A DNA stretch of 64,000 bases from Erwinia psidii (lineage in GTDB: Bacteria; Pseudomonadota; Gammaproteobacteria; Enterobacterales; Enterobacteriaceae). The translations under genes were made by a program, and so were the position numbers. How positions within the stretch are numbered: position 1 is the first letter of the stretch; every line of letters starts with the position of its first letter. The stretch covers positions 1 to 64,000 of the forward strand of contig NZ_RHHM01000007.1 in the NCBI RefSeq assembly GCF_003846135.1, in the 5' to 3' direction. The notes under the pieces were generated by a model. It did not search any database and was not told where the DNA came from. It was given only the letters and a program-made list of their open reading frames with translations. Of this stretch, positions 1-64,000 are shown in pieces.

Positions 1-18
1 CTGTACTGTAATACTCAT

Positions 19-880
19 TTATGCAGATCCTGACAGGTAGGTTGATGGTTCTTCAAGTGGGCGCCAGTAAGCCCCGTCACTGAATATCAGCTGTGTTTTA
101 TAGGTGGAGCCGTTTGCACAAGACAACGCACGGCATAAACAAATTGTCCACCAGTTATCGGCGGCAGCGGGCAGGGAGTAATAATAAACGGGGACTTTCC
201 AGCCACCGAAACGCATGTAAGGGAAATTGCAGACAGTGCCGTTAACACCCAGTTTTAAAACGTCCAGCGCCCCTATTACATCTGAAGCTGAATAAAGATA
301 AAGCTGATTATTTTGCTCCGTCGGCAACAACTCCAGCTGATGATGTGCCCACTGTGCAGGTAGAAATGGCATCCTGTGTTGCGATTGTGCTGATATCAGA
401 AACTGTGGACATATCCCAGCCCACGTAAGTTGGCACGCCTGTATCTTTGCGTAATAAACCATTTGTCTCCAGAAAAAAACCAACCCCCGAATATGCTGGT
501 ATTTTTACATAAAGATATGTATCCCTGTCATACGGTTGACTATAAACAACGTCTAAAATCGCACCATTGCGGGGAGAGTGCCACGTTACAGTTGATGACG
601 TTGAACTCCTGTTCTGAATTGAGATAAGCGCATTCCCATCTATTCCAGCAAGTGTGGTGGGCGTGCTGTATCCCGTCCTGCCGATGACTCGTATATCCAT
701 AGTCTGCGCGAGAGTCGGAGGAAAAAAATGCCCTACGTAAATCCATATTTCCGCACCAGTAATATTTGAGATGTATTTCTGTGACGAATTAAACTCATAA
801 CGGATCGGAGCATTAAGATAAAGGCCGGGTCACCCCGCCTGCGTTCAGTGATTGCGATGTCCGAGACGCTGCCGCTAAGC
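19..880 (-). pseudogene. Degraded, unrecognised gene at left edge (possibly phage tail-fibre-like)
   Basis: Two overlapping minus-strand reading frames, one ending near 308 and the next ending at 19, read as a single coding sequence broken by a frameshift near 310-350. Upstream of 700 the same frame continues without an ATG to about 830. The product is rich in Ser, Thr, Tyr and Gly and looks beta-rich and secreted or structural (for example IPAYSGVGFFLETNGLLRK in the middle). I do not recognise the family. Position beside a tRNA cluster and the sequence style suggest a phage tail or fibre fragment, but that is inference. No start codon with a good ribosome binding site was found. Confidence 0.35.
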
Positions 881-1072
881 GAAGGGTATATCTGATCTGA
901 AGGGGAGTTTGCAGGAGAAACAGACAATCTCAGGCCACAAATCGATTAGTCAGACTGCCCGATATGACAGGAAAACCCAGCTATTCCCGTCGTGGGCAAT
1001 CAAAAAAACGAATAGATATGCAACACAAAAAAACATCTTAGGAATGATGTTAGGCGGGCTTATTTCAGGCAT

Positions 1073-1094
1073 AAAAAAACCGCCTTGCGGCGGC
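1073..1094 (-). terminator. Rho-independent terminator of the tRNA Gly-Cys-Leu operon
   Basis: On the minus strand CCGCC-GCAA-GGCGG forms a 5-bp GC stem with a tetraloop, followed by seven T. It lies about 45 bases after the CCA end of tRNA-Leu, the last gene of the cluster. Confidence 0.8.
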
Positions 1095-1138
1095 ATCACA
1101 TTGCTTTATAACTGCTTGTTTTTATATATTTTAATCTG

Positions 1139-1225
1139 TGGTGCCCGGGGCGGGACTTGAACCCGCACAGCCATAAAGCCGAGGGATTTTAAATCCCTTG
1201 TGTCTACCGATTTCACCACCCGGGC
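1139..1225 (-). tRNA. leuZ: tRNA-Leu (anticodon UAA)
   Basis: The minus strand gives an 87-nt tRNA with acceptor stem GCCCGGG/CCCGGGC, the GGGATT-TAA-AATCCC anticodon arm, a long class II variable arm, a T-arm with GGTTCAAGTCC and an encoded CCA. The anticodon TAA makes it the E. coli leuZ type. It is the promoter-distal member of a Gly-Cys-Leu cluster, the same order as glyW-cysT-leuZ downstream of pgsA in E. coli. Confidence 0.97.
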
Positions 1226-1237
1226 ATAGGTGTAAAG

Positions 1238-1311
1238 TGGAGGCGCGTCCCGGAGTCGAACCGAGGTTCACGGATTTGCAATCCGCTGCATGGCCACTCT
1301 GCCAACGCGCC
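1238..1311 (-). tRNA. cysT: tRNA-Cys (anticodon GCA)
   Basis: The minus strand folds as a 74-nt tRNA with acceptor GGCGCGT/ACGCGCC, anticodon arm CGGATT-GCA-AATCCG, T-loop GGTTCGACTCC and an encoded CCA. It is the middle gene of the cluster, 12 bases before tRNA-Leu. Confidence 0.97.
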
Positions 1312-1353
1312 TTAGTATTACTGCTTCACCAGTACAGTTCTGATGAAAAAATC

Positions 1354-1429
<76 letters not shown>

Positions 1430-1582
1430 TTTAAGTCAGCAAACTCATCTGAAGATGCTGATTTTCTTTATCTTCTGGCAAACCAGTTGCTTTCGATGCG
1501 TTGCATTCTACTGACCTGAAAAAATGAGTCAACACAATTATCCTCACTTTCCATCTGTTTGCTGCTTTTTGAATCGTATTGA

Positions 1583-2131
1583 TCATCGTTCAAACAGATC
1601 GCTGCGGGCCGCACTTAAATACTGAAACATTGACCAGAAAGTCAGCACGGCTGCGATATACAAAGCAATCACGCCAATGCCTTCCACGGCGCTGTCTGGT
1701 CGCCATAGCAGAGCAAACAAAGCCAGCATTTGCGAGGTGGTTTTTACCTTGCCAATCCAGGACACCGCCACACTACTGCGTTTTCCAATCTCTGCCATCC
1801 ATTCACGTAAAGCAGAGATGATGATTTCACGGGCAATCATCGTGGCAGCCGGCAAGGTGATCCACCATGAGTGGAAATACTCAGCAACCAATACCAGTGC
1901 TGTCGCTACCATCACTTTGTCTGCGACAGGGTCGAGGAACGCCCCAAAACGAGTGGTCTGTTTCCAGCGGCGAGCCAGATACCCATCGAACCAATCAGTG
2001 ACCGCGGCAAAAATAAAAATCAACGCACAAACTAGCGGGCCCCATTGAAATGGCAAGTAGAATGCCAGTACAAAGAACGGAATCAAAACAATACGAAACA
2101 GGGTAAGTAACGTTGGAATATTAAAATGCAT
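1583..2131 (-). CDS. pgsA: Phosphatidylglycerophosphate synthase PgsA
   Basis: An inner-membrane enzyme that transfers phosphatidyl from CDP-diacylglycerol to glycerol-3-phosphate, the committed step to phosphatidylglycerol and cardiolipin. The 182-residue length equals the E. coli enzyme. The CDP-alcohol phosphotransferase signature D-x2-D-G-x2-A-R-x8-G-x3-D-x3-D is visible as [11 protein letters not shown] followed by [12 protein letters not shown] (about residues 46-72), and the rest is hydrophobic membrane segments. It lies downstream of uvrC, as in E. coli, and upstream of the Gly-Cys-Leu tRNA genes. Nothing unusual was seen. Confidence 0.97.
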
Positions 2132-2202
2132 AATTATGCTAACTGTCTGGGCAGAGTAGAATTTGTCCCTATGTTCCTATAATGCAGACGGTGTTGCAAT
2201 GC

Positions 2203-4035
2203 TTAGTGTTTCAGCGAATAAAAGATTTTCTCCGCCAGAAATCTGGAGATCCCCGGAACTTTCGCTATCTCCTCAACAGAGGCATTGATAAGCGGTTGCA
2301 AACCTCCCATGTATTTAAGCAGCATCTGCCTGCGTTTGGGGCCAATTCCTTCAATCGCTTCGAGCGCACTGGTATTCTTCACTTTAGCCCGTTTATTACG
2401 ATGCCCCGTTATTGCATGATTGTGAGAGTCATCACGGATATGCTGAATTACGTGCAGGGCTGGGGAATCCGGGGGAAGTGAAATCCCTTCGCCTTCCGGT
2501 TCGAAAAACAGAGTTTCCAGTCCGGCTTTCCGGTCCGTCCCTTTTGCCACACCTAACAGCACTGGCCGTTCTTTATCCCAGTTAACATCAAGATCGGCAA
2601 ACACCTGCTTTGCCTGCCCTAGTTGCCCCTTTCCTCCATCAATCAGGATCACATCAGGGACCTTACTGTCGATCAGCTCCTTACCGTAACGTCGGCACAA
2701 AACCTGATGCATCGCCGCATAATCATCACCGGGAGTGATACCGGCAATGTTGTAGCGACGATATTCCGAACGCAGCGGACCGTTATGATCGAATACCACA
2801 CAGGAAGCGACCGTCTGTTCGCCCATCGTGTGGCTGATATCAAAACATTCCATCCGGTTTATCGCGGGAAGATCCAGCAACTCCGCCAACGCCTGTAATC
2901 GCTGATGAATGGTGGACTGCTGCGACAAGCGACTGAGCAAGGCGGTACTGGCATTAGTACGGGCAAGTTTCAGATAACGGGCCCTGTCACCGCGCGGTTT
3001 GCTCTGGATAGAGACGCGGCGTCCCACCATTTCGGTGAGCGATTCTGCCAGCAAATCTTTTTCAGGCAGGATGAAATCAAGCAGGATATCACCGGGTAAC
3101 GTTCGCGCCTGGCTACCCTGTAAATAGAACTGGCCAACGAAAGTCTGTACCACTTCCGACAATTCGGTGCCTCCGGGGACCTTGGGAAAATAACTGCGGC
3201 TGCCTAACACTTTGCCCTGGCGGATAAACAGAACGTGCAGGCAGGCTATACCCGCGTCGAAAGCCACGCCGATAACATCCAGATCGTCACCGTTGTTTGA
3301 AACAAACTGGCGTTCCGTTACCCTTCTGACGGCCTGAATCTGATCGCGAAGACGTGCTGCTTCTTCAAATTTTAATGACTGGCTGGCTGCTTCCATCCGG
3401 CTGACCAACTGCTTCAGGACCTGATCATCTTTACCTGAGAGAAACAGACGAACATATTCGATCTGCTGTGCATACTCTTCTTCACTCACCAACCCTTTTA
3501 CGCACGGTCCAAGACAGCGGCCAATCTGATATTGCAGACAAGGCCGTGAGCGATTGCGATACACGCTGTTTTCACACTGACGTACCGGGAAAATTTTCTG
3601 CAACAAAGACAGGGTTTCCCGAACCGCATAGCCATTTGGAAATGGTCCGAAATAGTCACCCTTCGCATGTTTGGCACCGCGATGACTGGCAAGGCGAGGA
3701 TGTTTATCAGCGCTGAGAAAAATATAAGGGTAGGATTTATCATCACGCAGCAGGACGTTGTAGCGAGGCTGGTACAGTTTTATGTAATTGTGTTCAAGCA
3801 GCAGAGCCTCTGTTTCAGAATGCGTTACCGTGACATCAATCTGACAAATACTTGCCACCAGCGCTTCAGTTTTACGGCTGCTGTGATTGCCACGAAAATA
3901 ACTCGAAAGGCGCTTTTTAAGGTCTTTTGCTTTGCCTACGTAGATAACCGTGCCGTCGGCATCATACATACGATAAACGCCAGGCTGACTGGTTACAGAT
4001 TTGAGAAAAGATTTGGCATCAAAAGCTTCATTCAC
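2203..4035 (-). CDS. uvrC: Excinuclease ABC subunit UvrC
   Basis: The nuclease subunit of UvrABC nucleotide-excision repair, which cuts both sides of a lesion after UvrB loading. The 610 residues match the E. coli length. An N-terminal GIY-YIG domain ([21 protein letters not shown] begins near residue 19) makes the 3' cut. A cysteine cluster ([13 protein letters not shown]) and the UVR UvrB-binding segment ([14 protein letters not shown]) follow. The RNase H-like domain that makes the 5' cut begins near [13 protein letters not shown], and the helix-hairpin-helix pair is at the C-terminus ([22 protein letters not shown]). The start overlaps the end of uvrY by 8 bases, so the two are co-transcribed as in E. 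coli. Confidence 0.98.
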
Positions 4036-4678
4036 TACTGATTAATGACTCCGCGTTGAACAGGCCATGTCGGATAGCAAGGTGCGTTAGCTCGACATCG
4101 CCACTGATATTAAGTTTGCTGAACATTCTGTAACGATAGCTGTTCACCGTTTTTGGGCTCAGATTAAGCTGTTCAGAAATATCCGCCACTTTCTGTCCCT
4201 TGGTAATCATCAGCATAATTTGCAATTCGCGTTCTGACAAACTGTCAAACGGTGAATCCGTTTTTTGCGGCTCAATCTGGCTCAGCGCCATCTGTTGTGC
4301 AATGTCAGAGGCTATATAACGCTGACCGGCATTAACCTGACGAATAGCGTTAACGACTTCCTGTGGTGCAGCACCTTTACTCAGATAGCCAGCCTGCATC
4401 ACACGTGCCGGAAGAGGATTTTCAGTATGAATCGTTAACATAATGATTTTAATACCGGGATTGTAACGCACAATCTTGCGGGTTGCTTCGAGGCCGCCAA
4501 TTCCCGGCATATTCATATCCATCAACACCACATTAACGGGGTTGGACCGGCACCATTTCACCGCCTCTTCGCCGCAGTTTGCTTCACCGACAACCTGAAA
4601 ACCTTTGATGTCTTCCAGTATACGGCGAATACCTGCACGCACCAGTTCATGGTCATCAACAAGAAGAACGCTTATCAA
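4028..4678 (-). CDS. uvrY: Response regulator UvrY (GacA/SirA family), with a 3-residue receiver deletion
   Basis: Response regulator of the BarA-UvrY system, which activates the csrB/csrC small RNAs and so relieves CsrA repression. The N-terminal receiver has acidic residues DD at 8-9, phospho-acceptor D54 in [10 protein letters not shown]82 and K101. The C-terminal LuxR-type HTH is clear ([18 protein letters not shown], then [17 protein letters not shown]). At 216 residues it is slightly short: the usual [13 protein letters not shown] reads [10 protein letters not shown], so three residues are missing just before strand beta-5 and the switch lysine. The deletion is in frame, so the protein is probably made. 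The gene overlaps uvrC. Confidence 0.96.
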
Positions 4679-4902
4679 ACAGGTCTCTCCAAAAGGGTAA
4701 TACCAGCGACGTTGATGATGGTATTTAGACAGGTGATCTTACCTCTTTTCCATCACTGTTAGAACTGAAAAAATTGCCATAATACCGTGATAAACCCCAG
4801 TTCAGCGCCCTCAGGATGTGCCATGGGTCGCAGAATGATATGTGATATACTGCCTGCCAAAATATATCTGCATTAACGATCAACGCAAACCAAGGGGAAC
4901 AA

Positions 4903-5127
4903 ATGAGTGATACTGATTTTTCTACCGGCAATGGAACTCAGGATTTGTCAGAAGAGATTGCCTGCATGAAGGCTCTGGTTACATTTATGCTTAAGGCAAT
5001 GGGCCAGGCAGACGCAGGCAAGGTTATCATTAATATGGAACATTATATTGCCCAGCTGACCGATCGGCATCAGGCCGACGTTTTCGCCCGCACCATTGGT
5101 CAAATAAAGCAGGCCTATCGCCAGTAA
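4903..5127 (+). CDS. yecF: YecF, DUF2594 family small protein
   Basis: A 74-residue protein whose middle and C-terminus (LKAMGQADAGKVI, then TIGQIKQAYRQ) match E. coli YecF, a DUF2594 protein of unknown function. It is predicted soluble and helical, with no signal peptide or membrane segment. An AAGGGG ribosome binding site precedes the ATG by about five bases. It is divergent from uvrY, with 224 bases between the two starts, the arrangement found in E. coli between uvrY and sdiA. No function is inferred. Confidence 0.9.
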   Translation: MSDTDFSTGNGTQDLSEEIACMKALVTFMLKAMGQADAGKVIINMEHYIAQLTDRHQADVFARTIGQIKQAYRQ

Positions 5128-5151
5128 CTCTCTGTGCGCTGACCGCCCATC

Positions 5152-5208
5152 AGCCCGACGTTAGCATGACCTTATCATTTTATTGCTGAGTAATGGCAAC
5201 GTCGGGCT
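5152..5208. terminator. Inverted repeat between yecF and luxI, possible terminator
   Basis: AGCCCGACGTT at 5152-5162 pairs perfectly with AACGTCGGGCT at 5198-5208 across a 35-base loop. A second pair, ATGACCTT at 5166-5173 and AAGGTCAT at 5220-5227, interleaves with it. The two genes here converge, so a bidirectional terminator is the simple reading, but the loop is long and no real T tract follows. Confidence 0.4.
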
Positions 5209-5280
5209 TTCCATACAACAAGGTCATAAAGTCTCTCATGGTGCCGGAGAGTTGACCCGCTACGCTTTACCGTTCTGCGC

Positions 5281-5910
5281 TCAGCGCCCTCGTCCGTTCC
5301 AGGTGGAAGAAACCCCAAAAGTGGGCAATACTTCTTCAGGACTGAAACGGCGCACCCCCCGGAACCGGCTGGCAAGATGAGGTTGATTCGTCGGTATTTT
5401 GACCGCAAACAGATTTTCTTCTGACTGAATGATACCCGCCGTTAGCTGTTGATAATCGACAAGATGTTGAGTAAACATCTGTTCCAACATTGGCGTTGCT
5501 GCACTGTAAAGGAAGTCAATGCCTGATTGCCCTGCCAGTTGAACACTATGCCAGAGAATGCTCAGCGGTAACTCAGACTCAACATCAAGGCGGGCTGAAA
5601 AACGCGACATTTCCCAGGCCGCCCCCTGGGGCTCAACCACAGGGCGAGCTGTCACCTCACCCAGTCCATTCACCGACGGTGCTTCCCATGGCATCAGACG
5701 AGCACAACCGCAAATCCCTTTCAGTACATCCCAGGCAATCAGCCAGATAACATCAGAACGGTCAAAACGGTCATATTCTTGCCCGGGAGTACTTAAACGA
5801 GGCGGAACAGGCCATCCTTCGCCACGGGCAAAAACGCTGTAGCGATAGCTGCCCAATTCTGCCAGCAGAGAGGATGGCATGTCCTTAAGCTTGGTTTGGA
5901 TAATTTTCAT
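5281..5910 (-). CDS. Acyl-homoserine-lactone synthase (LuxI family)
   Basis: Makes N-acyl-homoserine-lactone signals from S-adenosylmethionine and an acyl donor. The reading frame extends to 5946, but the ATG at 5910 gives the family N-terminus and has GGAGAG eight bases upstream, leaving 209 residues, a normal LuxI length. Family hallmarks are present: RYSVF near residue 24, W in EGWPVP, the acidic pair in EYDRFD, CGCARLMP with the conserved Arg, and WEMSRF carrying the catalytic Glu and Arg. It appears intact. It sits where E. coli has sdiA, and the luxR-type gene just upstream on the same strand is broken, so its cognate regulator must be elsewhere or absent. The acyl chain made cannot be told from sequence. 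Confidence 0.93.
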   Translation of the reverse strand: MKIIQTKLKDMPSSLLAELGSYRYSVFARGEGWPVPPRLSTPGQEYDRFDRSDVIWLIAWDVLKGICGCARLMPWEAPSVNGLGEVTARPVVEPQGAAWEMSRFSARLDVESELPLSILWHSVQLAGQSGIDFLYSAATPMLEQMFTQHLVDYQQLTAGIIQSEENLFAVKIPTNQPHLASRFRGVRRFSPEEVLPTFGVSSTWNGRGR

Positions 5911-5957
5911 TATTATTTCTCTCCAGGGGGCATTCCTTTGATTCATTCGGGGTTATC

Positions 5958-5974
5958 TGCCCTGCCGCAAGGCA
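5958..5974. promoter_or_regulatory. 17-bp near-perfect palindrome upstream of luxI
   Basis: TGCCCTGCCGCAAGGCA is an inverted repeat around a single central base with one mismatched pair (7 of 8 positions symmetric). It lies 48-64 bases upstream of the luxI start and 50 bases beyond the luxR-remnant stop, where a lux-box-like operator for a LuxR protein would be expected. It does not match the V. fischeri lux box; regulator identity is inference. Confidence 0.35.
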
Positions 5975-6024
5975 AACAACCGCTTGTCAATTTGAAAGCA
6001 CTAAATCCGGTAGTTGTCACTTAC

Positions 6025-6508
6025 CTAAAACAAACCGATTGCTACCGCATAAAAAACCACCTGCGTCCTGTTAAAAATACTAAAACTTTTGGTTGTACTA
6101 TTGGGTGAAAATCTGTCGTATGTACTGGAAAAGAGCAGTTCAGCAATGTCTCAGAAAATATTCACCCCCAGCAGGCCATTTGAAAAATTTGGTTTCACGC
6201 TGGCTCAAATGCATATTAATCACCAACATGTAAATTTTTTCCAGAAGTCCTGACACCTCGTCAATAAGGTCCGAAAAATAGTGTAATTCAGGATGCCTTT
6301 CTGCATAAATAGCATATTGCCAACTGACATTACCTGGCACTACAGATAATACGCTAATGGTCCGGTTTTTCACTATCCCATAACACGAAAATCCATAGCG
6401 CACGCCGGACTTTTTACTGCGTATAGCCGGAAATCCTTTCCTGACAGCAGCATAATCCATCCACCATAGCCGTGCCGTAACGGGCACTGTTTGACAGACG
6501 GGGCACAT
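6025..6508 (-). pseudogene. Broken LuxR/SdiA-type quorum-sensing regulator
   Basis: The open segment 6140-6508 carries the end of an autoinducer-binding domain (GVRYGFSCYG, TISVLSV) and the start of the HTH (LSQRETKFFKWPAGG, compare E. coli SdiA LSKREKE-LKWTAEGK). After a frameshift near 6155, the next frame holds an in-frame stop and then DIAELL, a garbled recognition helix, and NRTQVVFYAVAIGLF ending at a TAG at 6025-6027; this last piece matches the SdiA C-terminus NKTQVACYAAATGLI. The N-terminal domain is mostly unreadable upstream of 6508. The remnant is tandem with luxI and at the ancestral sdiA position, so it is a dead sdiA or a dead cognate luxR. Confidence 0.85.
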
Positions 6509-6599
6509 GGAACCGATTACTTTTGCCAGGTGTTAACGGTTTTTTGCGAAGCATGGTCGTCAATAACTATTTGTAGCCGCTTAAAAGCTCAGAGGGCAG

Positions 6600-7144
6600 A
6601 AATACAAGCCCCCCTCTTCTGCTCACGAGGACCGTCTCTAACTAACTGAAAAAAAACACTTATCACATCAACTAAAATATATTCACAGTAAAAAGGACAT
6701 CACGAAAAACAGGCACAGACAGTACTGAAGGTGAGATTTCTTTTTATCAAAAATGGCAGTATAAACTGGGTCCCTGCGATGTAATACAGTGGAAAACTGG
6801 GATTTACTTTATATATAATTCAATGCATTAGAGAAAAACTTCGCTGAGGGTATCCATGAAATTTAACATTGGCTTTCCTGTTAATCAGCCATTTAAAAGA
6901 TGGGGGCCGACTGACCAAACATAAAATATTATTTTTCCTGATGTTAAATTTTTAATTTGTCTTTATATACATTAGTTAACATTAATGAATTAGCAACTGA
7001 GTTTTTAATTATCTCCAGGCTGGTCCGGCAGATGAACGTTACCGCAAATACCGCTCCAGACGGCGGTTTTGAGTGATTAGCGCCTGGTGACGGCGGTAAT
7101 CAGTGAAACCCAGTAGCAGCAGGAGGTCTTGCCGGAAATAATCG
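6600..7144. other. AT-rich intergenic stretch without recognisable genes
   Basis: Both strands were read and no gene, RNA or strong repeat was seen. A 22-codon frame starting at 6856 is too short to support. Composition is more AT-rich than the flanking core genes, consistent with decayed or acquired DNA. Confidence 0.5.
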
Positions 7145-7486
7145 CTATCCTTCCAGTGCAGCAGAGGATGATGCATGGCACTGCACATAATAAAACGGAC
7201 GCCACATCTCACTGGTCAGTAGCATCAGCGACGTTTTACGATGCCCGTCCTGATGGTCTGACAACGCGCCAGCTATCTCTCCAAACGCTTCACATCGTCG
7301 AATGATGCAAAGCCCACCATTGTTGCGGCAGGTAAAACCCTCAGAGGCAATCTCAATGTTCACCTGTTTCTCCCCGGCATCCACGCTGTTCATAATGAGT
7401 CCGGTAACCGCCTTACCGAAGGAACCGGCCTGACTGTAAATGATGTGATGGCTAATTTGAGGGGCAGGTTCAAAAGGGCAGCGCAC
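7145..7486 (-). pseudogene. Fragment of a GHKL-type ATP-binding protein
   Basis: The 113-codon fragment contains the N-box and G1-box style sequence of HSP90-like ATPases (AVTGLIMNSVDAGEKQVNIE, then GFTCRNNGG where an intact protein has D-G-x-G). A worn copy of the following segment is also visible (EAFGEIAGALSDHQDG). The catalytic DxGxG is lost and the rest of the protein is missing on both sides. Proteins of this type occur on integrative elements and plasmids of enterobacteria; that link is from memory and not tested here. Next to it, 7563-7620 encodes a short phage-like N-terminus (MKELTEQLAHRAV) that soon hits a stop. Confidence 0.5.
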
Positions 7487-7924
7487 AGAAAGATCCGTTG
7501 TGGGGTTTACGGCGCTATTTTCAGGACGGGTGTGACGGGGTAAAAAAGAACGCTGACCGGTGATATGAAAGAATTAACAGAACAACTGGCACACAGAGCG
7601 GTGGCGCATGATAGCGCTCAAAGATAAAACCGCAAAATGACCCGTCAATGTGACGTGACGGCATACGTCCCCCAAATCGAAGACGCTGAAAAATACAAAG
7701 CCACTATTATAAAGCTAATAAAGTAAGCTATCCGATTAACCCACTACCAGAATGACCTGTTCTCAGAGGAGTCTGCTCTCACTGCAATTTTCTCCGCGGG
7801 TGATGATATATTCACCAGATTGCAGATTTAAAGTATGGTCAAAAACAGGATTGACAGCAGGATATTAAGCCCGGCCCGCTGGAAAAAATACCCCTTCTTT
7901 ATTTTAAAAAACGGAGAAAACGCT

Positions 7925-8699
7925 ATGGATTCGGCATTGCTGTCAATGATGCAGTCAAATAAAGCCTGGACAGAAACAATGGTCAATATGGAAGCACGCA
8001 GGCTGATAAATCTGGCCAATCAGCTTGCGTCCTTATCATCTGAATGACGGCCTGACGCGCATTAAATTTTGCCAGAAAATAAAAGAGGTTATGGATCAAC
8101 AGATTGCGCCTACCCGCAAAGCCAAATCAGACGAGGAGTGTATCGCCTGCATCTCGGCGCTACAAGCAGAGCCGGATGCTGCGAATGAAAACAGCATAGC
8201 TTTACGCGAAGGTCGAATTTATCAAAGAAAACAACAAGATTGTTGGCTACGTTATCCCTGCCGTCCACATCGTGGCATCCAGGATTTCCGTTATCGGAGG
8301 TGCCCGATGACACCTCCAGGAATACTTGCAAGGGCTATTCTTGTTATTAATGGGGTTAATGGACTTTCAAAAGAAATGATTCCCCGTAGATATGGCGAAG
8401 AGAATAAGACCGGGGGGATCTTTGCTGATGGTGCGACAGAACTCGCGAAATTCATGGGCTTCACGCCTCAAGCAGGTTTAGCCTTTTATAATGTCATGAC
8501 CTTAAGCGCCAGCGTTTACAGCATGTTTGGTCTTGCAACAAAACCGGGCGCATGGTGCTTATTCAAATGGTTGCCACGTGACTATTTTCGTAAGGTAGAT
8601 ACGATGAGCCGCCCTAAATTAACGATGAAAATAGTGGGTTATGGTGTGAAAGCAAAAGTCATATTTGATTTCCTGAATATGGAAACAATTTCAGACTAA
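7925..8699 (+). pseudogene. Frameshifted DUF4225 domain protein
   Basis: Three frames add up to one DUF4225-like protein. The first starts with ATG at 7925 (MDSALLSMMQSNKAWTET) and ends at 8047. The second supplies HLNDGLTRIKFCQKIKEV onward. The third, 8210-8308, reads VEFIKENNKIVGYVIPAVHI and stops, after which frame two resumes at TPPGILARAILVINGVNGL. The last 115 residues (GGIFADGATELAKFMGF, LPRDYFRKVDTMSRPKLTMK, GYGVKAKVIFDFL) are intact in style. At least three frame breaks make it non-functional. The function of DUF4225 proteins is unknown to me; they occur in plant-associated enterobacteria and pseudomonads. Confidence 0.75.
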
Positions 8700-8802
8700 A
8701 CACGATTCATTTACCAGTATCTCCATGATTTTCATACCAATACTGGCGGTTGTATAAACGTTATAATCAAAATAGCAATGAATAATGACAGACCACCACC
8801 GA

Positions 8803-9009
8803 CTATTTGGGTTCCGAAACAAACAAAAGAAGAAAGATAAAAACAAGCATGCATGCCGATGAAATCCAAATCAGAACCCTGAATTTGGTCGCCAGCTCTT
8901 GTATAGCTTCGTCCAGCGTTCCGCCGTAGCTATCAATATTGATTTTTATTTTGCCGGGGTCTTCCTGGCTAAAACCGGATTGCAGTAATCTCTCTTCACT
9001 GACGTTCAT
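8803..9009 (-). CDS. Small C-tail-anchored membrane protein, unknown function
   Basis: About 68 residues: a charged N-terminal half (SGFSQEDPGKIKINIDSYGG) and one C-terminal hydrophobic segment (VLIWISSACMLVFIFLLLFV), so probably an inner-membrane protein with its N-terminus in the cytoplasm. The second ATG was chosen because AAGGGA sits eight bases before it; the first ATG at 9018 overlaps that Shine-Dalgarno sequence. It converges on the DUF4225 remnant. I do not recognise the family. It is the only intact-looking gene in this decayed stretch, apart from the DUF4396 gene at its right end. Confidence 0.5.
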   Translation of the reverse strand: MNVSEERLLQSGFSQEDPGKIKINIDSYGGTLDEAIQELATKFRVLIWISSACMLVFIFLLLFVSEPK

Positions 9010-9247
9010 CTCTTTCATCCCTTAAAGTAATATCTGCAAAGATATGACAGAAATTTTGCAGTAAATCACCCCTAACAACATCACTTAACCAACGCATCCA
9101 CCTCGATAAACCCCCTTTTATTCGTGGTAAAAACCCGCTTCTCGCGGGCGCTTTGCCGCCCGTACCCTGCGGGATTATCCAGCCAGCAAACCGCGCTACC
9201 TGAATAACTCACAGGCTAATAACACACTGCCCCACGGTCAGTTTTCT

Positions 9248-9717
9248 TCAGAACTCAGAGTATAACGGCGGTATCCGGCAGGCAGATATTCCACCCAATT
9301 CCGGTTCTCCCAGCCATCAGGTGTGGCCGATGACGACGAGCAAACTATCAGCGTTCTGTTTCCGCTGTCGATCAGATGCACCACAAAGCAGCTGCGGTGT
9401 CCCACTCCCTGCGGGTCGGCACCGGCTTTTCCAGACGACCGAGGATTTCTGTCTGAAGCCCTGCCAGCGACGCGCCGGCCAATCCTCTGCGGCGGTACGA
9501 TAAAATAATGCCGGCTGGCGCATCGGGCAGTAACTGCGCAACAGAATAACGCTTTCCTGGTAATGCGGTGACCGACAGCAGCATGGTTTTCTGCTCATCG
9601 GTCAGCGTGTTGCCCGGCTGGAGAGCATACAGCGGGCCTGCCGGTGCATCAGTACTGAAAGAAAGCAGTGCCGGATGAGAACGGTATTTTGATAATGGCC
9701 GTCACCTGGTCCATTAT
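9248..9717 (-). pseudogene. Broken gene of unknown function
   Basis: Reading the minus strand from an ATG near 9714 gives MDQVTAIIKIPFSSGTAF. A frameshift is needed near 9655 to continue into GPLYALQPGNTLTDEQKTML and LLPDAPAGIILSYRRRGLAG. A second frameshift near 9380 leads into VVHLIDSGNRTLIVCSSSA and WENRNWVEYLPAGYRRYTL, ending at TGA 9248-9250. The pieces read well as one protein of about 150 residues. I do not recognise the family. Confidence 0.45.
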
Positions 9718-9856
9718 CAGGAGCATATGCCTAAGAGACATTCTCACTAACGGACGCTGGTAATTTACTTCATCTGATACATAATCTGATTAACCAATGT
9801 CAGCGACAAATCCCCCCATCTCACCATTAGCTTATTATCCTGATAAGGAAAGCGTG

Positions 9857-10528
9857 ATGTTAGACAGACTGGCGATACTGTTCATTTTACTGGGCATCTG
9901 CACCGCAATCATGATTGCAAAAGACCTCATTCAACACCCTCAGCCCATAAAGATTATGAATCTGGTGTGGCCGCTTACGGGATTGTATATGCCCTTTATT
10001 GGCTGGCTGGCATGGTGGTATCTGGGCCGTAAAAGCCGGGCTGTTCTCCCCCTGCATCCCCTGCCCAAAAACCGTACCCCTGGCTTTAAACAGCTTTTTT
10101 CTTCAACCAGTCATTGTGCGGCAGGTTGTGTACTTGGCGATATTATCGCGGTGCCGATTATTTCACTGACCAAATCGCTTTCTGTTCACGCAACTCTGGC
10201 GACACATGCCATTCTCTCCCTCGGATTATCATTAATCTTTGGCATATTATTTCAGTATCTCGCCGTAAGGCAGATGGCAGGAATGACTTTTTTTCGTGCC
10301 GTCTGGCAGGCCATTAAAAGCGATATTTTTTCTCTGATGATTTATCAGGCCGGCATGTTTTTATATATGGCACTGGCGTTGCATTTTATTCTTAACAATC
10401 AGATTGAGCCGCTGGTAATACATTTCTGGTTTATGATGCAGCTGGCGTTATTGACCGGCTTCGCCTTTGCATGGCCGGCGAATAAATTCCTGTTGCAGCG
10501 TGGAATTAAATTCACCTTTCAGCGTTAA
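9857..10528 (+). CDS. DUF4396 multi-spanning membrane protein
   Basis: The open frame begins at 9797, but the ATG at 9857 is preceded by AAGGA with seven bases spacing and aligns with the family start, giving 223 residues. DUF4396 features are present: an N-terminal membrane segment, HPQPIKIMNLVWPLTGLY (about residues 31-48), and SHCAAGCVLGDII in mid-protein with the His and paired Cys typical of the family. About six further hydrophobic segments follow. Members are predicted inner-membrane proteins, and the His/Cys motif suggests metal handling, which is inference. It stands alone between the decayed region and cycA. Confidence 0.8.
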   Translation: MLDRLAILFILLGICTAIMIAKDLIQHPQPIKIMNLVWPLTGLYMPFIGWLAWWYLGRKSRAVLPLHPLPKNRTPGFKQLFSSTSHCAAGCVLGDIIAVPIISLTKSLSVHATLATHAILSLGLSLIFGILFQYLAVRQMAGMTFFRAVWQAIKSDIFSLMIYQAGMFLYMALALHFILNNQIEPLVIHFWFMMQLALLTGFAFAWPANKFLLQRGIKFTFQR

Positions 10529-11081
10529 ATCCTGACGTCATAGATTCACAGATGGAAATAATTTGTCAGATCGCCGTTGTCGTGCAGTCCCCGTGAAAAA
10601 CCAGCGTAACCAGGCAATCAGTCTACCTGAGACCAGATGTGTCCTCTCCATTCAATATGGCAAGCCCACGATTGTCCGGCCATAATCCGGCACATTACAT
10701 TCACCGTGGCATGTCCAGCGCTATTTACCTTCAGCATGACGTTCAATTTTCGGCTGGCGTGGCTAATGCGTGTTAAAAATAAGGTTAACCGTAAAGCAGC
10801 CTGTGAAATTGCCAGCGGAATAATAAGCAATATAACAGTTACCTTCATTCATACCCGCATTGCGGATTTACCATGCCATTCATCAGATATGTGACAAAAA
10901 AAAAGAAAATTTAGTCTTATTTTTGCACAACTGATGCAGATATCGCCCACTCAGTTGAAAAAGCGTTGGCTGTTTAGCCTCTGTTTACACTATCTTATGC
11001 CTGCAAATTTTTGTTAAACGAGATTTTAAATAACAGCCTCCAGAGCTGACACAACATCATTTTAAGGACAAGAATCCCGCT
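10529..11081. other. 553-bp intergenic region upstream of cycA
   Basis: A minus-strand frame at 10618-10848 encodes 76 residues that begin like a signal peptide (MKVTVILLIIPLAISQAAL). It lacks a convincing ribosome binding site and I do not recognise it, so it is not called. The stretch 10900-11080 is AT-rich and should hold the cycA promoter and leader; ACAAGAATCCC precedes the start. No clear operator was identified. Confidence 0.4.
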
Positions 11082-12479
11082 ATGGTTGACCAATCAAATA
11101 AAATTCCGCCTGTTAATGAAGCACCTGGCGAACTACGCCGTAACCTGCACAACCGACATATCCAGCTTATTGCCATAGGCGGTGCCATCGGCACAGGGCT
11201 GTTCATGGGGTCGGGTAAAACCATCAGTCTGGCAGGTCCTTCAATCATTTTTGTTTATATGATTATTGGTTTTATGCTGTTTTTTGTCATGCGGGCGATG
11301 GGCGAGTTGCTGCTGTCCAATCTTGAATACAAATCATTCAGTGACTTTGCCGCCGACCTGTTAGGTCCCTGGGCAGGCTATTTTACCGGCTGGACGTACT
11401 GGTTCTGCTGGGTGGTGACCGGTATTGCCGATGTGGTGGCAATTAGCTCCTATTTCCAGTTATGGTTCCCGGACTTTTCCATCTGGATGAGCGCCTTGCT
11501 CTGTATCGTGGTATTCCTGACGCTGAATGTTGCCACGGTTAAACTGTTTGGAGAGATGGAGTTCTGGTTTGCCATCATCAAAATCGTCGCTATTATCACG
11601 TTGATCGCAACAGGTATTGTGCTGATTGCCATGCACTACCCCTCAACCGGCGGCGGTGTGGCATCGGTCAGTAATATCTGGAGTCATGGCGGAATGTTTC
11701 CAAAAGGCCTGAGTGGTTTTTTTGCCGGATTCCAGATTGCGGTATTCGCCTTTGTCGGGATCGAGCTGGTTGGTACAACGGCAGCGGAAACCCACGATCC
11801 CCGAAAAGTTCTGCCGCGTGCCATTAACGCCATTCCACTGCGCATCATTATGTTTTATGTCTTCGCACTGTTGGTGATTATGGCGGTGACGCCGTGGGAT
11901 CAGGTTGTGGCAGATCGCAGTCCGTTTGTGGAAATGTTTGTGTTGATAGGACTGCCTGCTGCTGCCAGCATCGTCAATTTTGTGGTGCTGACCTCGGCGG
12001 CATCTTCAGCCAACAGCGGGATTTTTTCCACCAGCCGAATGTTATATGGCATGGCACAGCAAGGTGTCGCTCATCGCCGTTTCGGCCTGCTTTCCCGTCG
12101 CGCTGTACCCACCACCGGCCTGTTTTTCTCCTGTTTTTGCCTGCTGGGCGGCGTCGCACTGATTTATCTCATCCCGAACGTGATGAAAGTGTTTACCCTG
12201 GTGACCACCGTTTCTGCAATCCTGTTTATGTTTGTCTGGACAATCATCGTCTGCTCTTATCTGGCCTACCGCAGGAAACATCCACAGTTGCATCAGGCGT
12301 CCCAGTATAAAATGCCGCTGGGTAAAGTGATGTGCTGGGTCTGCATCGCCTTCTTTGCCTTCGTGCTGGTCCTGCTCTCGCTTCAGGAGGATACCCGTCA
12401 GGCACTGATGGTCACCCCCTTGTGGTTTGTTATGCTGGGCATCGGCTGGTTTCTTCGCCAGCGAAAAGCCAACGGATAA
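11082..12479 (+). CDS. cycA: D-serine/D-alanine/glycine:H+ symporter CycA
   Basis: An inner-membrane APC-superfamily permease of 465 residues importing glycine, D-alanine and D-serine. The N-terminal signature (LIAIGGAIGTGLFMGSGK then ISLAGPSIIFVYMIIGF) and the GFQIAVFAFVGIELVGTTAA segment are nearly identical to E. coli CycA, which separates it from AroP, GabP and ProY paralogues. Twelve membrane segments are expected. It is a single-gene unit ending at a strong terminator and converges on rutR. In E. coli cycA is elsewhere in the chromosome, so this placement differs from K-12. GcvB control of cycA is known in E. coli but was not checked here. Confidence 0.93.
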   Translation: MVDQSNKIPPVNEAPGELRRNLHNRHIQLIAIGGAIGTGLFMGSGKTISLAGPSIIFVYMIIGFMLFFVMRAMGELLLSNLEYKSFSDFAADLLGPWAGYFTGWTYWFCWVVTGIADVVAISSYFQLWFPDFSIWMSALLCIVVFLTLNVATVKLFGEMEFWFAIIKIVAIITLIATGIVLIAMHYPSTGGGVASVSNIWSHGGMFPKGLSGFFAGFQIAVFAFVGIELVGTTAAETHDPRKVLPRAINAIPLRIIMFYVFALLVIMAVTPWDQVVADRSPFVEMFVLIGLPAAASIVNFVVLTSAASSANSGIFSTSRMLYGMAQQGVAHRRFGLLSRRAVPTTGLFFSCFCLLGGVALIYLIPNVMKVFTLVTTVSAILFMFVWTIIVCSYLAYRRKHPQLHQASQYKMPLGKVMCWVCIAFFAFVLVLLSLQEDTRQALMVTPLWFVMLGIGWFLRQRKANG

Positions 12480-12487
12480 CTGCATTA

Positions 12488-12512
12488 ACGGGCCTTGACG
12501 GCCCGTTTTTCT
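12488..12512. terminator. Terminator between cycA and rutR
   Basis: ACGGGCC-TTGAC-GGCCCGT gives a 7-bp perfect stem, followed on the plus strand by TTTTCTT. It ends cycA and may also serve the convergent rutR. Confidence 0.9.
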
Positions 12513-12520
12513 TCCGATGA

Positions 12521-13171
12521 TTAATTGCGTACACGGATCCCCTCAATCACCATGCGCTCAACGTTTTCCACTGTCTGTTGAAAGAACGACGGGTCGCTGA
12601 GGGTCTGGCCGGTAATCGCTTCAACCTGGCTGGCAAAATCAGCATAGTGCTGGGTGGTGGCCCATAGCATAAAGATCAGATGGTGAGGTTCGACCGCTAC
12701 CAGCTTTCCCCCGGCAATCCAGGCTTCAATAACGGCCGATTTCTCGTCAACCAGCTCACGAAGCCCACCTTCCAGTTCCCCTTTCAGCAACGGGGCACCT
12801 TGCAGCATTTCCATGCAGAACAATCTTGACGCCTGCGGATGATCGCGCGAGACCACAAGCTTAAGACGAATATAGTTGCGAATGGCTTCCAGCGGTTGCT
12901 GATCGCTACGTAGCGCCCGCAGAGGTGCCAGCCAGATATCCAGAATATCTTTAAGCACCGCAATATACAGCGCTTCTTTTGACGGAAAGTAATAAAGCAG
13001 GTTCGTTTTTGATACATCGGCCCCCTCGGCAACGTTATCAAGACGGGTGCCGTGAAAGCCGTAAAGGGAGAACAGCTCCAGCGCCGCAGTCAGAATGGCC
13101 GTTCTTTTCGCGGCAACCGCCTTTGAACGTCGGGTTGGCATTGTTGACGGGATCTTTGATGAATTCACCAT
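12521..13171 (-). CDS. rutR: Pyrimidine-responsive repressor RutR (TetR family)
   Basis: TetR-family regulator that in E. coli binds uracil or thymine and controls rutA-G and pyrimidine/purine genes. The N-terminal HTH is clear (AALELFSLYGFHGTRLDNVA, then VSKTNLLYYFPSKEALYIAV). The ligand domain matches E. coli RutR closely (IRLKLVVSRDHPQASRLFCM, HLIFMLWATTQHYADFASQV). The frame extends upstream to 13267; the ATG at 13171 was chosen, with a GTG three bases further on as an alternative because GGAG lies very close to the ATG. It is divergent from rutA, and the 290-bp intergenic region carries its probable operator. Confidence 0.93.
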   Translation of the reverse strand: MVNSSKIPSTMPTRRSKAVAAKRTAILTAALELFSLYGFHGTRLDNVAEGADVSKTNLLYYFPSKEALYIAVLKDILDIWLAPLRALRSDQQPLEAIRNYIRLKLVVSRDHPQASRLFCMEMLQGAPLLKGELEGGLRELVDEKSAVIEAWIAGGKLVAVEPHHLIFMLWATTQHYADFASQVEAITGQTLSDPSFFQQTVENVERMVIEGIRVRN

Positions 13172-13270
13172 GACTCCAGAGTCCATGTGGGACAGGCAAT
13201 ATATTGAACCTTGCGGGGTCGGCCTGTGCACTTTAATTGACCATGATTGCCTGCTTATTGTGCACAATTT

Positions 13271-13286
13271 TTTACCAAATGGTCCA
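13271..13286. promoter_or_regulatory. RutR operator
   Basis: TTTACCAAATGGTCCA matches the E. coli RutR consensus TTGACCA-N2-TGGTCAA at 12 of 14 fixed positions. It lies in the rutR-rutA intergenic region, 100 bases upstream of rutR and upstream of the sigma-54 promoter. A further half-site TTGACCAT is at 13237-13244. Confidence 0.75.
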
Positions 13287-13360
13287 TTTTGGACCCTTTA
13301 CTCAACAAAATTATAAACACAATAACTTAACAACCTGAATATTAATAACTTTATTCAGTC

Positions 13361-13376
13361 TGGCACAGGCCTTGCA
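13361..13376 (+). promoter_or_regulatory. Sigma-54 promoter of the rut operon
   Basis: TGGCAC-AGGCC-TTGCA is a full match to the sigma-54 consensus TGGCAC-N5-TTGCW (-24/-12). Transcription would start near 13387, leaving a leader of about 75 bases before rutA. Two TGCAC half-sites at 13227 and 13261 are placed where NtrC sites would lie, but neither is a complete palindrome. This agrees with the known NtrC-dependent nitrogen-starvation control of rut in E. coli. Confidence 0.85.
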
Positions 13377-13463
13377 CAGGCAACAGTGAGCGCCGCCTCA
13401 AAGGAATAGCAGGATGCATCGCAGCGCGGGAAAGATAACCCTGACTTCCAATAAGGTCCTGAT

Positions 13464-14555
13464 ATGAAAATTGGCGTATTTATCCCGATTGGTAACAACG
13501 GCTGGCTGATTTCGACTCACGCGCCGCAATACCTGCCCACTTTTGAGCTGAACAAAGCTATTGTCATGAAGGCTGAGCACTATCATTTCGATTTTGCCCT
13601 TTCAATGATCAAGTTGCGTGGTTTTGGCGGCAAAACAGAATTCTGGGACCACAATCTGGAATCATTTACCCTGATGGCTGGTCTGGCCGCCGTCACCTCC
13701 CGCATTGAAATCTATGCCACAGCGGCCACCCTCACCCTGCCACCGGCCATCGTGGCGCGGATGGCCTCAACGGTGGATTCCATTTCCGGCGGTCGCTTTG
13801 GCGTCAATCTGGTGACAGGCTGGCAAAAACCGGAATACGATCAGATGGGTATGTGGCCCGGAGATGACTATTTTTCCCGTCGCTACGACTATCTGACCGA
13901 GTACGTTACCGTACTGCGCGATCTGTGGGGCAACGGCAAATCCGATCTGAAGGGTGAGTTCTTCACCATGAATGACTGCCGTCTTAGCCCCCAACCGCAA
14001 AAACCGATGAAAGTGATCTGCGCCGGACAGAGTGACGCAGGAATGGCTTTCTCAGCAAAACATGCCGATTACAACTTCTGTTTTGGCAAGGGCGTCAACA
14101 CCCCAACCGCCTTCGCCCCAACCGCTGCACGCATGAAAAGCGCCGCTGAAAAGGTCGGACGTGACGTAGGTTCCTATGTCCTGTTTATGATCATCGCCGA
14201 TGAAACGGACGAGGCCGCACGGGCCAAATGGGAGCACTACAAAGCCGGCGCAGATGAAGAAGCGCTGGCCTGGCTCACCACGCAAAGCCAACAGGATACC
14301 CGTTCCGGTAGCGACACCAATGTACGACAGATGGCCGATCCCACTTCGGCAGTCAATATCAACATGGGCACACTGGTTGGATCCTACGCCAGTGTGGCCC
14401 GGATGCTGGATGAGGTGGCCACGGTTGAAGGCACGCATGGCGTGTTACTGACCTTTGATGACTTCCTGCAGGGAATTGAGAATTTTGGCGAGCGTATCCA
14501 GCCACTGATGACATGCCGCATCAATATCATTGAAGCGGCAAAGGAGGTGGCCTGA
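13464..14555 (+). CDS. rutA: Pyrimidine oxygenase RutA
   Basis: FMN-dependent luciferase-family monooxygenase that opens the uracil ring to ureidoacrylate peracid, the first step of the Rut pathway; RutF supplies reduced FMN. The 363 residues match the E. coli enzyme along its length ([54 protein letters not shown]). The start at 13464 was chosen for that alignment. It is the first gene of rutABCDEFG, and its stop overlaps the rutB start (TGATGA). A close homologue in the window is ssuD, which shares the fold but not these motifs. Confidence 0.97.
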
Positions 14556-15301
14556 TGAGCAGTAAAACGCCTGTCGTGTGCACCACGGCTTCAGTTAAAA
14601 ACAGTCTGCAACTGCCGGCACGACCGGAAGCGATCGCTTTTCCCCCCGATCAAACCGCGCTGATTGTGGTGGATATGCAAAACGCCTATGCCAGTATCGG
14701 AGGCTATCTTGATCTGGCGGGGTTTGATGTGTCAGCCACCCGGCCGGTGATCGATAAAATCAATATTGCCGTCAGGGCAGCACGGGAGGCGGGCATACAG
14801 ATTATCTGGTTTCAGAATGGCTGGGACAGCCACTATGTTGAAGCCGGTGGCCCAGGCTCGCCCAACTGGCATAAATCAAACGCGCTGAAAACGATGCGTG
14901 CCAGACCAGAACTGCAGGGAAAACTGCTTTCCAAAGGCGGTTGGGATTACCACCTGGTGGACCAGCTACAGCCTGAGCCGGAGGATATTGTGCTACCAAA
15001 ACCACGCTACAGTGGCTTCTTCAACACGCCGCTGGACAGCATGTTGCGTAGCCGTGGTATTCGCCATCTGATTTTTACCGGTATTGCCACCAACGTCTGC
15101 GTTGAATCCACCCTGCGTGATGGCTTTTTCCTCGAATATTTCGGCATCGTGCTGGAAGACGCAACCTACCAGGCCGGCCCACCTTTTGCCCAGCAGGCAG
15201 CGATTTTCAACATTGAAACCTTCTTTGGCTGGGTATCGGATGTGAATACTTTTTGCGCCACCCTGAAAAATAAAAGTCCGGCACAATGCCAGACAGCATA
15301 A
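14555..15301 (+). CDS. rutB: Ureidoacrylate amidohydrolase RutB
   Basis: Isochorismatase-like hydrolase that releases carbamate and 3-aminoacrylate from ureidoacrylate peracid. It has 248 residues; the catalytic Asp is in [13 protein letters not shown], the Lys follows in the central strand, and the nucleophilic Cys is in [17 protein letters not shown]. The ATG overlaps the rutA stop, so translation is coupled. It is slightly longer at the N-terminus than the E. coli protein. It is a cytoplasmic member of the uracil catabolic operon. Confidence 0.96.
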
Positions 15302-15328
15302 ATATTGCTTACTGACAGGAGATAACTC

Positions 15329-15715
15329 ATGCCCAAGACGATCATTACCCCTCCGGGCTCCGGCGTTCCTATCGCGCCTTTCGTGCCCGGTACGCTGGCT
15401 GATGGCGTGGTTTATGTCTCCGGCACATTGCCGTTTGATAAAGACAATAACGTGGTACACGTAGGCGATGCCGCCGCACAGACACGTCACGTTTTGGAGA
15501 CCATCAAACGCGTTATCGAAACCGCCGGTGGCACCATGGATGATGTGACCTTTAATTCGATTTTTATCACTGACTGGAGTCACTACGCCGCCATTAATGC
15601 GGTCTACGCCGACTATTTCCCCGGAGAGAAACCGGCCCGCTTTTGCATACAGTGCGGCCTGGTAAAACAGGATGCGCTGGTGGAAATTGCCACTGTCGCC
15701 CATATCGGCAAGTAA
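15329..15715 (+). CDS. rutC: 3-aminoacrylate deaminase RutC (RidA family)
   Basis: A 128-residue YjgF/YER057c/UK114 (Rid) family protein that deaminates or stabilises 3-aminoacrylate in the Rut pathway. Family motifs include the N-terminal [19 protein letters not shown], the central [20 protein letters not shown], and the near-C-terminal [20 protein letters not shown] with the Arg that binds the substrate carboxylate. An AGGAG ribosome binding site lies nine bases upstream. It lies between rutB and rutD. Confidence 0.96.
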
Positions 15716-15726
15716 CGGAGACGGGT

Positions 15727-16515
15727 ATGCATATTGAACTGTCGGGTTTACAGCATCCCGGTGCCAGAACACTGGTCCTGTCCGCCGGACTGGGCGGCTC
15801 GGGCAATTTCTGGCTGCCCCAGCTGAATGCGTTACGCAGTCAGTATCGCGTGGTGGTGTATGACCATCGCGGAACAGGCGGTAATCCCGACCAGCTGCCG
15901 GAAGGCTACAGCATGACGGATATGGCTGCCGAGCTGGCAGCTGCCCTGGCAAGACATGACGTTGAACAGTATGAGGTGATTGGACATGCGCTGGGCGGCA
16001 TGGTGGCTATGCAGATGGCGCTGGATTATCCACAACGGGTTACCCGGCTGGCTATCGTCAATGGCTGGTTACGTCTTAATCCGCACACCCGCCGCTGTTT
16101 TTCAGTCCGTCAGCAGCTGCTGATGAATGTCGGCGTTGAAGCCTGGGTACAGGCCCAACCGCTGTTCCTGTACCCGGCTGACTGGCTGGCGGAGAACCAG
16201 GAAAGGATTGAAGCAGAAGATGCCCTGCACACCGCCCACTTTCAGGGCGTGGAGAATCTGCTACACCGTCTTAACGCACTGATGAACTGTGATTTCACCG
16301 AAAAGGCAAAGCTCATCACCCAACCAGCGCTGGTGATCTGTTCGCAGGATGATTTACTGGTGCCCTGTACCTGCTCTGAAACCCTCTCTGCGGCCCTGCC
16401 CCGGTCAACTTTGCTGAAAATGGCCTGGGGCGGCCATGCAATGAGCGTGACTGACAGTGCTGGCTTTAACCGATTGTTACTCAACTGGCTGAACTCACCA
16501 GTGACCACCTCTTAA
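15727..16515 (+). CDS. rutD: Putative aminoacrylate hydrolase RutD
   Basis: Alpha/beta-hydrolase fold protein of about 262 residues that helps clear aminoacrylate or its peracid product. The open frame starts at 15643, inside rutC, but the ATG at 15727 follows GGAG and gives the family N-terminus (MHIELSGLQHPGAR). The nucleophile elbow reads GHALGGM with Ala in place of the usual Ser, which is also the case in E. coli RutD, so it is a family trait and not damage. The late WGGHAMSVTD segment carries the conserved His. Confidence 0.95.
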   Translation: MHIELSGLQHPGARTLVLSAGLGGSGNFWLPQLNALRSQYRVVVYDHRGTGGNPDQLPEGYSMTDMAAELAAALARHDVEQYEVIGHALGGMVAMQMALDYPQRVTRLAIVNGWLRLNPHTRRCFSVRQQLLMNVGVEAWVQAQPLFLYPADWLAENQERIEAEDALHTAHFQGVENLLHRLNALMNCDFTEKAKLITQPALVICSQDDLLVPCTCSETLSAALPRSTLLKMAWGGHAMSVTDSAGFNRLLLNWLNSPVTTS

Positions 16516-16535
16516 CCTGCTGAACCGGAGCCATT

Positions 16536-17126
16536 ATGGCTGAAGCACTGAATACACAAGCTCTTGAAACCTTGTTTACCGCCGCCCGTACTCACAATGG
16601 CTGGCAGGATCGTCCGGTGACTGACGAACAGATCCATGCACTCTACAATCTGGTGAAAATGGGACCAACGTCGGCCAATTGCAGCCCGGCACGTTTCTGT
16701 TTTGTGCGCAGTGTTGTGGGCAAAGAAAAACTGCAGCCCACCCTTTCCAGCGGCAATCTGGCGAAAACCCTCGCTGCTCCCGTTACAGCAATTGTGGCGT
16801 GGGACCCCGCGTTTTATGACCGGCTACCGGAGCTGTTCCCCCACGCGGATGCAAAAGACTGGTTTACCAGCAGCGCGGCGCTGGCAGAAGAGACCGCATT
16901 TCGTAACAGCTCAATGCAGGCGGCTTATCTTATCAGCGCCTGCCGGGCGATGGGACTGGACACCGGCCCGATGTCCGGTTTTGACCGCGCGGCGGTGGAT
17001 ACCGCTTTTTTTGCTGATAACGGATGGAAAAGTAATCTGCTGATAAACATCGGTTATGGCGATCATGACAAGGTATATGACCGTCTGCCGAGGCTGGAAT
17101 TTACTGCGGCCTGCACACTTGTATAA
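16536..17126 (+). CDS. rutE: Malonic semialdehyde reductase RutE
   Basis: Nitroreductase-family flavoprotein of 196 residues that reduces toxic malonic semialdehyde to 3-hydroxypropionate with NAD(P)H. Family signatures are [19 protein letters not shown] near residues 37-55 and the C-terminal [17 protein letters not shown] lies nine bases before the start, and the gene starts 20 bases after rutD. It matches E. coli RutE in length and position. Confidence 0.95.
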
Positions 17127-17136
17127 GGAGAAAATA

Positions 17137-17664
17137 ATGTCGCTGCCACTGCCGAAAGCCGCGGTTGTAAACTGCGTTGAAAAACAGGATTTTCGCCATG
17201 CCATGGCGCAACTGGCTGCCGCTGTCAATATCATTACCACCGACGGTCCGGCGGGGCGGGCAGGGTTCACCGCGTCGGCGGTGTGCAGCGTAACCGATAC
17301 GCCACCCACGTTGTTGGTTTGTCTCAATCGCTCGGCTTCCGTCTGGGAAACGTTCAAAACCAATCAACAGTTGTGTGTCAATACGCTGGCAGCCGGCCAT
17401 GAATCGCTCTCTGTCCTTTTTGGTGGCAAAACCCCCATGGCAGAGCGATTTATCGCCGCTGAATGGTCAACACTGTTAACCGGTTCTCCGGTACTTACCG
17501 GCGCGGTCGCCTCGTTTGACTGCAGCGTCAGCCAGGTAATGAGCGTCGGCAGTCACGATATTCTGGTTTGCGAAGTCCGGGCGCTCGTCAGTAACACTAC
17601 CCGCCACGGTTTGATCTATTTCGATCGCGGCTATCACCATTTGATGCGGCAGGAAGCCAGATAA
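17137..17664 (+). CDS. rutF: FMN reductase RutF
   Basis: NADH:FMN oxidoreductase that supplies reduced FMN to RutA. The open frame begins at 17056 inside rutE, but the ATG at 17137 has AAGGAG six bases upstream and gives the family start, leaving 175 residues. Flavin-reductase-like features include [40 protein letters not shown] with the FMN-binding Ser/Thr, and the closing [12 protein letters not shown]. It starts 10 bases after rutE. Confidence 0.95.
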
Positions 17665-17709
17665 CACCGCTGGCGGTCACTGCTTTATTTATTCTCCTGG
17701 GAGAAAACG

Positions 17710-19038
17710 ATGGCAAATTCCTGGTTCCCACAATGGCGCAAACAGTCTGCAACGGCTCAGGGGCTGGTTGCCCCCGATGAAATGCTACCGCTGGGACAGA
17801 CACTGATTATGGGGTTGCAACACGCGGTAGCGATGTTTGGTGCCACCGTGCTTATGCCGCTGCTAATGGGTCTGGATCCTAACCTGTCGATATTGATGTC
17901 CGGTATCGGCACCCTGCTGTTTTTCCTGATCACCGCAGGGCGGGTTCCCAGCTATCTCGGTTCCAGCGCCGCCTTTGTAGGGGTAGTGATTGCGGTAACC
18001 GGCTTTAACGGGCAAGGGCTGAACCCACATCTCGGTCTTGCACTGGGCGGCATTATCGCCTGCGGTCTGGTCTATACCCTGATTGGTTTTGTCGTCATGA
18101 AAGCAGGGACCCGCTGGATAGAGAAGCTGATGCCTCCGGTAGTCACCGGTGCCGTCGTGATGGCAATTGGCCTCAATCTTGCGCCAATTGCGGTACACAG
18201 CGTTTCCGGCTCGATGTTTGACAGCTGGATGGCAGTCATGACCGTTGTCTGTATCGGGCTGGTGGCCGTCTTCACCCGTGGCATGGTGCAGCGCCTGCTG
18301 ATTCTCGTCGGTTTGATCGCGGCGTGGGCGATATATGCCCTGCTGACCAATGGTTTGGGTCTTGGCAGACCGGTGGATTTCAGCCAGCTTGCCAACGCCC
18401 GCTGGTTTGGCCTGCCGGGGATGACCACCCCAGTCTTCGACAGTCATGCGATGTTTATGATAGCCCCTGTGGCAGTGATTCTGGTGGCGGAAAACCTGGG
18501 ACATATCAAGGCGGTGGCCGGTATGGCGGGAAAAAACCTTGACACCTGGATCGGACGGGCATTTGTCGGTGACGGCCTGGCGACCATGTTGTCAGGTGGA
18601 GTCGGCGGCAGCGGCGTCACCACCTATGCTGAAAATATTGGCGTAATGGCGGTAACAAGGGTCTATTCAACGCTGGTATTTGTCGCCGCCGCGGCCATCG
18701 CCATTCTGCTGGGATTCTCACCTAAATTTGGCGCACTGATCCATACCATTCCCGGTCCGGTGATCGGCGGGGCTTCTATTGTGGTATTTGGGCTGATTGC
18801 CGTTGCGGGTGCGCGTATCTGGGTCCAGAACAAAGTGGATTTAGGGCAGAACAGCAACCTGATCATGGTCGCCGTCACCCTTGTACTGGGCGCTGGCGAC
18901 TTTGCGCTGAAAATTGGCAGTTTTACCCTGGGTGGTATCGGCACCGCCACTTTTGGCGCCATTATCCTCAACGCAATACTCAGCCACCGTAGAGTAGCGG
19001 CGGTTAATGAGAGCAATATCGCGCAGCAGGACAGTTAA
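17710..19038 (+). CDS. rutG: Pyrimidine permease RutG (NCS2 family)
   Basis: A nucleobase:cation symporter-2 family inner-membrane protein of 442 residues with about 14 membrane segments; in E. coli RutG takes up uracil and related bases. Family motifs include GLQHAVAMFGATVLMPLLMG at the N-terminus, VILVAENLGHIKAVAGM with the substrate-binding Glu, and GVGGSGVTTYAENIGVMAVT. It is the last gene of the rut operon and overlaps the convergent transporter gene by four bases at the stop codons, with no separate terminator seen. Confidence 0.95.
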   Translation: MANSWFPQWRKQSATAQGLVAPDEMLPLGQTLIMGLQHAVAMFGATVLMPLLMGLDPNLSILMSGIGTLLFFLITAGRVPSYLGSSAAFVGVVIAVTGFNGQGLNPHLGLALGGIIACGLVYTLIGFVVMKAGTRWIEKLMPPVVTGAVVMAIGLNLAPIAVHSVSGSMFDSWMAVMTVVCIGLVAVFTRGMVQRLLILVGLIAAWAIYALLTNGLGLGRPVDFSQLANARWFGLPGMTTPVFDSHAMFMIAPVAVILVAENLGHIKAVAGMAGKNLDTWIGRAFVGDGLATMLSGGVGGSGVTTYAENIGVMAVTRVYSTLVFVAAAAIAILLGFSPKFGALIHTIPGPVIGGASIVVFGLIAVAGARIWVQNKVDLGQNSNLIMVAVTLVLGAGDFALKIGSFTLGGIGTATFGAIILNAILSHRRVAAVNESNIAQQDS

Positions 19039-19949
19039 TCAATCCCTGCATCTGGCGAAGGTCTTTCCTTCGCTTTTTTCAGCTTGAGTTCGCTGACCAG
19101 TACGCCGGTAACGATCAGTGCCGCACCCGCCAGTGCCATGGCGGGTAAGCGTTCCCCGGCCATCCACCCAGCAATTCCCGCCCATACCGGCTCGCCCGCG
19201 TAAATTACCGTCGCCCTGGTGGGAGATACGCTACGCTGTGCCCAGTTCATCGTCACCTGGATCACCGCGCTGGCTACCGCCAGGCCGGCAATACTGAACA
19301 ACAGATACGGTGAAAAAAATGGAACAGACTCTCCATTTGGCACCATCATGCCGAACGACAGCAGCGAAGCAACGCCAAGCTGCACCACTGTCACCCTTTT
19401 TACATCCACTTTCCCGGCGCTGACACTAATCAGTATGATCTCTGCCGCAATAGCGAGCGTGCTCAGTAATGTCGCCTTTTCACCCACGTCAAAAGCGAGT
19501 TGGCTCCCCGTCGGATCGGCTAACAGCATCAGGCCGGTAAAGGCAAGTGCAACCCCACTCCATGCCATTACTCCCGGAAGACGCCGTAGAAAAAGCCACT
19601 GGATCAGTGGCACCAGCGGGACATACATCGCGGTAATAAACGCTGATTTACTGCTGGTAATCGTCTGCATACCATAGGTTTGCAGACCATAGCCACATCC
19701 GATAGCGATACCAATAAATATACCCGCTTTGATTTCCGCACGGCTTATTTCACGCAGGGTACGCCATGAGAACGCCGCAAGGATTAATGCTGCCGTGGCA
19801 AATCTTGCGCCGACAAAGAAAAAGGGGCCACTTACGGTCATGGCATGGTGTACGGTCAGGAAGGTACAACCCCATACAACGGTGATAAGAATCAGCACCA
19901 GTTCCTGTCGCGTAAGAGAAAGTGTGTAGCGGGAGAGAAAGGTCGACAT
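19035..19949 (-). CDS. DMT-superfamily (EamA) transporter
   Basis: A 304-residue inner-membrane protein with ten predicted helices formed by two EamA repeats. The first includes ILITVVWGCTFLTVHHAM and ends near LTGLMLLADPTG; the second starts near LLSTLAIAAEIILISVSAG and ends near ALIVTGVLVSELKLK. Such proteins export metabolites or amino acids; the substrate is not evident. It has no counterpart between rutG and wrbA in E. coli, so it is an accessory insertion. Its 352-bp upstream region, shared divergently with wrbA, contains a perfect palindrome at 20060-20076. Confidence 0.85.
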   Translation of the reverse strand: MSTFLSRYTLSLTRQELVLILITVVWGCTFLTVHHAMTVSGPFFFVGARFATAALILAAFSWRTLREISRAEIKAGIFIGIAIGCGYGLQTYGMQTITSSKSAFITAMYVPLVPLIQWLFLRRLPGVMAWSGVALAFTGLMLLADPTGSQLAFDVGEKATLLSTLAIAAEIILISVSAGKVDVKRVTVVQLGVASLLSFGMMVPNGESVPFFSPYLLFSIAGLAVASAVIQVTMNWAQRSVSPTRATVIYAGEPVWAGIAGWMAGERLPAMALAGAALIVTGVLVSELKLKKAKERPSPDAGID

Positions 19950-20059
19950 AGCCGTCTCAGAAAGAATTTAGCTGCCAGTTTGCAGAGTGTTAAGACGATG
20001 GTCAACCGGGAAACAGGACCGTCGGACCAGGCGGCGGGGCGGAGAGAAAAATGATGCTG

Positions 20060-20076
20060 TCGGGATTTAATCCCGA
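20060..20076. promoter_or_regulatory. Perfect 17-bp palindrome between the DMT transporter and wrbA
   Basis: TCGGGATT-T-AATCCCGA has two perfect 8-bp arms around one base. It lies 111 bases upstream of the DMT transporter start and 225 bases upstream of wrbA. Size and symmetry suit a dimeric repressor such as a TetR or MarR protein, but no regulator gene is adjacent. The rest of the intergenic region shows nothing clear. Confidence 0.4.
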
Positions 20077-20300
20077 TAGCCACAAGGACTACGCCCTCCT
20101 TTGCGGCTACGGAGCATTTTTTGCCATTCCCTTCACTTATTTTTCTCCGCCGTGGGCCATTTTTGATGCCCGGGACGCCATTTTCGGCTCTGTTCAGCAG
20201 ACAGAAGTGGCCTCATCTATACTCAACTTTCGGGCGGTGAACAGCTGTTCGCAGCCATTCATCCTGCAGAGCAGGTAAACATCCAAACAGGGAGTGACAA

Positions 20301-20900
20301 ATGGCGAAGATTTTAGTGCTTTATTATTCAATGTATGGACATGTTGAAACCATGGCCGAAGCGGTTGCCGAAGGGGCGCGCAAGGTCAGTGGTGCCAGTG
20401 TGACCATCAGACGCGTACCGGAAACGATGGATGCCGCCCGCTTTGCGGAAGTGGGCGGAAAAACGGCGCAAAAGGCAGCAGAAGCCACGCCGGAAGAACT
20501 GAAAGAGTACGACGCAATTTTGCTTGGCACCCCTACCCGCTTTGGCAATATGGCAGGTCAGATGCGTACCTTCCTTGACCGCACCGGAGGATTATGGGCA
20601 TCAGGTGCTCTCTACGGCAAACTCGCCAGCGTTTTTTCTTCCACGGGCACCGGTGGTGGTCAGGAACAGACTATCACGTCAACCTGGACCACGCTGGCCC
20701 ATCACGGCATGGTCATTGTTCCTGTCGGCTATGGCACAAAAGAGTTGTTTGATATTTCGAAGGTGCGTGGTGGCACTCCTTATGGCGCCACCACCATCGC
20801 AGGTGGCGACGGCTCGCGACAACCCAGCGAGGAGGAACTGAATATTGCCCGCTATCAGGGGGAATATGTCGCCGGGCTGGCGGTGCGTCTGAACGGATAA
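20301..20900 (+). CDS. wrbA: NAD(P)H:quinone oxidoreductase WrbA
   Basis: Flavodoxin-like FMN enzyme that reduces quinones by two electrons, protecting against oxidative stress; in E. coli it is a sigma-S regulon member. The 199 residues match the family length. The FMN phosphate-binding loop is [18 protein letters not shown] at residues 8-25, then [21 protein letters not shown] near 77-97 and [11 protein letters not shown] near 114-124. An AGGGAGTG sequence precedes the start. It is followed 17 bases later by yccJ, as in E. coli. Confidence 0.97.
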
Positions 20901-20917
20901 TTGCACTGGAGATCATT

Positions 20918-21148
20918 ATGGCAACACAACCGTCAAAAGCCCATCACGTCAAAGAATGGGCCAACCTTCGGGCAACATCTCCCGAGATCGCCGAAGCTAT
21001 TTTCGAAGTGGCTGACTATGACGAAAGGCTGGCTGAAGAGATCTGGCGGCAACAGGGAAGTGACGAGGTACTGCTGCGCGCCTTCGATAAAACCCACGAG
21101 GATGTTCTGACCTGGGACAACAAGCGTGTTGAGCGGAAAAATGTCTGA
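20918..21148 (+). CDS. yccJ: YccJ family small protein
   Basis: A 76-residue acidic soluble protein matching E. coli YccJ ([20 protein letters not shown], then [19 protein letters not shown]). Function is unknown; in E. coli it is co-transcribed with wrbA. A GGAG lies ten bases before the ATG, and a terminator follows the gene at 21166. Confidence 0.93.
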
Positions 21149-21165
21149 CGTATCAACACAAAATT

Positions 21166-21189
21166 GGGCGGACATTCCGCCCTTTTTTA
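21166..21189 (+). terminator. Terminator of wrbA-yccJ
   Basis: GGGCGG-ACATT-CCGCCC followed by TTTTTTAT; a 6-bp GC stem with a T tract, 17 bases after the yccJ stop. Confidence 0.92.
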
Positions 21190-21317
21190 TGGTTTTCCGT
21201 CGGTAAATCATGCTGTTCCCACCCTGCTCCCCACTGGCAAACAGCCCATGGGTTAACTACGCTTAATCCACACTGAACAGCCTGTCCGTCAGGCACACAA
21301 CGCCAGAAGGAAGCCCT

Positions 21318-22691
21318 ATGTCTTATCAGACAATTAATCCCAACAATAATAAATTGCTTAAAAACTGGCCTGAACACAGTGAGGAGCAGATTGAACAGGC
21401 CCTGACTATTGCAGATGACCTTTATCATTCCGACTGGTCAAAAGGCCCAATTCAGTCACGCTTGCAGATCCTGAAAAAAATGGCCGACCTGATTGACAGC
21501 CGCGTGGATGAACTGGCAAAAGTTGCCAGTATTGAGATGGGCAAACTTATTGCTCAAAGCCGTGGCGAAGTGAAAACCTGCGCTCAGATTGCTCGCTATT
21601 ATGCAGAAAACGCCGGGAGTTTTCTGGCTCCTGTCCGCTATCCAAGCGAGCTGGGCGAAGCCTGGATCGAAAATCATCCCATTGGCGTTCTGGTTGCGGT
21701 GGAACCCTGGAACTTTCCTTACTATCAGTTAATGCGTGTGTTGGCGCCAAACCTTGCCGTTGGCAATCCGGTCCTGGCGAAACATGCCGCTAATGTGCCA
21801 CATTGCGCGACCCTGTTTGCCGAACTGGTCAGCGAGGCTGGCGCACCGCAGGGAGCCTGGACTAATCTGTTTATCAGCAATGAGCAGGTTGCAGCCCTGA
21901 TTGCCGACGATCGGGTACAGGGGGCGGCACTGACCGGTTCAGAACGCGCGGGAAGCGCTGTGGCACAACAGGCGGGAAAATACCTGAAAAAGACCACCAT
22001 GGAACTGGGGGGTAATGATGTGTTTGTGGTGCTGGACGACTGCGATCTCGACAAAGCCGTCAGCACCGGAGCGGGTGCCCGGTTGAGTAACTGCGGCCAG
22101 GTCTGCACCGCTGCAAAAAGGTTTATTGTCCATGAAAAAGTGGCCGATGTTTTTTTTGAAAAATTTATTCAGGCATTTCGGGAAGTGAAAATCGGCGATC
22201 CCCTCGATGAAAGCACCACGCTCGGCCCCCTGTCCTCCTCTTCGGCTCGTGATACGCTGGTAAAACAGGTTGATGACGCCGTGGCCAAAGGCGCGAAATT
22301 GCATCTTGGCGGTAAGGTGGTGGACGGTGACGGCTGCTTCTATCAGCCCACTATTTTATCCGGTATCACTCGTGATAATCCGGCTTACTTTGCGGAGTTT
22401 TTTGGTCCGGTCGCACAGGTTTACGTGGTCAAAAATGATGATGAGGTGATACAGCTCGCCAATGACTCCCATTATGGCCTTGGGGGAGCGATTTTCACGG
22501 GCGATATCGCCCGTGGCAAGAAGCTGGCTTATGCAATAGAAACGGGGATGGTGTTTATAAATTCCGCCACTAATACCTCAGCAGAACTGCCCTTCGGCGG
22601 CGTCAAACGTTCCGGGTATGGTCGCGAGCTGTCCGATCTGGGCATTAAGGAGTTCGTCAACCAGAAACTGGTTGTTGTCAGCAACAGCTGA
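21318..22691 (+). CDS. Succinate-semialdehyde dehydrogenase (Sad/YneI-like)
   Basis: Aldehyde dehydrogenase superfamily enzyme of 457 residues, most like E. coli Sad (YneI), the NAD-dependent enzyme oxidising succinate semialdehyde. The general base Glu is in TTMELGGNDVFVV, the nucleophilic Cys in NCGQVCTAAKRF, and the cofactor-site Glu in YFAEFFGPVAQVY. The N-terminal SYQTINPNNNKLLKNWPEHS is typical of this short subfamily. It is a single-gene unit between two terminators, and E. coli does not have it at this place. The Sad assignment rests on overall similarity recalled from the family; another short-chain aldehyde could be the substrate. Confidence 0.88.
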   Translation: MSYQTINPNNNKLLKNWPEHSEEQIEQALTIADDLYHSDWSKGPIQSRLQILKKMADLIDSRVDELAKVASIEMGKLIAQSRGEVKTCAQIARYYAENAGSFLAPVRYPSELGEAWIENHPIGVLVAVEPWNFPYYQLMRVLAPNLAVGNPVLAKHAANVPHCATLFAELVSEAGAPQGAWTNLFISNEQVAALIADDRVQGAALTGSERAGSAVAQQAGKYLKKTTMELGGNDVFVVLDDCDLDKAVSTGAGARLSNCGQVCTAAKRFIVHEKVADVFFEKFIQAFREVKIGDPLDESTTLGPLSSSSARDTLVKQVDDAVAKGAKLHLGGKVVDGDGCFYQPTILSGITRDNPAYFAEFFGPVAQVYVVKNDDEVIQLANDSHYGLGGAIFTGDIARGKKLAYAIETGMVFINSATNTSAELPFGGVKRSGYGRELSDLGIKEFVNQKLVVVSNS

Positions 22692-22720
22692 CACGCATTG
22701 ATTCTGGCTTTTTATTGCTA

Positions 22721-22758
22721 ACTGAAAAACCACGCCTTGTGGGACGTGGTTTTTCAGT
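22721..22758. terminator. Terminator after the aldehyde dehydrogenase gene
   Basis: ACTGAAAAACCACG and CGTGGTTTTTCAGT form a perfect 14-bp stem with a 10-base loop. The internal A and T runs let it work in both directions. Confidence 0.9.
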
Positions 22759-22870
22759 GCGTGCTGGCACTGTCCTGTTTATCTGCGGATTTGGCAGCAC
22801 CGGCAGAGGTACTTCTTATTTAAGCGTGACAGCGCTCCCACGACCAGCTGAAGCAACGCTGTCCCAGTAA

Positions 22871-22887
22871 GGCGGCTTTTCACCGCC
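22871..22887 (-). terminator. Possible terminator of agp
   Basis: GGCGG-CTTTTCA-CCGCC is a 5-bp GC hairpin beginning 11 bases after the agp stop in the minus direction. The T tract is on the plus side, so termination of agp is uncertain. Confidence 0.35.
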
Positions 22888-22897
22888 ATTTTTACAA

Positions 22898-24400
22898 TCA
22901 GGATGCTTTATCAGCAGCGGGTTGTTGAGATGACGCCTTCTTTACAGGCTTATCGTTATCACCGTTTTTGCTTCTGGTGTCGCTCTCTTTTGCTGCCTTA
23001 TCCGTCAGGTCCTTCTCTTTGCCAGCAGACGGTTTCGCCGGTTCCGCTTGCTTTGCCGCCGCCCGATCGCTAACCGCATCGCCAGCGCTCTGCTTAACGG
23101 CGACAGGGGCAGTTGTAAAAGCAGGTTGCTGAGGCTGTTCAGCCGCCACCGGCGTTCCCTGGAGGGCGTTGTTCAGCACCTGAGTGAACTGGTCCCAAGG
23201 GCAGAAACCGTTAACATCCGTTTTGCAGCCACTCATTTCAAGCGTCACCCTTTTAGGAGGGGTATCAAGCGTCAATGGCGTTGCGTTGCGTAACTGATCG
23301 CTGGTCTGGTAAACATATTCCACTTTAACCAGTTCCTGGTTGTTTTTCCGGTCGTGCCAACGCTGGAACTGGATCATCCCACCAATTGGCGTTCGTTCAT
23401 TCTGTTCGGGCAGCGTGTACGGTTTGAAATTCAGTGCAGTCAACAGTGAAGCGATGTTCGAGTCATGACCGACCATGAGAGTTACTTTTGGTGCACTGGC
23501 TTTGTCTTCATCCACAAACACACTGCGAATGTAGTCAACCAACGGAGCGGCTACATTGCGCGCCACTTCCGGTGAAGTAAACAGCGTGTCCTGATAGGCG
23601 TTTTTGATTGCTGAAAGCTCTTTCCATTGCTCAGCGGTTTTGATCTGCCCCCAGGCTACCTGATCAAGCGGCATACCTTCGTAATACTGCAAAGTGAACG
23701 CATCAACCAGCGAGTTACCCACTTTCAGTGGACCAGTAACGCCGGGTTCTTTCCCCTTATCAGCAGAGAATTTATTTTGATTACCGCCGGAAAGATCGCA
23801 CTGCTTTTTACCGTTACAGGCTTCAGCATTTTTATAGTCGGTTATTTTTTCCAGACGCTGAAAAGCAGGTTTCAGGGCAAGTTGACCCGCAGCGCTGTTC
23901 ATCGCCGTCAGCGCCTGTTTCGAGAAAGCGTCACTGTCATCGGTGATCACCGGGTTAAACACTGGATCCATCGTGCCCATTTCATCCTGATGGGAAACCG
24001 GAATATCGCAGCCGGGAAATGCCCCGGTGATAAAAAATTGCGCGGTAGCAACGGTGCGTTGCAGACTGTTGGCGTATGCATAAACCTCATCACTGCCGGG
24101 GCATTGGCCGCCCTTTAATACCCCCTGCTGTACCAGCCATTCACGGGTATAGCGCCCCATGTAGACTTCAAGCACGCCACCTTTTGTTGTCAGTTGTCCA
24201 CCGGGGACATCCCATTGAGGCCAGGCTTTTTTCGTAGATTGCGCCAGCACGCTACCGTTGTCGGCAAGCGGTGCGCGAAGATTATGGCGGCTCATCATTA
24301 AAACCTGTTCAAGCTGGAAATTGTCATCAGCCGCATAAGCTGAAATTCCGCTCACTGCTGAACAGACCGCCAACGCGCAAAGACTAAACTTTTTAATCAT
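22898..24400 (-). CDS. agp: Periplasmic glucose-1-phosphatase Agp with a long C-terminal tail
   Basis: Histidine-acid phosphatase secreted to the periplasm that releases phosphate from glucose-1-phosphate. The frame extends upstream to 24667, but the ATG at 24400 starts a proper signal peptide ([20 protein letters not shown], cleavage after AYA). The catalytic motif is SRHNLRAPL and the late His-Asp pair is in [12 protein letters not shown], both Agp-type. The catalytic part ends near residue 416 with NNALQG, as E. coli Agp (413 residues) does. The remaining roughly 85 residues are low-complexity and rich in Ala, Lys, Pro, Gln and Asp (for example [17 protein letters not shown]), an extension absent from E. 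coli Agp. Confidence 0.93.
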
Positions 24401-24779
24401 GTGTTTTATCCATTGATTCAGAGGGGAAATTACCCGACCAGCGTTAAAAGCAACCGTTGGCCAAAAATTCACGACAACGCGGATGATCTTTGCAACAGCG
24501 CAACAGAGAAAAGACCGGGTATCGGCACTCAGGGCCTGTATCACCGGGAACAGCTTATTGCAGTATGCCGGATGTTCAACAGCCCGGAGCCTACACGAAG
24601 TACACACGAATTTCGAGTGTTGGCTCAGGACAAAGTGGCAAATGAAACTAACCAGACTTCGGATCATTTATTCTGAGAATATAGCAAAGTATTGTCTTTA
24701 CAGACCAGATACATCAACAGAGGTGGAAGAAACGCGATCTGTTCCGAACTGAGTCATTGGTGGCGGGGGCCGGTGGGGG

Positions 24780-24810
24780 AAACAAAACGGGCCAGCTTAC
24801 GCTGACCCGT
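24780..24810 (-). terminator. Terminator of the first tRNA-Ser gene
   Basis: On the minus strand ACGGGTCAGC-GTAA-GCTGGCCCGT folds as a 10-bp stem with one T-G pair, followed by TTTTGTTT. It starts 10 bases after the tRNA CCA end. Confidence 0.85.
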
Positions 24811-24817
24811 TAAATTT

Positions 24818-24910
<93 letters not shown>

Positions 24911-25172
24911 CTTTTGTTTGTTATCCGAAAAGCAGAGAAAATTATCCCTCAACAAGTCTGAACAACCAACGGCGTGCATTATAGAGAACAGACCAGGGGT
25001 TGCCAAGAAAAACTTTCCCTATTTTGTTGAAATTATATGCTTTTGTCGATACGGTTTACCCCGCACGCAGGGCAAAATAACAGCAGGTTGCGCACGGAGA
25101 TGAGTTTAAGTTGTATGATTTACCGGCATTGCTTCAGATACTGCAGAGTTTTCAGGCTCTGACAGAATTATA

Positions 25173-25982
25173 TCAGACAAGCTGTAGACCGGTTCGCATG
25201 CGATAAAGTTCAGGAAACAATTCATGATTCAGCGTCGACCGCAGATAATCCACACCGCTGGTGCCACCACTTCCGGGACGATGACCAATAATACGTTCAA
25301 CCGTAGCAATGTGTTGGAAACGCCAGTTTTTGAAGCCCTGAGAGATATCGACCAGCTTTTCTCCCAGCTGATAGAGCGACCAGTACGTATAGCGCTGCTG
25401 ATAAATCTGTAGCCATGCCTGCTCCACGCCGTCTTTATTACTCAGAGGAGATGATATATGACGCTCTAACAGGCAGATAACCTCATCATTTAAAGAAGGC
25501 TCATCAAGACGGGTTCTCAGAGCATGAAGCGCCCCCAGATTGCCAGAATAGTCTTCCAACGTATTGGGGTTTTTATTGCCAAGCAAAAACTCAATTTCCC
25601 TGAATTGATGTGATTGTTTCCCTGAAGCGCTGCCCAGCACATCGCGCATAGCTAAAAAGTCTACCGGACTGAGTGTCGCCAGTACTTCCCAGGCATGAAT
25701 AAGATGCAACATAATAGTATGGGCACGGTTCAAAGAACTTAAAGTGCGATCAACGTCATCCCTACGTATAAAGGATACCGCTTGCGTTAATTCATGGAGC
25801 AGTAGCTTCATCCAAAGTTCAGAAGTTTGATGCTGAATAATGAAAAGCATTTCTTCCGGTACATCGGATAACATTTTTTGACTACTGAGTATCCTGTCAA
25901 GCTGAAGATAGTCGCTGTAGTCCATCACGGCATTATCGTACAAAGTCGAATTTTTGGTCTGAGAAAATGGGCACTGCATCAT
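25173..25982 (-). CDS. Tryptophan 2,3-dioxygenase
   Basis: Haem enzyme that opens the indole ring of L-tryptophan to N-formylkynurenine. The 269 residues are a normal bacterial length. Family motifs are FIIQHQTSELWMKLLLHEL near residue 49, SGKQSHQFREIEFLLGN with the substrate-binding Arg, WRFQHIATVERIIG with the haem-ligand His, and GHRPGSGGTSGVDYLRSTL with the substrate Thr. AGGA lies four and seven bases before the two adjacent ATGs. No kynurenine formamidase or kynureninase gene is nearby. It is the only intact gene between the two tRNA-Ser copies, which marks it as island cargo. Confidence 0.93.
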   Translation of the reverse strand: MMQCPFSQTKNSTLYDNAVMDYSDYLQLDRILSSQKMLSDVPEEMLFIIQHQTSELWMKLLLHELTQAVSFIRRDDVDRTLSSLNRAHTIMLHLIHAWEVLATLSPVDFLAMRDVLGSASGKQSHQFREIEFLLGNKNPNTLEDYSGNLGALHALRTRLDEPSLNDEVICLLERHISSPLSNKDGVEQAWLQIYQQRYTYWSLYQLGEKLVDISQGFKNWRFQHIATVERIIGHRPGSGGTSGVDYLRSTLNHELFPELYRMRTGLQLV

Positions 25983-27681
25983 GACATCCTGTAGCTAAGG
26001 AAAATAAAAATCATAAAATTACTGCAACTTATTAAGCAGCTGCCTTCGAAAACAGAATACGCGATTACTGACCGACACGGCTGTCGCGCTGAAATTGCCA
26101 TGATGACTGCAATTTCAATCGTAACGGCGACAACCCCGGCGCTTTACGCGAACTGACCATTTTATCCGGCATTAGCGTGTAAAGCGCTTCAATACCAGCG
26201 CAAGTCCTTTATGCAATGTCTGAAGCTCCCCGTTGAGCTGCTCAGACCGTCAGGATCTTTTGCCTGCTTTTAAAGGGCCAGAGCGGTAATATAGCGGTTC
26301 ACTTTACGTATAAACTCGATGATATCTTCGACTGCATCGCTGATTTCAGCTGATCCACTTACGGCATCAATGTTCGCTGACGTTGAGTGCACCAATCAAT
26401 TAACGTCTGCTCTTCGGTCTGACACTGATGACCAGCGGCAGAGCAAAATCATAGTGGCCCCCCACCATCATTAATGAATGTGAAACCAATTTGAACGAGT
26501 CATTCGCAGGCGCTTTATCAGGGCGGTTAGTAATTACCTTCCTCACTAATACGACCGCCTGCACTTTGCGCAACAACAGATGGCACCGAAAGGGCGTAGT
26601 ATTTTTTTACCACTGTAAGTGGAGCCACAGCATTATTTACGATGTTACTCATTTTTCGCCCATCATTACCAGGTAACTGCCCGGACGCATACAGCTCTTA
26701 CAGACACTCACATTGAGTGCTCTGTGTATCGCGCTGCAGAAGAGCATATGTTCCCGCAAAATATCTTTATTAAAAATATTACGCACATTTGGCCAACAAT
26801 CTGCAAAACCATCCGACATTATTAATGATGATATATCACATAACAGTGCATCAAATCAGACACCAGTGACATATTCCTGTACGCGTGGTAGCAAAATACC
26901 CCATGAGAGTCGGTATTATCATTCACTACCATCGCAATCTGCGCGGATATATTATTTGAAAACCATATAATTTCGGGTGTTATTTTTTTAATGCTAACAG
27001 ATTATTATCAGCCATTTTCCTGTCTCTGTCTGATTAAAAAGAGATGTCTCAAGCACAAGGCTTAATGATGAACTAAAAAAAATAAATCACATGAATATAA
27101 AGCAAACCGACTTAAGATATATCTGAATTAGAATTCAGCTTCTGCCATGAAGAAATTAACAATCTAAAACAGATTAAGGTTATTTCTTTCATCAGGTCTT
27201 CCTGGTTACTTTCCCACTGCTTTGGAACCGATGGCATTATCCATGAATCAGGAAGTAAGTGAATACCTCAGCGTATTTTTTTTGAATTACGCATGAGGAT
27301 TTTTTTATTTAATTAAAATAATTCATATAGTTACAGTTAGTTATTTTTTAGGGTGTTTTTGTTAATATCAAGAAAATATTATAATTTCACTCCAAACCGA
27401 ACGCCAGTTAAAAACATAACCTGAGTATTACTGGTTAAAAATACATCAGCCGCCAAAAGGCGTGCCTGTGTCCTGATTAAGATACCGGCATTAAGCGCAA
27501 CTGCGGTCAGACAGAAAACCGATGGGGAAAAGTTTTTACTGGAGAGATCCATAAAAATCTTTTTTGGCGAACACTACGGATTATTCAGTACATACAATGA
27601 CATATTCATTATGAATACCCTGCACGCCCGGTATAATATTCAGGTAAATCATTAACTCACCTCCAGCCGTGCGCTTCAGAG
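25983..27681. other. 1.7-kb gene-poor part of the tRNA-Ser insert
   Basis: No frame on either strand gives a protein I recognise. On the minus strand 26250-26470 shows short protein-like pieces interrupted by stops (for example SAEISDAVEDIIEFIRKVN), so a decayed gene is likely. From 26950 to 27400 the DNA is strongly AT-rich. No RNA gene or CRISPR-like repeat was seen. Confidence 0.5.
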
Positions 27682-28350
27682 TCAGGAGCCAAACACACCT
27701 CGAAAAGTACCCCGTTTTAGCTCCATACACTTTTTAAGTGTTCCGGCGTGATCATTGATCATCCGTCGTGCTTCCGGCGTAAAATTATTCAGGGACTGAT
27801 GCGGGCGGTTCACGGTCAGCCATCTGCCCGTCAGGTAAACTCAGCGCCATTGTCCATCCTCACTCACTGCTGGCACAACAATATGATCCAGTCGCCAGGC
27901 TACCTACTGTGCCGGAATATTCAGGTCCATTCTGGTTCCGGCGCTTTACGATGAAGGTCATCCACAACGTTAACGGAGCGAGAAGGTCGACCAAAAGTCA
28001 GCACGTCATGCATAAAACTCATTGCCAGTGCCCGTGTAGCAGTCAGTGTTGAAGGAAGGCATGCCGGCAGGCGCTTGTTTCCCTTTGCGGCGAACATTCA
28101 GCATCTGCAGGCGGTAACCTTTATGATCATATACGTGGCCCTGACGGCGCTGTATCTGAAACAGCTTGCTGAAGCAGCAGTACGGGTATCATTCCGCGGC
28201 ATGCCGAACCGGCCATCGTGCAATATGTCATGACGATAATGGTAAAAAATGTCTCATCTGACATCCCGCAGCATCTTTGAGCATAAGCCAGGTTCGGACC
28301 AAGTGCGGCAGGACACAGCACGAAAACCGGACCACCAATTTCTGGTGTCA
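27682..28350 (-). mobile_element. Remnant of an IS3-family transposase (OrfB)
   Basis: The minus strand ends with a clear OrfB C-terminus: NRPHQSLNNFTPEARRMIND followed by a short basic tail and TGA at 27682-27684. Upstream, in shifting frames, are FMHDVLTFGRP and NVVDDLHRKAPEP, which correspond to the DDE core usually read as MDF-SDAL-GRRFR-LN-IDDFNREAL, and HDHKGYRLQMLNVRRKGKQ, the helical segment before it. Stops and frameshifts throughout make it inactive. Terminal inverted repeats were not identified. Confidence 0.75.
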
Positions 28351-28492
28351 TCGTCCGTTTTATGAAGTATTTTTATGACTGGAATTTATGCTAAGTAAAA
28401 TACAGGGCAAACAAAACGTAGGGTACAAAAAAAGCCCGCTTGCACGAGCTTATTTTTTCATGACAAACCAATGCGTTATTGATTTGCTAAAA

Positions 28493-28585
<93 letters not shown>

Positions 28586-28800
28586 ATGACGCGCACTATA
28601 AACATCCTCCTGTGCAATGTAAAGCGTGTTTTAGTTCGGTTGCCTGGAAAACAGCCTTCTGAGTGATTTTCTGCCGCTATTTTCGCCAATTCTTCGCCGG
28701 GAAACAGCAGGTTATCGCGTAAAGATGGGTAAAACACCTTTCCACTCTGCACGTTGATCCTTATGCTCAAGGCCAGTTTAATGACCCTGGGAGGCATTAT

Positions 28801-29457
28801 ATGGATCGCACAGTAACAAACCCCCGTCAAAGCGCGTTGATATCCACTCATAAGGTTCTGCGTAATACCTATTTTCTCCTTGGATTAACGTTGGCCTTCT
28901 CTGCACTGACTGCAACGCTGAGTACCGCGTTTGCCCTGCCCGCTCCTGGTTTTATCCTGATGCTGGTTGGTTTTTACGGGCTGATGTTTCTGACTTACCG
29001 ACTGGCTGACAGTCCGGCAGGTATTCTGGCAGCCTTTGCGTTCACCGGCTTCCTTGGCTATTGCCTTGGACCATTGCTGAGCAGCCTGCTTTCTGCCGGA
29101 ATGGGCGATGTTATTGGACTTGCGCTTGGCGGCACCGCACTGGTGTTTTTCTGCTGTTCGGCCTACGTGCTGACAACCCGCAAGGATATGTCATTTCTCG
29201 GCGGTATGATGATGGCAGGCTTCGTGGTGCTTCTGGTTGCCGTGGTCGCCAATTTGTTCCTTCATATTCCCGCACTGCATATGGCTATCAGCGTTATGTT
29301 TGTGCTGTTTTCGTCAGGGGCAATCCTTTGGGAAACCAGTAACATCATTCATGGCGGTGAAACCAATTATATACGCGCCACGGTGAGCCTTTACGTCTCT
29401 GTTTATAATCTTTTTGTAAGCCTGCTTAGCCTCCTTGGGATGTCGCGTAGCAACTGA
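28801..29457 (+). CDS. yccA: FtsH modulator YccA (Bax inhibitor-1 family)
   Basis: An inner-membrane protein of 218 residues with seven hydrophobic segments; in E. coli YccA is a substrate and inhibitor of the FtsH protease and protects SecY. The N-terminus ([20 protein letters not shown]) and the core ([59 protein letters not shown]) are nearly those of E. coli. GGGAGG lies ten bases before the ATG. A terminator follows at 29478. Confidence 0.97.
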
Positions 29458-29477
29458 CACCCCGACTCATCTAAATT

Positions 29478-29502
29478 AAGCTCCACATACGGAGCTTTTT
29501 TG
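29478..29502 (+). terminator. Terminator of yccA
   Basis: AAGCTCC-ACATAC-GGAGCTT followed by TTTTTG, 20 bases after the yccA stop. Confidence 0.88.
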
Positions 29503-29581
29503 TCTGAAGAAAAACAGCCAGTGTCTCTCCGGCCATAATCTTTGTTAAACTGCGTACCGCTAAAAAGAAAGAGGTAGCACA

Positions 29582-29908
29582 GTGTATTTTGATGGCAAAG
29601 AAATTGAGCGTGACGCACAGGGTTATCTGAAGTCCATTACCGACTGGAATGAGACAATAGCTCCCTTACTGGCCCAAGAGGAAGGTATCGTCCTGAGTGA
29701 AGCACACTGGGAAGTGGTATTTTTTGTGCGCGAATTTTATCTGGAGTTCAATACTTCGCCTGCTGTGCGCATGCTGGTTAAGGCAATGGCAAAAAAATAT
29801 GGCGAGGAAAAAGGAAACAGCCGCTATTTATTCCGACTTTTCCCTAAAGGTCCCGCGAAACAGGCGACTAAAATAGCTGGTCTACCGAAACCGGTTAAAT
29901 GCCTTTAA
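29582..29908 (+). CDS. tusE: Sulfurtransferase TusE
   Basis: DsrC-family protein of 108 residues, the last carrier in the TusA-TusBCD-TusE sulfur relay to MnmA for 2-thiolation of tRNA wobble uridine. The C-terminal Cys that carries the persulfide is in the tail [29 protein letters not shown] and [14 protein letters not shown] are family signatures. The start is GTG with GAGG ten bases upstream. It lies between yccA and the convergent acyP gene. Confidence 0.96.
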
Positions 29909-29956
29909 GCTCTCTTTCAAACCCTGTTGCGAAAATCAGCTGTTCCTGCCAGCAGC

Positions 29957-30235
29957 TTATCCGATGGTGAAATTTGCTGGCTGTTCCACTGGCTGGTAAG
30001 GCTCCGCCAGCACACGTTCGACTTTAGCACTGCGTGGCCCTCCTGCTTTTAACCAGTTAATCAGCGTTTCCACCGCACGTTCTTCACCAACAGCAAGTAC
30101 CTCAACACTGCCATCAGCAAGGTTTCTCGCATAACCTTTGAGTTTGAGGGCTTTTGCCTCTGACTGTGTGTGATAACGAAACCCCACTCCCTGCACCAGG
30201 CCATAAGCCCAGGCCCGCATACCAATTGTTGCCAT
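29957..30235 (-). CDS. yccX: Acylphosphatase YccX
   Basis: A small cytoplasmic enzyme hydrolysing carboxyl-phosphate bonds. The frame opens at 30280, but the ATG at 30235 has GGGAG seven bases upstream and gives the family start, leaving 92 residues. The acylphosphatase signature [16 protein letters not shown] carries the catalytic Arg, and the catalytic Asn is in [13 protein letters not shown]. It lies between tusE and the divergent rlmI, as in E. coli. Confidence 0.95.
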
Positions 30236-30322
30236 TCGAATCTCCCGTTGCACCACAGATTGCAATTTAATCTCTGACACCAGACAATAACGTCTGATTC
30301 TCTGACAGTAAGCATAGCAAAT

Positions 30323-31513
30323 ATGACGGTTCGTTTAATTCTTGCCAAAGGGCGTGAGAAGTCTTTACTTCGCCGCCATCCCTGGGTTTTCTCCGGTGCC
30401 ATTGCCCGCATGGAAGGTAAAGCGCAGCAAGGGGAAACTATTCACGTCTGTGACAGCAATGGAAAATGGCTTGCCCATGCGGCATGGTCTCCTGACTCGC
30501 AAATTCGTGCCCGCGTCTGGAACTGGCAGCAGGATGAGCCGGTTGATATCACTTTTTTCGTGAAACGGCTTAACATCGCTCAGCAGCTTCGTGACTGGCT
30601 GGCTGTGCGGGATAATCTGGACAGCTACCGCCTGATTGCCGGTGAATCCGACGGTATGCCCGGAATTACTATCGATCGCTTCGGTAATTTTCTGGTTTTA
30701 CAACTGCTTTCAGCCGGTGCTGAATACCAACGAGTATCGTTAATCAGTGCCCTGCAACAATGCTACCCAGAGTGTTCGATTTATGACCGTTCCGATGTGG
30801 CCGTCCGTAAGAAAGAGGGACTGGAGTTGGTTCAGGGAGTCGTTGTGGGAGAAACACCCCCTGCACTGTTGCCTGTCACCGAACATGGCATGAAACTGTT
30901 AGTGGATATCTGTACCGGGCATAAAACGGGTTATTATCTCGATCAACGTGACAGCCGTTTTGCTACCCGCCGCTACGCCGCGGGTGCTCGTGTGCTGAAC
31001 TGTTTCTCTTACACTGGTGGTTTTGCTGTTTCGGCCCTGATGGGCAACTGTGCACAGGTAATCAGCGTTGATACTTCACAGTCGGCGCTGGATGTGGCAC
31101 GACAAAATATTGCACTCAACGGACTGGATTTATCGAAAGCTGAATTTTTACGTGACGACGTATTTAAACTACTGCGCCGCTACCGTGACAGCGGAGAGAA
31201 ATTTGATCTGATTGTGATGGATCCCCCGAAATTTGTTGAAAATAAAAATCAGCTCACCGGTGCCTGCCGTGGCTATAAAGATATCAATATGCTGGCAATG
31301 CAGTTACTGAATCCCGGCGGCATGTTGCTCACTTTCTCATGCTCCGGGCTGATGCCTACGGACCTGTTCCAGAAAATCATTGCGGATGCCGCGCTGGATG
31401 CAGGCAGGGATGTGCAATTTATCGAGCAGTTTCGCCAGGCAGCAGATCACCCGGTAATCGCATCCTACCCGGAAGGATTGTACCTTAAAGGATTTGCCTG
31501 TCGCGTCGTGTGA
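30323..31513 (+). CDS. rlmI: 23S rRNA m5C1962 methyltransferase RlmI
   Basis: S-adenosylmethionine-dependent enzyme of 396 residues methylating C1962 of 23S rRNA. The N-terminal PUA domain ([20 protein letters not shown]) is followed by an EEHGM-type linker. The Rossmann domain has the SAM loop [14 protein letters not shown] and motif [12 protein letters not shown], with a late Cys in LTFSCSGLM. Length and sequence track E. coli RlmI throughout. It is divergent from yccX, and hspQ follows. Confidence 0.96.
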
Positions 31514-31542
31514 CTTGAAAATACACCTCCGCATCCCCATCT
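31514..31542 (+). promoter_or_regulatory. Sigma-32 heat-shock promoter of hspQ
   Basis: CTTGAAA at 31514-31520 and CCCCATCT at 31535-31542 match the E. coli sigma-32 consensus CTTGAAA / CCCCATNT, with a 14-base spacer. It lies directly after the rlmI stop and about 30 bases upstream of hspQ, in agreement with hspQ being a heat-shock gene in E. coli. Confidence 0.9.
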
Positions 31543-31572
31543 TGTGAAAGGACAAGTTTTCAGGAGATGACA

Positions 31573-31890
31573 ATGATTGCCAGTAAGTTTGGACTCGGTC
31601 AGCAAGTGCGACATACTTTGCTTGGTTTTCTTGGCGTGGTGGTGGATGTTGATCCGGTGTATTCACTGGATCAACAGGACACTGACAGCGCAACGGGCAG
31701 TGAATCGCTGCGTGCTGCACCCTGGTATCATGTGGTGATGGAAAATGAAAATGGTGACACGGTGCATACCTATCTGGCCGAAGCACAGCTTTCATGGGAG
31801 CAACCGGGCGAACACCCGGAACACTCTTCTATGGACGAGCTTGCCGCCTCCATCCGTCAGCAGCTTCAGGCCCCACGGTTGAGAAACTAG
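31573..31890 (+). CDS. hspQ: Heat-shock protein HspQ
   Basis: YccV-like, hemimethylated-DNA-binding-fold protein of about 105 residues; in E. coli it promotes turnover of mutant DnaA and acts as a Lon specificity enhancer. Of the two nearby ATGs, the one at 31573 was chosen: AGGAG is six bases upstream and the product starts MIASKFG as in E. coli. Family sequence runs throughout ([49 protein letters not shown]). Its stop overlaps the end of the convergent yccU. Confidence 0.96.
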
Positions 31891-32330
31891 GCCAGACGCT
31901 CACCTAATTCATTCACTTTTTTTTGCAGCCCGAGACGAGGGATCTCAAGTTTCGGGCAGCGATCCATCACCACGTTTAATCCGCCCTGACTTGCCAGCTC
32001 TGCCGCCTGATGGTTAATCACCCCAAGTTGCAACCACAGTGATTTCGCGCCAATCGCAATCGCCTCCTGAGCCACATCAAAGGCAGCCTCCGCATTGCGA
32101 AAAACATCCACCATATCGACAGGGTTGGGTATATCACGCAGGCATGCGTAAACCTGCTGGCCCAGTAATGTCTGACCAGCCAGCTTCGGACTAACCGGTG
32201 TTACTTTATATCCCTGCGCCAGCAAGTAGGCCATAACGGCATAACTGGGACGAGTGATTTTTTCGCTGGCACCGACCAACGCAATGTGGCGGGTCGTGGT
32301 CAGAATATCGGCGATGATATTATCCTGCAT
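31887..32330 (-). CDS. yccU: CoA-binding-fold protein YccU
   Basis: A Rossmann-like CoA_binding domain protein of 147 residues with no established reaction. Motifs [17 protein letters not shown] at the N-terminus and [18 protein letters not shown] at the C-terminus match E. coli YccU. The ATG at 32330 has GAGG seven bases upstream and is preferred over the GTG two codons earlier. It is convergent with hspQ. Confidence 0.93.
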
Positions 32331-32518
32331 GGACACCCCTCGTATCAGTCTGCTTCTTAATATTCAAATGCTAAATGGCGATACAGGAAACAGCATTGCC
32401 GCCAAAGACTTATTCTACAAATTTAGCACAAATAAATATGTAAAAATGTTAATATCCTGCCATACTGAAAGACTTTGATACATTCAGTCGTTCTGCTTTT
32501 TGTTTATCTGGAGAAAGA

Positions 32519-33157
32519 ATGAAGTTGCGTCTGGTTATAGCTGGACTTTTCACTTTTCTGGTCACGGTAACCGCTTCGGCCACCACGCTGAAGCTGGCGC
32601 CTGAAATTGACCTGTTAGTGCTGGACGGGCGCAAAATATCCGGCTCGTTGTTAAAAGGTGCTGACGGGCTGGAACTTGAACGAGGCCAGCATCAGCTACT
32701 TTTTCGCATCGAAAAAAATCTGAAAGCTGGTGCGCACAGCGCCAGTCGCTGGGTTTCAAGCCCCCTGATAGTAACGTTCAATGCTCAGGTTCAGTCCATT
32801 ACCATTACCCTGCCAGTGTTAACCACACTGCAACAGGGAATGACGTTTAATCAACGTCCTGAATTTCATCTTTACGATGAACACAGCAAACTGATGGAAA
32901 GCCAGCAGGACCGTCTTGTTACGGTCAGTGATGAAAACTTTGAGCAGGCCATGGTTGCTTACAATATGGAAGGAAAGATTGCTTCCGTCCCTCGCTTTGC
33001 TCAGCCGCCCACGCCCAGCAATTCATTGTATTTTGCCGGTCATCTGAATGAGGGAAGGACGCCACGCGATCGGGTATTACAGCTCTGGTATGATCAGGTA
33101 GACTCAGCCACCCGCCAGCGACTGGCAATGTTGCTGAGAGCGTTGCATGACAGTTGA
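32519..33157 (+). CDS. yccT: Periplasmic DUF2057 protein YccT (CsgI)
   Basis: A secreted protein of 212 residues with a Sec signal peptide (MKLRLVIAGLFTFLVTVTAS, cleavage after ASA) and a DUF2057 domain (LAPEIDLLVLDGRKISGSLL, ELERGQHQLLFRIEK). In E. coli the homologue slows curli subunit polymerisation; whether curli genes exist here is unknown. GGAGAAAG lies four bases before the start. Downstream, where E. coli has mgsA, only a remnant remains. Confidence 0.92.
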   Translation: MKLRLVIAGLFTFLVTVTASATTLKLAPEIDLLVLDGRKISGSLLKGADGLELERGQHQLLFRIEKNLKAGAHSASRWVSSPLIVTFNAQVQSITITLPVLTTLQQGMTFNQRPEFHLYDEHSKLMESQQDRLVTVSDENFEQAMVAYNMEGKIASVPRFAQPPTPSNSLYFAGHLNEGRTPRDRVLQLWYDQVDSATRQRLAMLLRALHDS

Positions 33158-33249
33158 TATTTGTACTTATGCCCGTTAATTTTTTTCATCACGCGGTCGT
33201 ATCCAGCGGATAACCGCGATGCCGTGACAACGCGACACCTCCGGTCGAA

Positions 33250-33436
33250 TTCAGGAAAAGCAAACCTGGGGAACGGGTTCGTGCGATCCTGATATGAAGA
33301 CACTCCGGCGTGACGCTTTACCGTGGCGACTCATCACCTGACCGCTGATTTTGTAATCCAGTCGCCGCTTTTTTACGATAACTGCAAATTGCTGTTCCCG
33401 ACTATCCGGCGATTTTTGCGGAAACACTTCGGATAA
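33250..33436 (+). pseudogene. mgsA: Remnant of methylglyoxal synthase gene
   Basis: In the gap between yccT and helD, exactly where E. coli has mgsA and on the expected strand, one frame reads CDPDMKTLRRDALPW (compare HDPDVKALLRLATVW). After a frameshift near 33320 the next frame reads VATHHLTADFVIQSPLF and then LLFPTIRRFL, ending at TAA 33434-33436 (compare NVATADFIIQSPHF and LIPDYQRYL in E. coli MgsA). The N-terminal 90 residues, with the catalytic Asp residues, are not recognisable. The gene is dead. Confidence 0.8.
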
Positions 33437-33455
33437 CCGTGGTCTGACAGCTTGT

Positions 33456-35510
33456 TCACGGCTTACGCAACGCCGGAACCCCCATTCGTTTAAACTCATC
33501 CACAAAAACAGAAGGTTCGGCGGGATCGTAAAGCATCCACACCTGTTTTCTGGCGCGGGTAATGGCAACATATGCCAGCCGCCGCTCCTCGGCATCCACA
33601 AAATCTTCCGGCTCAGGCAAAAGAACCTGCTCCATCACCGATTCACGAACGGCCGCTGGAAAACCATCATCTCCTGCTTTTAATCCCAATAACATTACAT
33701 AGTCGGCCTGCTGTCCTTTACTGGCATGGATGGTTGTACAGTCAATCTTCAGCTTAGGCCAGCGCGTTCGGGCTTTTTCCAGTAACAGCGGACGCAGGTG
33801 ATGATAACGGCAGAGCAGCAGGACCCGCTCATCGGGCGTCGCATAACCGCTGATTTTGTCGAGTAACGCTTCCATCTGATCCTCCGGCAACAGAGAGACC
33901 GATTTTTTATTGCCTTTACTTAAGCTGTTCAACGGTTTCTTAAGCTGATGTGGATTTCGTTGAATAAAGCTATTGGCAATTTCACCGATGCGATCGTTGA
34001 AACGGTAAGTTGTATCCAGCACATCGCAATCCCCTTCACCAAAGTGGTGATGGAACGCCGTGGTCAGGGCCATTTCTGCGCCGCTAAAACGATATATAGC
34101 CTGCCAGTCGTCACCTACTGCGAACAAAGATGTTTGCTTATTCTGCTTTCTTAAAGCGGCCAGTAACGCAGCACGCTGTGGTGATATATCCTGAAATTCG
34201 TCCACAAGAATGTGTTTCCAGGGTGTGATAAAGCGCCCCTTTTCCAGGATATTAATGGCCTGATGAATTAATCCTGAGAAGTCGACGGCCCCCTCCTCTT
34301 TCAGGGCATTTTTCCAGGCTTTCATTAATGGAGCCATCAGCTTCACCCGTTTGGCAAATAAATCCCGTATCGCCTCCGGTGCCGACTCAATCATAGCCGC
34401 CTGTGAGCCACCATGCATACGCATCAGGCCCAGCCAGCGTTCAAGACGGCTGGCCAACCGCTTCGCCAGCTGATCATCCTGCCAGTAATCATTTTCGTTC
34501 AGCTCCCATGCCAGTTCATCTTTTAGCCATTGCCGCCAACCATTCGCATGCGATTTTTTCTCACTGCACTGCTGACGCCATACATTTATCAGCAGTTGAT
34601 GTCGGCGCGTACTGTCCGATTCCAACTCGCTGATGACAGGTGATTTTGTGCCAGCCTGCTGAATAATGTGCAAAGCAAGCGAATGAAAAGTCCTCGCCTG
34701 AATTCCATCAGTTTTAAGCCGGGTTACAATACGATCGTTCATCTCTTCAGCGGCCTGACGGCCAAAGGCCAGTAACAGGATTTGTTCCGGCATTGCCTGT
34801 TGACGCATCAACAACCAACCCGCACGCGCCACCAGCACAGAGGTTTTGCCGCTACCAGCTCCTGCAAGTACCAGTAAAGTGTCTTCACCATTAACCACCG
34901 CTTTTGCCTGCGAGGGATTAAGTGGCGATGTTTCGACAGTATTGAAGAAGTCAGCATAATCCTGCAGCATTTTCGCCGACCACTGCGCATTGCATTTCTG
35001 CCGGCGCTCATCAAGGTTTTCCAGCCACTGCTGAAGAAAGAGATAAGCTTCACGACAGTTAGCAAACTCTTCCATCCGTGCAGGGGGCAACGGCAGCGAA
35101 GATAACGCGAGCTGAATAGCCTGACGCCAGCCAGCCATTTCACTGCGCTTCAGCCACTTATCCAGCTGCTCTAATTGTCGGAATTTTGCTATCTGTTCAT
35201 TCAGAACCTGAGCAGATACGATACTCATCTCGTCGCTCCAGCTCTGCCATGATTGGTTCAGATAATGAAAAAAACGTTGCGTTTCCTGCCATTCCGTACC
35301 ATGAAGCCGAACGACTTTTTCATCAGGGAGGGTAAACTCCAGCTCTCCCCAAACAAGACCACGTTTGCACCTGATAGCAAGAAGCTGATTAAAAGGAATA
35401 AGATACTCATGTTTTTCACCACTGACCTCCACGCCAGCAGATAACAACCTCACACGGTTATAGGGATGTTGTGCAAGATGCTTACCAAGCGACGTAGCTT
35501 TGAGTTCCAT
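33456..35510 (-). CDS. helD: DNA helicase IV HelD
   Basis: A 684-residue superfamily 1 (UvrD-like) 3'-5' DNA helicase. The open frame begins at 35597, but the ATG at 35510 gives the family start MELKATSLGKHLAQ. The N-terminal domain precedes the Walker A motif LAGAGSGKTSVLVARAG. The DExx box is ILVDEFQDISPQR, and motif III is in FAVGDDWQAIYRFSGAE. TIHASKGQQADYV and YVAITRARKQVW are the late helicase motifs. It is divergent from yccF. Confidence 0.95.
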   Translation of the reverse strand: MELKATSLGKHLAQHPYNRVRLLSAGVEVSGEKHEYLIPFNQLLAIRCKRGLVWGELEFTLPDEKVVRLHGTEWQETQRFFHYLNQSWQSWSDEMSIVSAQVLNEQIAKFRQLEQLDKWLKRSEMAGWRQAIQLALSSLPLPPARMEEFANCREAYLFLQQWLENLDERRQKCNAQWSAKMLQDYADFFNTVETSPLNPSQAKAVVNGEDTLLVLAGAGSGKTSVLVARAGWLLMRQQAMPEQILLLAFGRQAAEEMNDRIVTRLKTDGIQARTFHSLALHIIQQAGTKSPVISELESDSTRRHQLLINVWRQQCSEKKSHANGWRQWLKDELAWELNENDYWQDDQLAKRLASRLERWLGLMRMHGGSQAAMIESAPEAIRDLFAKRVKLMAPLMKAWKNALKEEGAVDFSGLIHQAINILEKGRFITPWKHILVDEFQDISPQRAALLAALRKQNKQTSLFAVGDDWQAIYRFSGAEMALTTAFHHHFGEGDCDVLDTTYRFNDRIGEIANSFIQRNPHQLKKPLNSLSKGNKKSVSLLPEDQMEALLDKISGYATPDERVLLLCRYHHLRPLLLEKARTRWPKLKIDCTTIHASKGQQADYVMLLGLKAGDDGFPAAVRESVMEQVLLPEPEDFVDAEERRLAYVAITRARKQVWMLYDPAEPSVFVDEFKRMGVPALRKP

Positions 35511-35641
35511 GATCTTCCCGGGAGAGTGGTTATCTTGTTGGCAGTAGTTTAACTGGCGAGACTTTACCGCTCCAGCCTTAAAAAACGATATAATCAAGGT
35601 ATTGAACTATCCTGTACATCGGGTCTGAAGGAACAAAACCA

Positions 35642-36088
35642 ATGCGTGCTGTCTTAAATATTTTGAACTTCGTTCTGGGCGGCTTTCTCACCACCGCTTC
35701 CTGGCTGATTGCAACACTTATCAGCATTATTTTCATCTTCACTCTGCCGTTAACCCGTTCCTGCTGGGAAATTACCAGGTTATCCCTGCTACCCTATGGC
35801 AACGAGGCAGTGCATGTCGACGAACTCACCCCCGAGAAGAGAAACCTGTTAATGAACTCTGGTGGGACATTACTGAATATTTTGTGGTTTATTTTTTTCG
35901 GCTGGTGGCTTTGTCTGATGCATATCATGACCGGAATAACTCAGTGCATTACCCTGATTGGCATTCCAACTGGCATCGCTAACTTCAAGATAGCGGTCAT
36001 TGCGCTATGGCCGGTCGGCCGTCGTGTTGTCAGCATTGAAGTCGCCAGGGCCGCGCGCGAAGCCAACGCACGCCGTCGGTTTAATTGA
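35642..36088 (+). CDS. yccF: Inner-membrane protein YccF
   Basis: A 148-residue YccF-domain membrane protein with about four hydrophobic segments (LNFVLGGFLTTASWLIATL, NILWFIFFGWWLCLMHIMTG). The role is unknown. It lies 7 bases upstream of yccS, as in E. coli, so the two form an operon. Confidence 0.93.
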   Translation: MRAVLNILNFVLGGFLTTASWLIATLISIIFIFTLPLTRSCWEITRLSLLPYGNEAVHVDELTPEKRNLLMNSGGTLLNILWFIFFGWWLCLMHIMTGITQCITLIGIPTGIANFKIAVIALWPVGRRVVSIEVARAAREANARRRFN

Positions 36089-36095
36089 GTCTGCA

Positions 36096-38237
36096 ATGCC
36101 CTTAACGCTGACACTCTATCTGAGACGCTATATCTGTAACAGCACACTGCTGTACAACCTGCGTATTCTGATTGCGCTTGCAGGAACCACAGGACTGCCC
36201 TGGTGGCTGGACCAAATCACCTGGACTATTCCATTAACGCTGGGTGTGGTGGCAGCGGCACTTACCGATTTGGATGACCGCCTGACCGGCAGACTGCGTA
36301 ATCTACTGATAACGCTAGTCTGTTTCTGCGTGGCATCAGTCTCGGTTGAATTGCTTTCGCCCTATCCGTGGCTGTTTGTCATCGGTTTAGCGCTTTCAAC
36401 CTGGGGTTTCATTCTGCTGGGCGCACTGGGGCAACGGTATGCCACCATCGCTTTTGGTGCTCTGCTTATCGCTATCTATACCTTGCTGGGAGTCGGGCTT
36501 TTTCCCCAATGGTATCTGCAACCTTCACTGCTACTAATCGGTGCCATCTGGTACAACCTGTTAACACTGACAGGCCACCTGATTTTTCCTATTCGACCAT
36601 TGCAGGAAAATATTGCCCGAAGCTTTGAAGGTCTGGCAGTTTATCTGGAAGCAAAAGCAAGTCTCTTTGATCCCGATGCAATCGAAGAAAAGAATGACCG
36701 CTCGCTGATTGATGTGGCAATGGCCAACAGTCAACTGGTTGCCACGCTGAATGAAACCAAAATATCCATCCAGTCACGATTGCGCGGTGACCGGGGACAG
36801 CGAGGAACGCGTCGCACGCTGCACTACTATTTTGTTGCTCAGGATATTCACGAGCGCGCCAGCTCGTCTCATGTTCAGTATCACTTTTTACGCCAGGAGT
36901 ATCGTTACAGCGACATTCTGTTCCGTTTTCAGCGTCTGCTATCCCTGCAGGGCAAAGCCTGCCAGCAACTGGCCCACTGTATTTTAATGCGTGAAATATA
37001 CCAGCATGATGACTGCTTTGACCGCGCATTTGTGCATCTCAACGCTGCCCTGGAGCGCCTGAGAGCATCCAGACCGTCCAGCCGTGATATGCAGGCAATG
37101 ACTTATCTGCTGCATAATCTGAAAGCTATCGATGCGCAGCTGGCAACCATCGAGTCAGAGCAGGATCCCGAGCAGGACCCTGCCAGCCACGATCAGAGCC
37201 TGTCGAATGAGGATCTGAACGGATGGACAGATATCCGGTTACGCATTAGCCGTCATCTCACACCACATTCGGCTCTGTTTCGCCATGCAGTACGTCTCTC
37301 TTTGCTACTTTGCAGCGGATATTCTTTTATTAAACTGACAGGAATGGAGCATGGCTACTGGATCCTGTTAACCAGCCTGTTTGTCTGCCAGCCGAATTAT
37401 AATGCCACTAAACGCCGACTCGCTTTACGAATTGTTGGAACGGTAGGAGGTATTATCGTCGGCCTTCCACTGTTGTTACTGGTCCCTTCGGTTGAAGGCC
37501 AGTTAGTTCTGATCGTACTCAGTGGAGTACTGTTTTTTGCTTTTCGTCAGTCACGTTATGCTAATGCCACCCTGTTTATCACTCTGTTGGTACTGTGTTG
37601 TTTTAGTCTGCTGGGTGAAGGCTTTGACATTGCCCTGCCACGCATTATTGACACATTAATCGGTTGCGGTATTGCCTGGCTGGCCGTGGCTTTTATCTGG
37701 CCAGACTGGCGTTTTCGCAGACTTTCATCGGTAACAGAGCGTACAATGGAGACTAATTGTCGCTATCTGGATGCGATTCTCGTGCAGTATCATCAGGGCA
37801 AAGATAACCGACTGGATTACCGTATCGCGCGCCGGGATGCCCACAATAGCGATGCCGAACTGGCCTCTGTCGTGTCGAATATCTCTGCTGAAAAAAATAC
37901 CAGCGCGACACTTCGGGAAAATGCTTTCCATCTGCTGTGCCTTAATCACTCTTTTTTAAGTTATATCTCGGCTCTGGGAGCGCACCGGGAGAAAATCACC
38001 AGTCAGCCAATGCTGCAACTCATGGATGACACTGTCTGCTATGTCGGTGACATTTTGCTGTCAGGTGTGGAGGATGAAGCGAAAGCGCAGCGACTTCTGA
38101 ACAACCTGTCGCTGCGAATTGAAGCGATGCACGTCACCCCGGAAACAAAAGAACCTCTTGTACTGCAACAGGTTGGCTTATTGATTGCGTTACTCCCCGA
38201 AATTGCACAGTCAAAGAAGCAGATTATGAGCGGGTAG
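36096..38237 (+). CDS. yccS: FUSC-family inner-membrane protein YccS
   Basis: About 713 residues. An N-terminal set of membrane helices (LGVVAAALTDLDDRLTGRL, WGFILLGALGQRYATIAF) is followed by a large cytoplasmic part and a second membrane block (GYWILLTSLFVCQPNYNATK), the FUSC/YccS architecture of putative efflux-type proteins. The frame extends back to 36000 inside yccF, but the ATG at 36096 gives the E. coli-like start. It follows yccF by 7 bases, and its end overlaps the convergent sxy gene by 14 bases. Confidence 0.94.
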   Translation: MPLTLTLYLRRYICNSTLLYNLRILIALAGTTGLPWWLDQITWTIPLTLGVVAAALTDLDDRLTGRLRNLLITLVCFCVASVSVELLSPYPWLFVIGLALSTWGFILLGALGQRYATIAFGALLIAIYTLLGVGLFPQWYLQPSLLLIGAIWYNLLTLTGHLIFPIRPLQENIARSFEGLAVYLEAKASLFDPDAIEEKNDRSLIDVAMANSQLVATLNETKISIQSRLRGDRGQRGTRRTLHYYFVAQDIHERASSSHVQYHFLRQEYRYSDILFRFQRLLSLQGKACQQLAHCILMREIYQHDDCFDRAFVHLNAALERLRASRPSSRDMQAMTYLLHNLKAIDAQLATIESEQDPEQDPASHDQSLSNEDLNGWTDIRLRISRHLTPHSALFRHAVRLSLLLCSGYSFIKLTGMEHGYWILLTSLFVCQPNYNATKRRLALRIVGTVGGIIVGLPLLLLVPSVEGQLVLIVLSGVLFFAFRQSRYANATLFITLLVLCCFSLLGEGFDIALPRIIDTLIGCGIAWLAVAFIWPDWRFRRLSSVTERTMETNCRYLDAILVQYHQGKDNRLDYRIARRDAHNSDAELASVVSNISAEKNTSATLRENAFHLLCLNHSFLSYISALGAHREKITSQPMLQLMDDTVCYVGDILLSGVEDEAKAQRLLNNLSLRIEAMHVTPETKEPLVLQQVGLLIALLPEIAQSKKQIMSG

Positions 38238-38862
38238 ATGTTGGTTTCTCAGCAAAACGCTTCAGGCGTAAAGTCTCGCTGTACCAGTGCCGAAGTTCTG
38301 CTTTAAGCGCCGGTGGTAATGCCTCATGATGCTGCCCCAGAATCGCCCCTTCCAGAGCAAACAATACATTAATCCCTAAATTCTGATTAAGCGCATGCAA
38401 TTTCAACCAACACCGCCGCGATCCCTGCTCTTTGAGCATTTTTACAGTACTTATGCCAACGTGACGTAGCAGCACTTCAAGGCGCATCGTCAGGTTAGGA
38501 AGATCTTTGAGTCGACGGTTGTGTCGGTTCCATGCACGCTGTTGTATCGCCCCTTGCAGGCAAAGCTTTGACAACGCTAATAATTGCTGTGGTTCGTCCC
38601 ACAAAGGCTCATCCACCTGATAGTATTCAAGCGAGACGGGTATTCCGTGCTTGTTAATCGTTAAGGATTTCATCTTCCTTTTTATAATGTATGGTCTGGC
38701 CTTGTCACAGGCCCTCAGGTAGAGCTCTCCATTAGCAACTAATGCAAAAACAACACAATCCACTGAGAGGCTGTAACCACCAAACTGACTTCGGCAGGTT
38801 ATATCCCCTAACTGAGCAAGTTTGTCTTTTGTAGTGGCGATCCTGTTTTTAGTGTCTTCCAT
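38224..38862 (-). CDS. sxy: Competence regulator Sxy (TfoX)
   Basis: TfoX-family protein of 212 residues that, with CRP, activates competence genes at CRP-S sites in E. coli and Haemophilus. TfoX N-terminal domain: RSQFGGYSLSVDCVVFALVA, LYLRACDKARPYI. C-terminal domain: LKDLPNLTMRLEVLLRHVGI and LFALEGAILGQHHEALP. The ATG at 38862 has AAGGAAA upstream and is preferred to the one at 38886. It is divergent from sulA, as in E. coli. Confidence 0.93.
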   Translation of the reverse strand: MEDTKNRIATTKDKLAQLGDITCRSQFGGYSLSVDCVVFALVANGELYLRACDKARPYIIKRKMKSLTINKHGIPVSLEYYQVDEPLWDEPQQLLALSKLCLQGAIQQRAWNRHNRRLKDLPNLTMRLEVLLRHVGISTVKMLKEQGSRRCWLKLHALNQNLGINVLFALEGAILGQHHEALPPALKAELRHWYSETLRLKRFAEKPTSTRS

Positions 38863-39022
38863 AATATTTTTCCTTAACTGTTTCATTTACACATATTTCC
38901 TGAAAAGGAAAGTATGCAATAGCGGTTACAGGTTCAATTACTAATTGCTGTTGCGGTCTCTTACATTGCGATTTTGCGAGACGTTTTGAAAAAATAAGAT
39001 TGATCTTTGCTTATGACAAATA

Positions 39023-39042
39023 TACTGTACATCCATACAGCA
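39023..39042 (+). promoter_or_regulatory. LexA (SOS) box of sulA
   Basis: TACTGTACATCCATACAGCA matches the LexA consensus CTGT-N8-ACAG in full, with good flanking bases. It ends 20 bases before the chosen sulA start. Confidence 0.92.
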
Positions 39043-39062
39043 TCCATGAGAACAATGTCATT

Positions 39063-39572
39063 ATGCAGACACATTTCATTCAATCTCAGCTCATTAACAA
39101 CAGCTTTCGCGCGGCACCCTCCTGTTCAGCTCAGCCTTCGACCAACGCAACAGGTTTGATAAGCGAACTTATATATAGTGAGAACCAGTTAGATATGACC
39201 CAGCTACTGCTGGTGCCTCTGCTGCAACAACGGGGAGCAGAGTCACGTTGGCAACTCTGGCTTACCCCACGGCAAAGACTCAGCCGCACCTGGCTGATAC
39301 AGTCTGGCTTACCTCTTGATAAAGTAATGCAGGTTCAATCTTCAGGGACGATTAACACCGTGGAGGCGATGATTACAGCGTTACAGACAGGTAACTACAG
39401 TGTGGTTTTAGGCTGGTTACCCAGTGATGTTTCCGTACGCGACCGTCGCAGACTCCAGAAAGCAGCCTCACATGGGCAGGCACTTGGACTAATTATGCGA
39501 CCAGATACAGAGAATTTTGCTCAATCCAGACCTCTTAATGGATTAAAAATTCAGTCTGGATTGTATCATTAA
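39063..39572 (+). CDS. sulA: SOS cell-division inhibitor SulA
   Basis: Inhibits FtsZ polymerisation during the SOS response and is removed by Lon. The ATG at 39063 was chosen because the longer frame (from 39000) would place its start upstream of the LexA box; this leaves 169 residues, the E. coli length. The conserved block is MTQLLLVPLLQQRGAESRW, LWLTPRQRLSRTWLIQSGLP, TGNYSVVLGW and the C-terminus LNGLKIQSGLYH, which is the Lon-recognition tail. The N-terminal 35 residues are poorly conserved, as usual. It is divergent from sxy and followed by ompA. Confidence 0.95.
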   Translation: MQTHFIQSQLINNSFRAAPSCSAQPSTNATGLISELIYSENQLDMTQLLLVPLLQQRGAESRWQLWLTPRQRLSRTWLIQSGLPLDKVMQVQSSGTINTVEAMITALQTGNYSVVLGWLPSDVSVRDRRRLQKAASHGQALGLIMRPDTENFAQSRPLNGLKIQSGLYH

Positions 39573-39921
39573 GTAAAAATAAGAACATTCTCATAACGGT
39601 TTTCAGGTCCGCTGAGGATAACTTCATGATTATATTATGACTCGATGTGACAATGAGTTAGCTGTGTTTTTGCCGGATCGATTTCATACAGAACCTGCCG
39701 ATAAATGTGTAGAAATGTGTCAGTAGCTCTGTTTTTTTACAGACGTGTGTCACATCATACTTGTAACTTTGCTTGTACGTTGTAGACTTTACGTCGCCAG
39801 GGTGCTCTATAATCTTCCTTTCTTGGATGAGACATAATCGAGCGTCTTAATACCCGGCGAAGGATTAATCAAAGAGCTAATTAAAGCTCATTGCCTATTT
39901 GGATGATAACGAGGCGCAAAA
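39573..39921 (+). promoter_or_regulatory. ompA promoter and leader region
   Basis: A 349-base gene-free stretch. The promoter probably lies near 39761-39820 (TTGTAACTTTGC, later TATAATC). The last 21 bases, GATGATAACGAGGCGCAAAA before the ATG, match the E. coli ompA ribosome-binding region, the target of the MicA small RNA. A MicA gene is not in this window. The long leader suggests the mRNA-stabilising 5' hairpins known from E. coli ompA, which I did not fold. Confidence 0.6.
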
Positions 39922-40989
39922 ATGAAAAAGACAGCTATCGCAATTGCAGTGGCACTGGCTGGCTTCGCTACAGTAGCGCAGGCCGCCCCTAAAGATAACA
40001 CTTGGTATACTGGTGCAAAACTGGGCTGGTCTCAGTATCACGACACTGGCTACTATGGTAACAGTTATACCAACAACGACGGCCCAACGCATGAAAGCCA
40101 ACTCGGCGCAGGTGCATTTGGTGGCTATCAGGCTAACCAGTACCTCGGCTTCGAACTGGGCTATGACTGGTTAGGCCGTATGCCTTACAAAGGCAACAAT
40201 GTCAATGGCGCTTTCAAAGCACAGGGCATTCAGCTGGCTGCTAAACTGAGCTACCCAATCATGGATGACCTGGACGTGTATACTCGTTTAGGCGGTATGG
40301 TATGGCGCGCTGATTCTACTCAGAACAACAACGGCATCCGCATTTCTGACCACGACACCGGCGTTTCTCCGCTGGCAGCCGTTGGTGTTGAGTACGCGCT
40401 GACCAAAAACTGGGCGACCCGTCTGGATTACCAGTGGGTTAACAACATCGGTGATGCAAACACCGTTGGTACCCGTCCAGACAATGGCATGCTGAGCCTT
40501 GGTGTATCCTACCGTTTCGGTCAGGATGATGTTGTTGCTCCGGCACCAGCTCCGGCTCCGGCTCCGGCTCCAGTTGTTGAAACCAAGCGTTTCACCCTGC
40601 GTTCCGACGTTCTGTTCAACTTCAATAAAGCTACGTTGAAGCCAGAAGGCCAGCAGGCTCTGGATCAGCTGTATACCCAGCTGAGCTCTCTGGATCCTAA
40701 AGATGGTTCTGTAATCGTTCTGGGCTATTCCGATCGCATCGGTTCAGAGCAATACAACCAGAAGCTGTCTGAGAAACGTGCTCAGTCTGTTGTTGACTAT
40801 CTCGTTTCTAAAGGTATCCCTTCTAACAAAATCTCTGCACGTGGCATGGGCAAATCTAACCCAGTTACTGGAAACACCTGTGACAGCGTGAAAGGCCGTA
40901 AAGCCCTGATCGATTGCCTGGCTCCAGATCGTCGTGTAGAAATTCAGGTTAAAGGTATCAAAGACGTAGTAACACAGCCTCAGGGCTAA
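39922..40989 (+). CDS. ompA: Outer membrane protein OmpA
   Basis: The major outer-membrane porin-like protein, 355 residues. The signal peptide [20 protein letters not shown] is cleaved after AQA. The N-terminal eight-stranded barrel includes [18 protein letters not shown] and [20 protein letters not shown] hinge of repeated Ala-Pro precedes the periplasmic OmpA domain, whose peptidoglycan-binding Asp and Arg are in [20 protein letters not shown] and [10 protein letters not shown]. Cys residues in GNTCDSVKG and DCLAP form the usual disulfide. Surface loop 1 ([15 protein letters not shown]) and loop 3 differ from E. coli, as expected for phage-exposed loops. Codon use is typical of a highly expressed gene. 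Confidence 0.98.
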
Positions 40990-41033
40990 TTACGTTGATA
41001 CATAATAGCCCGCATGTTAAGGAATTTTATTCT

Positions 41034-41108
41034 TACAGCGGGCCGTTAAAAATACAGGCGCAGAGAATGTTTATCGCTTATCCAGTGAATAAACCTTTGT
41101 GCCTGTAG
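41034..41108. terminator. Possible ompA 3' hairpins
   Basis: TACAGGC at 41052 pairs with GCCTGTA at 41101 across a long loop, and AGCCCGC just after the ompA stop pairs with AGCGGGC near 41038. Neither has a strong T tract, so the exact termination point is unclear. Confidence 0.3.
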
Positions 41109-41213
41109 ATTATTTGTCTTATCAGTAAATGTAATACCGTTTCATTTCCTCTGACTGCCATAGGTTATTCCTCATCCAGTCAGATATCGTATTGAGTCGG
41201 CCTTCTCAGCCAG

Positions 41214-41678
41214 CTATCTTTCCTGGTCTGGCTTCCCTAATATCGCTTTCAAATCCTGTTTCAAAGAATTCATCTGACTGGCGTACTTTTCTTTGTGTTC
41301 AGCATCTTCTATCAGCTGAACAATGGTTTCAGACAATGTGCTGTCCCGGCGCTGTGCCAGAGCCGCCAGTCGCTGCCACACCAGATACTCCAGATCGATA
41401 GACTTTTTTCGTGTGTGCTGATGTTCAGCATTAAAGTGGCGCTTACGTCTGGCACGAATGGTTTGTTTCATGCGATTTTGCAGGGCTGGATTTATATGAC
41501 GTGCAATCCATCGCAGCACCTCGACGGGACGATTCTCCATGGCCAGTAATTCATCCACTGCCACCTGAGCAGCGCTAAACTCCAGGTAGCGCGTAATCAT
41601 TTCACCCTCCCGGTGTTTTTTAACCAGATATTTCCATTTCCACCCACTTTCAAGATTTTCCAGCTGCTGATATTTCAT
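41214..41678 (-). CDS. matP: Ter macrodomain protein MatP
   Basis: A 154-residue DNA-binding protein that binds matS sites and organises the terminus macrodomain. It has an N-terminal four-helix region ([20 protein letters not shown]), the [20 protein letters not shown] basic segment, a ribbon-helix-helix ([20 protein letters not shown]) and a C-terminal coiled coil ([20 protein letters not shown]). It is divergent from the Lon-like protease gene, as in E. coli. No perfect matS site was found in the window. Confidence 0.95.
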
Positions 41679-41774
41679 CGGAATCTCATGTTATTAACTG
41701 ACCTACCCAGAATAACAGCTTTTCTGACGCTGCCGCATTGAAAACCATCCTGCGCATGAAACGACAGGGAGTGC

Positions 41775-43604
41775 ATGTCTGCGATGCTTAACAGAGCAAA
41801 ATCCAGTATAATATCCGTTTTTACTCAATTCAGAAAAAATACGATAACTTTGACCAACAACCGACTGGAATGGCGCGCCTTACAGCCCGATACTGATGAT
41901 ATTCAGCCCCTTTTCTCGCAGGTACCTGACGACAACTCCAGTTGCTTTGCTTCAGTGCAACCACGTCTGTTCAACGGTCTGAATCTGCTACTGCAAACGA
42001 CGGCGAAACTTCCACTCATGCTGATCAGATCGGCTGAAAATGCTGAATATTTTTCCCGGATAAAAGAAATCATGGAGGAAATTTCAGCAGAAGATGAGGC
42101 AGAACTGTTCGGTGGACACTATCAGATTGACGGTATGTCGGTAACCTGGCGTCCCGTTGCATCCGTACAGGACAATTTCGCCAGCGAGGGAGGCATTCAC
42201 TATGCTGACTGGATTGAAGCTGAGCAGCTTTTTGGCTGTGTACGTCGGTATGAACAAACACTGACCTTACAACCGGGGTTGCTTCATCAGGCAAATGGCG
42301 GAACCCTGATGCTCTCTTTGCGTACTCTGCTGGCGCAACCGTTACTATGGCTAAGGCTTAGGAAAATTCTGCTAACACAACAGTATGACTGGTATTCTCC
42401 TGATGAAACCCGACCATTACCTGTCGCTATCCCCCCCATGCCCATGCAATTTCGTCTGGTATTGGCAGGTGAACGTGATGCTCTCGCCGATTTCCAGGAA
42501 ATGGAGCCTGACCTTTCAATGCAGGCACTCTACTCAGAATTTGAAGAAAGCCTCCAGATCGGTGACGGAGAGGATTTCAGCCTGTGGGTGAAATGGGTAC
42601 GGTTAGTGGCAATAAAGGAAGGAATATCTGCTATTGCCGATGACACATGGCCAGTGCTGATCTGCGAAGGAGCCAGATATACAGGCGATCAGGATATCTT
42701 GCCACTTTGTCCTGTATGGCTAAGTCACCAGCTACAGGAAGCGCTGATGTACAGCCCTGATGACAGCCTGAATGGCGAGCATATGCAAAATGCCCTGGAA
42801 ACCCGCGAGTGGCGGGAAGGTTTCCTTGCTGATCGAGTACGTGACGAAATATTACTGGACCAGGTTCTTATCGAGACAGAAGGTGAAATGATTGGGCAAA
42901 TCAATGCGCTTTCAGTTATTGAATTCCCCGGACATCCCCGCGCCTTCGGTGAACCCTCCCGTCTCAGCTGCGTAGTACATGTTGGTGATGGTGAATTTAC
43001 CGATGTTGAGCGTAAAGCCGAACTGGGCGGCAATATTCATGCGAAAGGCATGATGATTATGCAGGCCTGGTTAATTGCCGAACTGGAGCTTGAACAGCAG
43101 CTTCCTTTTTCCGCTTCGCTGGTCTTTGAGCAATCTTATTCCGAACTGGATGGCGACAGTGCCTCACTGGCCGGGCTTTGCGCTTTAATCAGTGCTCTGG
43201 CATCTCAGCCTGTCAGCCAGCAAATTGCTGTGACGGGTTCGGTCGACCAGTTTGGTCGGGTACAGGCTGTAGGCGGCCTTAATGAGAAAATTGAAGGCTT
43301 TTTCCATATCTGTAACCAGCGCACTCTTAGCGGAAAGCAGGGTGTGATCATTCCACTCGCCAACGTGCGCCATCTCTCCCTGAATAAGGACGTGGTTAAC
43401 GCAGTTCGCGAAGAAAAATTCCATATCTGGGCAGTCAGTAGTATTGATGAAGCGTTGCCTTTACTTACCGGTGTCGAGTGGGATAAAGAAAACGCGCCTT
43501 GCCTGCTCCGTTCTATTCAGGAGCGTATTGCGCAAATTACTCAGCAGGATCGGCATCAACATGCCTGGCCACTGCGCTGGCTTAACTGGTTCAACCAGAA
43601 TTAA
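41775..43604 (+). CDS. ycbZ: Lon-like protease LonH (YcbZ)
   Basis: ATP-independent-looking Lon-family protease, 609 residues as an open frame. The C-terminal Lon protease domain has the catalytic Ser in DGDSASLAGLCALISALA and the Lys in GGLNEKIEGFFHICNQ. FPGHPRAFGEPSRLSCVVHV and GGNIHAKGMMIMQAWL are family signatures. The start is uncertain: E. coli YcbZ begins MTITKLAWRDL, which aligns with LTNNRLEWRAL here, so a TTG at 41850 may be the true start. A TATAAT at 41807 inside the extra 25 residues supports that. It is upstream of fabA, as in E. coli. Confidence 0.9.
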   Translation: MSAMLNRAKSSIISVFTQFRKNTITLTNNRLEWRALQPDTDDIQPLFSQVPDDNSSCFASVQPRLFNGLNLLLQTTAKLPLMLIRSAENAEYFSRIKEIMEEISAEDEAELFGGHYQIDGMSVTWRPVASVQDNFASEGGIHYADWIEAEQLFGCVRRYEQTLTLQPGLLHQANGGTLMLSLRTLLAQPLLWLRLRKILLTQQYDWYSPDETRPLPVAIPPMPMQFRLVLAGERDALADFQEMEPDLSMQALYSEFEESLQIGDGEDFSLWVKWVRLVAIKEGISAIADDTWPVLICEGARYTGDQDILPLCPVWLSHQLQEALMYSPDDSLNGEHMQNALETREWREGFLADRVRDEILLDQVLIETEGEMIGQINALSVIEFPGHPRAFGEPSRLSCVVHVGDGEFTDVERKAELGGNIHAKGMMIMQAWLIAELELEQQLPFSASLVFEQSYSELDGDSASLAGLCALISALASQPVSQQIAVTGSVDQFGRVQAVGGLNEKIEGFFHICNQRTLSGKQGVIIPLANVRHLSLNKDVVNAVREEKFHIWAVSSIDEALPLLTGVEWDKENAPCLLRSIQERIAQITQQDRHQHAWPLRWLNWFNQN

Positions 43605-43616
43605 CCTGACTTGTTC

Positions 43617-43634
43617 AGCTTACACCTGTAAGTT
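43617..43634 (+). promoter_or_regulatory. FabR operator in the fabA promoter
   Basis: AGCTTACACCTGTAAGTT is an imperfect palindrome. It matches the E. coli fabA FabR site (AGCGTACA-N2-TGT-N2-GCT type) both in sequence and in its GTTC and GAATCC-GTGC flanks. It lies 38-55 bases before the fabA start. Confidence 0.65.
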
Positions 43635-43671
43635 AGAATCCGTGCTTCATTAAATAAGGCTTATTGAAAAC

Positions 43672-44190
43672 ATGGTAGATAAACGCGACTCCTATACAAA
43701 AGAAGACCTGATTGCATCTGGTCAGGGTAAACTTTTCGGCGCTGAAGGCCCACCACTGCCAGCCGGAAACATGCTAATGATGGACCGTGTAATAAAAATG
43801 ACCGAAGACGGTGGTAATTTCGGAAAAGGCTTTGTGGAAGCAGAACTGGATATCAATCCAGACCTGTGGTTTTTCAGCTGCCATTTTATTAACGATCCTG
43901 TAATGCCAGGCTGTCTTGGTCTTGATGCCATGTGGCAACTGGTCGGTTTCTATCTGGGCTGGTTGGGCGCGGTAGGTAAAGGCCGTGCGCTGGGCGTGGG
44001 CGAAGTGAAGTTCAGCGGCCAGATTCTGCCAGACGCGAAAAAAGTTTCATATCGCATTCATTTCAAGCGTGTGATTAACCGCAAGCTGGTGATGGGTGTG
44101 GCAGACGGCGAAGTGCTGGTTGATGGTAAAGTGATTTACACCGCCAGCGACCTGAAAGTCGGCCTGTTTAAAGATACCGCAGCTTTCTGA
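43672..44190 (+). CDS. fabA: 3-hydroxydecanoyl-ACP dehydratase/isomerase FabA
   Basis: Cytoplasmic hot-dog-fold enzyme of 172 residues that dehydrates 3-hydroxydecanoyl-ACP and isomerises the trans-2 to the cis-3 product, starting unsaturated fatty acid synthesis. The catalytic pair is H71 ([14 protein letters not shown]) and D85 ([12 protein letters not shown]). Length and sequence are those of E. coli. The FabR site upstream points to unsaturated-fatty-acid control. A strong terminator follows, and it converges on rmf. Confidence 0.98.
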
Positions 44191-44206
44191 ATCCCCTTCA
44201 GACGGA

Positions 44207-44231
44207 AACCTCCGCAATGCGGAGGTTCTTC
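44207..44231 (+). terminator. Terminator of fabA
   Basis: AACCTCCGC-AAT-GCGGAGGTT, a 9-bp perfect stem, followed by CTTCCTT. Confidence 0.85.
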
Positions 44232-44239
44232 CTTATACA

Positions 44240-44272
44240 ACCTGATTTGTAGTTAAATGCTACAAATCAGGT
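44240..44272 (-). terminator. Hairpin downstream of rmf
   Basis: ACCTGATTTGTAG and CTACAAATCAGGT form a perfect 13-bp stem with a 7-base loop, beginning 20 bases after the rmf stop. There is no long T tract, so it may terminate or protect the rmf mRNA 3' end. Confidence 0.55.
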
Positions 44273-44292
44273 CATTGATATGAACAATCGGA

Positions 44293-44460
44293 TTACGTAG
44301 TAACCGTCCTGTCCTCCATGGCTTGTCGCCAGCCTCCCAACCAGTGAGACCTCGCGTCTATCATTTGATAGGGACACATCTCTTTGGAACGTCCGGTAAT
44401 TCCGGCATGGTAGCCTCTGGAGTGTGCCCGTTCGAGTCGATCTCGTTTCTGTCTCTTCAT
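44293..44460 (-). CDS. rmf: Ribosome modulation factor Rmf
   Basis: A 55-residue basic protein that dimerises 70S ribosomes to inactive 100S particles in stationary phase. The minus strand reads MKRQKRDRLERAHSRGYHAG, then TGRSKEMCPYQMIDARSHW and GGWRQAMEDRTVTT before TAA, nearly identical to E. coli Rmf in sequence and equal in length. It is convergent with fabA, as in E. coli. It is short enough to be missed by length-filtered gene calling. The roughly 200 bases upstream hold its promoter, in which I identified no operator. Confidence 0.97.
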   Translation of the reverse strand: MKRQKRDRLERAHSRGYHAGITGRSKEMCPYQMIDARSHWLGGWRQAMEDRTVTT

Positions 44461-44664
44461 CATGCCTGTAATCCCCTCTTCAGGTCAGGTGGAATCTGGT
44501 GGAAAGAAATCAGTGAATGCAATAATTGCAGACACGCATTAATTTTTAACGCCATCCGGCGTAAAAATCAATGCGCAAATTTCACGCCAATGTCACATTT
44601 TTCTGCGAAAATTGTCACCCTTTTGCCTAAAGATTGAGTATTCAATCAATAAGTGACGGTAAAA

Positions 44665-44690
44665 AACAAAAAAGCCCCTGACGGGGCAAA
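44665..44690 (-). terminator. Terminator of pqiABC
   Basis: GCCCC-TGAC-GGGGC; on the minus strand it is followed by six T. It lies about 150 bases beyond pqiC. Confidence 0.85.
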
Positions 44691-44840
44691 AAGGTGATCC
44701 AGTGATGAGCAAATGATTTTCTCGCTACGTTTATTTCCTGTCAGCACACATCTGGCAAACCCGGCGTGAGTGCTAAATATGCCCTGAAAAGGCAGCAAGT
44801 TTTTTAGGGAAGCAGGCCCCCCAAACCGCTTGTTGTTGAC

Positions 44841-45410
44841 TCACTGGCTGGCGACGTTACGGATACCATCGGCCATCTGCTGCGCCTCCTGCTGCCAACC
44901 CTGAGCCAGCGCCCTCACCAGCGCATCATAACCATCTTCCTTTTGTGGGATCGTCAGTGCAAAGGAGCGCTTAAGGATCTGCCCCTGGTGTTCCAGAACC
45001 CAGTCACCGCTGATGACCGCATGACCATCATAACGGCCATGAAAACCACTAATATTAACATTCAGCGTATCGTGCTGTTGACCCAATGGCGAGCCTGATA
45101 CCAGCCAACCGGGCAGCTGGCTGCTCAGATTGGCGATCAGCGTTTGTTGCAGTTGTTGATCGAGCGGGCTGGCCCAAAGGTTATTGCTGGCAATGACATA
45201 TTTGACATCACTGCTCTGATAAACCAGACCATTGCCAGCCAGATAATCCGGCACGGCAACATGCTGGACAAACACCGCTGGCCGCAGTCCATTATTGCTG
45301 GTGGCGACAGTGCCTTTTTGCGCTGACGGTAGCTGATACCAGGTGGTTTCTGGCGTACTGCTACAGGCTGTGAGGATAAGAGCCAGCGCAACAGGGATCC
45401 ATTTGATCAT
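44841..45410 (-). CDS. pqiC: Outer-membrane lipoprotein PqiC
   Basis: Lipoprotein of 189 residues with the lipobox LTACSS at residues 13-18, so anchored through C16. It carries an ABC-type transport auxiliary (DUF330/PqiC) domain: WYQLPSAQKG, VAVPDYLAGNGLVYQSSDV, WASPLDQQLQQTLIANLSSQ. It acts with the PqiA-PqiB needle that links inner and outer membranes for lipid traffic. It overlaps the pqiB end by 4 bases. Confidence 0.95.
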   Translation of the reverse strand: MIKWIPVALALILTACSSTPETTWYQLPSAQKGTVATSNNGLRPAVFVQHVAVPDYLAGNGLVYQSSDVKYVIASNNLWASPLDQQLQQTLIANLSSQLPGWLVSGSPLGQQHDTLNVNISGFHGRYDGHAVISGDWVLEHQGQILKRSFALTIPQKEDGYDALVRALAQGWQQEAQQMADGIRNVASQ

Positions 45411-47050
45411 TTTTTGGCCTTCTTAGGTTGTGGATCTTGTCCGGGTTTCGCTTCAAACACCAGCGCATTACTTTTACTGTTCAGCGTTCTCAATACCGGT
45501 TGCAGTTCACGCAACACCTGATCAAGCCGCTGCATATCGCCAACCATGTTGCTGTAGGCAGGAGATCCAGGCTGGAATGCCTTCATACTACTGTTCAGCT
45601 CACGCAGCGTTTTTTGCATATCTTCCGGTAGCTGTTTCATCGAGGGATTGCTGGTGATCTGATTGATATTATCCAGCGTTTTCTGCAACTCCCGCAGCGT
45701 CGCTTTACTCTGTTTCAGCGCGCCAGTTGCCTCAGTAACCATCGGATCCAGTGGCAAACTGTTAATCTTATCAAGCGTAGCCACGAGTTTCTGCTGGATC
45801 TGCGCCAGGCCACCACTGGTGGTTGGGATCAGCTCATAACCGGCAAACAATGCCGGACCATGATAAGGTTTAACGTTGTCATAAAAGTCCAGATCGACAT
45901 ACAACGAGCCAGTGATCAGGTTGGCCGATTTTAGCGAAGCACGTAGTCCGGTTTTAATTCCATCTTTCAGATGCTGTTGCATATCGAAATCTTTGCCCAG
46001 CATACTGGCAAAACGATCGGGTTCAATGCGGACAAGCACCGGAATGCGGTATTCATTATTCAAGTCCTGCGCCACCTCTTTCGAACGATAAGGAACCGCA
46101 GCAACGGTGCCAAGGCGGATGCCCCGAAACTCTACCGGTGCCCCAGGTTGCAGGCCACGGACTGAATCACTGAAGAACATCAGGAAGTCTTTATGCACGG
46201 TGTACAATGAATCCTGAATACTGCGTTGATCGTCGAACAGCTTATATTCTGCCTGATTATCAGCCGCATGGCCGAGGTCCCACCCTTCCGGTACGTCAAA
46301 ACTGACGCCACCGCTGAATAAGGTCGTCAACGATCCCATTTCCACCCTCATGCCTGAGGCAGACATATCTACGGCAATCCCGCTGTCTTTCCAGAAACGC
46401 ACGTTGGTCGTCACCAGCCGATCATAGGGCGCACTGATAAACAACTGATAAGTCATCATGCGTTTATCGGGATCGAAATGACTGGTTTCCACCGACCCAA
46501 CACGATAGCCACGAAACAATACCGGATCGCCAGCATTCAACTGTCCGGCTCTGGAACTGTCGAGAATAATATGGATGCCCTTCGCATCCAGTGGCGCAAG
46601 AGGGGGAGTATCCAGTAGCTTATATTTGTCTGGTTTATCGCCTTTATTACCGGGTTGCAGCTCAATGTAAGCCCCGGAGAGTAAAGTCCCCAGGCCGGTC
46701 ACGCCTTCACGGCCAATAGCAGGCTTGACCACCCAGAAGGCGGTGTCGCTCTTTAGCAATTTTTCCATTCCGCCATTCAGGCGGGCCTTGATTTCCACAT
46801 GGTGCAAGTCATCGGTCAGCACTGCACTTTGCACAATCCCAACGTCCACACTACGACTTTTGATGGTGGTTTTACCGCCCTCAATCCCCTCAGCATTAGT
46901 GGTGATCAGAGTGACTTCAGGTCCCTGATGGCTGAAGTGATAGAACAGGATCCATGCCCCAATCAGTACAGTGACAACAGGTATTATCCAGACTGGTGAC
47001 CAGCGTTTGATTTGATCAACCGTCGCCACACCGTGATTATTTTCCTTCAA
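45407..47050 (-). CDS. pqiB: MCE-domain trans-envelope protein PqiB
   Basis: Inner-membrane-anchored protein of about 547 residues forming a hexameric tunnel from three MCE domains. One N-terminal helix (PVWIIPVVTVLIGAWILFYH) is followed by MCE repeats beginning near EVTLITTNAEGIEGGKTTIK, GIHIILDSSRAGQLNAGDPV and YTVHKDFLMFFSDSVRGLQ. The long C-terminal coiled coil builds the needle. An ATG would be at 47083, but a TTG at 47050 has GAGGAG seven bases upstream and matches the E. coli start, so TTG is preferred; it overlaps the end of pqiA. Confidence 0.94.
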   Translation of the reverse strand: MKENNHGVATVDQIKRWSPVWIIPVVTVLIGAWILFYHFSHQGPEVTLITTNAEGIEGGKTTIKSRSVDVGIVQSAVLTDDLHHVEIKARLNGGMEKLLKSDTAFWVVKPAIGREGVTGLGTLLSGAYIELQPGNKGDKPDKYKLLDTPPLAPLDAKGIHIILDSSRAGQLNAGDPVLFRGYRVGSVETSHFDPDKRMMTYQLFISAPYDRLVTTNVRFWKDSGIAVDMSASGMRVEMGSLTTLFSGGVSFDVPEGWDLGHAADNQAEYKLFDDQRSIQDSLYTVHKDFLMFFSDSVRGLQPGAPVEFRGIRLGTVAAVPYRSKEVAQDLNNEYRIPVLVRIEPDRFASMLGKDFDMQQHLKDGIKTGLRASLKSANLITGSLYVDLDFYDNVKPYHGPALFAGYELIPTTSGGLAQIQQKLVATLDKINSLPLDPMVTEATGALKQSKATLRELQKTLDNINQITSNPSMKQLPEDMQKTLRELNSSMKAFQPGSPAYSNMVGDMQRLDQVLRELQPVLRTLNSKSNALVFEAKPGQDPQPKKAKK

Positions 47051-48311
47051 TGCTCGGCTCCTCAGGGCTTTTTTCACTGACACGATCCCAGCTCAGGCGC
47101 GGATCGAATGTCATGGCAGCAAACATAGTCAGAATGACCACCATGGCAAACAACAAAGCCCCTATCGCGGGATAAATACTCATCAGCTGTCCCATACGCA
47201 CCAGCGCAGACAGGATAGCAATGACAAAAACATCGATCATCGACCAGCGTCCAACGAACTCAACCACGTCATAAATTTTATGCATCTTATCGCTGTCCTG
47301 ATGCATTTTTCCTTTGCCGCTGGCATCCCAGCACAACCAGCCAATTGCCAACATTTTCAGTGATGGCACCATAATACTGGCGATAAAGATCACCAGCGCA
47401 ATCGGCCAGGAGCCTTCACTCCACAGCAGGATCACTCCAGCCATAATGGTTGAGGTTATTTTGTTACCCAGCGTCTCCGTAACCATAACCGGCATTAAAT
47501 TAGCCGGGATATACAACAGGAAAGAAGTCACCAGCAGTGCCAGAGTGCATTGCAGGCTGTGCCTGTGACGGATATACCCGTTAGTGGTGCAACGTGGGCA
47601 TGTGACCTGCCCGGCAACTAACACCGCGGTACAACAACGGCATGAACGCAGGCCCTGGTGCAGCCCACTCACTGCCGGGACAGGCGATACCGGCAATGCC
47701 GGCACCGGAGCGATACGCGCCCACAGAGAACGGCGATCGATGCACTGAAAAGCACGCACCTGTAACAGGCAAAAAAAGCACCACGGAATAAAACTGGTAC
47801 CAATACCAATGTCGCCATAGGCCATCAGCTTGACAAAACTGACCAGCACGCCGGCGAGAAAAATTTCTGCCATTCCCCAGTTTTTAATGCAGAAAAGCAT
47901 CTTTGCCATAACGCGTTTTATGGATAATGGCAGCCCAACCGGATTAACCAGTAACAGGATAGCCACCATACAGAGTACAGGCAGCGCCTGCACAAAGAGC
48001 ATAAACAGTGTCGCCAGACTGCTGTAATTCTCCGACACCATCACCTGCGGGATGCGCATCAGCGTGATTTCACTGCTCAGCCCGGCCACGCGCATAGTGG
48101 CGAACGGGAACAGGTTAGCCAGCACCAGCATTAACAACGCCGCAAGCGCATACGCGGTGGGGCGCATCTGTGGTTCATGCCAGCTGGCAAGCAACATGGT
48201 TTCACAACGCGGACAGTTGGCCTTACTGCCGAGCTGAAGCTCTGGCAGCTGTACCATCAGGTCACACTGTGGGCAAAGCACCCAGCGATCGGCCTGCTGT
48301 GATGAGCACAT
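47037..48311 (-). CDS. pqiA: Intermembrane transport protein PqiA
   Basis: Inner-membrane protein of 424 residues, the membrane partner of PqiB. It has two homologous halves, each with a zinc-ribbon-like Cys motif (CPQCDLMVQL and CPRCETM; CRCCTAVLV and CPRCTTNG) followed by four membrane helices (PNLMPV-type motif at IPANLMPVMVTETLG). It is the first gene of pqiABC, starting 29 bases after the uup end on the same strand. In E. coli the operon responds to SoxRS; no soxbox was identified here. Confidence 0.95.
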   Translation of the reverse strand: MCSSQQADRWVLCPQCDLMVQLPELQLGSKANCPRCETMLLASWHEPQMRPTAYALAALLMLVLANLFPFATMRVAGLSSEITLMRIPQVMVSENYSSLATLFMLFVQALPVLCMVAILLLVNPVGLPLSIKRVMAKMLFCIKNWGMAEIFLAGVLVSFVKLMAYGDIGIGTSFIPWCFFCLLQVRAFQCIDRRSLWARIAPVPALPVSPVPAVSGLHQGLRSCRCCTAVLVAGQVTCPRCTTNGYIRHRHSLQCTLALLVTSFLLYIPANLMPVMVTETLGNKITSTIMAGVILLWSEGSWPIALVIFIASIMVPSLKMLAIGWLCWDASGKGKMHQDSDKMHKIYDVVEFVGRWSMIDVFVIAILSALVRMGQLMSIYPAIGALLFAMVVILTMFAAMTFDPRLSWDRVSEKSPEEPSIEGK

Positions 48312-48339
48312 AAATGACCCCTGCTTAATAACCCTGGTA

Positions 48340-50250
48340 TTAACCGTTTTTCAGCGATTCCAGATATTCCCAACGTCCAAATGCCGCTTCCAGCTCCTGC
48401 TCTGCCTGCGACAGCGCATCCAGAACCGGTTGGGTAACCTCATGAGGCTGGCTGAAGAATGTCCCATCTGCCACTTCAGCCTGAAGTGACGTCAACTGAA
48501 CTTCCAGCGCTTCCATTCTCTCCGGCAACTGTTCCAGCTCGCGTTGCAGGTTATAGCTCATTTTGCCAGCCTGACGCCTGACGGTGTCATTTTTTGGCAT
48601 CTCCTGCACCGCTGACAAACCGCTGGTTTTTGTTACAGAGCGGCTCTGTTTCCAGGCGGCACGTTGCTGCTGTGCATCATGATAGCCCCCGACAAAAGCA
48701 CCAATTTCGCCAGTTCCTTCGAAAATCCAGCACTCTGTCACCGTGTTATCGACAAACTGTCGATCGTGACTGACCAGCATCACCGTACCCTGATAGCCGT
48801 CAATCAACTCCTCCAACAGTTCCAGCGTTTCCACATCGAGGTCGTTGGTGGGTTCATCGAGAATTAACAGGTTGCTGGGTTTGAGAAACAAACGGGCCAG
48901 CAAAAGGCGGTTGCGTTCACCACCGGAAAGCGCGCGTACCGGGGTCATCGCGCGCTTGGGATGGAACAGGAAATCCTGCAAATAGCCCAGCACATGCCTG
49001 GGTTTACCGTTGACCATCACTTCCTGCTTGCCTTCGGCGAGGTTATCCATCACCGTGCGATCCGGGTCCAGATCGGCACGGTGCTGGTCAAAATAGGCCA
49101 CCTCCAGCTTTGTGCCTGTATGCACGCGCCCACTGTCCGCCTTCAACTGGTCAAGCATCAGCTTTAACAACGTGGTTTTACCACAGCCGTTAGCACCAAT
49201 CAGGGCAATCTTGTCGCCGCGCTGCACCTGAACACTAAAGTCACGCACCAACTGTCTGCCAACCACCGCGTAACTGACATTTTCCAGTTCAAAAACAATT
49301 TTGCCTGAACGACTGGCTTCCTCTACCTGCATATTAGCTTTGCCCATTACTTCACGACGTTCTGAGCGTTCACGCCGCAGGGCTTTCAGGGCCCGTACCC
49401 GACCTTCGTTACGGGTGCGGCGGGCTTTAATGCCCTGACGGATCCATACCTCTTCCTGAGCCAGCTTGCGATCGAACTCCGCGTTCTGCATCTCTTCCAC
49501 ACGCAGCGCTTCTTCCTTTCCCAACAGGTACTGATCGTAGTTACCCGGCCAGGAAACCAGCTTGCCGCGATCGAGATCGACAATTCGCGTCGCCATATTG
49601 CGAATAAATGAACGATCGTGAGAGATAAAAATAATGCTGCCCTGAAACGTCTTCAGGAAACTTTCCAACCAGTCGATGGTTTCAATATCCAGGTGGTTGG
49701 TAGGCTCATCAAGCATCAGCACGCGTGGATTACTCACCAGCGCCCTGCCCAACGCGGCTTTGCGCAACCAGCCGCCGGAAAGCGACGACAGCAATGTATC
49801 ACCATCAAGGCCGATTTGCTTGAGCACATCCTGGATACGCGTCTCCAGTTGCCACAGGTTGTGATGGTCGAGAATACTCTGTAACCGCGCCATTTCGTTA
49901 AGGTTTTTATCGCAGGGATCGTCCATTACCTGGTGTGAAATAGCATGGTAGGCTTTCAGGTGTCCGGCCTGCTCTTCGACACCTTCGGCAACAAAGTCAT
50001 ACACCGAACCCGCGACGTTACGCGGAGGATCCTGTTGCAGGCGCGAGACCACCAGATCCTGCTCATAAATGATGCGGCCATCGTCCAGAGGCTGTTCACG
50101 GTTGATGATTTTCATCAGTGTGGATTTGCCCGCACCATTACGCCCCACCAGACAGACGCGCTCATTTTCTTCAATATGCAGCTCGGTGTTATCTAACAAT
50201 GGCGCGTCACTGAACGACAGCCAGGCCCCATGAATACTGATCAATGACAT
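48340..50250 (-). CDS. uup: ABC-F ATPase Uup
   Basis: A soluble ABC-F family ATPase of 636 residues; in E. coli loss increases precise transposon excision, and the protein is linked to ribosomes and DNA. Two ABC domains carry Walker A GRNGAGKSTLMKI and GANGCGKTTLLKL, signatures LSGGWLRKAALGRAL and LSGGERNRLLLARL, and Walker B LMLDEPTNHLD and LILDEPTNDLD. A C-terminal coiled-coil DNA-binding region follows (LPERMEALEVQLTSLQAEVA). It lies between rlmKL and pqiA, transcribed the same way. Confidence 0.96.
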   Translation of the reverse strand: MSLISIHGAWLSFSDAPLLDNTELHIEENERVCLVGRNGAGKSTLMKIINREQPLDDGRIIYEQDLVVSRLQQDPPRNVAGSVYDFVAEGVEEQAGHLKAYHAISHQVMDDPCDKNLNEMARLQSILDHHNLWQLETRIQDVLKQIGLDGDTLLSSLSGGWLRKAALGRALVSNPRVLMLDEPTNHLDIETIDWLESFLKTFQGSIIFISHDRSFIRNMATRIVDLDRGKLVSWPGNYDQYLLGKEEALRVEEMQNAEFDRKLAQEEVWIRQGIKARRTRNEGRVRALKALRRERSERREVMGKANMQVEEASRSGKIVFELENVSYAVVGRQLVRDFSVQVQRGDKIALIGANGCGKTTLLKLMLDQLKADSGRVHTGTKLEVAYFDQHRADLDPDRTVMDNLAEGKQEVMVNGKPRHVLGYLQDFLFHPKRAMTPVRALSGGERNRLLLARLFLKPSNLLILDEPTNDLDVETLELLEELIDGYQGTVMLVSHDRQFVDNTVTECWIFEGTGEIGAFVGGYHDAQQQRAAWKQSRSVTKTSGLSAVQEMPKNDTVRRQAGKMSYNLQRELEQLPERMEALEVQLTSLQAEVADGTFFSQPHEVTQPVLDALSQAEQELEAAFGRWEYLESLKNG

Positions 50251-50262
50251 AAAACTTATTCC

Positions 50263-52374
50263 TTACCCGGCGTGAGTAATCAGCCAGCAATTATGGATTT
50301 GACGGTTACGGGCAAAATCCTGCGACTGCGTGCTGGCAGTAATTTCCCGTGCGGAAAGATGCAGCCCGTTCAGGCCGTCATGGTCCATTTTGAAACCGCG
50401 TTTATTATTGGAAAACATAATAGTGCCGCCTTTACGCAGCAGTCTTTTCAAATTTTTCAACAGCAGCAGATGATCACGCTGTACGTCGAAGCTCTCTTCC
50501 ATTCTTTTCGAGTTGGAGAACGTAGGCGGATCGATAAAGATCAGATCGTACTGCTCATCAGACTCACTCAACCAGCGCAGGCAGTCCGCCTGAATCAGTC
50601 GGTGCTGACGGCCAGTCAGCCCGTTCAGGCGCAGGTTTCGCTCCGCCCATTCGAGATAGGTGCGTGACATATCAACCGTTGTGGTACTGTTCGCCCCGCC
50701 AAGCCCGGCATGGACGCTGGCACTGCCGGTGTAAGCAAACAGATTGAGGAAATCTTTGCCACGGCTCATCTCGCCCAGCATTTTTCGGGCAATACGATGA
50801 TCAAGGAACAGGCCGGTATCAAGATAATCGGTCAGATTGACCCACAGTTTTGCGTTGAATTCGCTGACCTCGAAAAAATCGCCTTTTTCACCGATCTTTT
50901 GATACTGGTTTTTGCCTTTCTGGCGCTCACGGGTTTTCAGTACCAGGCGGTTGGCCGGTAACTCAAGCACGCTGAGGGTCGCGGCGATCACATCAAACAA
51001 GCGCTGGCGGGCTTTGGCTGCATCAATGGTTTTTGGTGGAGCATACTCCTGAATCACCACCCAGTCGCCGTAGCGATCCACCGCAACATTATATTCCGGC
51101 AGGTCAGCATCATAGAGTCGATAGCACTCCACGCCTTGTTGAACGGCCCATTTTTCCAGCTTTCTCAGATTCTTGCGCAGACGATTAGCATAATCTTCTG
51201 CAATCTGACCGTTGCCGCCCGGCGTAGTGCTGGCCACCAGCTGATAGTTTTTCTGTACGCAGTCCAACGGGCCATTTTTCGCCTTAAACTGACGATCGGC
51301 ACGCAGTTGCAGACAGCTAAGTAGTTCGGGAGAAGCGCTGAACAGCGACAGATTCCAGCCGGCGAAATGGTGTTTCATAATGCGTCCGATCTGGCTGTAC
51401 AGCGCGATCAGGGCTGGTTCACTTTCCAACCGTTCACCGTAAGGTGGATTACTCAGCACCGTTCCGGTCGCACCTTCCGGCAGCGGATTATTCAGTTTCG
51501 ACACGTCCTGAGCGGTAAATCCGATCAGATCGGCGAGGCCCGCTTTGCGGGCGTTAACGCGGGCGCGCTCAATGACTTTTTGATCATTATCAAAGCCATA
51601 AAAACGCGAGTCGGTTGCACGCAGTCCACGGCTGGCACGCGCCTGTGCTTCGCTTTTAAGCTCACGCCACAGTGCCGGGTTGAACCGGCTCCAGCCGTTG
51701 AAACCCCAGTGATTACGGTGCAGACCCGGTGCACGATCGCTGGCGATCATCGCGGCTTCAATCAGTAGCGTACCGGAACCACACATCGGATCGATCATGG
51801 CAGTACCCGGTTTCCAGCCAGAACGAAGTACGACAGCCGCCGCCAGATTCTCTTTCAGCGGCGCCTGTCCTGTCTGCTGACGATAACCGCGCTGATGCAG
51901 ACCATCGCCGCTCAGGTCGAGGGCAATGCTGGCTTTGTCATTATGTAGCCAGACGTTAATACGGATATCAGGCTGCTCGCGATCGACATCGGGGCGCGGT
52001 AAATTTTTGCGGGTGAAGCTGTCGACGATGGCATCTTTTACCTTGAGTGCGCCATACTGGCTGTTACGAATAACCTCATTCAGGCCACTGAAGTGAACCG
52101 CGAAGGTTTTATCGCTGCCAAACATCGCTGGCCAGTCAACAGCCTGTACGCCAAGATAAAGATCCAGATCGCTGTAAACACCGCATTCGGTGAGCGGCAG
52201 CAGAATGCGCGACGCGAGACGGCTCCACAGCAGGCTCTGATACATCAGACGATCGTCACCCTCGTAATGTACGCCGCCCTGAACCACCTGGCAGTCGCTG
52301 GCACCCAGCGCTTCCAGCTCACTTTTCAACAGCTCTTCAAGCCCACGCGCCGTACTGGCAAACAGAGAATTCAT
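50263..52374 (-). CDS. rlmL: Bifunctional 23S rRNA methyltransferase RlmKL
   Basis: A 703-residue fusion: the N-terminal half makes m2G2445 and the C-terminal half m7G2069 of 23S rRNA. A THUMP domain starts the protein ([20 protein letters not shown]). RlmL has [18 protein letters not shown] and motif [12 protein letters not shown]. RlmK has [19 protein letters not shown] and [13 protein letters not shown]. The ATG at 52374 was chosen over the upstream one at 52410 by match to E. coli. It lies 12 bases upstream of uup, so they are probably co-transcribed. Confidence 0.96.
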
Positions 52375-52518
52375 AACGTCACTTATCGTATTCAGAAAAT
52401 TGTCGCGCATTATAGCTAATCACAGGCGCATGTCATAAAGTTAGCTTCTTTTCATTGGTTCCGATGGTCGTTTTGCTGTGGCACGAATCGGTTATCTGCG
52501 CCAGCGATCTGTCGATCC

Positions 52519-52830
52519 ACCAGGATCACCTGCTTATCCATTCGGTTAAAACGATGGCTACCCCGCTTATCTCATGCGATGACGTCGCTTACGGTGCGGT
52601 AGCTTCAGGCATAGCAGCCAGTGAAATAGGGGCAGAAGAAAAAGGTCCGAAGGAAAAAGCACCAGCAAATTCTGCCGCTGCCTTCAGAAATATAATATAA
52701 CCGAATGCTTACTTATGCCGGGCACACATGTGCGGCAATGGTCAGGTCAGGAAAAGATGTGTGTAGTGAAAGAACACCACGGCTGAGGATGGCACCATCC
52801 TCAGCCGTGGCGGCATTCAGGCGAGCGACC
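52519..52830 (+). pseudogene. ycbX: Remnant of ycbX (MOSC / 2Fe-2S protein gene)
   Basis: E. coli has ycbX here, between rlmKL and zapC on this strand. What remains is an N-terminal trace, HLLIHSVKTM (compare RLFIHPVKSM), and in another frame a C-terminal trace, CRAHMCGNGQV, two stops, then AEDGTIL (compare CRAGICGSCRV and GDDGTIL of the ferredoxin-like C-terminus). Two of the cluster-binding Cys are partly kept. Over 200 of about 370 residues, including the MOSC domain, are deleted. Confidence 0.7.
52777..52810 (-). terminator. Terminator-like hairpin after zapC
   Basis: CCACGGCTGAGGATG and CATCCTCAGCCGTGG form a perfect 15-bp stem with a 4-base loop. On the minus strand it is followed by TGTTCTTTC, so it probably ends zapC. 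It overlaps the ycbX remnant. Confidence 0.7.
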
Positions 52831-52843
52831 TGTGGGGCGAAAT

Positions 52844-53389
52844 TCAGACCGCTCTGGCGAAGGAAAGGTTCACCTGATCGGAATGAGGCTGCAGACGATC
52901 GTGCATAATTTTAATTGCGTCACCCAGCACCATGCCTTTCCCTGCCAGCGTCAGAGCAGGCTGTGCCAGCAGGCAAAGTGCCGCATTTTCACCGGCTTCA
53001 ACCACCAGTAAAACGGCCTCTTCACCGTTTTCACACAGGCGTACCACCACCAGCTCACCTTCTGTCGGCTGCCAGCCACGCTGCTCATTTGCCTGAAAAT
53101 ACCAGCTTTTTGGCATCAGCGGTTTCAGAAAACGGCAGGCCACCAGCGCATTTAGCACCAGTTCGGCACGCTCATCTGCGCTCAGTTCACAGCGGCGACA
53201 CTGCTCTTCAAAGCTAAAAAACATTGCCGCGTCGTCAACACAAAATCCTGACGTCTCAAAAGCGTCAGGTGTCAGCATCTTTCGGGAAAAACGTGAGCGA
53301 AACAGCATACCATCGGCCAGATCCAGCATCATGCGATCGTGTTCAGCATCAAAAAACCAGCGCCAGCTGTCGTCAGGTTTGATTCTCAT
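52844..53389 (-). CDS. zapC: Cell division protein ZapC
   Basis: A 181-residue cytoplasmic protein that binds FtsZ and promotes bundling of protofilaments. It begins [20 protein letters not shown] and continues with [20 protein letters not shown] and [20 protein letters not shown], the pattern of E. coli ZapC. It lies between pyrD and the ycbX remnant on the pyrD strand, as in E. coli, and ends at a strong hairpin. Confidence 0.93.
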
Positions 53390-53551
53390 GATGTGTCCTG
53401 TGGAGATAAAAGAAATCAGCTATTCAAAAGGTAATCAGGGAAATTTAAACCTCTGCCACCAGGCGAATACGAATATTGTTTAAACAGGACAAAATATAAA
53501 CGAGCCAGAGGCGAAAATAAAGCCCCTGACCTGTTTATGTTAAGAAATGGC

Positions 53552-54559
53552 TTAAAGATAGGTCACAATTTCCTTTATCAGCGATGGACCTTTGTAGATA
53601 AAACCAGAATATATTTGTATCAGCGAAGCGCCCGCAGCAATCTTTTCCCGTGCGGATACCAGCGAATCTATTCCACCCACGCCTATAACAGGTAAACGAC
53701 CATTAAGTTCCTGTGCCAGGCGGCGCGTTACTTCCGTACTCCGCAGCTGCAGCGGACGACCACTCAGCCCGCCTGCTTCTGTACTGTGCTTTAAGCCGGA
53801 AATCAGTGAACGGTCCAGGGTGGTATTTGTCGCAATCGCGCCATCAATATTATGTCGAACTAAACTGTCAGCAATCTGGATCAATTCTTCCTCTGAAAGA
53901 TCCGGTGCGATCTTAACCGCCAGCGGAACATATTTATGATGAAGTGTTTCAAGGCTTTTCTGTTTTTGTTTTACCGCCAGCAGAAGATCATCCAGCGCTT
54001 CACCATATTGTAACAAGCGTAAGCCAGGCGTGTTCGGTGAGGAAATATTGATCGCGATGTAACCGGCATAGGGATAAACTTTATCCATGCAGGTCAAATA
54101 ATCATCTTTACCCAACTCAACGGGCGTATCCTTATTTTTGCCAATATTGATCCCTAATACGCCATCAAAATGTGACTTTTTGACATTTTCAATCAAATTG
54201 TCGACGCCCAGATTATTAAATCCCATACGGTTGATAATGCCTTCCGCTTCACGGACACGAAACATTCTTGGCTTATCATTACCCGGCTGAGGACGTGGCG
54301 TCACGGTACCAATTTCAACAGAACCAAAGCCCATTGCCCCAAAGGCATCAATACACTCGCCGTTCTTGTCAAGACCCGCCGCCAGTCCTAACGCATTCTT
54401 AAAGGTAAGCCCCATGCAGGTTACCGGCTTGAAAGGAAGCGTCTGTCGAACGAAATGGATTAACGGCGTACCGGTCATTCTGTGTAGTTGCAAAAGAGTC
54501 AGTTCATGCGCACGTTCAGCATCAAGCTGAAACAGCGCATTTCGAACCAGGTTATACAT
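53552..54559 (-). CDS. pyrD: Dihydroorotate dehydrogenase (quinone) PyrD
   Basis: Class 2 membrane-associated flavoenzyme that oxidises dihydroorotate to orotate with quinone, the fourth step of pyrimidine synthesis. The frame extends upstream to 54772, but the ATG at 54559 has AGGAG six bases upstream and gives the family start [20 protein letters not shown]; 335 residues. FMN-site motifs include [11 protein letters not shown] and [20 protein letters not shown], and the active Ser lies in [11 protein letters not shown]. The single C/T-rich initiation region could support the CTP-sensing start-site switch known in E. coli, which I could not verify. Confidence 0.97.
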
Positions 54560-54963
54560 GATCGCTCCTGAATACCCGAACACCCGGGTCTGAAAGAGTA
54601 ATAGTGGCTGTTCGCAGACAGCCCCCTGAAAACGACGTTCTTCGTCAGAAAACGATCCTTCCCACTTTGTTATGCCGCTAAGTGATGTACGAAAGTAGCT
54701 GGCCAAATAAGCCGGTACGCTGGAAACGTTGTGACGATGCAGGCGCGGTGCAAAATGGTAAAGTCCTTTCACCGCAAAGTAAAACGTTTAAATATCAGCA
54801 AAACGCTCTCTGTAACGGTGCCTCTGCCGGCCCCTGTCTTTATCTGAAAACTGACTTAGTTCTGCCAGATAAATCATTTAAGCACCACCACTCACTCTGT
54901 CAGGATAGATCTGAACTCTCTCAAATAAGTTCAATCTATAACTTTTAGCTATAAGGAGTGGTT

Positions 54964-55515
54964 ATGCGGGTTATTACACTGGCGGGGAGTCCCCGTTATC
55001 CTTCACGCTCCACCGCGCTACTTACCTTCTGCCAGCAGATGCTGGAACAGCATGGCGTTGATGTTATTCCGTGGAACCTGCACCGTTTTCAGGCAGAAGA
55101 TCTGATTTATGCCCGCTTTGATTCCCCAGCTCTGTTGGCGTTAAAAGATGATATTAGCCGTGCTGACGGGCTGATTATTTCCACTCCCGTGTACAAAGCC
55201 TCTTTTTCCGGCGCGTTGAAAACCCTTCTGGATCTGCTTCCTGAACGTGCTCTTGAACACAAAGTTGTGCTGCCGTTGGCCACAGGTGGCACGCTGGCAC
55301 ATATGCTGGCGGTCGAATACGCCCTCAAGCCGGTGCTGAATGCGTTGAAAGCGCAGGAGGTGCTGCACGGCGTATTTGCCGAGGACCCACACATCACCGA
55401 TCACGCCGGTCAGCCGCAATTTTCACCGTTGCTGATATCACGTGTTACTGAGTCGGTCGACACCCTCAGGCACGCGATCGTACGCCGCCGCCAGCCATTA
55501 GCCACTGCGGTTTAA
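54964..55515 (+). CDS. ssuE: NADPH-dependent FMN reductase SsuE
   Basis: Supplies reduced FMN to the SsuD monooxygenase. A GTG at 54958 is in frame, but the ATG at 54964 follows AAGGAG with five bases spacing, giving 183 residues. Flavodoxin-like fold: RVITLAGSPRYPSRSTALL at the N-terminus binds FMN phosphate, and STPVYKASFSGALKTLLDLL is the family signature. It is the first gene of ssuEADCB, a sulfate-starvation operon under Cbl/CysB in E. coli; no operator was identified in the 400 bases upstream. Confidence 0.95.
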   Translation: MRVITLAGSPRYPSRSTALLTFCQQMLEQHGVDVIPWNLHRFQAEDLIYARFDSPALLALKDDISRADGLIISTPVYKASFSGALKTLLDLLPERALEHKVVLPLATGGTLAHMLAVEYALKPVLNALKAQEVLHGVFAEDPHITDHAGQPQFSPLLISRVTESVDTLRHAIVRRRQPLATAV

Positions 55516-55526
55516 GGGACATCACC

Positions 55527-56489
55527 ATGAATCTGTTTTCACGTTTTGCCTCAGCGATGGTTATCACCAGCCTTATGGTGACCAGCGTAATGGCAGCCGC
55601 CCCCAAAACCGTCCGTATTGGCTATCAGAAAGGCTCGGTGAGTATGGTGCTGGCCCGTGCCCATCATTTGCTGGAGAAGCGTTTTCCCGACACACAAATT
55701 AAATGGGTGGAATTCCCGGCCGGTCCACAAATGCTGGAAGCACTGAATATTAACAGCATTGATTTGGGTAGCACGGGTGATATTCCCCCTATCTTTGCGC
55801 AGGCCGCCGGTGCAGATCTGCTGTACGTAGGCGCTGAACCGCCCAAACCCAAAGCCGAAGTGATTCTGGTGGCGACAAACAGCCCGATTAAAACCGTTGC
55901 CGATTTGAAAGGTCATAAAGTGGCTTTCCAGAAAGGTTCAAGCTCCCATAACCTGCTGCTACGCGCACTGGAGAAAGCTGGTCTGAAATTCAGCGATATT
56001 CAGCCTGCTTATCTGACGCCAGCGGATGCGCGTGCCGCTTTCCAGCAAGGTGACGTCGATGCATGGGCAATCTGGGACCCTTACTATTCAGCGGCGCTGT
56101 TACAGGGCGATGTCCGGGTGCTGACGGATGGCAGCCAACTGAATCAGACCGGTTCCTTCTATCTTGCGGCGCGGACTTTCACTGAAGCTAACGGTACATT
56201 TATCAGCCAGGTGCTGCAAACGTTCAGTCAGGCCGACGCGCTAACGATCAGCGATCGCAATAACAGTATTGATCTTCTCTCTCAGGCGATGGGATTGCCC
56301 AAACCGGTTATTGCCAGCTACCTCGATCATCGTCCTCCCACCACTATTGACCCGGTGAGCGATAAAACGCTCAAACTTCAACAGCAAACTGCTGACCTGT
56401 TTTATGCCAATCACCTGATGCCGGTAAAGATCGATGTCGCTAGCCGTATCTGGCATCCCACACAGTCCCAAGAAAAAGGAGTGAAATAA
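55527..56489 (+). CDS. ssuA: Aliphatic sulfonate-binding protein SsuA
   Basis: Periplasmic solute-binding protein of the sulfonate ABC importer, 320 residues. The Sec signal peptide is [20 protein letters not shown], cleaved after VMA. The mature part has [40 protein letters not shown] and [14 protein letters not shown], typical of the NrtA/SsuA/TauA group. Its stop overlaps the ssuD start (ATAATGA). Confidence 0.95.
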
Positions 56490-57643
56490 TGAGCCTTTCT
56501 GTTTTCTGGTTTCTGCCCACCCACGGTGATGGCCACTATCTGGGAACCGACGAGGGAGCACGCCCGGTTGATCATGGTTATTTGCAACAGATTGCTCAGG
56601 CCGTCGACAGAATGGGATTCGGCGGCGTACTGATCCCAACCGGCCGTTCCTGCGAGGATGCCTGGCTGGTTGCCGCCTCGCTAATTCCGGTTACCCAGCG
56701 CCTGCGTTTTCTGGTGGCCCTGCGTCCCGGGGTGATTTCTCCCACTCAGGCAGCCAGACAGGCCGCCACGCTCGATCGCCTTTCCAATGGGCGGGCGCTG
56801 TTTAACCTGGTAACCGGCGGCGATGCAGAAGAGTTGGCAGGCGACGGGGTATTTCTCGATCACCAGCAGCGCTATGTCGAATCAGCGGAATTCACTCGCG
56901 TCTGGCGTCGGGTGCTGGAAGGTGAAACGGTGGATCATGAAGGCAAATACATCCAGGTTCGCGGAGCTCGCCTGATGTTTGAACCCGTTCAAAAGCCTCG
57001 TCCACCGCTATGGTTTGGCGGTTCGTCTGAGCCAGCTCAGGACCTGGCGGCAGAACAGGTGGATGTGTATCTGACCTGGGGGGAGCCGCCGGCGTTGGTG
57101 AAAGAAAAGATTGAGCAGGTGAGCGCCAAAGCAGCTGCTCAGGGACGTAAGGTTAAATTTGGCATCCGGTTGCATGTGATCGTGCGTGAAACCAATGAGG
57201 AGGCGTGGCGTGCCGCCGATCGTCTGATCTCTCATCTGGATGACGCCACTATTGCCAAAGCACAGTCAGCGCTGGCACAGACTGATTCAGTAGGTCAGCA
57301 TCGTATGGCGGCGCTGCATGGCGGTCGCCGCGACAAACTGGAAGTCAGTCCGAATCTTTGGGCTGGCGTAGGGCTGGTGCGTGGCGGGGCAGGCACGGCA
57401 CTGGTGGGTGACGGCAAAACGGTGGCGGCCAGAATGCAGGAGTATGCCGGCCTCGGCATTGAAACCTTTATTCTCTCTGGCTACCCGCATCTGGAAGAAG
57501 CGTACCGCGTCGGTGAACTGTTGTTCCCCCATCTTGACCTGGAGGTCCCGGAAATCCCCCAACACGTTGCTATCAGCGCCCACGGCGAAGCGGTCGCCCA
57601 TGATTTCGCCCCTAAAAAAAGGGCACAGGGCCAGAGGTTATGA
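56489..57643 (+). CDS. ssuD: FMNH2-dependent alkanesulfonate monooxygenase SsuD
   Basis: Luciferase-family enzyme that oxidises alkanesulfonates to aldehyde and sulfite, releasing sulfur for cysteine synthesis. It has 384 residues. Family markers are [15 protein letters not shown] at the start, [17 protein letters not shown] with the active-site Cys, [20 protein letters not shown], and the flexible loop around [18 protein letters not shown]. It overlaps ssuA at its start and ssuC at its end, so all are translationally coupled. Confidence 0.96.
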
Positions 57644-58434
57644 TGAAAAAATATCTTAACCGTGCTGGCAGCAGACTGGTGCCGTGGGTATTGCCAGTGG
57701 TAATGGTGATCGTCTGGCAGATTGCCTCCCGGACGGGCTGGCTCTCCACCCGTATTCTGCCCTCTCCGGCAGCGGTAGTGTTGACCTTCTGGAATCTGTC
57801 CGCCAGTGGGGAACTGTGGCAGCATCTTGCCATCAGCAGCTGGCGTGCCGCTGTCGGTTTCAGCATAGGAGGTTCGGCAGGCCTGCTTCTGGGTCTGATC
57901 ACCGGCATGTCACGCAGTGGTGAACGTTTACTCGATACTTCGGTGCAGATGCTGCGCAATGTGCCTCACCTCGCACTTATCCCGCTGGTGATCCTGTGGT
58001 TTGGCATTGACGAGTCAGCCAAGATATTTCTTGTGGCGTTAGGGACGCTTTTTCCCATTTACCTCAACACCTATCATGGTATCCGCAACATTGACCGCGG
58101 GCTGGTGGAGATGGCCCGCAGCTATGGTCTCACCGGCTGGGGCCTGTTTTTTCAGGTTATTTTGCCGGGGGCGCTGCCTGCGATTATGGTCGGCGTGCGT
58201 TTTGCGCTGGGTTTGATGTGGCTGACGTTAATCGTGGCAGAAACCATTTCAGCCAATGCCGGTATTGGCTATCTGGCGATGAATGCCCGCGAATTTTTGC
58301 AAACTGATGTAGTGGTGGTGGCCATCATTCTGTATGCGCTGCTCGGTAAGCTGGCCGATGTCAGCGCACATCTTCTGGAGCGCGTCTGGCTACGCTGGCA
58401 TCCGGCTTATCAATTGAAAGAGGAAAACGCATGA
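57640..58434 (+). CDS. ssuC: Sulfonate ABC transporter permease SsuC
   Basis: Inner-membrane permease of 264 residues with about six helices. The binding-protein-dependent transport EAA loop is [24 protein letters not shown], which contacts Ssu[21 protein letters not shown] is the N-terminal helix and [20 protein letters not shown] a later one. It overlaps ssuD by four bases and ssuB by four bases. Confidence 0.95.
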
Positions 58435-59219
58435 GCGAATTAAATCCTTTACCTACGCGCCTCAATGCCGGTACACCGCTGGTGATCAATAATGTCAGCA
58501 AGCAATATCGCGGCCGAACGGTGCTGAAAAGTCTCGATCTGCATATCCCGTCTGGCCAGTTTGTGGCCGTTGTTGGTCGAAGTGGCTGTGGTAAAAGCAC
58601 CCTTCTTCGCCTGCTGGCCGGACTTGAGAAGACCTCATCAGGTAAACTTCTGGCCGGTAACATTCCCCTGAGCGAGGCTCGAGGTGATACCCGGCTGATG
58701 TTTCAGGATGCGCGCCTGCTGCCGTGGAAAAGTGTTATTGATAACGTCGGGCTTGGGTTGAAAGGACGGGCATGGCAGCAATCGGCGCTGGATGCTCTCT
58801 CGGCAGTCGGGCTGGCAGAAAGAGCACGGGAGTGGCCGGCTGCCCTTTCTGGTGGACAAAAGCAACGGGTTGCATTAGCTCGTGCGCTGATCCATCGTCC
58901 TGGCCTGCTACTGCTTGATGAACCACTGGGCGCTCTGGATGCACTGACCCGCATTGAAATGCAGGGATTGATTGAAACATTATGGCAGCAACATCACTTT
59001 ACCGTACTGCTGGTCACTCATGATGTCAGCGAAGCAGTAACTATGGCTGACAGGGTTCTGTTAATAGAAGAAGGTAATATCGGGCTGGATTTGATGGTGA
59101 ATTTGCCACGTCCACGACGCAAAGGTTCGGTGCGGCTGGCTGAACTGGAAGCAGAAGTGCTGGACAGAGTAATGATGCGTTCGCCGGTTGAAGCCTGTAA
59201 GCGCACTGCGCTACGCTGA
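58431..59219 (+). CDS. ssuB: Sulfonate ABC transporter ATPase SsuB
   Basis: A 262-residue ABC ATPase. Walker A is [17 protein letters not shown], the Q-loop is in [10 protein letters not shown], the signature is [15 protein letters not shown] and Walker B is [12 protein letters not shown], with the switch His in [12 protein letters not shown]. It is the last gene of ssuEADCB and ends at an inverted repeat. Confidence 0.96.
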
Positions 59220-59220
59220 C

Positions 59221-59265
59221 GAACCAGGCTGGCTATCGTTTTGAGGCATTGAACCAGCCTGGTTC
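59221..59265 (+). terminator. Inverted repeat after ssuB
   Basis: GAACCAGGCTGG at 59221-59232 and CCAGCCTGGTTC at 59254-59265 are perfect 12-bp arms around a 21-base loop. It begins right after the ssuB stop and precedes the convergent tpsA end. No T tract follows, so termination is probable but not certain. Confidence 0.55.
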
Positions 59266-59337
59266 CTAATGTTAATTAACATTAATGCTTTCGCATCGTC
59301 AGAGCAACCGCTTAAATAATGTGAAAGCTAATTATGG

Positions 59338-61815
59338 TTAGTTATTATTCCAGCTCGCTGTCACCGTATCGGCAATACTACGGATAACATTCACCTGGTC
59401 CTGAGTATATCCCATACCCCATAAAGTACCTGTCACATTTTCGACAATTGCATCGGTAATGTCCCCACCGCTTGCAAGTACTTTATACATATAATGGAGA
59501 ACTTCAGGCAAAATTTGGGTGCGGGAATTTATGCCAGGCAGACCAGAATTAATGATCTGCTGATAAAGTCCATCACCGCCCACTGTGTAATTCCATTCCC
59601 AAAAGGCGCTGTTATCAGTCAGGTCAAATGATGGAATTGATGTTTCAGGCGTCTCGTTTGCCTGCTGATCGCCATTGTCAGGTAGCGAAATATCCCCCTG
59701 GCCGCCAGCCGGATTGTTCCAGCTCGTCGTCATAGTATCCGCGATGCTACGAATAACATCCATCTGGTCCTGAGTATATCCCATACCCCATAAAGTACCC
59801 GTCACATTTTCGACAATTGCATCGGTAATATCCCCACCGCTTGCAAGTACTTTATACATATAGTGGAGAATCTCAGGCAGCATTTGGGTGCGGGAATTTA
59901 TACCCGGCAGACCAGAATTAACGATCTGCTGGTAAAATCCGTCACTACCCACGGTGTCATTCCACTCCCAAAAAGCGCTGCTATCAGTGAGGTCAAATGA
60001 TGGAATTGATGTTTCAGCCGTTTCGTTTTCTTGCTGATCGTCACTGTCAGGTACGTTAGTATCATCATCGTTAATATCCATGCCACCGACAGAAATTTTA
60101 CCATTACCTTTTTGGAGATCCTTAACAGACATATCTAACGTTGTGTTAGCCGCAACGATGCCCGACTCATTTTTTAGCACATCACTGCTAAGCTTAATGA
60201 TATTACCGTCTAGCTGACCATTCTGATTATTAATTTCATCGGCTGTCAGCGTTAATGAATTTCCAACCGTCATATGGCCCATATTGTTATCAATGGTATT
60301 TGCCTTAATGATGGCTTCCTGAGCCGATACAGTCCCATTTACATTTATAAACGCACCAGCATCGATATTCACTCCATTTAGACTGTACACAGTTCCATTT
60401 TTATTATTAACTTCACCGGAAGAATCAATGGAAATGTTATTAGCAAATAAGGCACCTTGCTGATTATTTACACTATTACCGGAAAGCGTTAATTTTTCAG
60501 ATGCGGTGAGCATCGCTTCACGGCTGTCGATCCCGCCGTCGCTGGCTTTCAGTGTGATATTACGGGCATAGGCTTCACCGCCTTTAAGCACCAGTTCAGA
60601 ACCCTGTAACGTCATGTTGTCGCCCGCACTGTTTCTACCCTGTGCACTCAGCCTGCCGGAGGTATTTATTACCAGATTGCCATTTCCTGCGTTAATTGTA
60701 CTGCCACTTGTACTGTCCATAGCAGAGGCCGTGATGCTGGTATTGTTATCAGAACTCAGAATACCGGTATTAGTAAGGGTATTGTTGGTGGTAAATACAG
60801 CATTACCGGCGGCTGCGATATAACCACTATTGCTGATATTTCCATCTGTGTTGAGTACCACATCCCCAGCTTCACTGAAAATCGAGCCGGAGTTATTAAC
60901 CCCAACACCTTTTTCAGTGCCAATCATGATAATTTTCTGGGCATACATACCGCCCAAACTGGAGACATCCAGGGCCAGCGAATTACTGTCGGCATGATTA
61001 TTATCCAGTCTGGTCACCTGTTGATTTGCAGCATCAACCAGATTGCGTCCTGTGGTGATTTTTAAATCATTCGCCTGGATATAACTATTCACCTTAACAC
61101 TACGTGAAATAATATCGGTAAAGTCCTGGGATGATGTTTTCATGCCACTTCCCTGCACCACTATCTCTCCATCCTGCACTTTGTATCCAGTCAAAACACC
61201 ATTTTCCATCTGGGCCTGCCCTGTTGTAAGGGTAGCGCGATTGGCATTGATGAACCCGCAACCATCACAGGTAATCCCCGAAGGATTAGCAATAATGACC
61301 TCTGCATTTTGTCCGGCAACTTCAATGTAGCCATTTAACTGGCTGGCATTGGGTGAATTTACTTCATTAAGTATGATCTTCGCTGCACCCTGCGCCAGTG
61401 AGGCATTCCCCTGAATCTCGCCTCCCAGCTGAGTCCACGTATTATTTTGCGAGTTATTAAGAATCACACCTTGTTGGCCGACATCAAATTGGCTGTATAC
61501 ATTGCGTGAAACGCCCCCAGCGCCTGGAGCCTGAATATCAACCACCGTAGAGCCATGAGGCGTATTGCTTATTCCAGGTTGCAATGCGGCAGATGCTGAA
61601 GCATCCGCCACCACATTAGCCTGCACAGTTTTGACCGCGCCCATCGACAGCAAAAGACCGAGACCAATCATACTGAGCTGTCCAATTTGCTTCACTGCAC
61701 TTTTTTTTGCGTTGCCAGAAGAAGAATCTGCACGATGAGCACAGGAGAATTCGGCAACCGCGACAAACATGCCGTGAGTTTTACTGAAAACAAGCCTAAA
61801 AAGTTTACTGTTCAT
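59338..61815 (-). CDS. TpsA-type filamentous haemagglutinin with a duplicated novel C-terminus
   Basis: Two-partner-secretion exoprotein of 825 residues, short for its class. It has an extended signal peptide (MNSKLFRLVFSKTHGMFVAV, hydrophobic core MIGLGLLLSMGAV, cleavage near VQA). The TPS haemagglutination domain starts near residue 66 and includes NPSGITCDGCGFINANRATL, with the Cys pair of the ShlA/FHA group. A beta-helix stalk of degenerate repeats (NTGILSSDNN, NQQGALFANNIS, NNKNGTVYS) runs to about residue 570. The last 236 residues are two near-identical copies of an unrecognised, probably helical module. TpsB is 28 bases upstream. No CDI toxin or VENN motif was seen. Confidence 0.92.
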   Translation of the reverse strand: MNSKLFRLVFSKTHGMFVAVAEFSCAHRADSSSGNAKKSAVKQIGQLSMIGLGLLLSMGAVKTVQANVVADASASAALQPGISNTPHGSTVVDIQAPGAGGVSRNVYSQFDVGQQGVILNNSQNNTWTQLGGEIQGNASLAQGAAKIILNEVNSPNASQLNGYIEVAGQNAEVIIANPSGITCDGCGFINANRATLTTGQAQMENGVLTGYKVQDGEIVVQGSGMKTSSQDFTDIISRSVKVNSYIQANDLKITTGRNLVDAANQQVTRLDNNHADSNSLALDVSSLGGMYAQKIIMIGTEKGVGVNNSGSIFSEAGDVVLNTDGNISNSGYIAAAGNAVFTTNNTLTNTGILSSDNNTSITASAMDSTSGSTINAGNGNLVINTSGRLSAQGRNSAGDNMTLQGSELVLKGGEAYARNITLKASDGGIDSREAMLTASEKLTLSGNSVNNQQGALFANNISIDSSGEVNNKNGTVYSLNGVNIDAGAFINVNGTVSAQEAIIKANTIDNNMGHMTVGNSLTLTADEINNQNGQLDGNIIKLSSDVLKNESGIVAANTTLDMSVKDLQKGNGKISVGGMDINDDDTNVPDSDDQQENETAETSIPSFDLTDSSAFWEWNDTVGSDGFYQQIVNSGLPGINSRTQMLPEILHYMYKVLASGGDITDAIVENVTGTLWGMGYTQDQMDVIRSIADTMTTSWNNPAGGQGDISLPDNGDQQANETPETSIPSFDLTDNSAFWEWNYTVGGDGLYQQIINSGLPGINSRTQILPEVLHYMYKVLASGGDITDAIVENVTGTLWGMGYTQDQVNVIRSIADTVTASWNNN
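59341..60048 (-). repeat. Duplicated module encoding the TpsA C-terminus
   Basis: Copy 1 covers 59680-60048 (residues 590-712) and copy 2 covers 59341-59679 (residues 713-825). The copies start with DSDDQQENET and DNGDQQANET and share TSIPSFDLTD, SAFWEWN, NSGLPGINSRTQ and the stretch from LHYMYKVLASGG to GTLWGMGYTQDQ almost without change. Copy 1 ends in an extra linker (PAGGQGDISLP). DNA identity is high, so the duplication is recent or kept uniform by recombination. Confidence 0.95.
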
Positions 61816-61843
61816 TACTATTTCCTTATGTATTGCGTTTTTT

Positions 61844-63526
61844 TTAATAACTCCAGGACATACTAAAACCCAGCGTTAATTTACTGGTTTCAAATGCATC
61901 TGGTTTGGAAAGAGGTGTCGCGGCGAACAAGTCGTAATTGACGTTAAATGCATTGCCACGTACGCCCAACTGGCTGCCAGCCAGATGTGTTCCCGTTAAA
62001 TATTGGCTACCATTGCCACTGACTTTGCCGTAATCAAGCCCCAGATAAAGTTCCTGGCCAGGCAGAGGTGTCCGCCAGGCAAAGTCATTGCGCAAAAACC
62101 AGCCCTGGCTGGCATTTAAGGTTCGTTCTCCATCAAATCCCCTGACCGTCCAGCGGTTGCCCAGCGACAATTGCTCCTGAACAGTCAGAGGAGTGGTACT
62201 TGCCTGATGCAAATAACGGACGTTGTAGCGAAATTGCTGTGTCCGAAAATTAAAGGGAATGTTAAGCTGCATATCCGTTCGAACAAACTTACTAAGCGCA
62301 GTCGCAGAGCCGGAGTATTCTTCCGGTGCAGGAAGTGCGCCAAACCAACGAGTTCCCCGCTGATAACTGATATTGGCGTCAAAAGTGGCCTTACCGAAAT
62401 AATGTCGGTGCTGCAACCCGAAACGCCAGGAAGAAGTGCGCCGACGCTGTATCTCTATCTCGGTGTCATAAAGATAATTGCGGGATTCACGCGCCTGCAA
62501 ATCATAAGTCAGGGTCGTTTTTTGATTTCGGCCTCGATGCATAACCCGGCTGAGTTGCGCATTAATATTTTTTATTCTGCCACTGTACAGATAATCCCGG
62601 GAATATCCTGAAACAGTTTGGTGATATTTGTAATTCCAGGCAGTTATACCGAAAGCCCAGTAGCCCAACGGCAATGAGTAATGTGTCGTCAGATTTCGGT
62701 TCCCCTTGCCGCTACCCTTATACAAATCATGCGACCCGGAAATATAGAACAGATCGCTTAGTGAAAAAGGATTATCAAGCGACAGCGAGACTCCAGCCTG
62801 ATAGCGGCCTATACTGCGGGTTGCGGAATCATCTAAAGTAATACCCGTACGCCAATTTTTATTTTTCTTCCGGCTGATTTCGATATCACTTTCTCCCGGC
62901 GTTTCACCAGGAATTATTTTTATACTCGCCTGAGTGCCCGGCAATCTTTGTAGATTCTCAAGGCCTTGCTCACTGTCCCGAAGATCAAATAAAGTGCCGG
63001 AATGAGCAGGGAAAACGGTGTAAAGAAAAATATCGTCATCTCCGGTAAGCTTAACGTTTCTGACATTACCGGGGATCACACGTAATTTCACCGTGCCGCT
63101 TTTCATATTTTGCTCCGGGGCCATAACGCGGGTAGTGATATATCCATGGCTTATAAGGCGATTTTGCAATCTCTTCATAAGCAAATTGATACCTTCGCCG
63201 CCCAGACATTTCCCCATGGCATCACTGGCAATCCGCTGTAAAGGCAGCCAGCCCGGAAGACGATCATCGCCTTCCAGCACAACCCTATGGACAACAAAAC
63301 AGTTTTTTTCCTGTGGAAAGTGGCTCAGCCCGGTATCCACACCAGGGTCCGAAAAACGAACATCCTGCGTTGGCGGCTTTAAACGACTTTCAAGCACTTG
63401 CTGCCTTTGTTGCTGGTTAATCAATTGCTCATTAAAGGAATTATCCTGCGCCGTGACACACGCCGATTTAATTAAACAAATAAAGCAAAGAAAACTTTTT
63501 ATTCTTAACAAATGCAATTGATGCAT
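61844..63526 (-). CDS. TpsB outer-membrane transporter (ShlB/FhaC family)
   Basis: Omp85-superfamily transporter of about 560 residues that exports the TpsA next to it. The frame opens at 63574; the ATG at 63526, with AAGGA nine bases upstream, gives a signal sequence (LLRIKSFLCFICLIKSACVT). Periplasmic POTRA domains follow (CFVVHRVVLEGDDRLPGWLP; GTVKLRVIPGNVRNVKLTG). The barrel includes TGITLDDSATRSIGRYQAGV and the conserved loop-6 motif NRWTVRGFDGERTLNASQGW, ending in the terminal strand SKLTLGFSMSWSY. The order tpsB-tpsA is usual. Confidence 0.94.
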   Translation of the reverse strand: MHQLHLLRIKSFLCFICLIKSACVTAQDNSFNEQLINQQQRQQVLESRLKPPTQDVRFSDPGVDTGLSHFPQEKNCFVVHRVVLEGDDRLPGWLPLQRIASDAMGKCLGGEGINLLMKRLQNRLISHGYITTRVMAPEQNMKSGTVKLRVIPGNVRNVKLTGDDDIFLYTVFPAHSGTLFDLRDSEQGLENLQRLPGTQASIKIIPGETPGESDIEISRKKNKNWRTGITLDDSATRSIGRYQAGVSLSLDNPFSLSDLFYISGSHDLYKGSGKGNRNLTTHYSLPLGYWAFGITAWNYKYHQTVSGYSRDYLYSGRIKNINAQLSRVMHRGRNQKTTLTYDLQARESRNYLYDTEIEIQRRRTSSWRFGLQHRHYFGKATFDANISYQRGTRWFGALPAPEEYSGSATALSKFVRTDMQLNIPFNFRTQQFRYNVRYLHQASTTPLTVQEQLSLGNRWTVRGFDGERTLNASQGWFLRNDFAWRTPLPGQELYLGLDYGKVSGNGSQYLTGTHLAGSQLGVRGNAFNVNYDLFAATPLSKPDAFETSKLTLGFSMSWSY

Positions 63527-63642
63527 TTCAAACATTCCTTGTACGAGCAAAGTATGGCTGACATATGAAGTCACCCATGATTAACACAGTTAAGCCCTGT
63601 TAATAGGGCTTGTTATTTCATTAGTTTTATTCAGAAAAGCAA

Positions 63643-64000
63643 TTAGCGTAATAGCGAATACAACCATCCCCAACCCGATTTTTTGCCGGAGCGGTCCACT
63701 AATTTCTCTACAATATTGTCAGTTGGTTCTGCGTACACCTCTGATGAGGCGTTTGTCTCTGTCTCGCTTGCGCTGTCGGCGGTGAATTCTTCTTCATCTA
63801 CGTGCGATACGGGGTATGTCTCTGTCTCACTTTCGCTGTCGGCGGTGAATTCTTCTTCATCTATGTTCGATATGGGGTATGTCTCTGTCTCGCTTTCGCT
63901 ATCGGCGGTGAATTCTTCTTCATCTACGTGCGATACGGGGTATGTCTCTGTTTCGCTTTCACTGTCGGCGGTGAATTCTTCTTCATCTACGTTCGATACA
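63643..64000 (-). CDS. C-terminal part of an acidic tandem-repeat protein, cut by the window edge
   Basis: An uninterrupted minus-strand frame enters at 64000 and ends at TAA 63643-63645, giving at least 119 residues. It consists of 21-residue repeats of the form YPVSHVDEEEFTADSESETE-T (three complete, one partial, one variant), then a divergent tail with DNIVEKLVDRSGKKSGWGWL and LLR at the end. It is very acidic and rich in Glu, Asp, Ser and Thr, with no Cys. Both the start and most of the protein lie outside the window. It is upstream of tpsB on the same strand with 117 bases between, so it may belong to the same secretion locus. Family unknown. Confidence 0.8.
   Translation of the reverse strand, partial: VSNVDEEEFTADSESETETYPVSHVDEEEFTADSESETETYPISNIDEEEFTADSESETETYPVSHVDEEEFTADSASETETNASSEVYAEPTDNIVEKLVDRSGKKSGWGWLYSLLR
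63760..64000. repeat. 63-bp tandem repeat array
   Basis: The unit containing CTGTCGGCGGTGAATTC recurs at 63773, 63836, 63899 and 63962, exactly 63 bases apart, with a few substitutions (CTATCGG in the third copy; alternating ACGTGCG / ATGTTCG later in the unit). The period is a multiple of three and codes 21-residue protein repeats on the minus strand. The array continues past the right edge. Confidence 0.97.

What the first reader, a model, noticed from the sequence alone, without database searches (positions are those of the whole stretch)
5281..6508. Intact AHL synthase beside a dead luxR/sdiA gene at the ancestral sdiA position
luxI keeps all catalytic residues and a good ribosome binding site. 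The adjacent regulator is split by at least one frameshift and one stop, yet its C-terminal NRTQVVFYAVAIGLF still matches SdiA. A cell that makes signal but has lost the local receptor would be an orphan sender, or would use a LuxR encoded elsewhere. That luxI lies between yecF and the sdiA remnant suggests sdiA and a luxR/luxI pair share history at this locus.
Basis: partly seen in the sequence, partly recalled or inferred. Interest (0 to 1): 0.75.

Follow-up and report, generated by a model that had tools for sequence, protein, structure and literature searches.

The report
Signal synthase outliving its dead receptor
In an Erwinia bacterium, the gene that should sense a cell-to-cell chemical signal has decayed while the neighbouring gene that should make the signal has stayed intact, a pattern that recurs in related bacteria and suggests the signal still matters without its original receptor.

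Summary
Window 5281-5910(-) is an intact luxI-type synthase with all catalytic positions; 6029-6497(-) is the wreck of an SdiA-type luxR. Their shared history was published in 2012 (PMC3474713). The cell is not receptor-free: an intact EsaI/EsaR-like pair lies on contig C33.

New here: (1) The receptor remnant differs from E. mallotivora about equally at all three codon positions, while luxI, 120 bp away, keeps a coding pattern; so luxI was held by selection after the receptor died. (2) Among 105 Erwinia/Pantoea-group genomes with intact luxI, the receptor is broken or absent in 7 (at least 5 events) and altered at one end in 3. Of 98 Erwinia and Pantoea genomes none keeps the receptor without luxI; other genera were not searched for that. 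(3) Intact relatives carry a 20-bp palindrome between luxR and luxI, found in 33 of 33 receptor-intact Erwinia genomes without excess elsewhere; it is eroded in the window.

Best reading: the SdiA-type receptor mainly amplified its own synthase, so the synthase can outlive it. Main rival: slow decay of the whole module. The product and its listener are untested.

The parts
5281..5910 (-). luxI-type synthase (ExpI/PhzI family of the sdiA locus), intact, 209 codons plus stop
5921..5924 (-). GGAG, likely ribosome binding site of luxI
   Evidence: sequence
5996..6015 (-). eroded copy of the 20-bp palindromic operator found between luxR and luxI in intact relatives (score 12.1 against 17.6-35.6 in 40 of 41 receptor-intact rows)
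6029..6497 (-). remnant of the SdiA-type luxR gene, codons 82-240, several frame breaks, first third unrecognisable
4903..5127 (+). yecF (DUF2594), landmark of the sdiA locus
4028..4678 (-). uvrY (sirA/gacA) response regulator, landmark of the sdiA locus
2203..4035 (-). uvrC, flanking gene used for the species tree
9797..10528 (+). DUF4396 gene, the next conserved neighbour on the luxR side (in E. mallotivora it lies about 0.65 kb from luxR)

Best explanation
This is the Erwiniaceae sdiA-luxI quorum-sensing module after loss of its receptor. In intact relatives the SdiA-type receptor most likely binds a 20-bp palindrome between luxR and luxI and raises luxI: a feedback loop whose operator has no recognisable second copy in the genome (site shown in Erwinia; binding and activation inferred). 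In the window the receptor has long been a pseudogene and the operator has eroded (shown). luxI stayed intact over that time (shown), so it was kept by selection (inferred from the contrast with the remnant). It is then expressed at an unregulated or basal level (inferred) and makes an AHL or AHL-like signal (inferred from family and residues). That signal serves a listener other than the old receptor: the EsaR-like receptor of the same cell, or another organism (inferred; not distinguished).
For: Remnant against E. mallotivora: 33, 31 and 39% divergence at codon positions 1, 2, 3, where two functional receptors differ by 13, 12 and 57%. luxI of the same two genomes: 13, 10 and 46%. Positions 1+2: remnant 101 of 315, luxI 55 of 418, Fisher p = 1e-9; third positions alike (p = 0.14). 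No frame break in luxI; at 3 to 6 breaks per 474 bp as in the remnant, the chance of none in 627 bp would be 0.019 to 0.0004. luxI protein rate relative to core genes is no higher in the window (4.5) than in receptor-bearing E. mallotivora (5.0). Receptor broken or absent with luxI open in 7 of 105 genomes, at least 5 events on the tree. Operator with at most 2 mismatches at luxI in 33 of 33 receptor-intact Erwinia genomes; 8 other places in 37 genomes, against 56 forward and 53 reverse rows for the reversed control. Operator lost or weakened in the window. phzI mutants of Pantoea have phenotypes (PMC4863597, PMC4989142, passages).
Against: Branch omega of luxI on the window tip is 0.57 and not distinguishable from 1; I think it unreliable because dS is about 1.4, but it points to decay. 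Receptor-less tips as a group have higher luxI omega (median 0.164 against 0.038), faster protein change and more changes at conserved columns. In Pantoea G488 the synthase has lost three residues of the motif E-Y-D-R-F-D. E. pyrifoliae gave no answer in two AHL biosensors. The kinship-corrected test of receptor loss against operator loss has no power (3 to 0, p = 0.25).
Confidence: 0.6

Rival explanations
1. Decay in progress: once the receptor was lost the synthase became nearly useless and is open only because it has not yet been hit. The locus is a dying quorum-sensing module.
For: Window tip omega 0.57, not different from 1. Higher luxI omega and more changes at conserved columns in receptor-less rows. 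Motif loss in G488, which has no intact AHL receptor anywhere. Operator erosion.
Against: Codon-position contrast between remnant and luxI, no frame break, no protein-rate rise against E. mallotivora. luxI open in all 7 receptor-less genomes over at least 5 events.
Confidence: 0.3
2. The synthase is kept because its signal is read by the EsaR-like receptor of the second pair (cross-talk inside the cell).
For: 6 of 7 receptor-less genomes hold another intact AHL-binding LuxR; the seventh, G488, has none and its synthase motif is damaged.
Against: 5 of 6 receptor-bearing genomes tested also hold another receptor, so the link is weak. No esa-box-like site before luxI beyond chance (box recalled). 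EsaI itself already supplies a signal.
Confidence: 0.3
3. The enzyme makes a signal that is not a standard AHL, so the usual receptors and biosensors are not its listeners.
For: Family scores under or near the Pfam cut-off; E. pyrifoliae with this gene set was silent in CV026 and NTL4 biosensors and its authors proposed an unknown signal (PMC2827408).
Against: Catalytic positions and profile match to TofI; PMC3474713 ascribes oxoC6-HSL to ExpI and PhzI.
Confidence: 0.2
4. Sequencing or assembly error broke the receptor frame.
For: The genome is a draft in 41 contigs.
Against: The remnant lacks its first third, diverges evenly over codon positions and is 35-48% identical at protein level where intact relatives are 47-76%.
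Confidence: 0.01

Closest known systems
SdiA with its ancestral synthase (ExpR/ExpI of Erwinia, PhzR/PhzI of Pantoea; PMC3474713)
   Same: Same locus beside uvrY, same gene order and same families.
   Different: Receptor dead and operator eroded in the window; the paper describes complete pairs in Erwinia and Pantoea and loss of the synthase, not of the receptor, elsewhere.
E. pyrifoliae EPYR_02385/02386 (PMC2827408)
   Same: SdiA-like receptor with a low-identity LuxI; authors proposed an unknown signal.
   Different: Receptor intact there.
LuxI solos of Roseobacter (PMC3824088) and Sphingobium (PMC4288048)
   Same: Synthase without a working adjacent receptor; in Sphingobium a truncated luxR lies beside it.
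   Different: Other families and gene contexts; there, the passages I saw show single cases or duplications, here receptor loss recurs at one conserved locus.
SdiA solo of E. coli and Salmonella
   Same: Half of the same ancestral module (PMC3474713).
   Different: Mirror image: receptor kept, synthase lost.

Membership tests
LuxI-type AHL synthase | Catalytic residues at the conserved positions | tested here: met
   the set is recalled, the alignment is with the EsaI ortholog of C33.
LuxI-type AHL synthase | Sequence relationship to solved AHL synthases | tested here: met
   38-row profile: TofI 9e-37, LasI 7e-13, EsaI 1.5e-3.
LuxI-type AHL synthase | Pfam PF00765 curated cut-off | tested here: inconclusive
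   Window protein 20.4 bits, cut-off 24; orthologs in G146, G060, G205 and G230 pass, in G030, G003 and G026 do not.
LuxI-type AHL synthase | Makes an acyl-homoserine lactone | not testable with these tools
SdiA ortholog | Position beside luxI, yecF and uvrY | tested here: met
   same place as the intact receptor of relatives.
SdiA ortholog | Sequence similarity to SdiA | tested here: met
   Remnant: NCBIfam SdiA E 0.005, receptor profile 51 and 16 bits, DNA E 1e-32; E. mallotivora receptor 281 bits over its full length, below the equivalog cut-off of 350.
SdiA ortholog | Open reading frame for a working receptor | tested here: not met
   Pseudogene.
LuxI solo / orphan sender | No intact luxR next to luxI | tested here: met
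LuxI solo / orphan sender | No AHL receptor in the cell (strict sense) | tested here: not met
   One intact PF03472 receptor on C33.

The most novel reading that the evidence does not exclude
In Erwiniaceae the SdiA-type receptor is not the output of this signal but a dispensable amplifier of a one-operator loop: its only near-consensus site in the genome is luxI itself. The real listener is elsewhere, in the EsaR-type system or outside the cell, which is why receptor loss has recurred with the synthase kept.
Probability: 0.3. Interest if true: 0.75.

Novelty: new variant of a known kind. Interest (0 to 1): 0.6.

Why it matters
A 2025 review says that loss of sdiA in some lineages would be expected, 'Yet, this did not occur' (PMC12086679, section 23). 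These genomes show that it did, several times, in the genera that keep the ancestral synthase. Lineages that lost receptor and operator give a natural experiment on what this poorly understood signal is for, a question raised in the E. pyrifoliae genome paper of 2010. The one-operator loop predicts that receptor mutants and synthase mutants should differ in phenotype, which can be tested directly.

Tried and rejected
Tip omega as proof of relaxation in the window: held unsafe, since dS is about 1.4 and the protein rate is not above that of E. mallotivora; reported as evidence against all the same. First species tree: G124 sat on a false long branch, which I put down to an in-frame stop dropped by the aligner; rebuilt with that codon masked. 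Stops reported inside luxI of several genomes: the frames from the true start are open, so they lie before it. Loss of the GlpM-like neighbour as a sign of local decay: rejected, it is also not found in 23 of 41 receptor-intact rows. An esa box before luxI: nothing beyond chance. Promoter and terminator scan of 5100-6600: 3 promoter-like sites against 1.7 in shuffles, none just before luxI; no terminator. Kinship-corrected test of receptor loss against operator loss: no power. A sign test of receptor-only against synthase-only losses is not used: the reverse case was searched only in Erwinia and Pantoea, where the receptor-only events number 3 or 4. Structure prediction: not returned, so no fold comparison was made. 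Rfam scan of the window: only tRNAs.

Full report
WHAT IS THERE. The window is contig C39 of a 4.50 Mb genome in 41 contigs. Its nearest named relative among the loci fetched is Erwinia mallotivora (luxI 79% identical; sister on the tree to the window plus G026). uvrC, uvrY and luxI lie on the minus strand, with yecF on plus between uvrY and luxI. luxI reads from 5910 to 5281, 209 codons, with GGAG ten bases before the ATG. Beyond it, 6497-6029 matches a DNA profile of 41 intact receptors (E 1e-32, codons 82-240). Two protein pieces in two frames score 51 and 16 bits, against a best of 4.9 in 200 shuffles. The first third of the gene is unrecognisable. In E. mallotivora the receptor is a full 240-codon frame in that place.

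IS THE SYNTHASE A LUXI. The window protein alone scores under the Pfam cut-off (20.4 against 24 bits), and orthologs fall on both sides of it. The 38-row family profile finds solved AHL synthases (3p2f 9e-37, LasI 7e-13, EsaI 1.5e-3). All positions aligned with the recalled catalytic residues are kept. Of 110 columns conserved in receptor-bearing rows the window differs at 4, none of them catalytic. The product is unknown.

IS THE CELL WITHOUT A RECEPTOR. No. The genome has one other PF03472 receptor and one PF00765 synthase over the cut-off, convergent on contig C33. That synthase is an EsaI ortholog (1k4j, E 5e-107). The receptor is an AHL-binding LuxR, called EsaR-like here for its place and partner.

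HOW OLD IS THE RECEPTOR LOSS. Against E. mallotivora the remnant differs at 33, 31 and 39% of first, second and third codon positions, where functional receptors differ at 13, 12, 57% (L034) or 22, 17, 55% (L035). luxI of the same two genomes differs at 13, 10 and 46%. At positions 1+2 the remnant has 101 of 315 changed and luxI 55 of 418 (Fisher p = 1e-9), while third positions are alike (62 of 159 and 98 of 209, p = 0.14). So the receptor has been without constraint for much of the branch while luxI was not. The remnant carries 5 to 7 indel runs not divisible by three, depending on the partner aligned. Even at 3 such breaks per 474 bp, none in luxI would have a chance of 0.019. The sister genome G026 also has a broken receptor, but with a coding signature still visible (24, 15, 48%), so its break looks younger.

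RECURRENCE. Genomes with an intact luxI of this family: 36 of 37 in Erwinia, 58 of 61 in Pantoea genus g170 and 11 in other genera among the 392 drawn; 105 in all. The receptor of the locus is intact in 33 + 54 + 8 = 95. It is clearly broken or absent in 7: the window; G026; G023, which by coordinates is E. endophytica; Pantoea G488; G091, by coordinates Erwinia sp. OLFS4; G124; and G146. G023 keeps a trace of the last third, and G091 a doubtful trace (E 0.003) of the start. In 3 Pantoea one end of the frame is altered: G497, G466, G469. Of the 98 Erwinia and Pantoea genomes none has an intact receptor without luxI. G004 has neither; G474 and G487 have no luxI, and G485 only luxI fragments, and none of the three has a receptor match at E up to 1e-20. 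The other genera were searched for the receptor only where luxI had been found, so the reverse loss was not looked for there. On a uvrC-uvrY tree of 51 rows the 7 need at least 5 changes, and 7 if the 3 altered ones are added. Within Erwinia and Pantoea the receptor-only events number 3, or 4 if the window and G026 are separate, against 0 of the reverse: suggestive, not significant. In other enteric bacteria the published pattern is the opposite (PMC3474713).

THE OPERATOR. In 40 of 41 receptor-intact rows a palindrome close to AACTACCAAATTTGGTAGTT starts 112-119 bases before the ATG of luxI; the exception is Pantoea sp. 1.19. Of the 7 receptor-less rows, G488 (26.0) and G026 (21.8) lie within the intact range of 17.6-35.6, the window (12.1) lies below it, and the other 4 are at chance level (p = 1e-4 for the groups, not corrected for kinship). 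Across 37 Erwinia genomes, with at most one mismatch it occurs in 32, at one place each, always next to the end of luxR (coordinates compared by eye). It is missing in the three receptor-broken genomes, in G004 and in G028. With two mismatches all 33 receptor-intact genomes have it and so does G026; there are 8 other places in 37 genomes, no more than the reversed control gives (56 forward and 53 reverse rows). So no second site is recognisable in Erwinia; more diverged sites could exist, and Pantoea genomes were not searched.

RESULTS AGAINST. Branch omega of luxI on the window tip is 0.57 and not distinguishable from 1. Pairwise dS is 1.4, the luxI protein rate relative to core genes is 4.5 in the window and 5.0 in E. 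mallotivora, and the codon-position pattern is that of a kept gene, so I do not read it as decay; but the number stands. As a group, receptor-less tips have higher luxI omega (median 0.164 against 0.038; receptor-bearing exceptions 0.375, 0.32, 0.20), faster protein change (p = 0.002, or 0.02 against the 24 longer intact branches) and more changes at conserved columns (p = 0.001). G488 has lost three residues of the motif E-Y-D-R-F-D, has a change at E100 and has no intact AHL receptor anywhere: there the enzyme is probably dead.

READING. The evidence fits a loop in which the SdiA-type receptor mainly raises its own synthase. Losing it unties signal production but does not remove the use of the signal, so the synthase can be kept for a time. 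Which listener keeps it useful is open: 6 of 7 receptor-less genomes hold another AHL receptor, and so do 5 of the 6 receptor-bearing genomes tested. Synthase mutants have phenotypes in relatives: phzI, adjacent by locus tag to phzR/sdiA, in Pantoea ananatis BRT175 in resistance to amoebal grazing (PMC4863597, passages), and phzI in P. eucalypti in symplasmata, restored by complementation (PMC4989142, passages; that it lies at this locus is not shown).

WHAT IS KNOWN AND WHAT IS NEW. The shared origin is known (PMC3474713, part 1 of 2, which holds the main text). luxI solos are known in roseobacters and Sphingobium, the latter even with a truncated luxR beside (PMC3824088 and PMC4288048, passages). 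A 2025 review says that loss of sdiA 'did not occur' (PMC12086679, passages and section 23). I saw no paper on receptor loss at this locus or on its operator in the listings of searches of an open-licence library; subscription journals are mostly missing from it, and a 2016 study of two LuxI/R homologs in P. ananatis was seen only in a reference list.

Noticed in passing
window 24820-24907 and 28495-28582: Two identical (88 of 88) tRNA-Ser(tga) genes 3.7 kb apart, with an ORF at 25176-25982(-) that looks like tryptophan 2,3-dioxygenase (name recalled).
   Followed up: partly
window 6510-9796: 3.3 kb of mostly non-coding debris between the luxR remnant and the DUF4396 gene, with a DUF4225 ORF at 8025-8699(+); E. 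mallotivora has about 0.65 kb there.
   Followed up: partly
L169 (Pantoea G488): Genome with an open luxI, no intact AHL receptor and no PF00765 match by the family search, whose luxI lacks three residues of a catalytic motif.
   Followed up: partly
L122-L131: 185-186-residue LuxI-like ORFs, 36-40% identical over the N-terminal half, with a luxR on the opposite strand, in other genera of the family.
   Followed up: no
L132 (G026) around luxI: yecF, the GlpM-like gene and DUF4396 were not found in the 16-kb stretch, yet luxI is intact.
   Followed up: no
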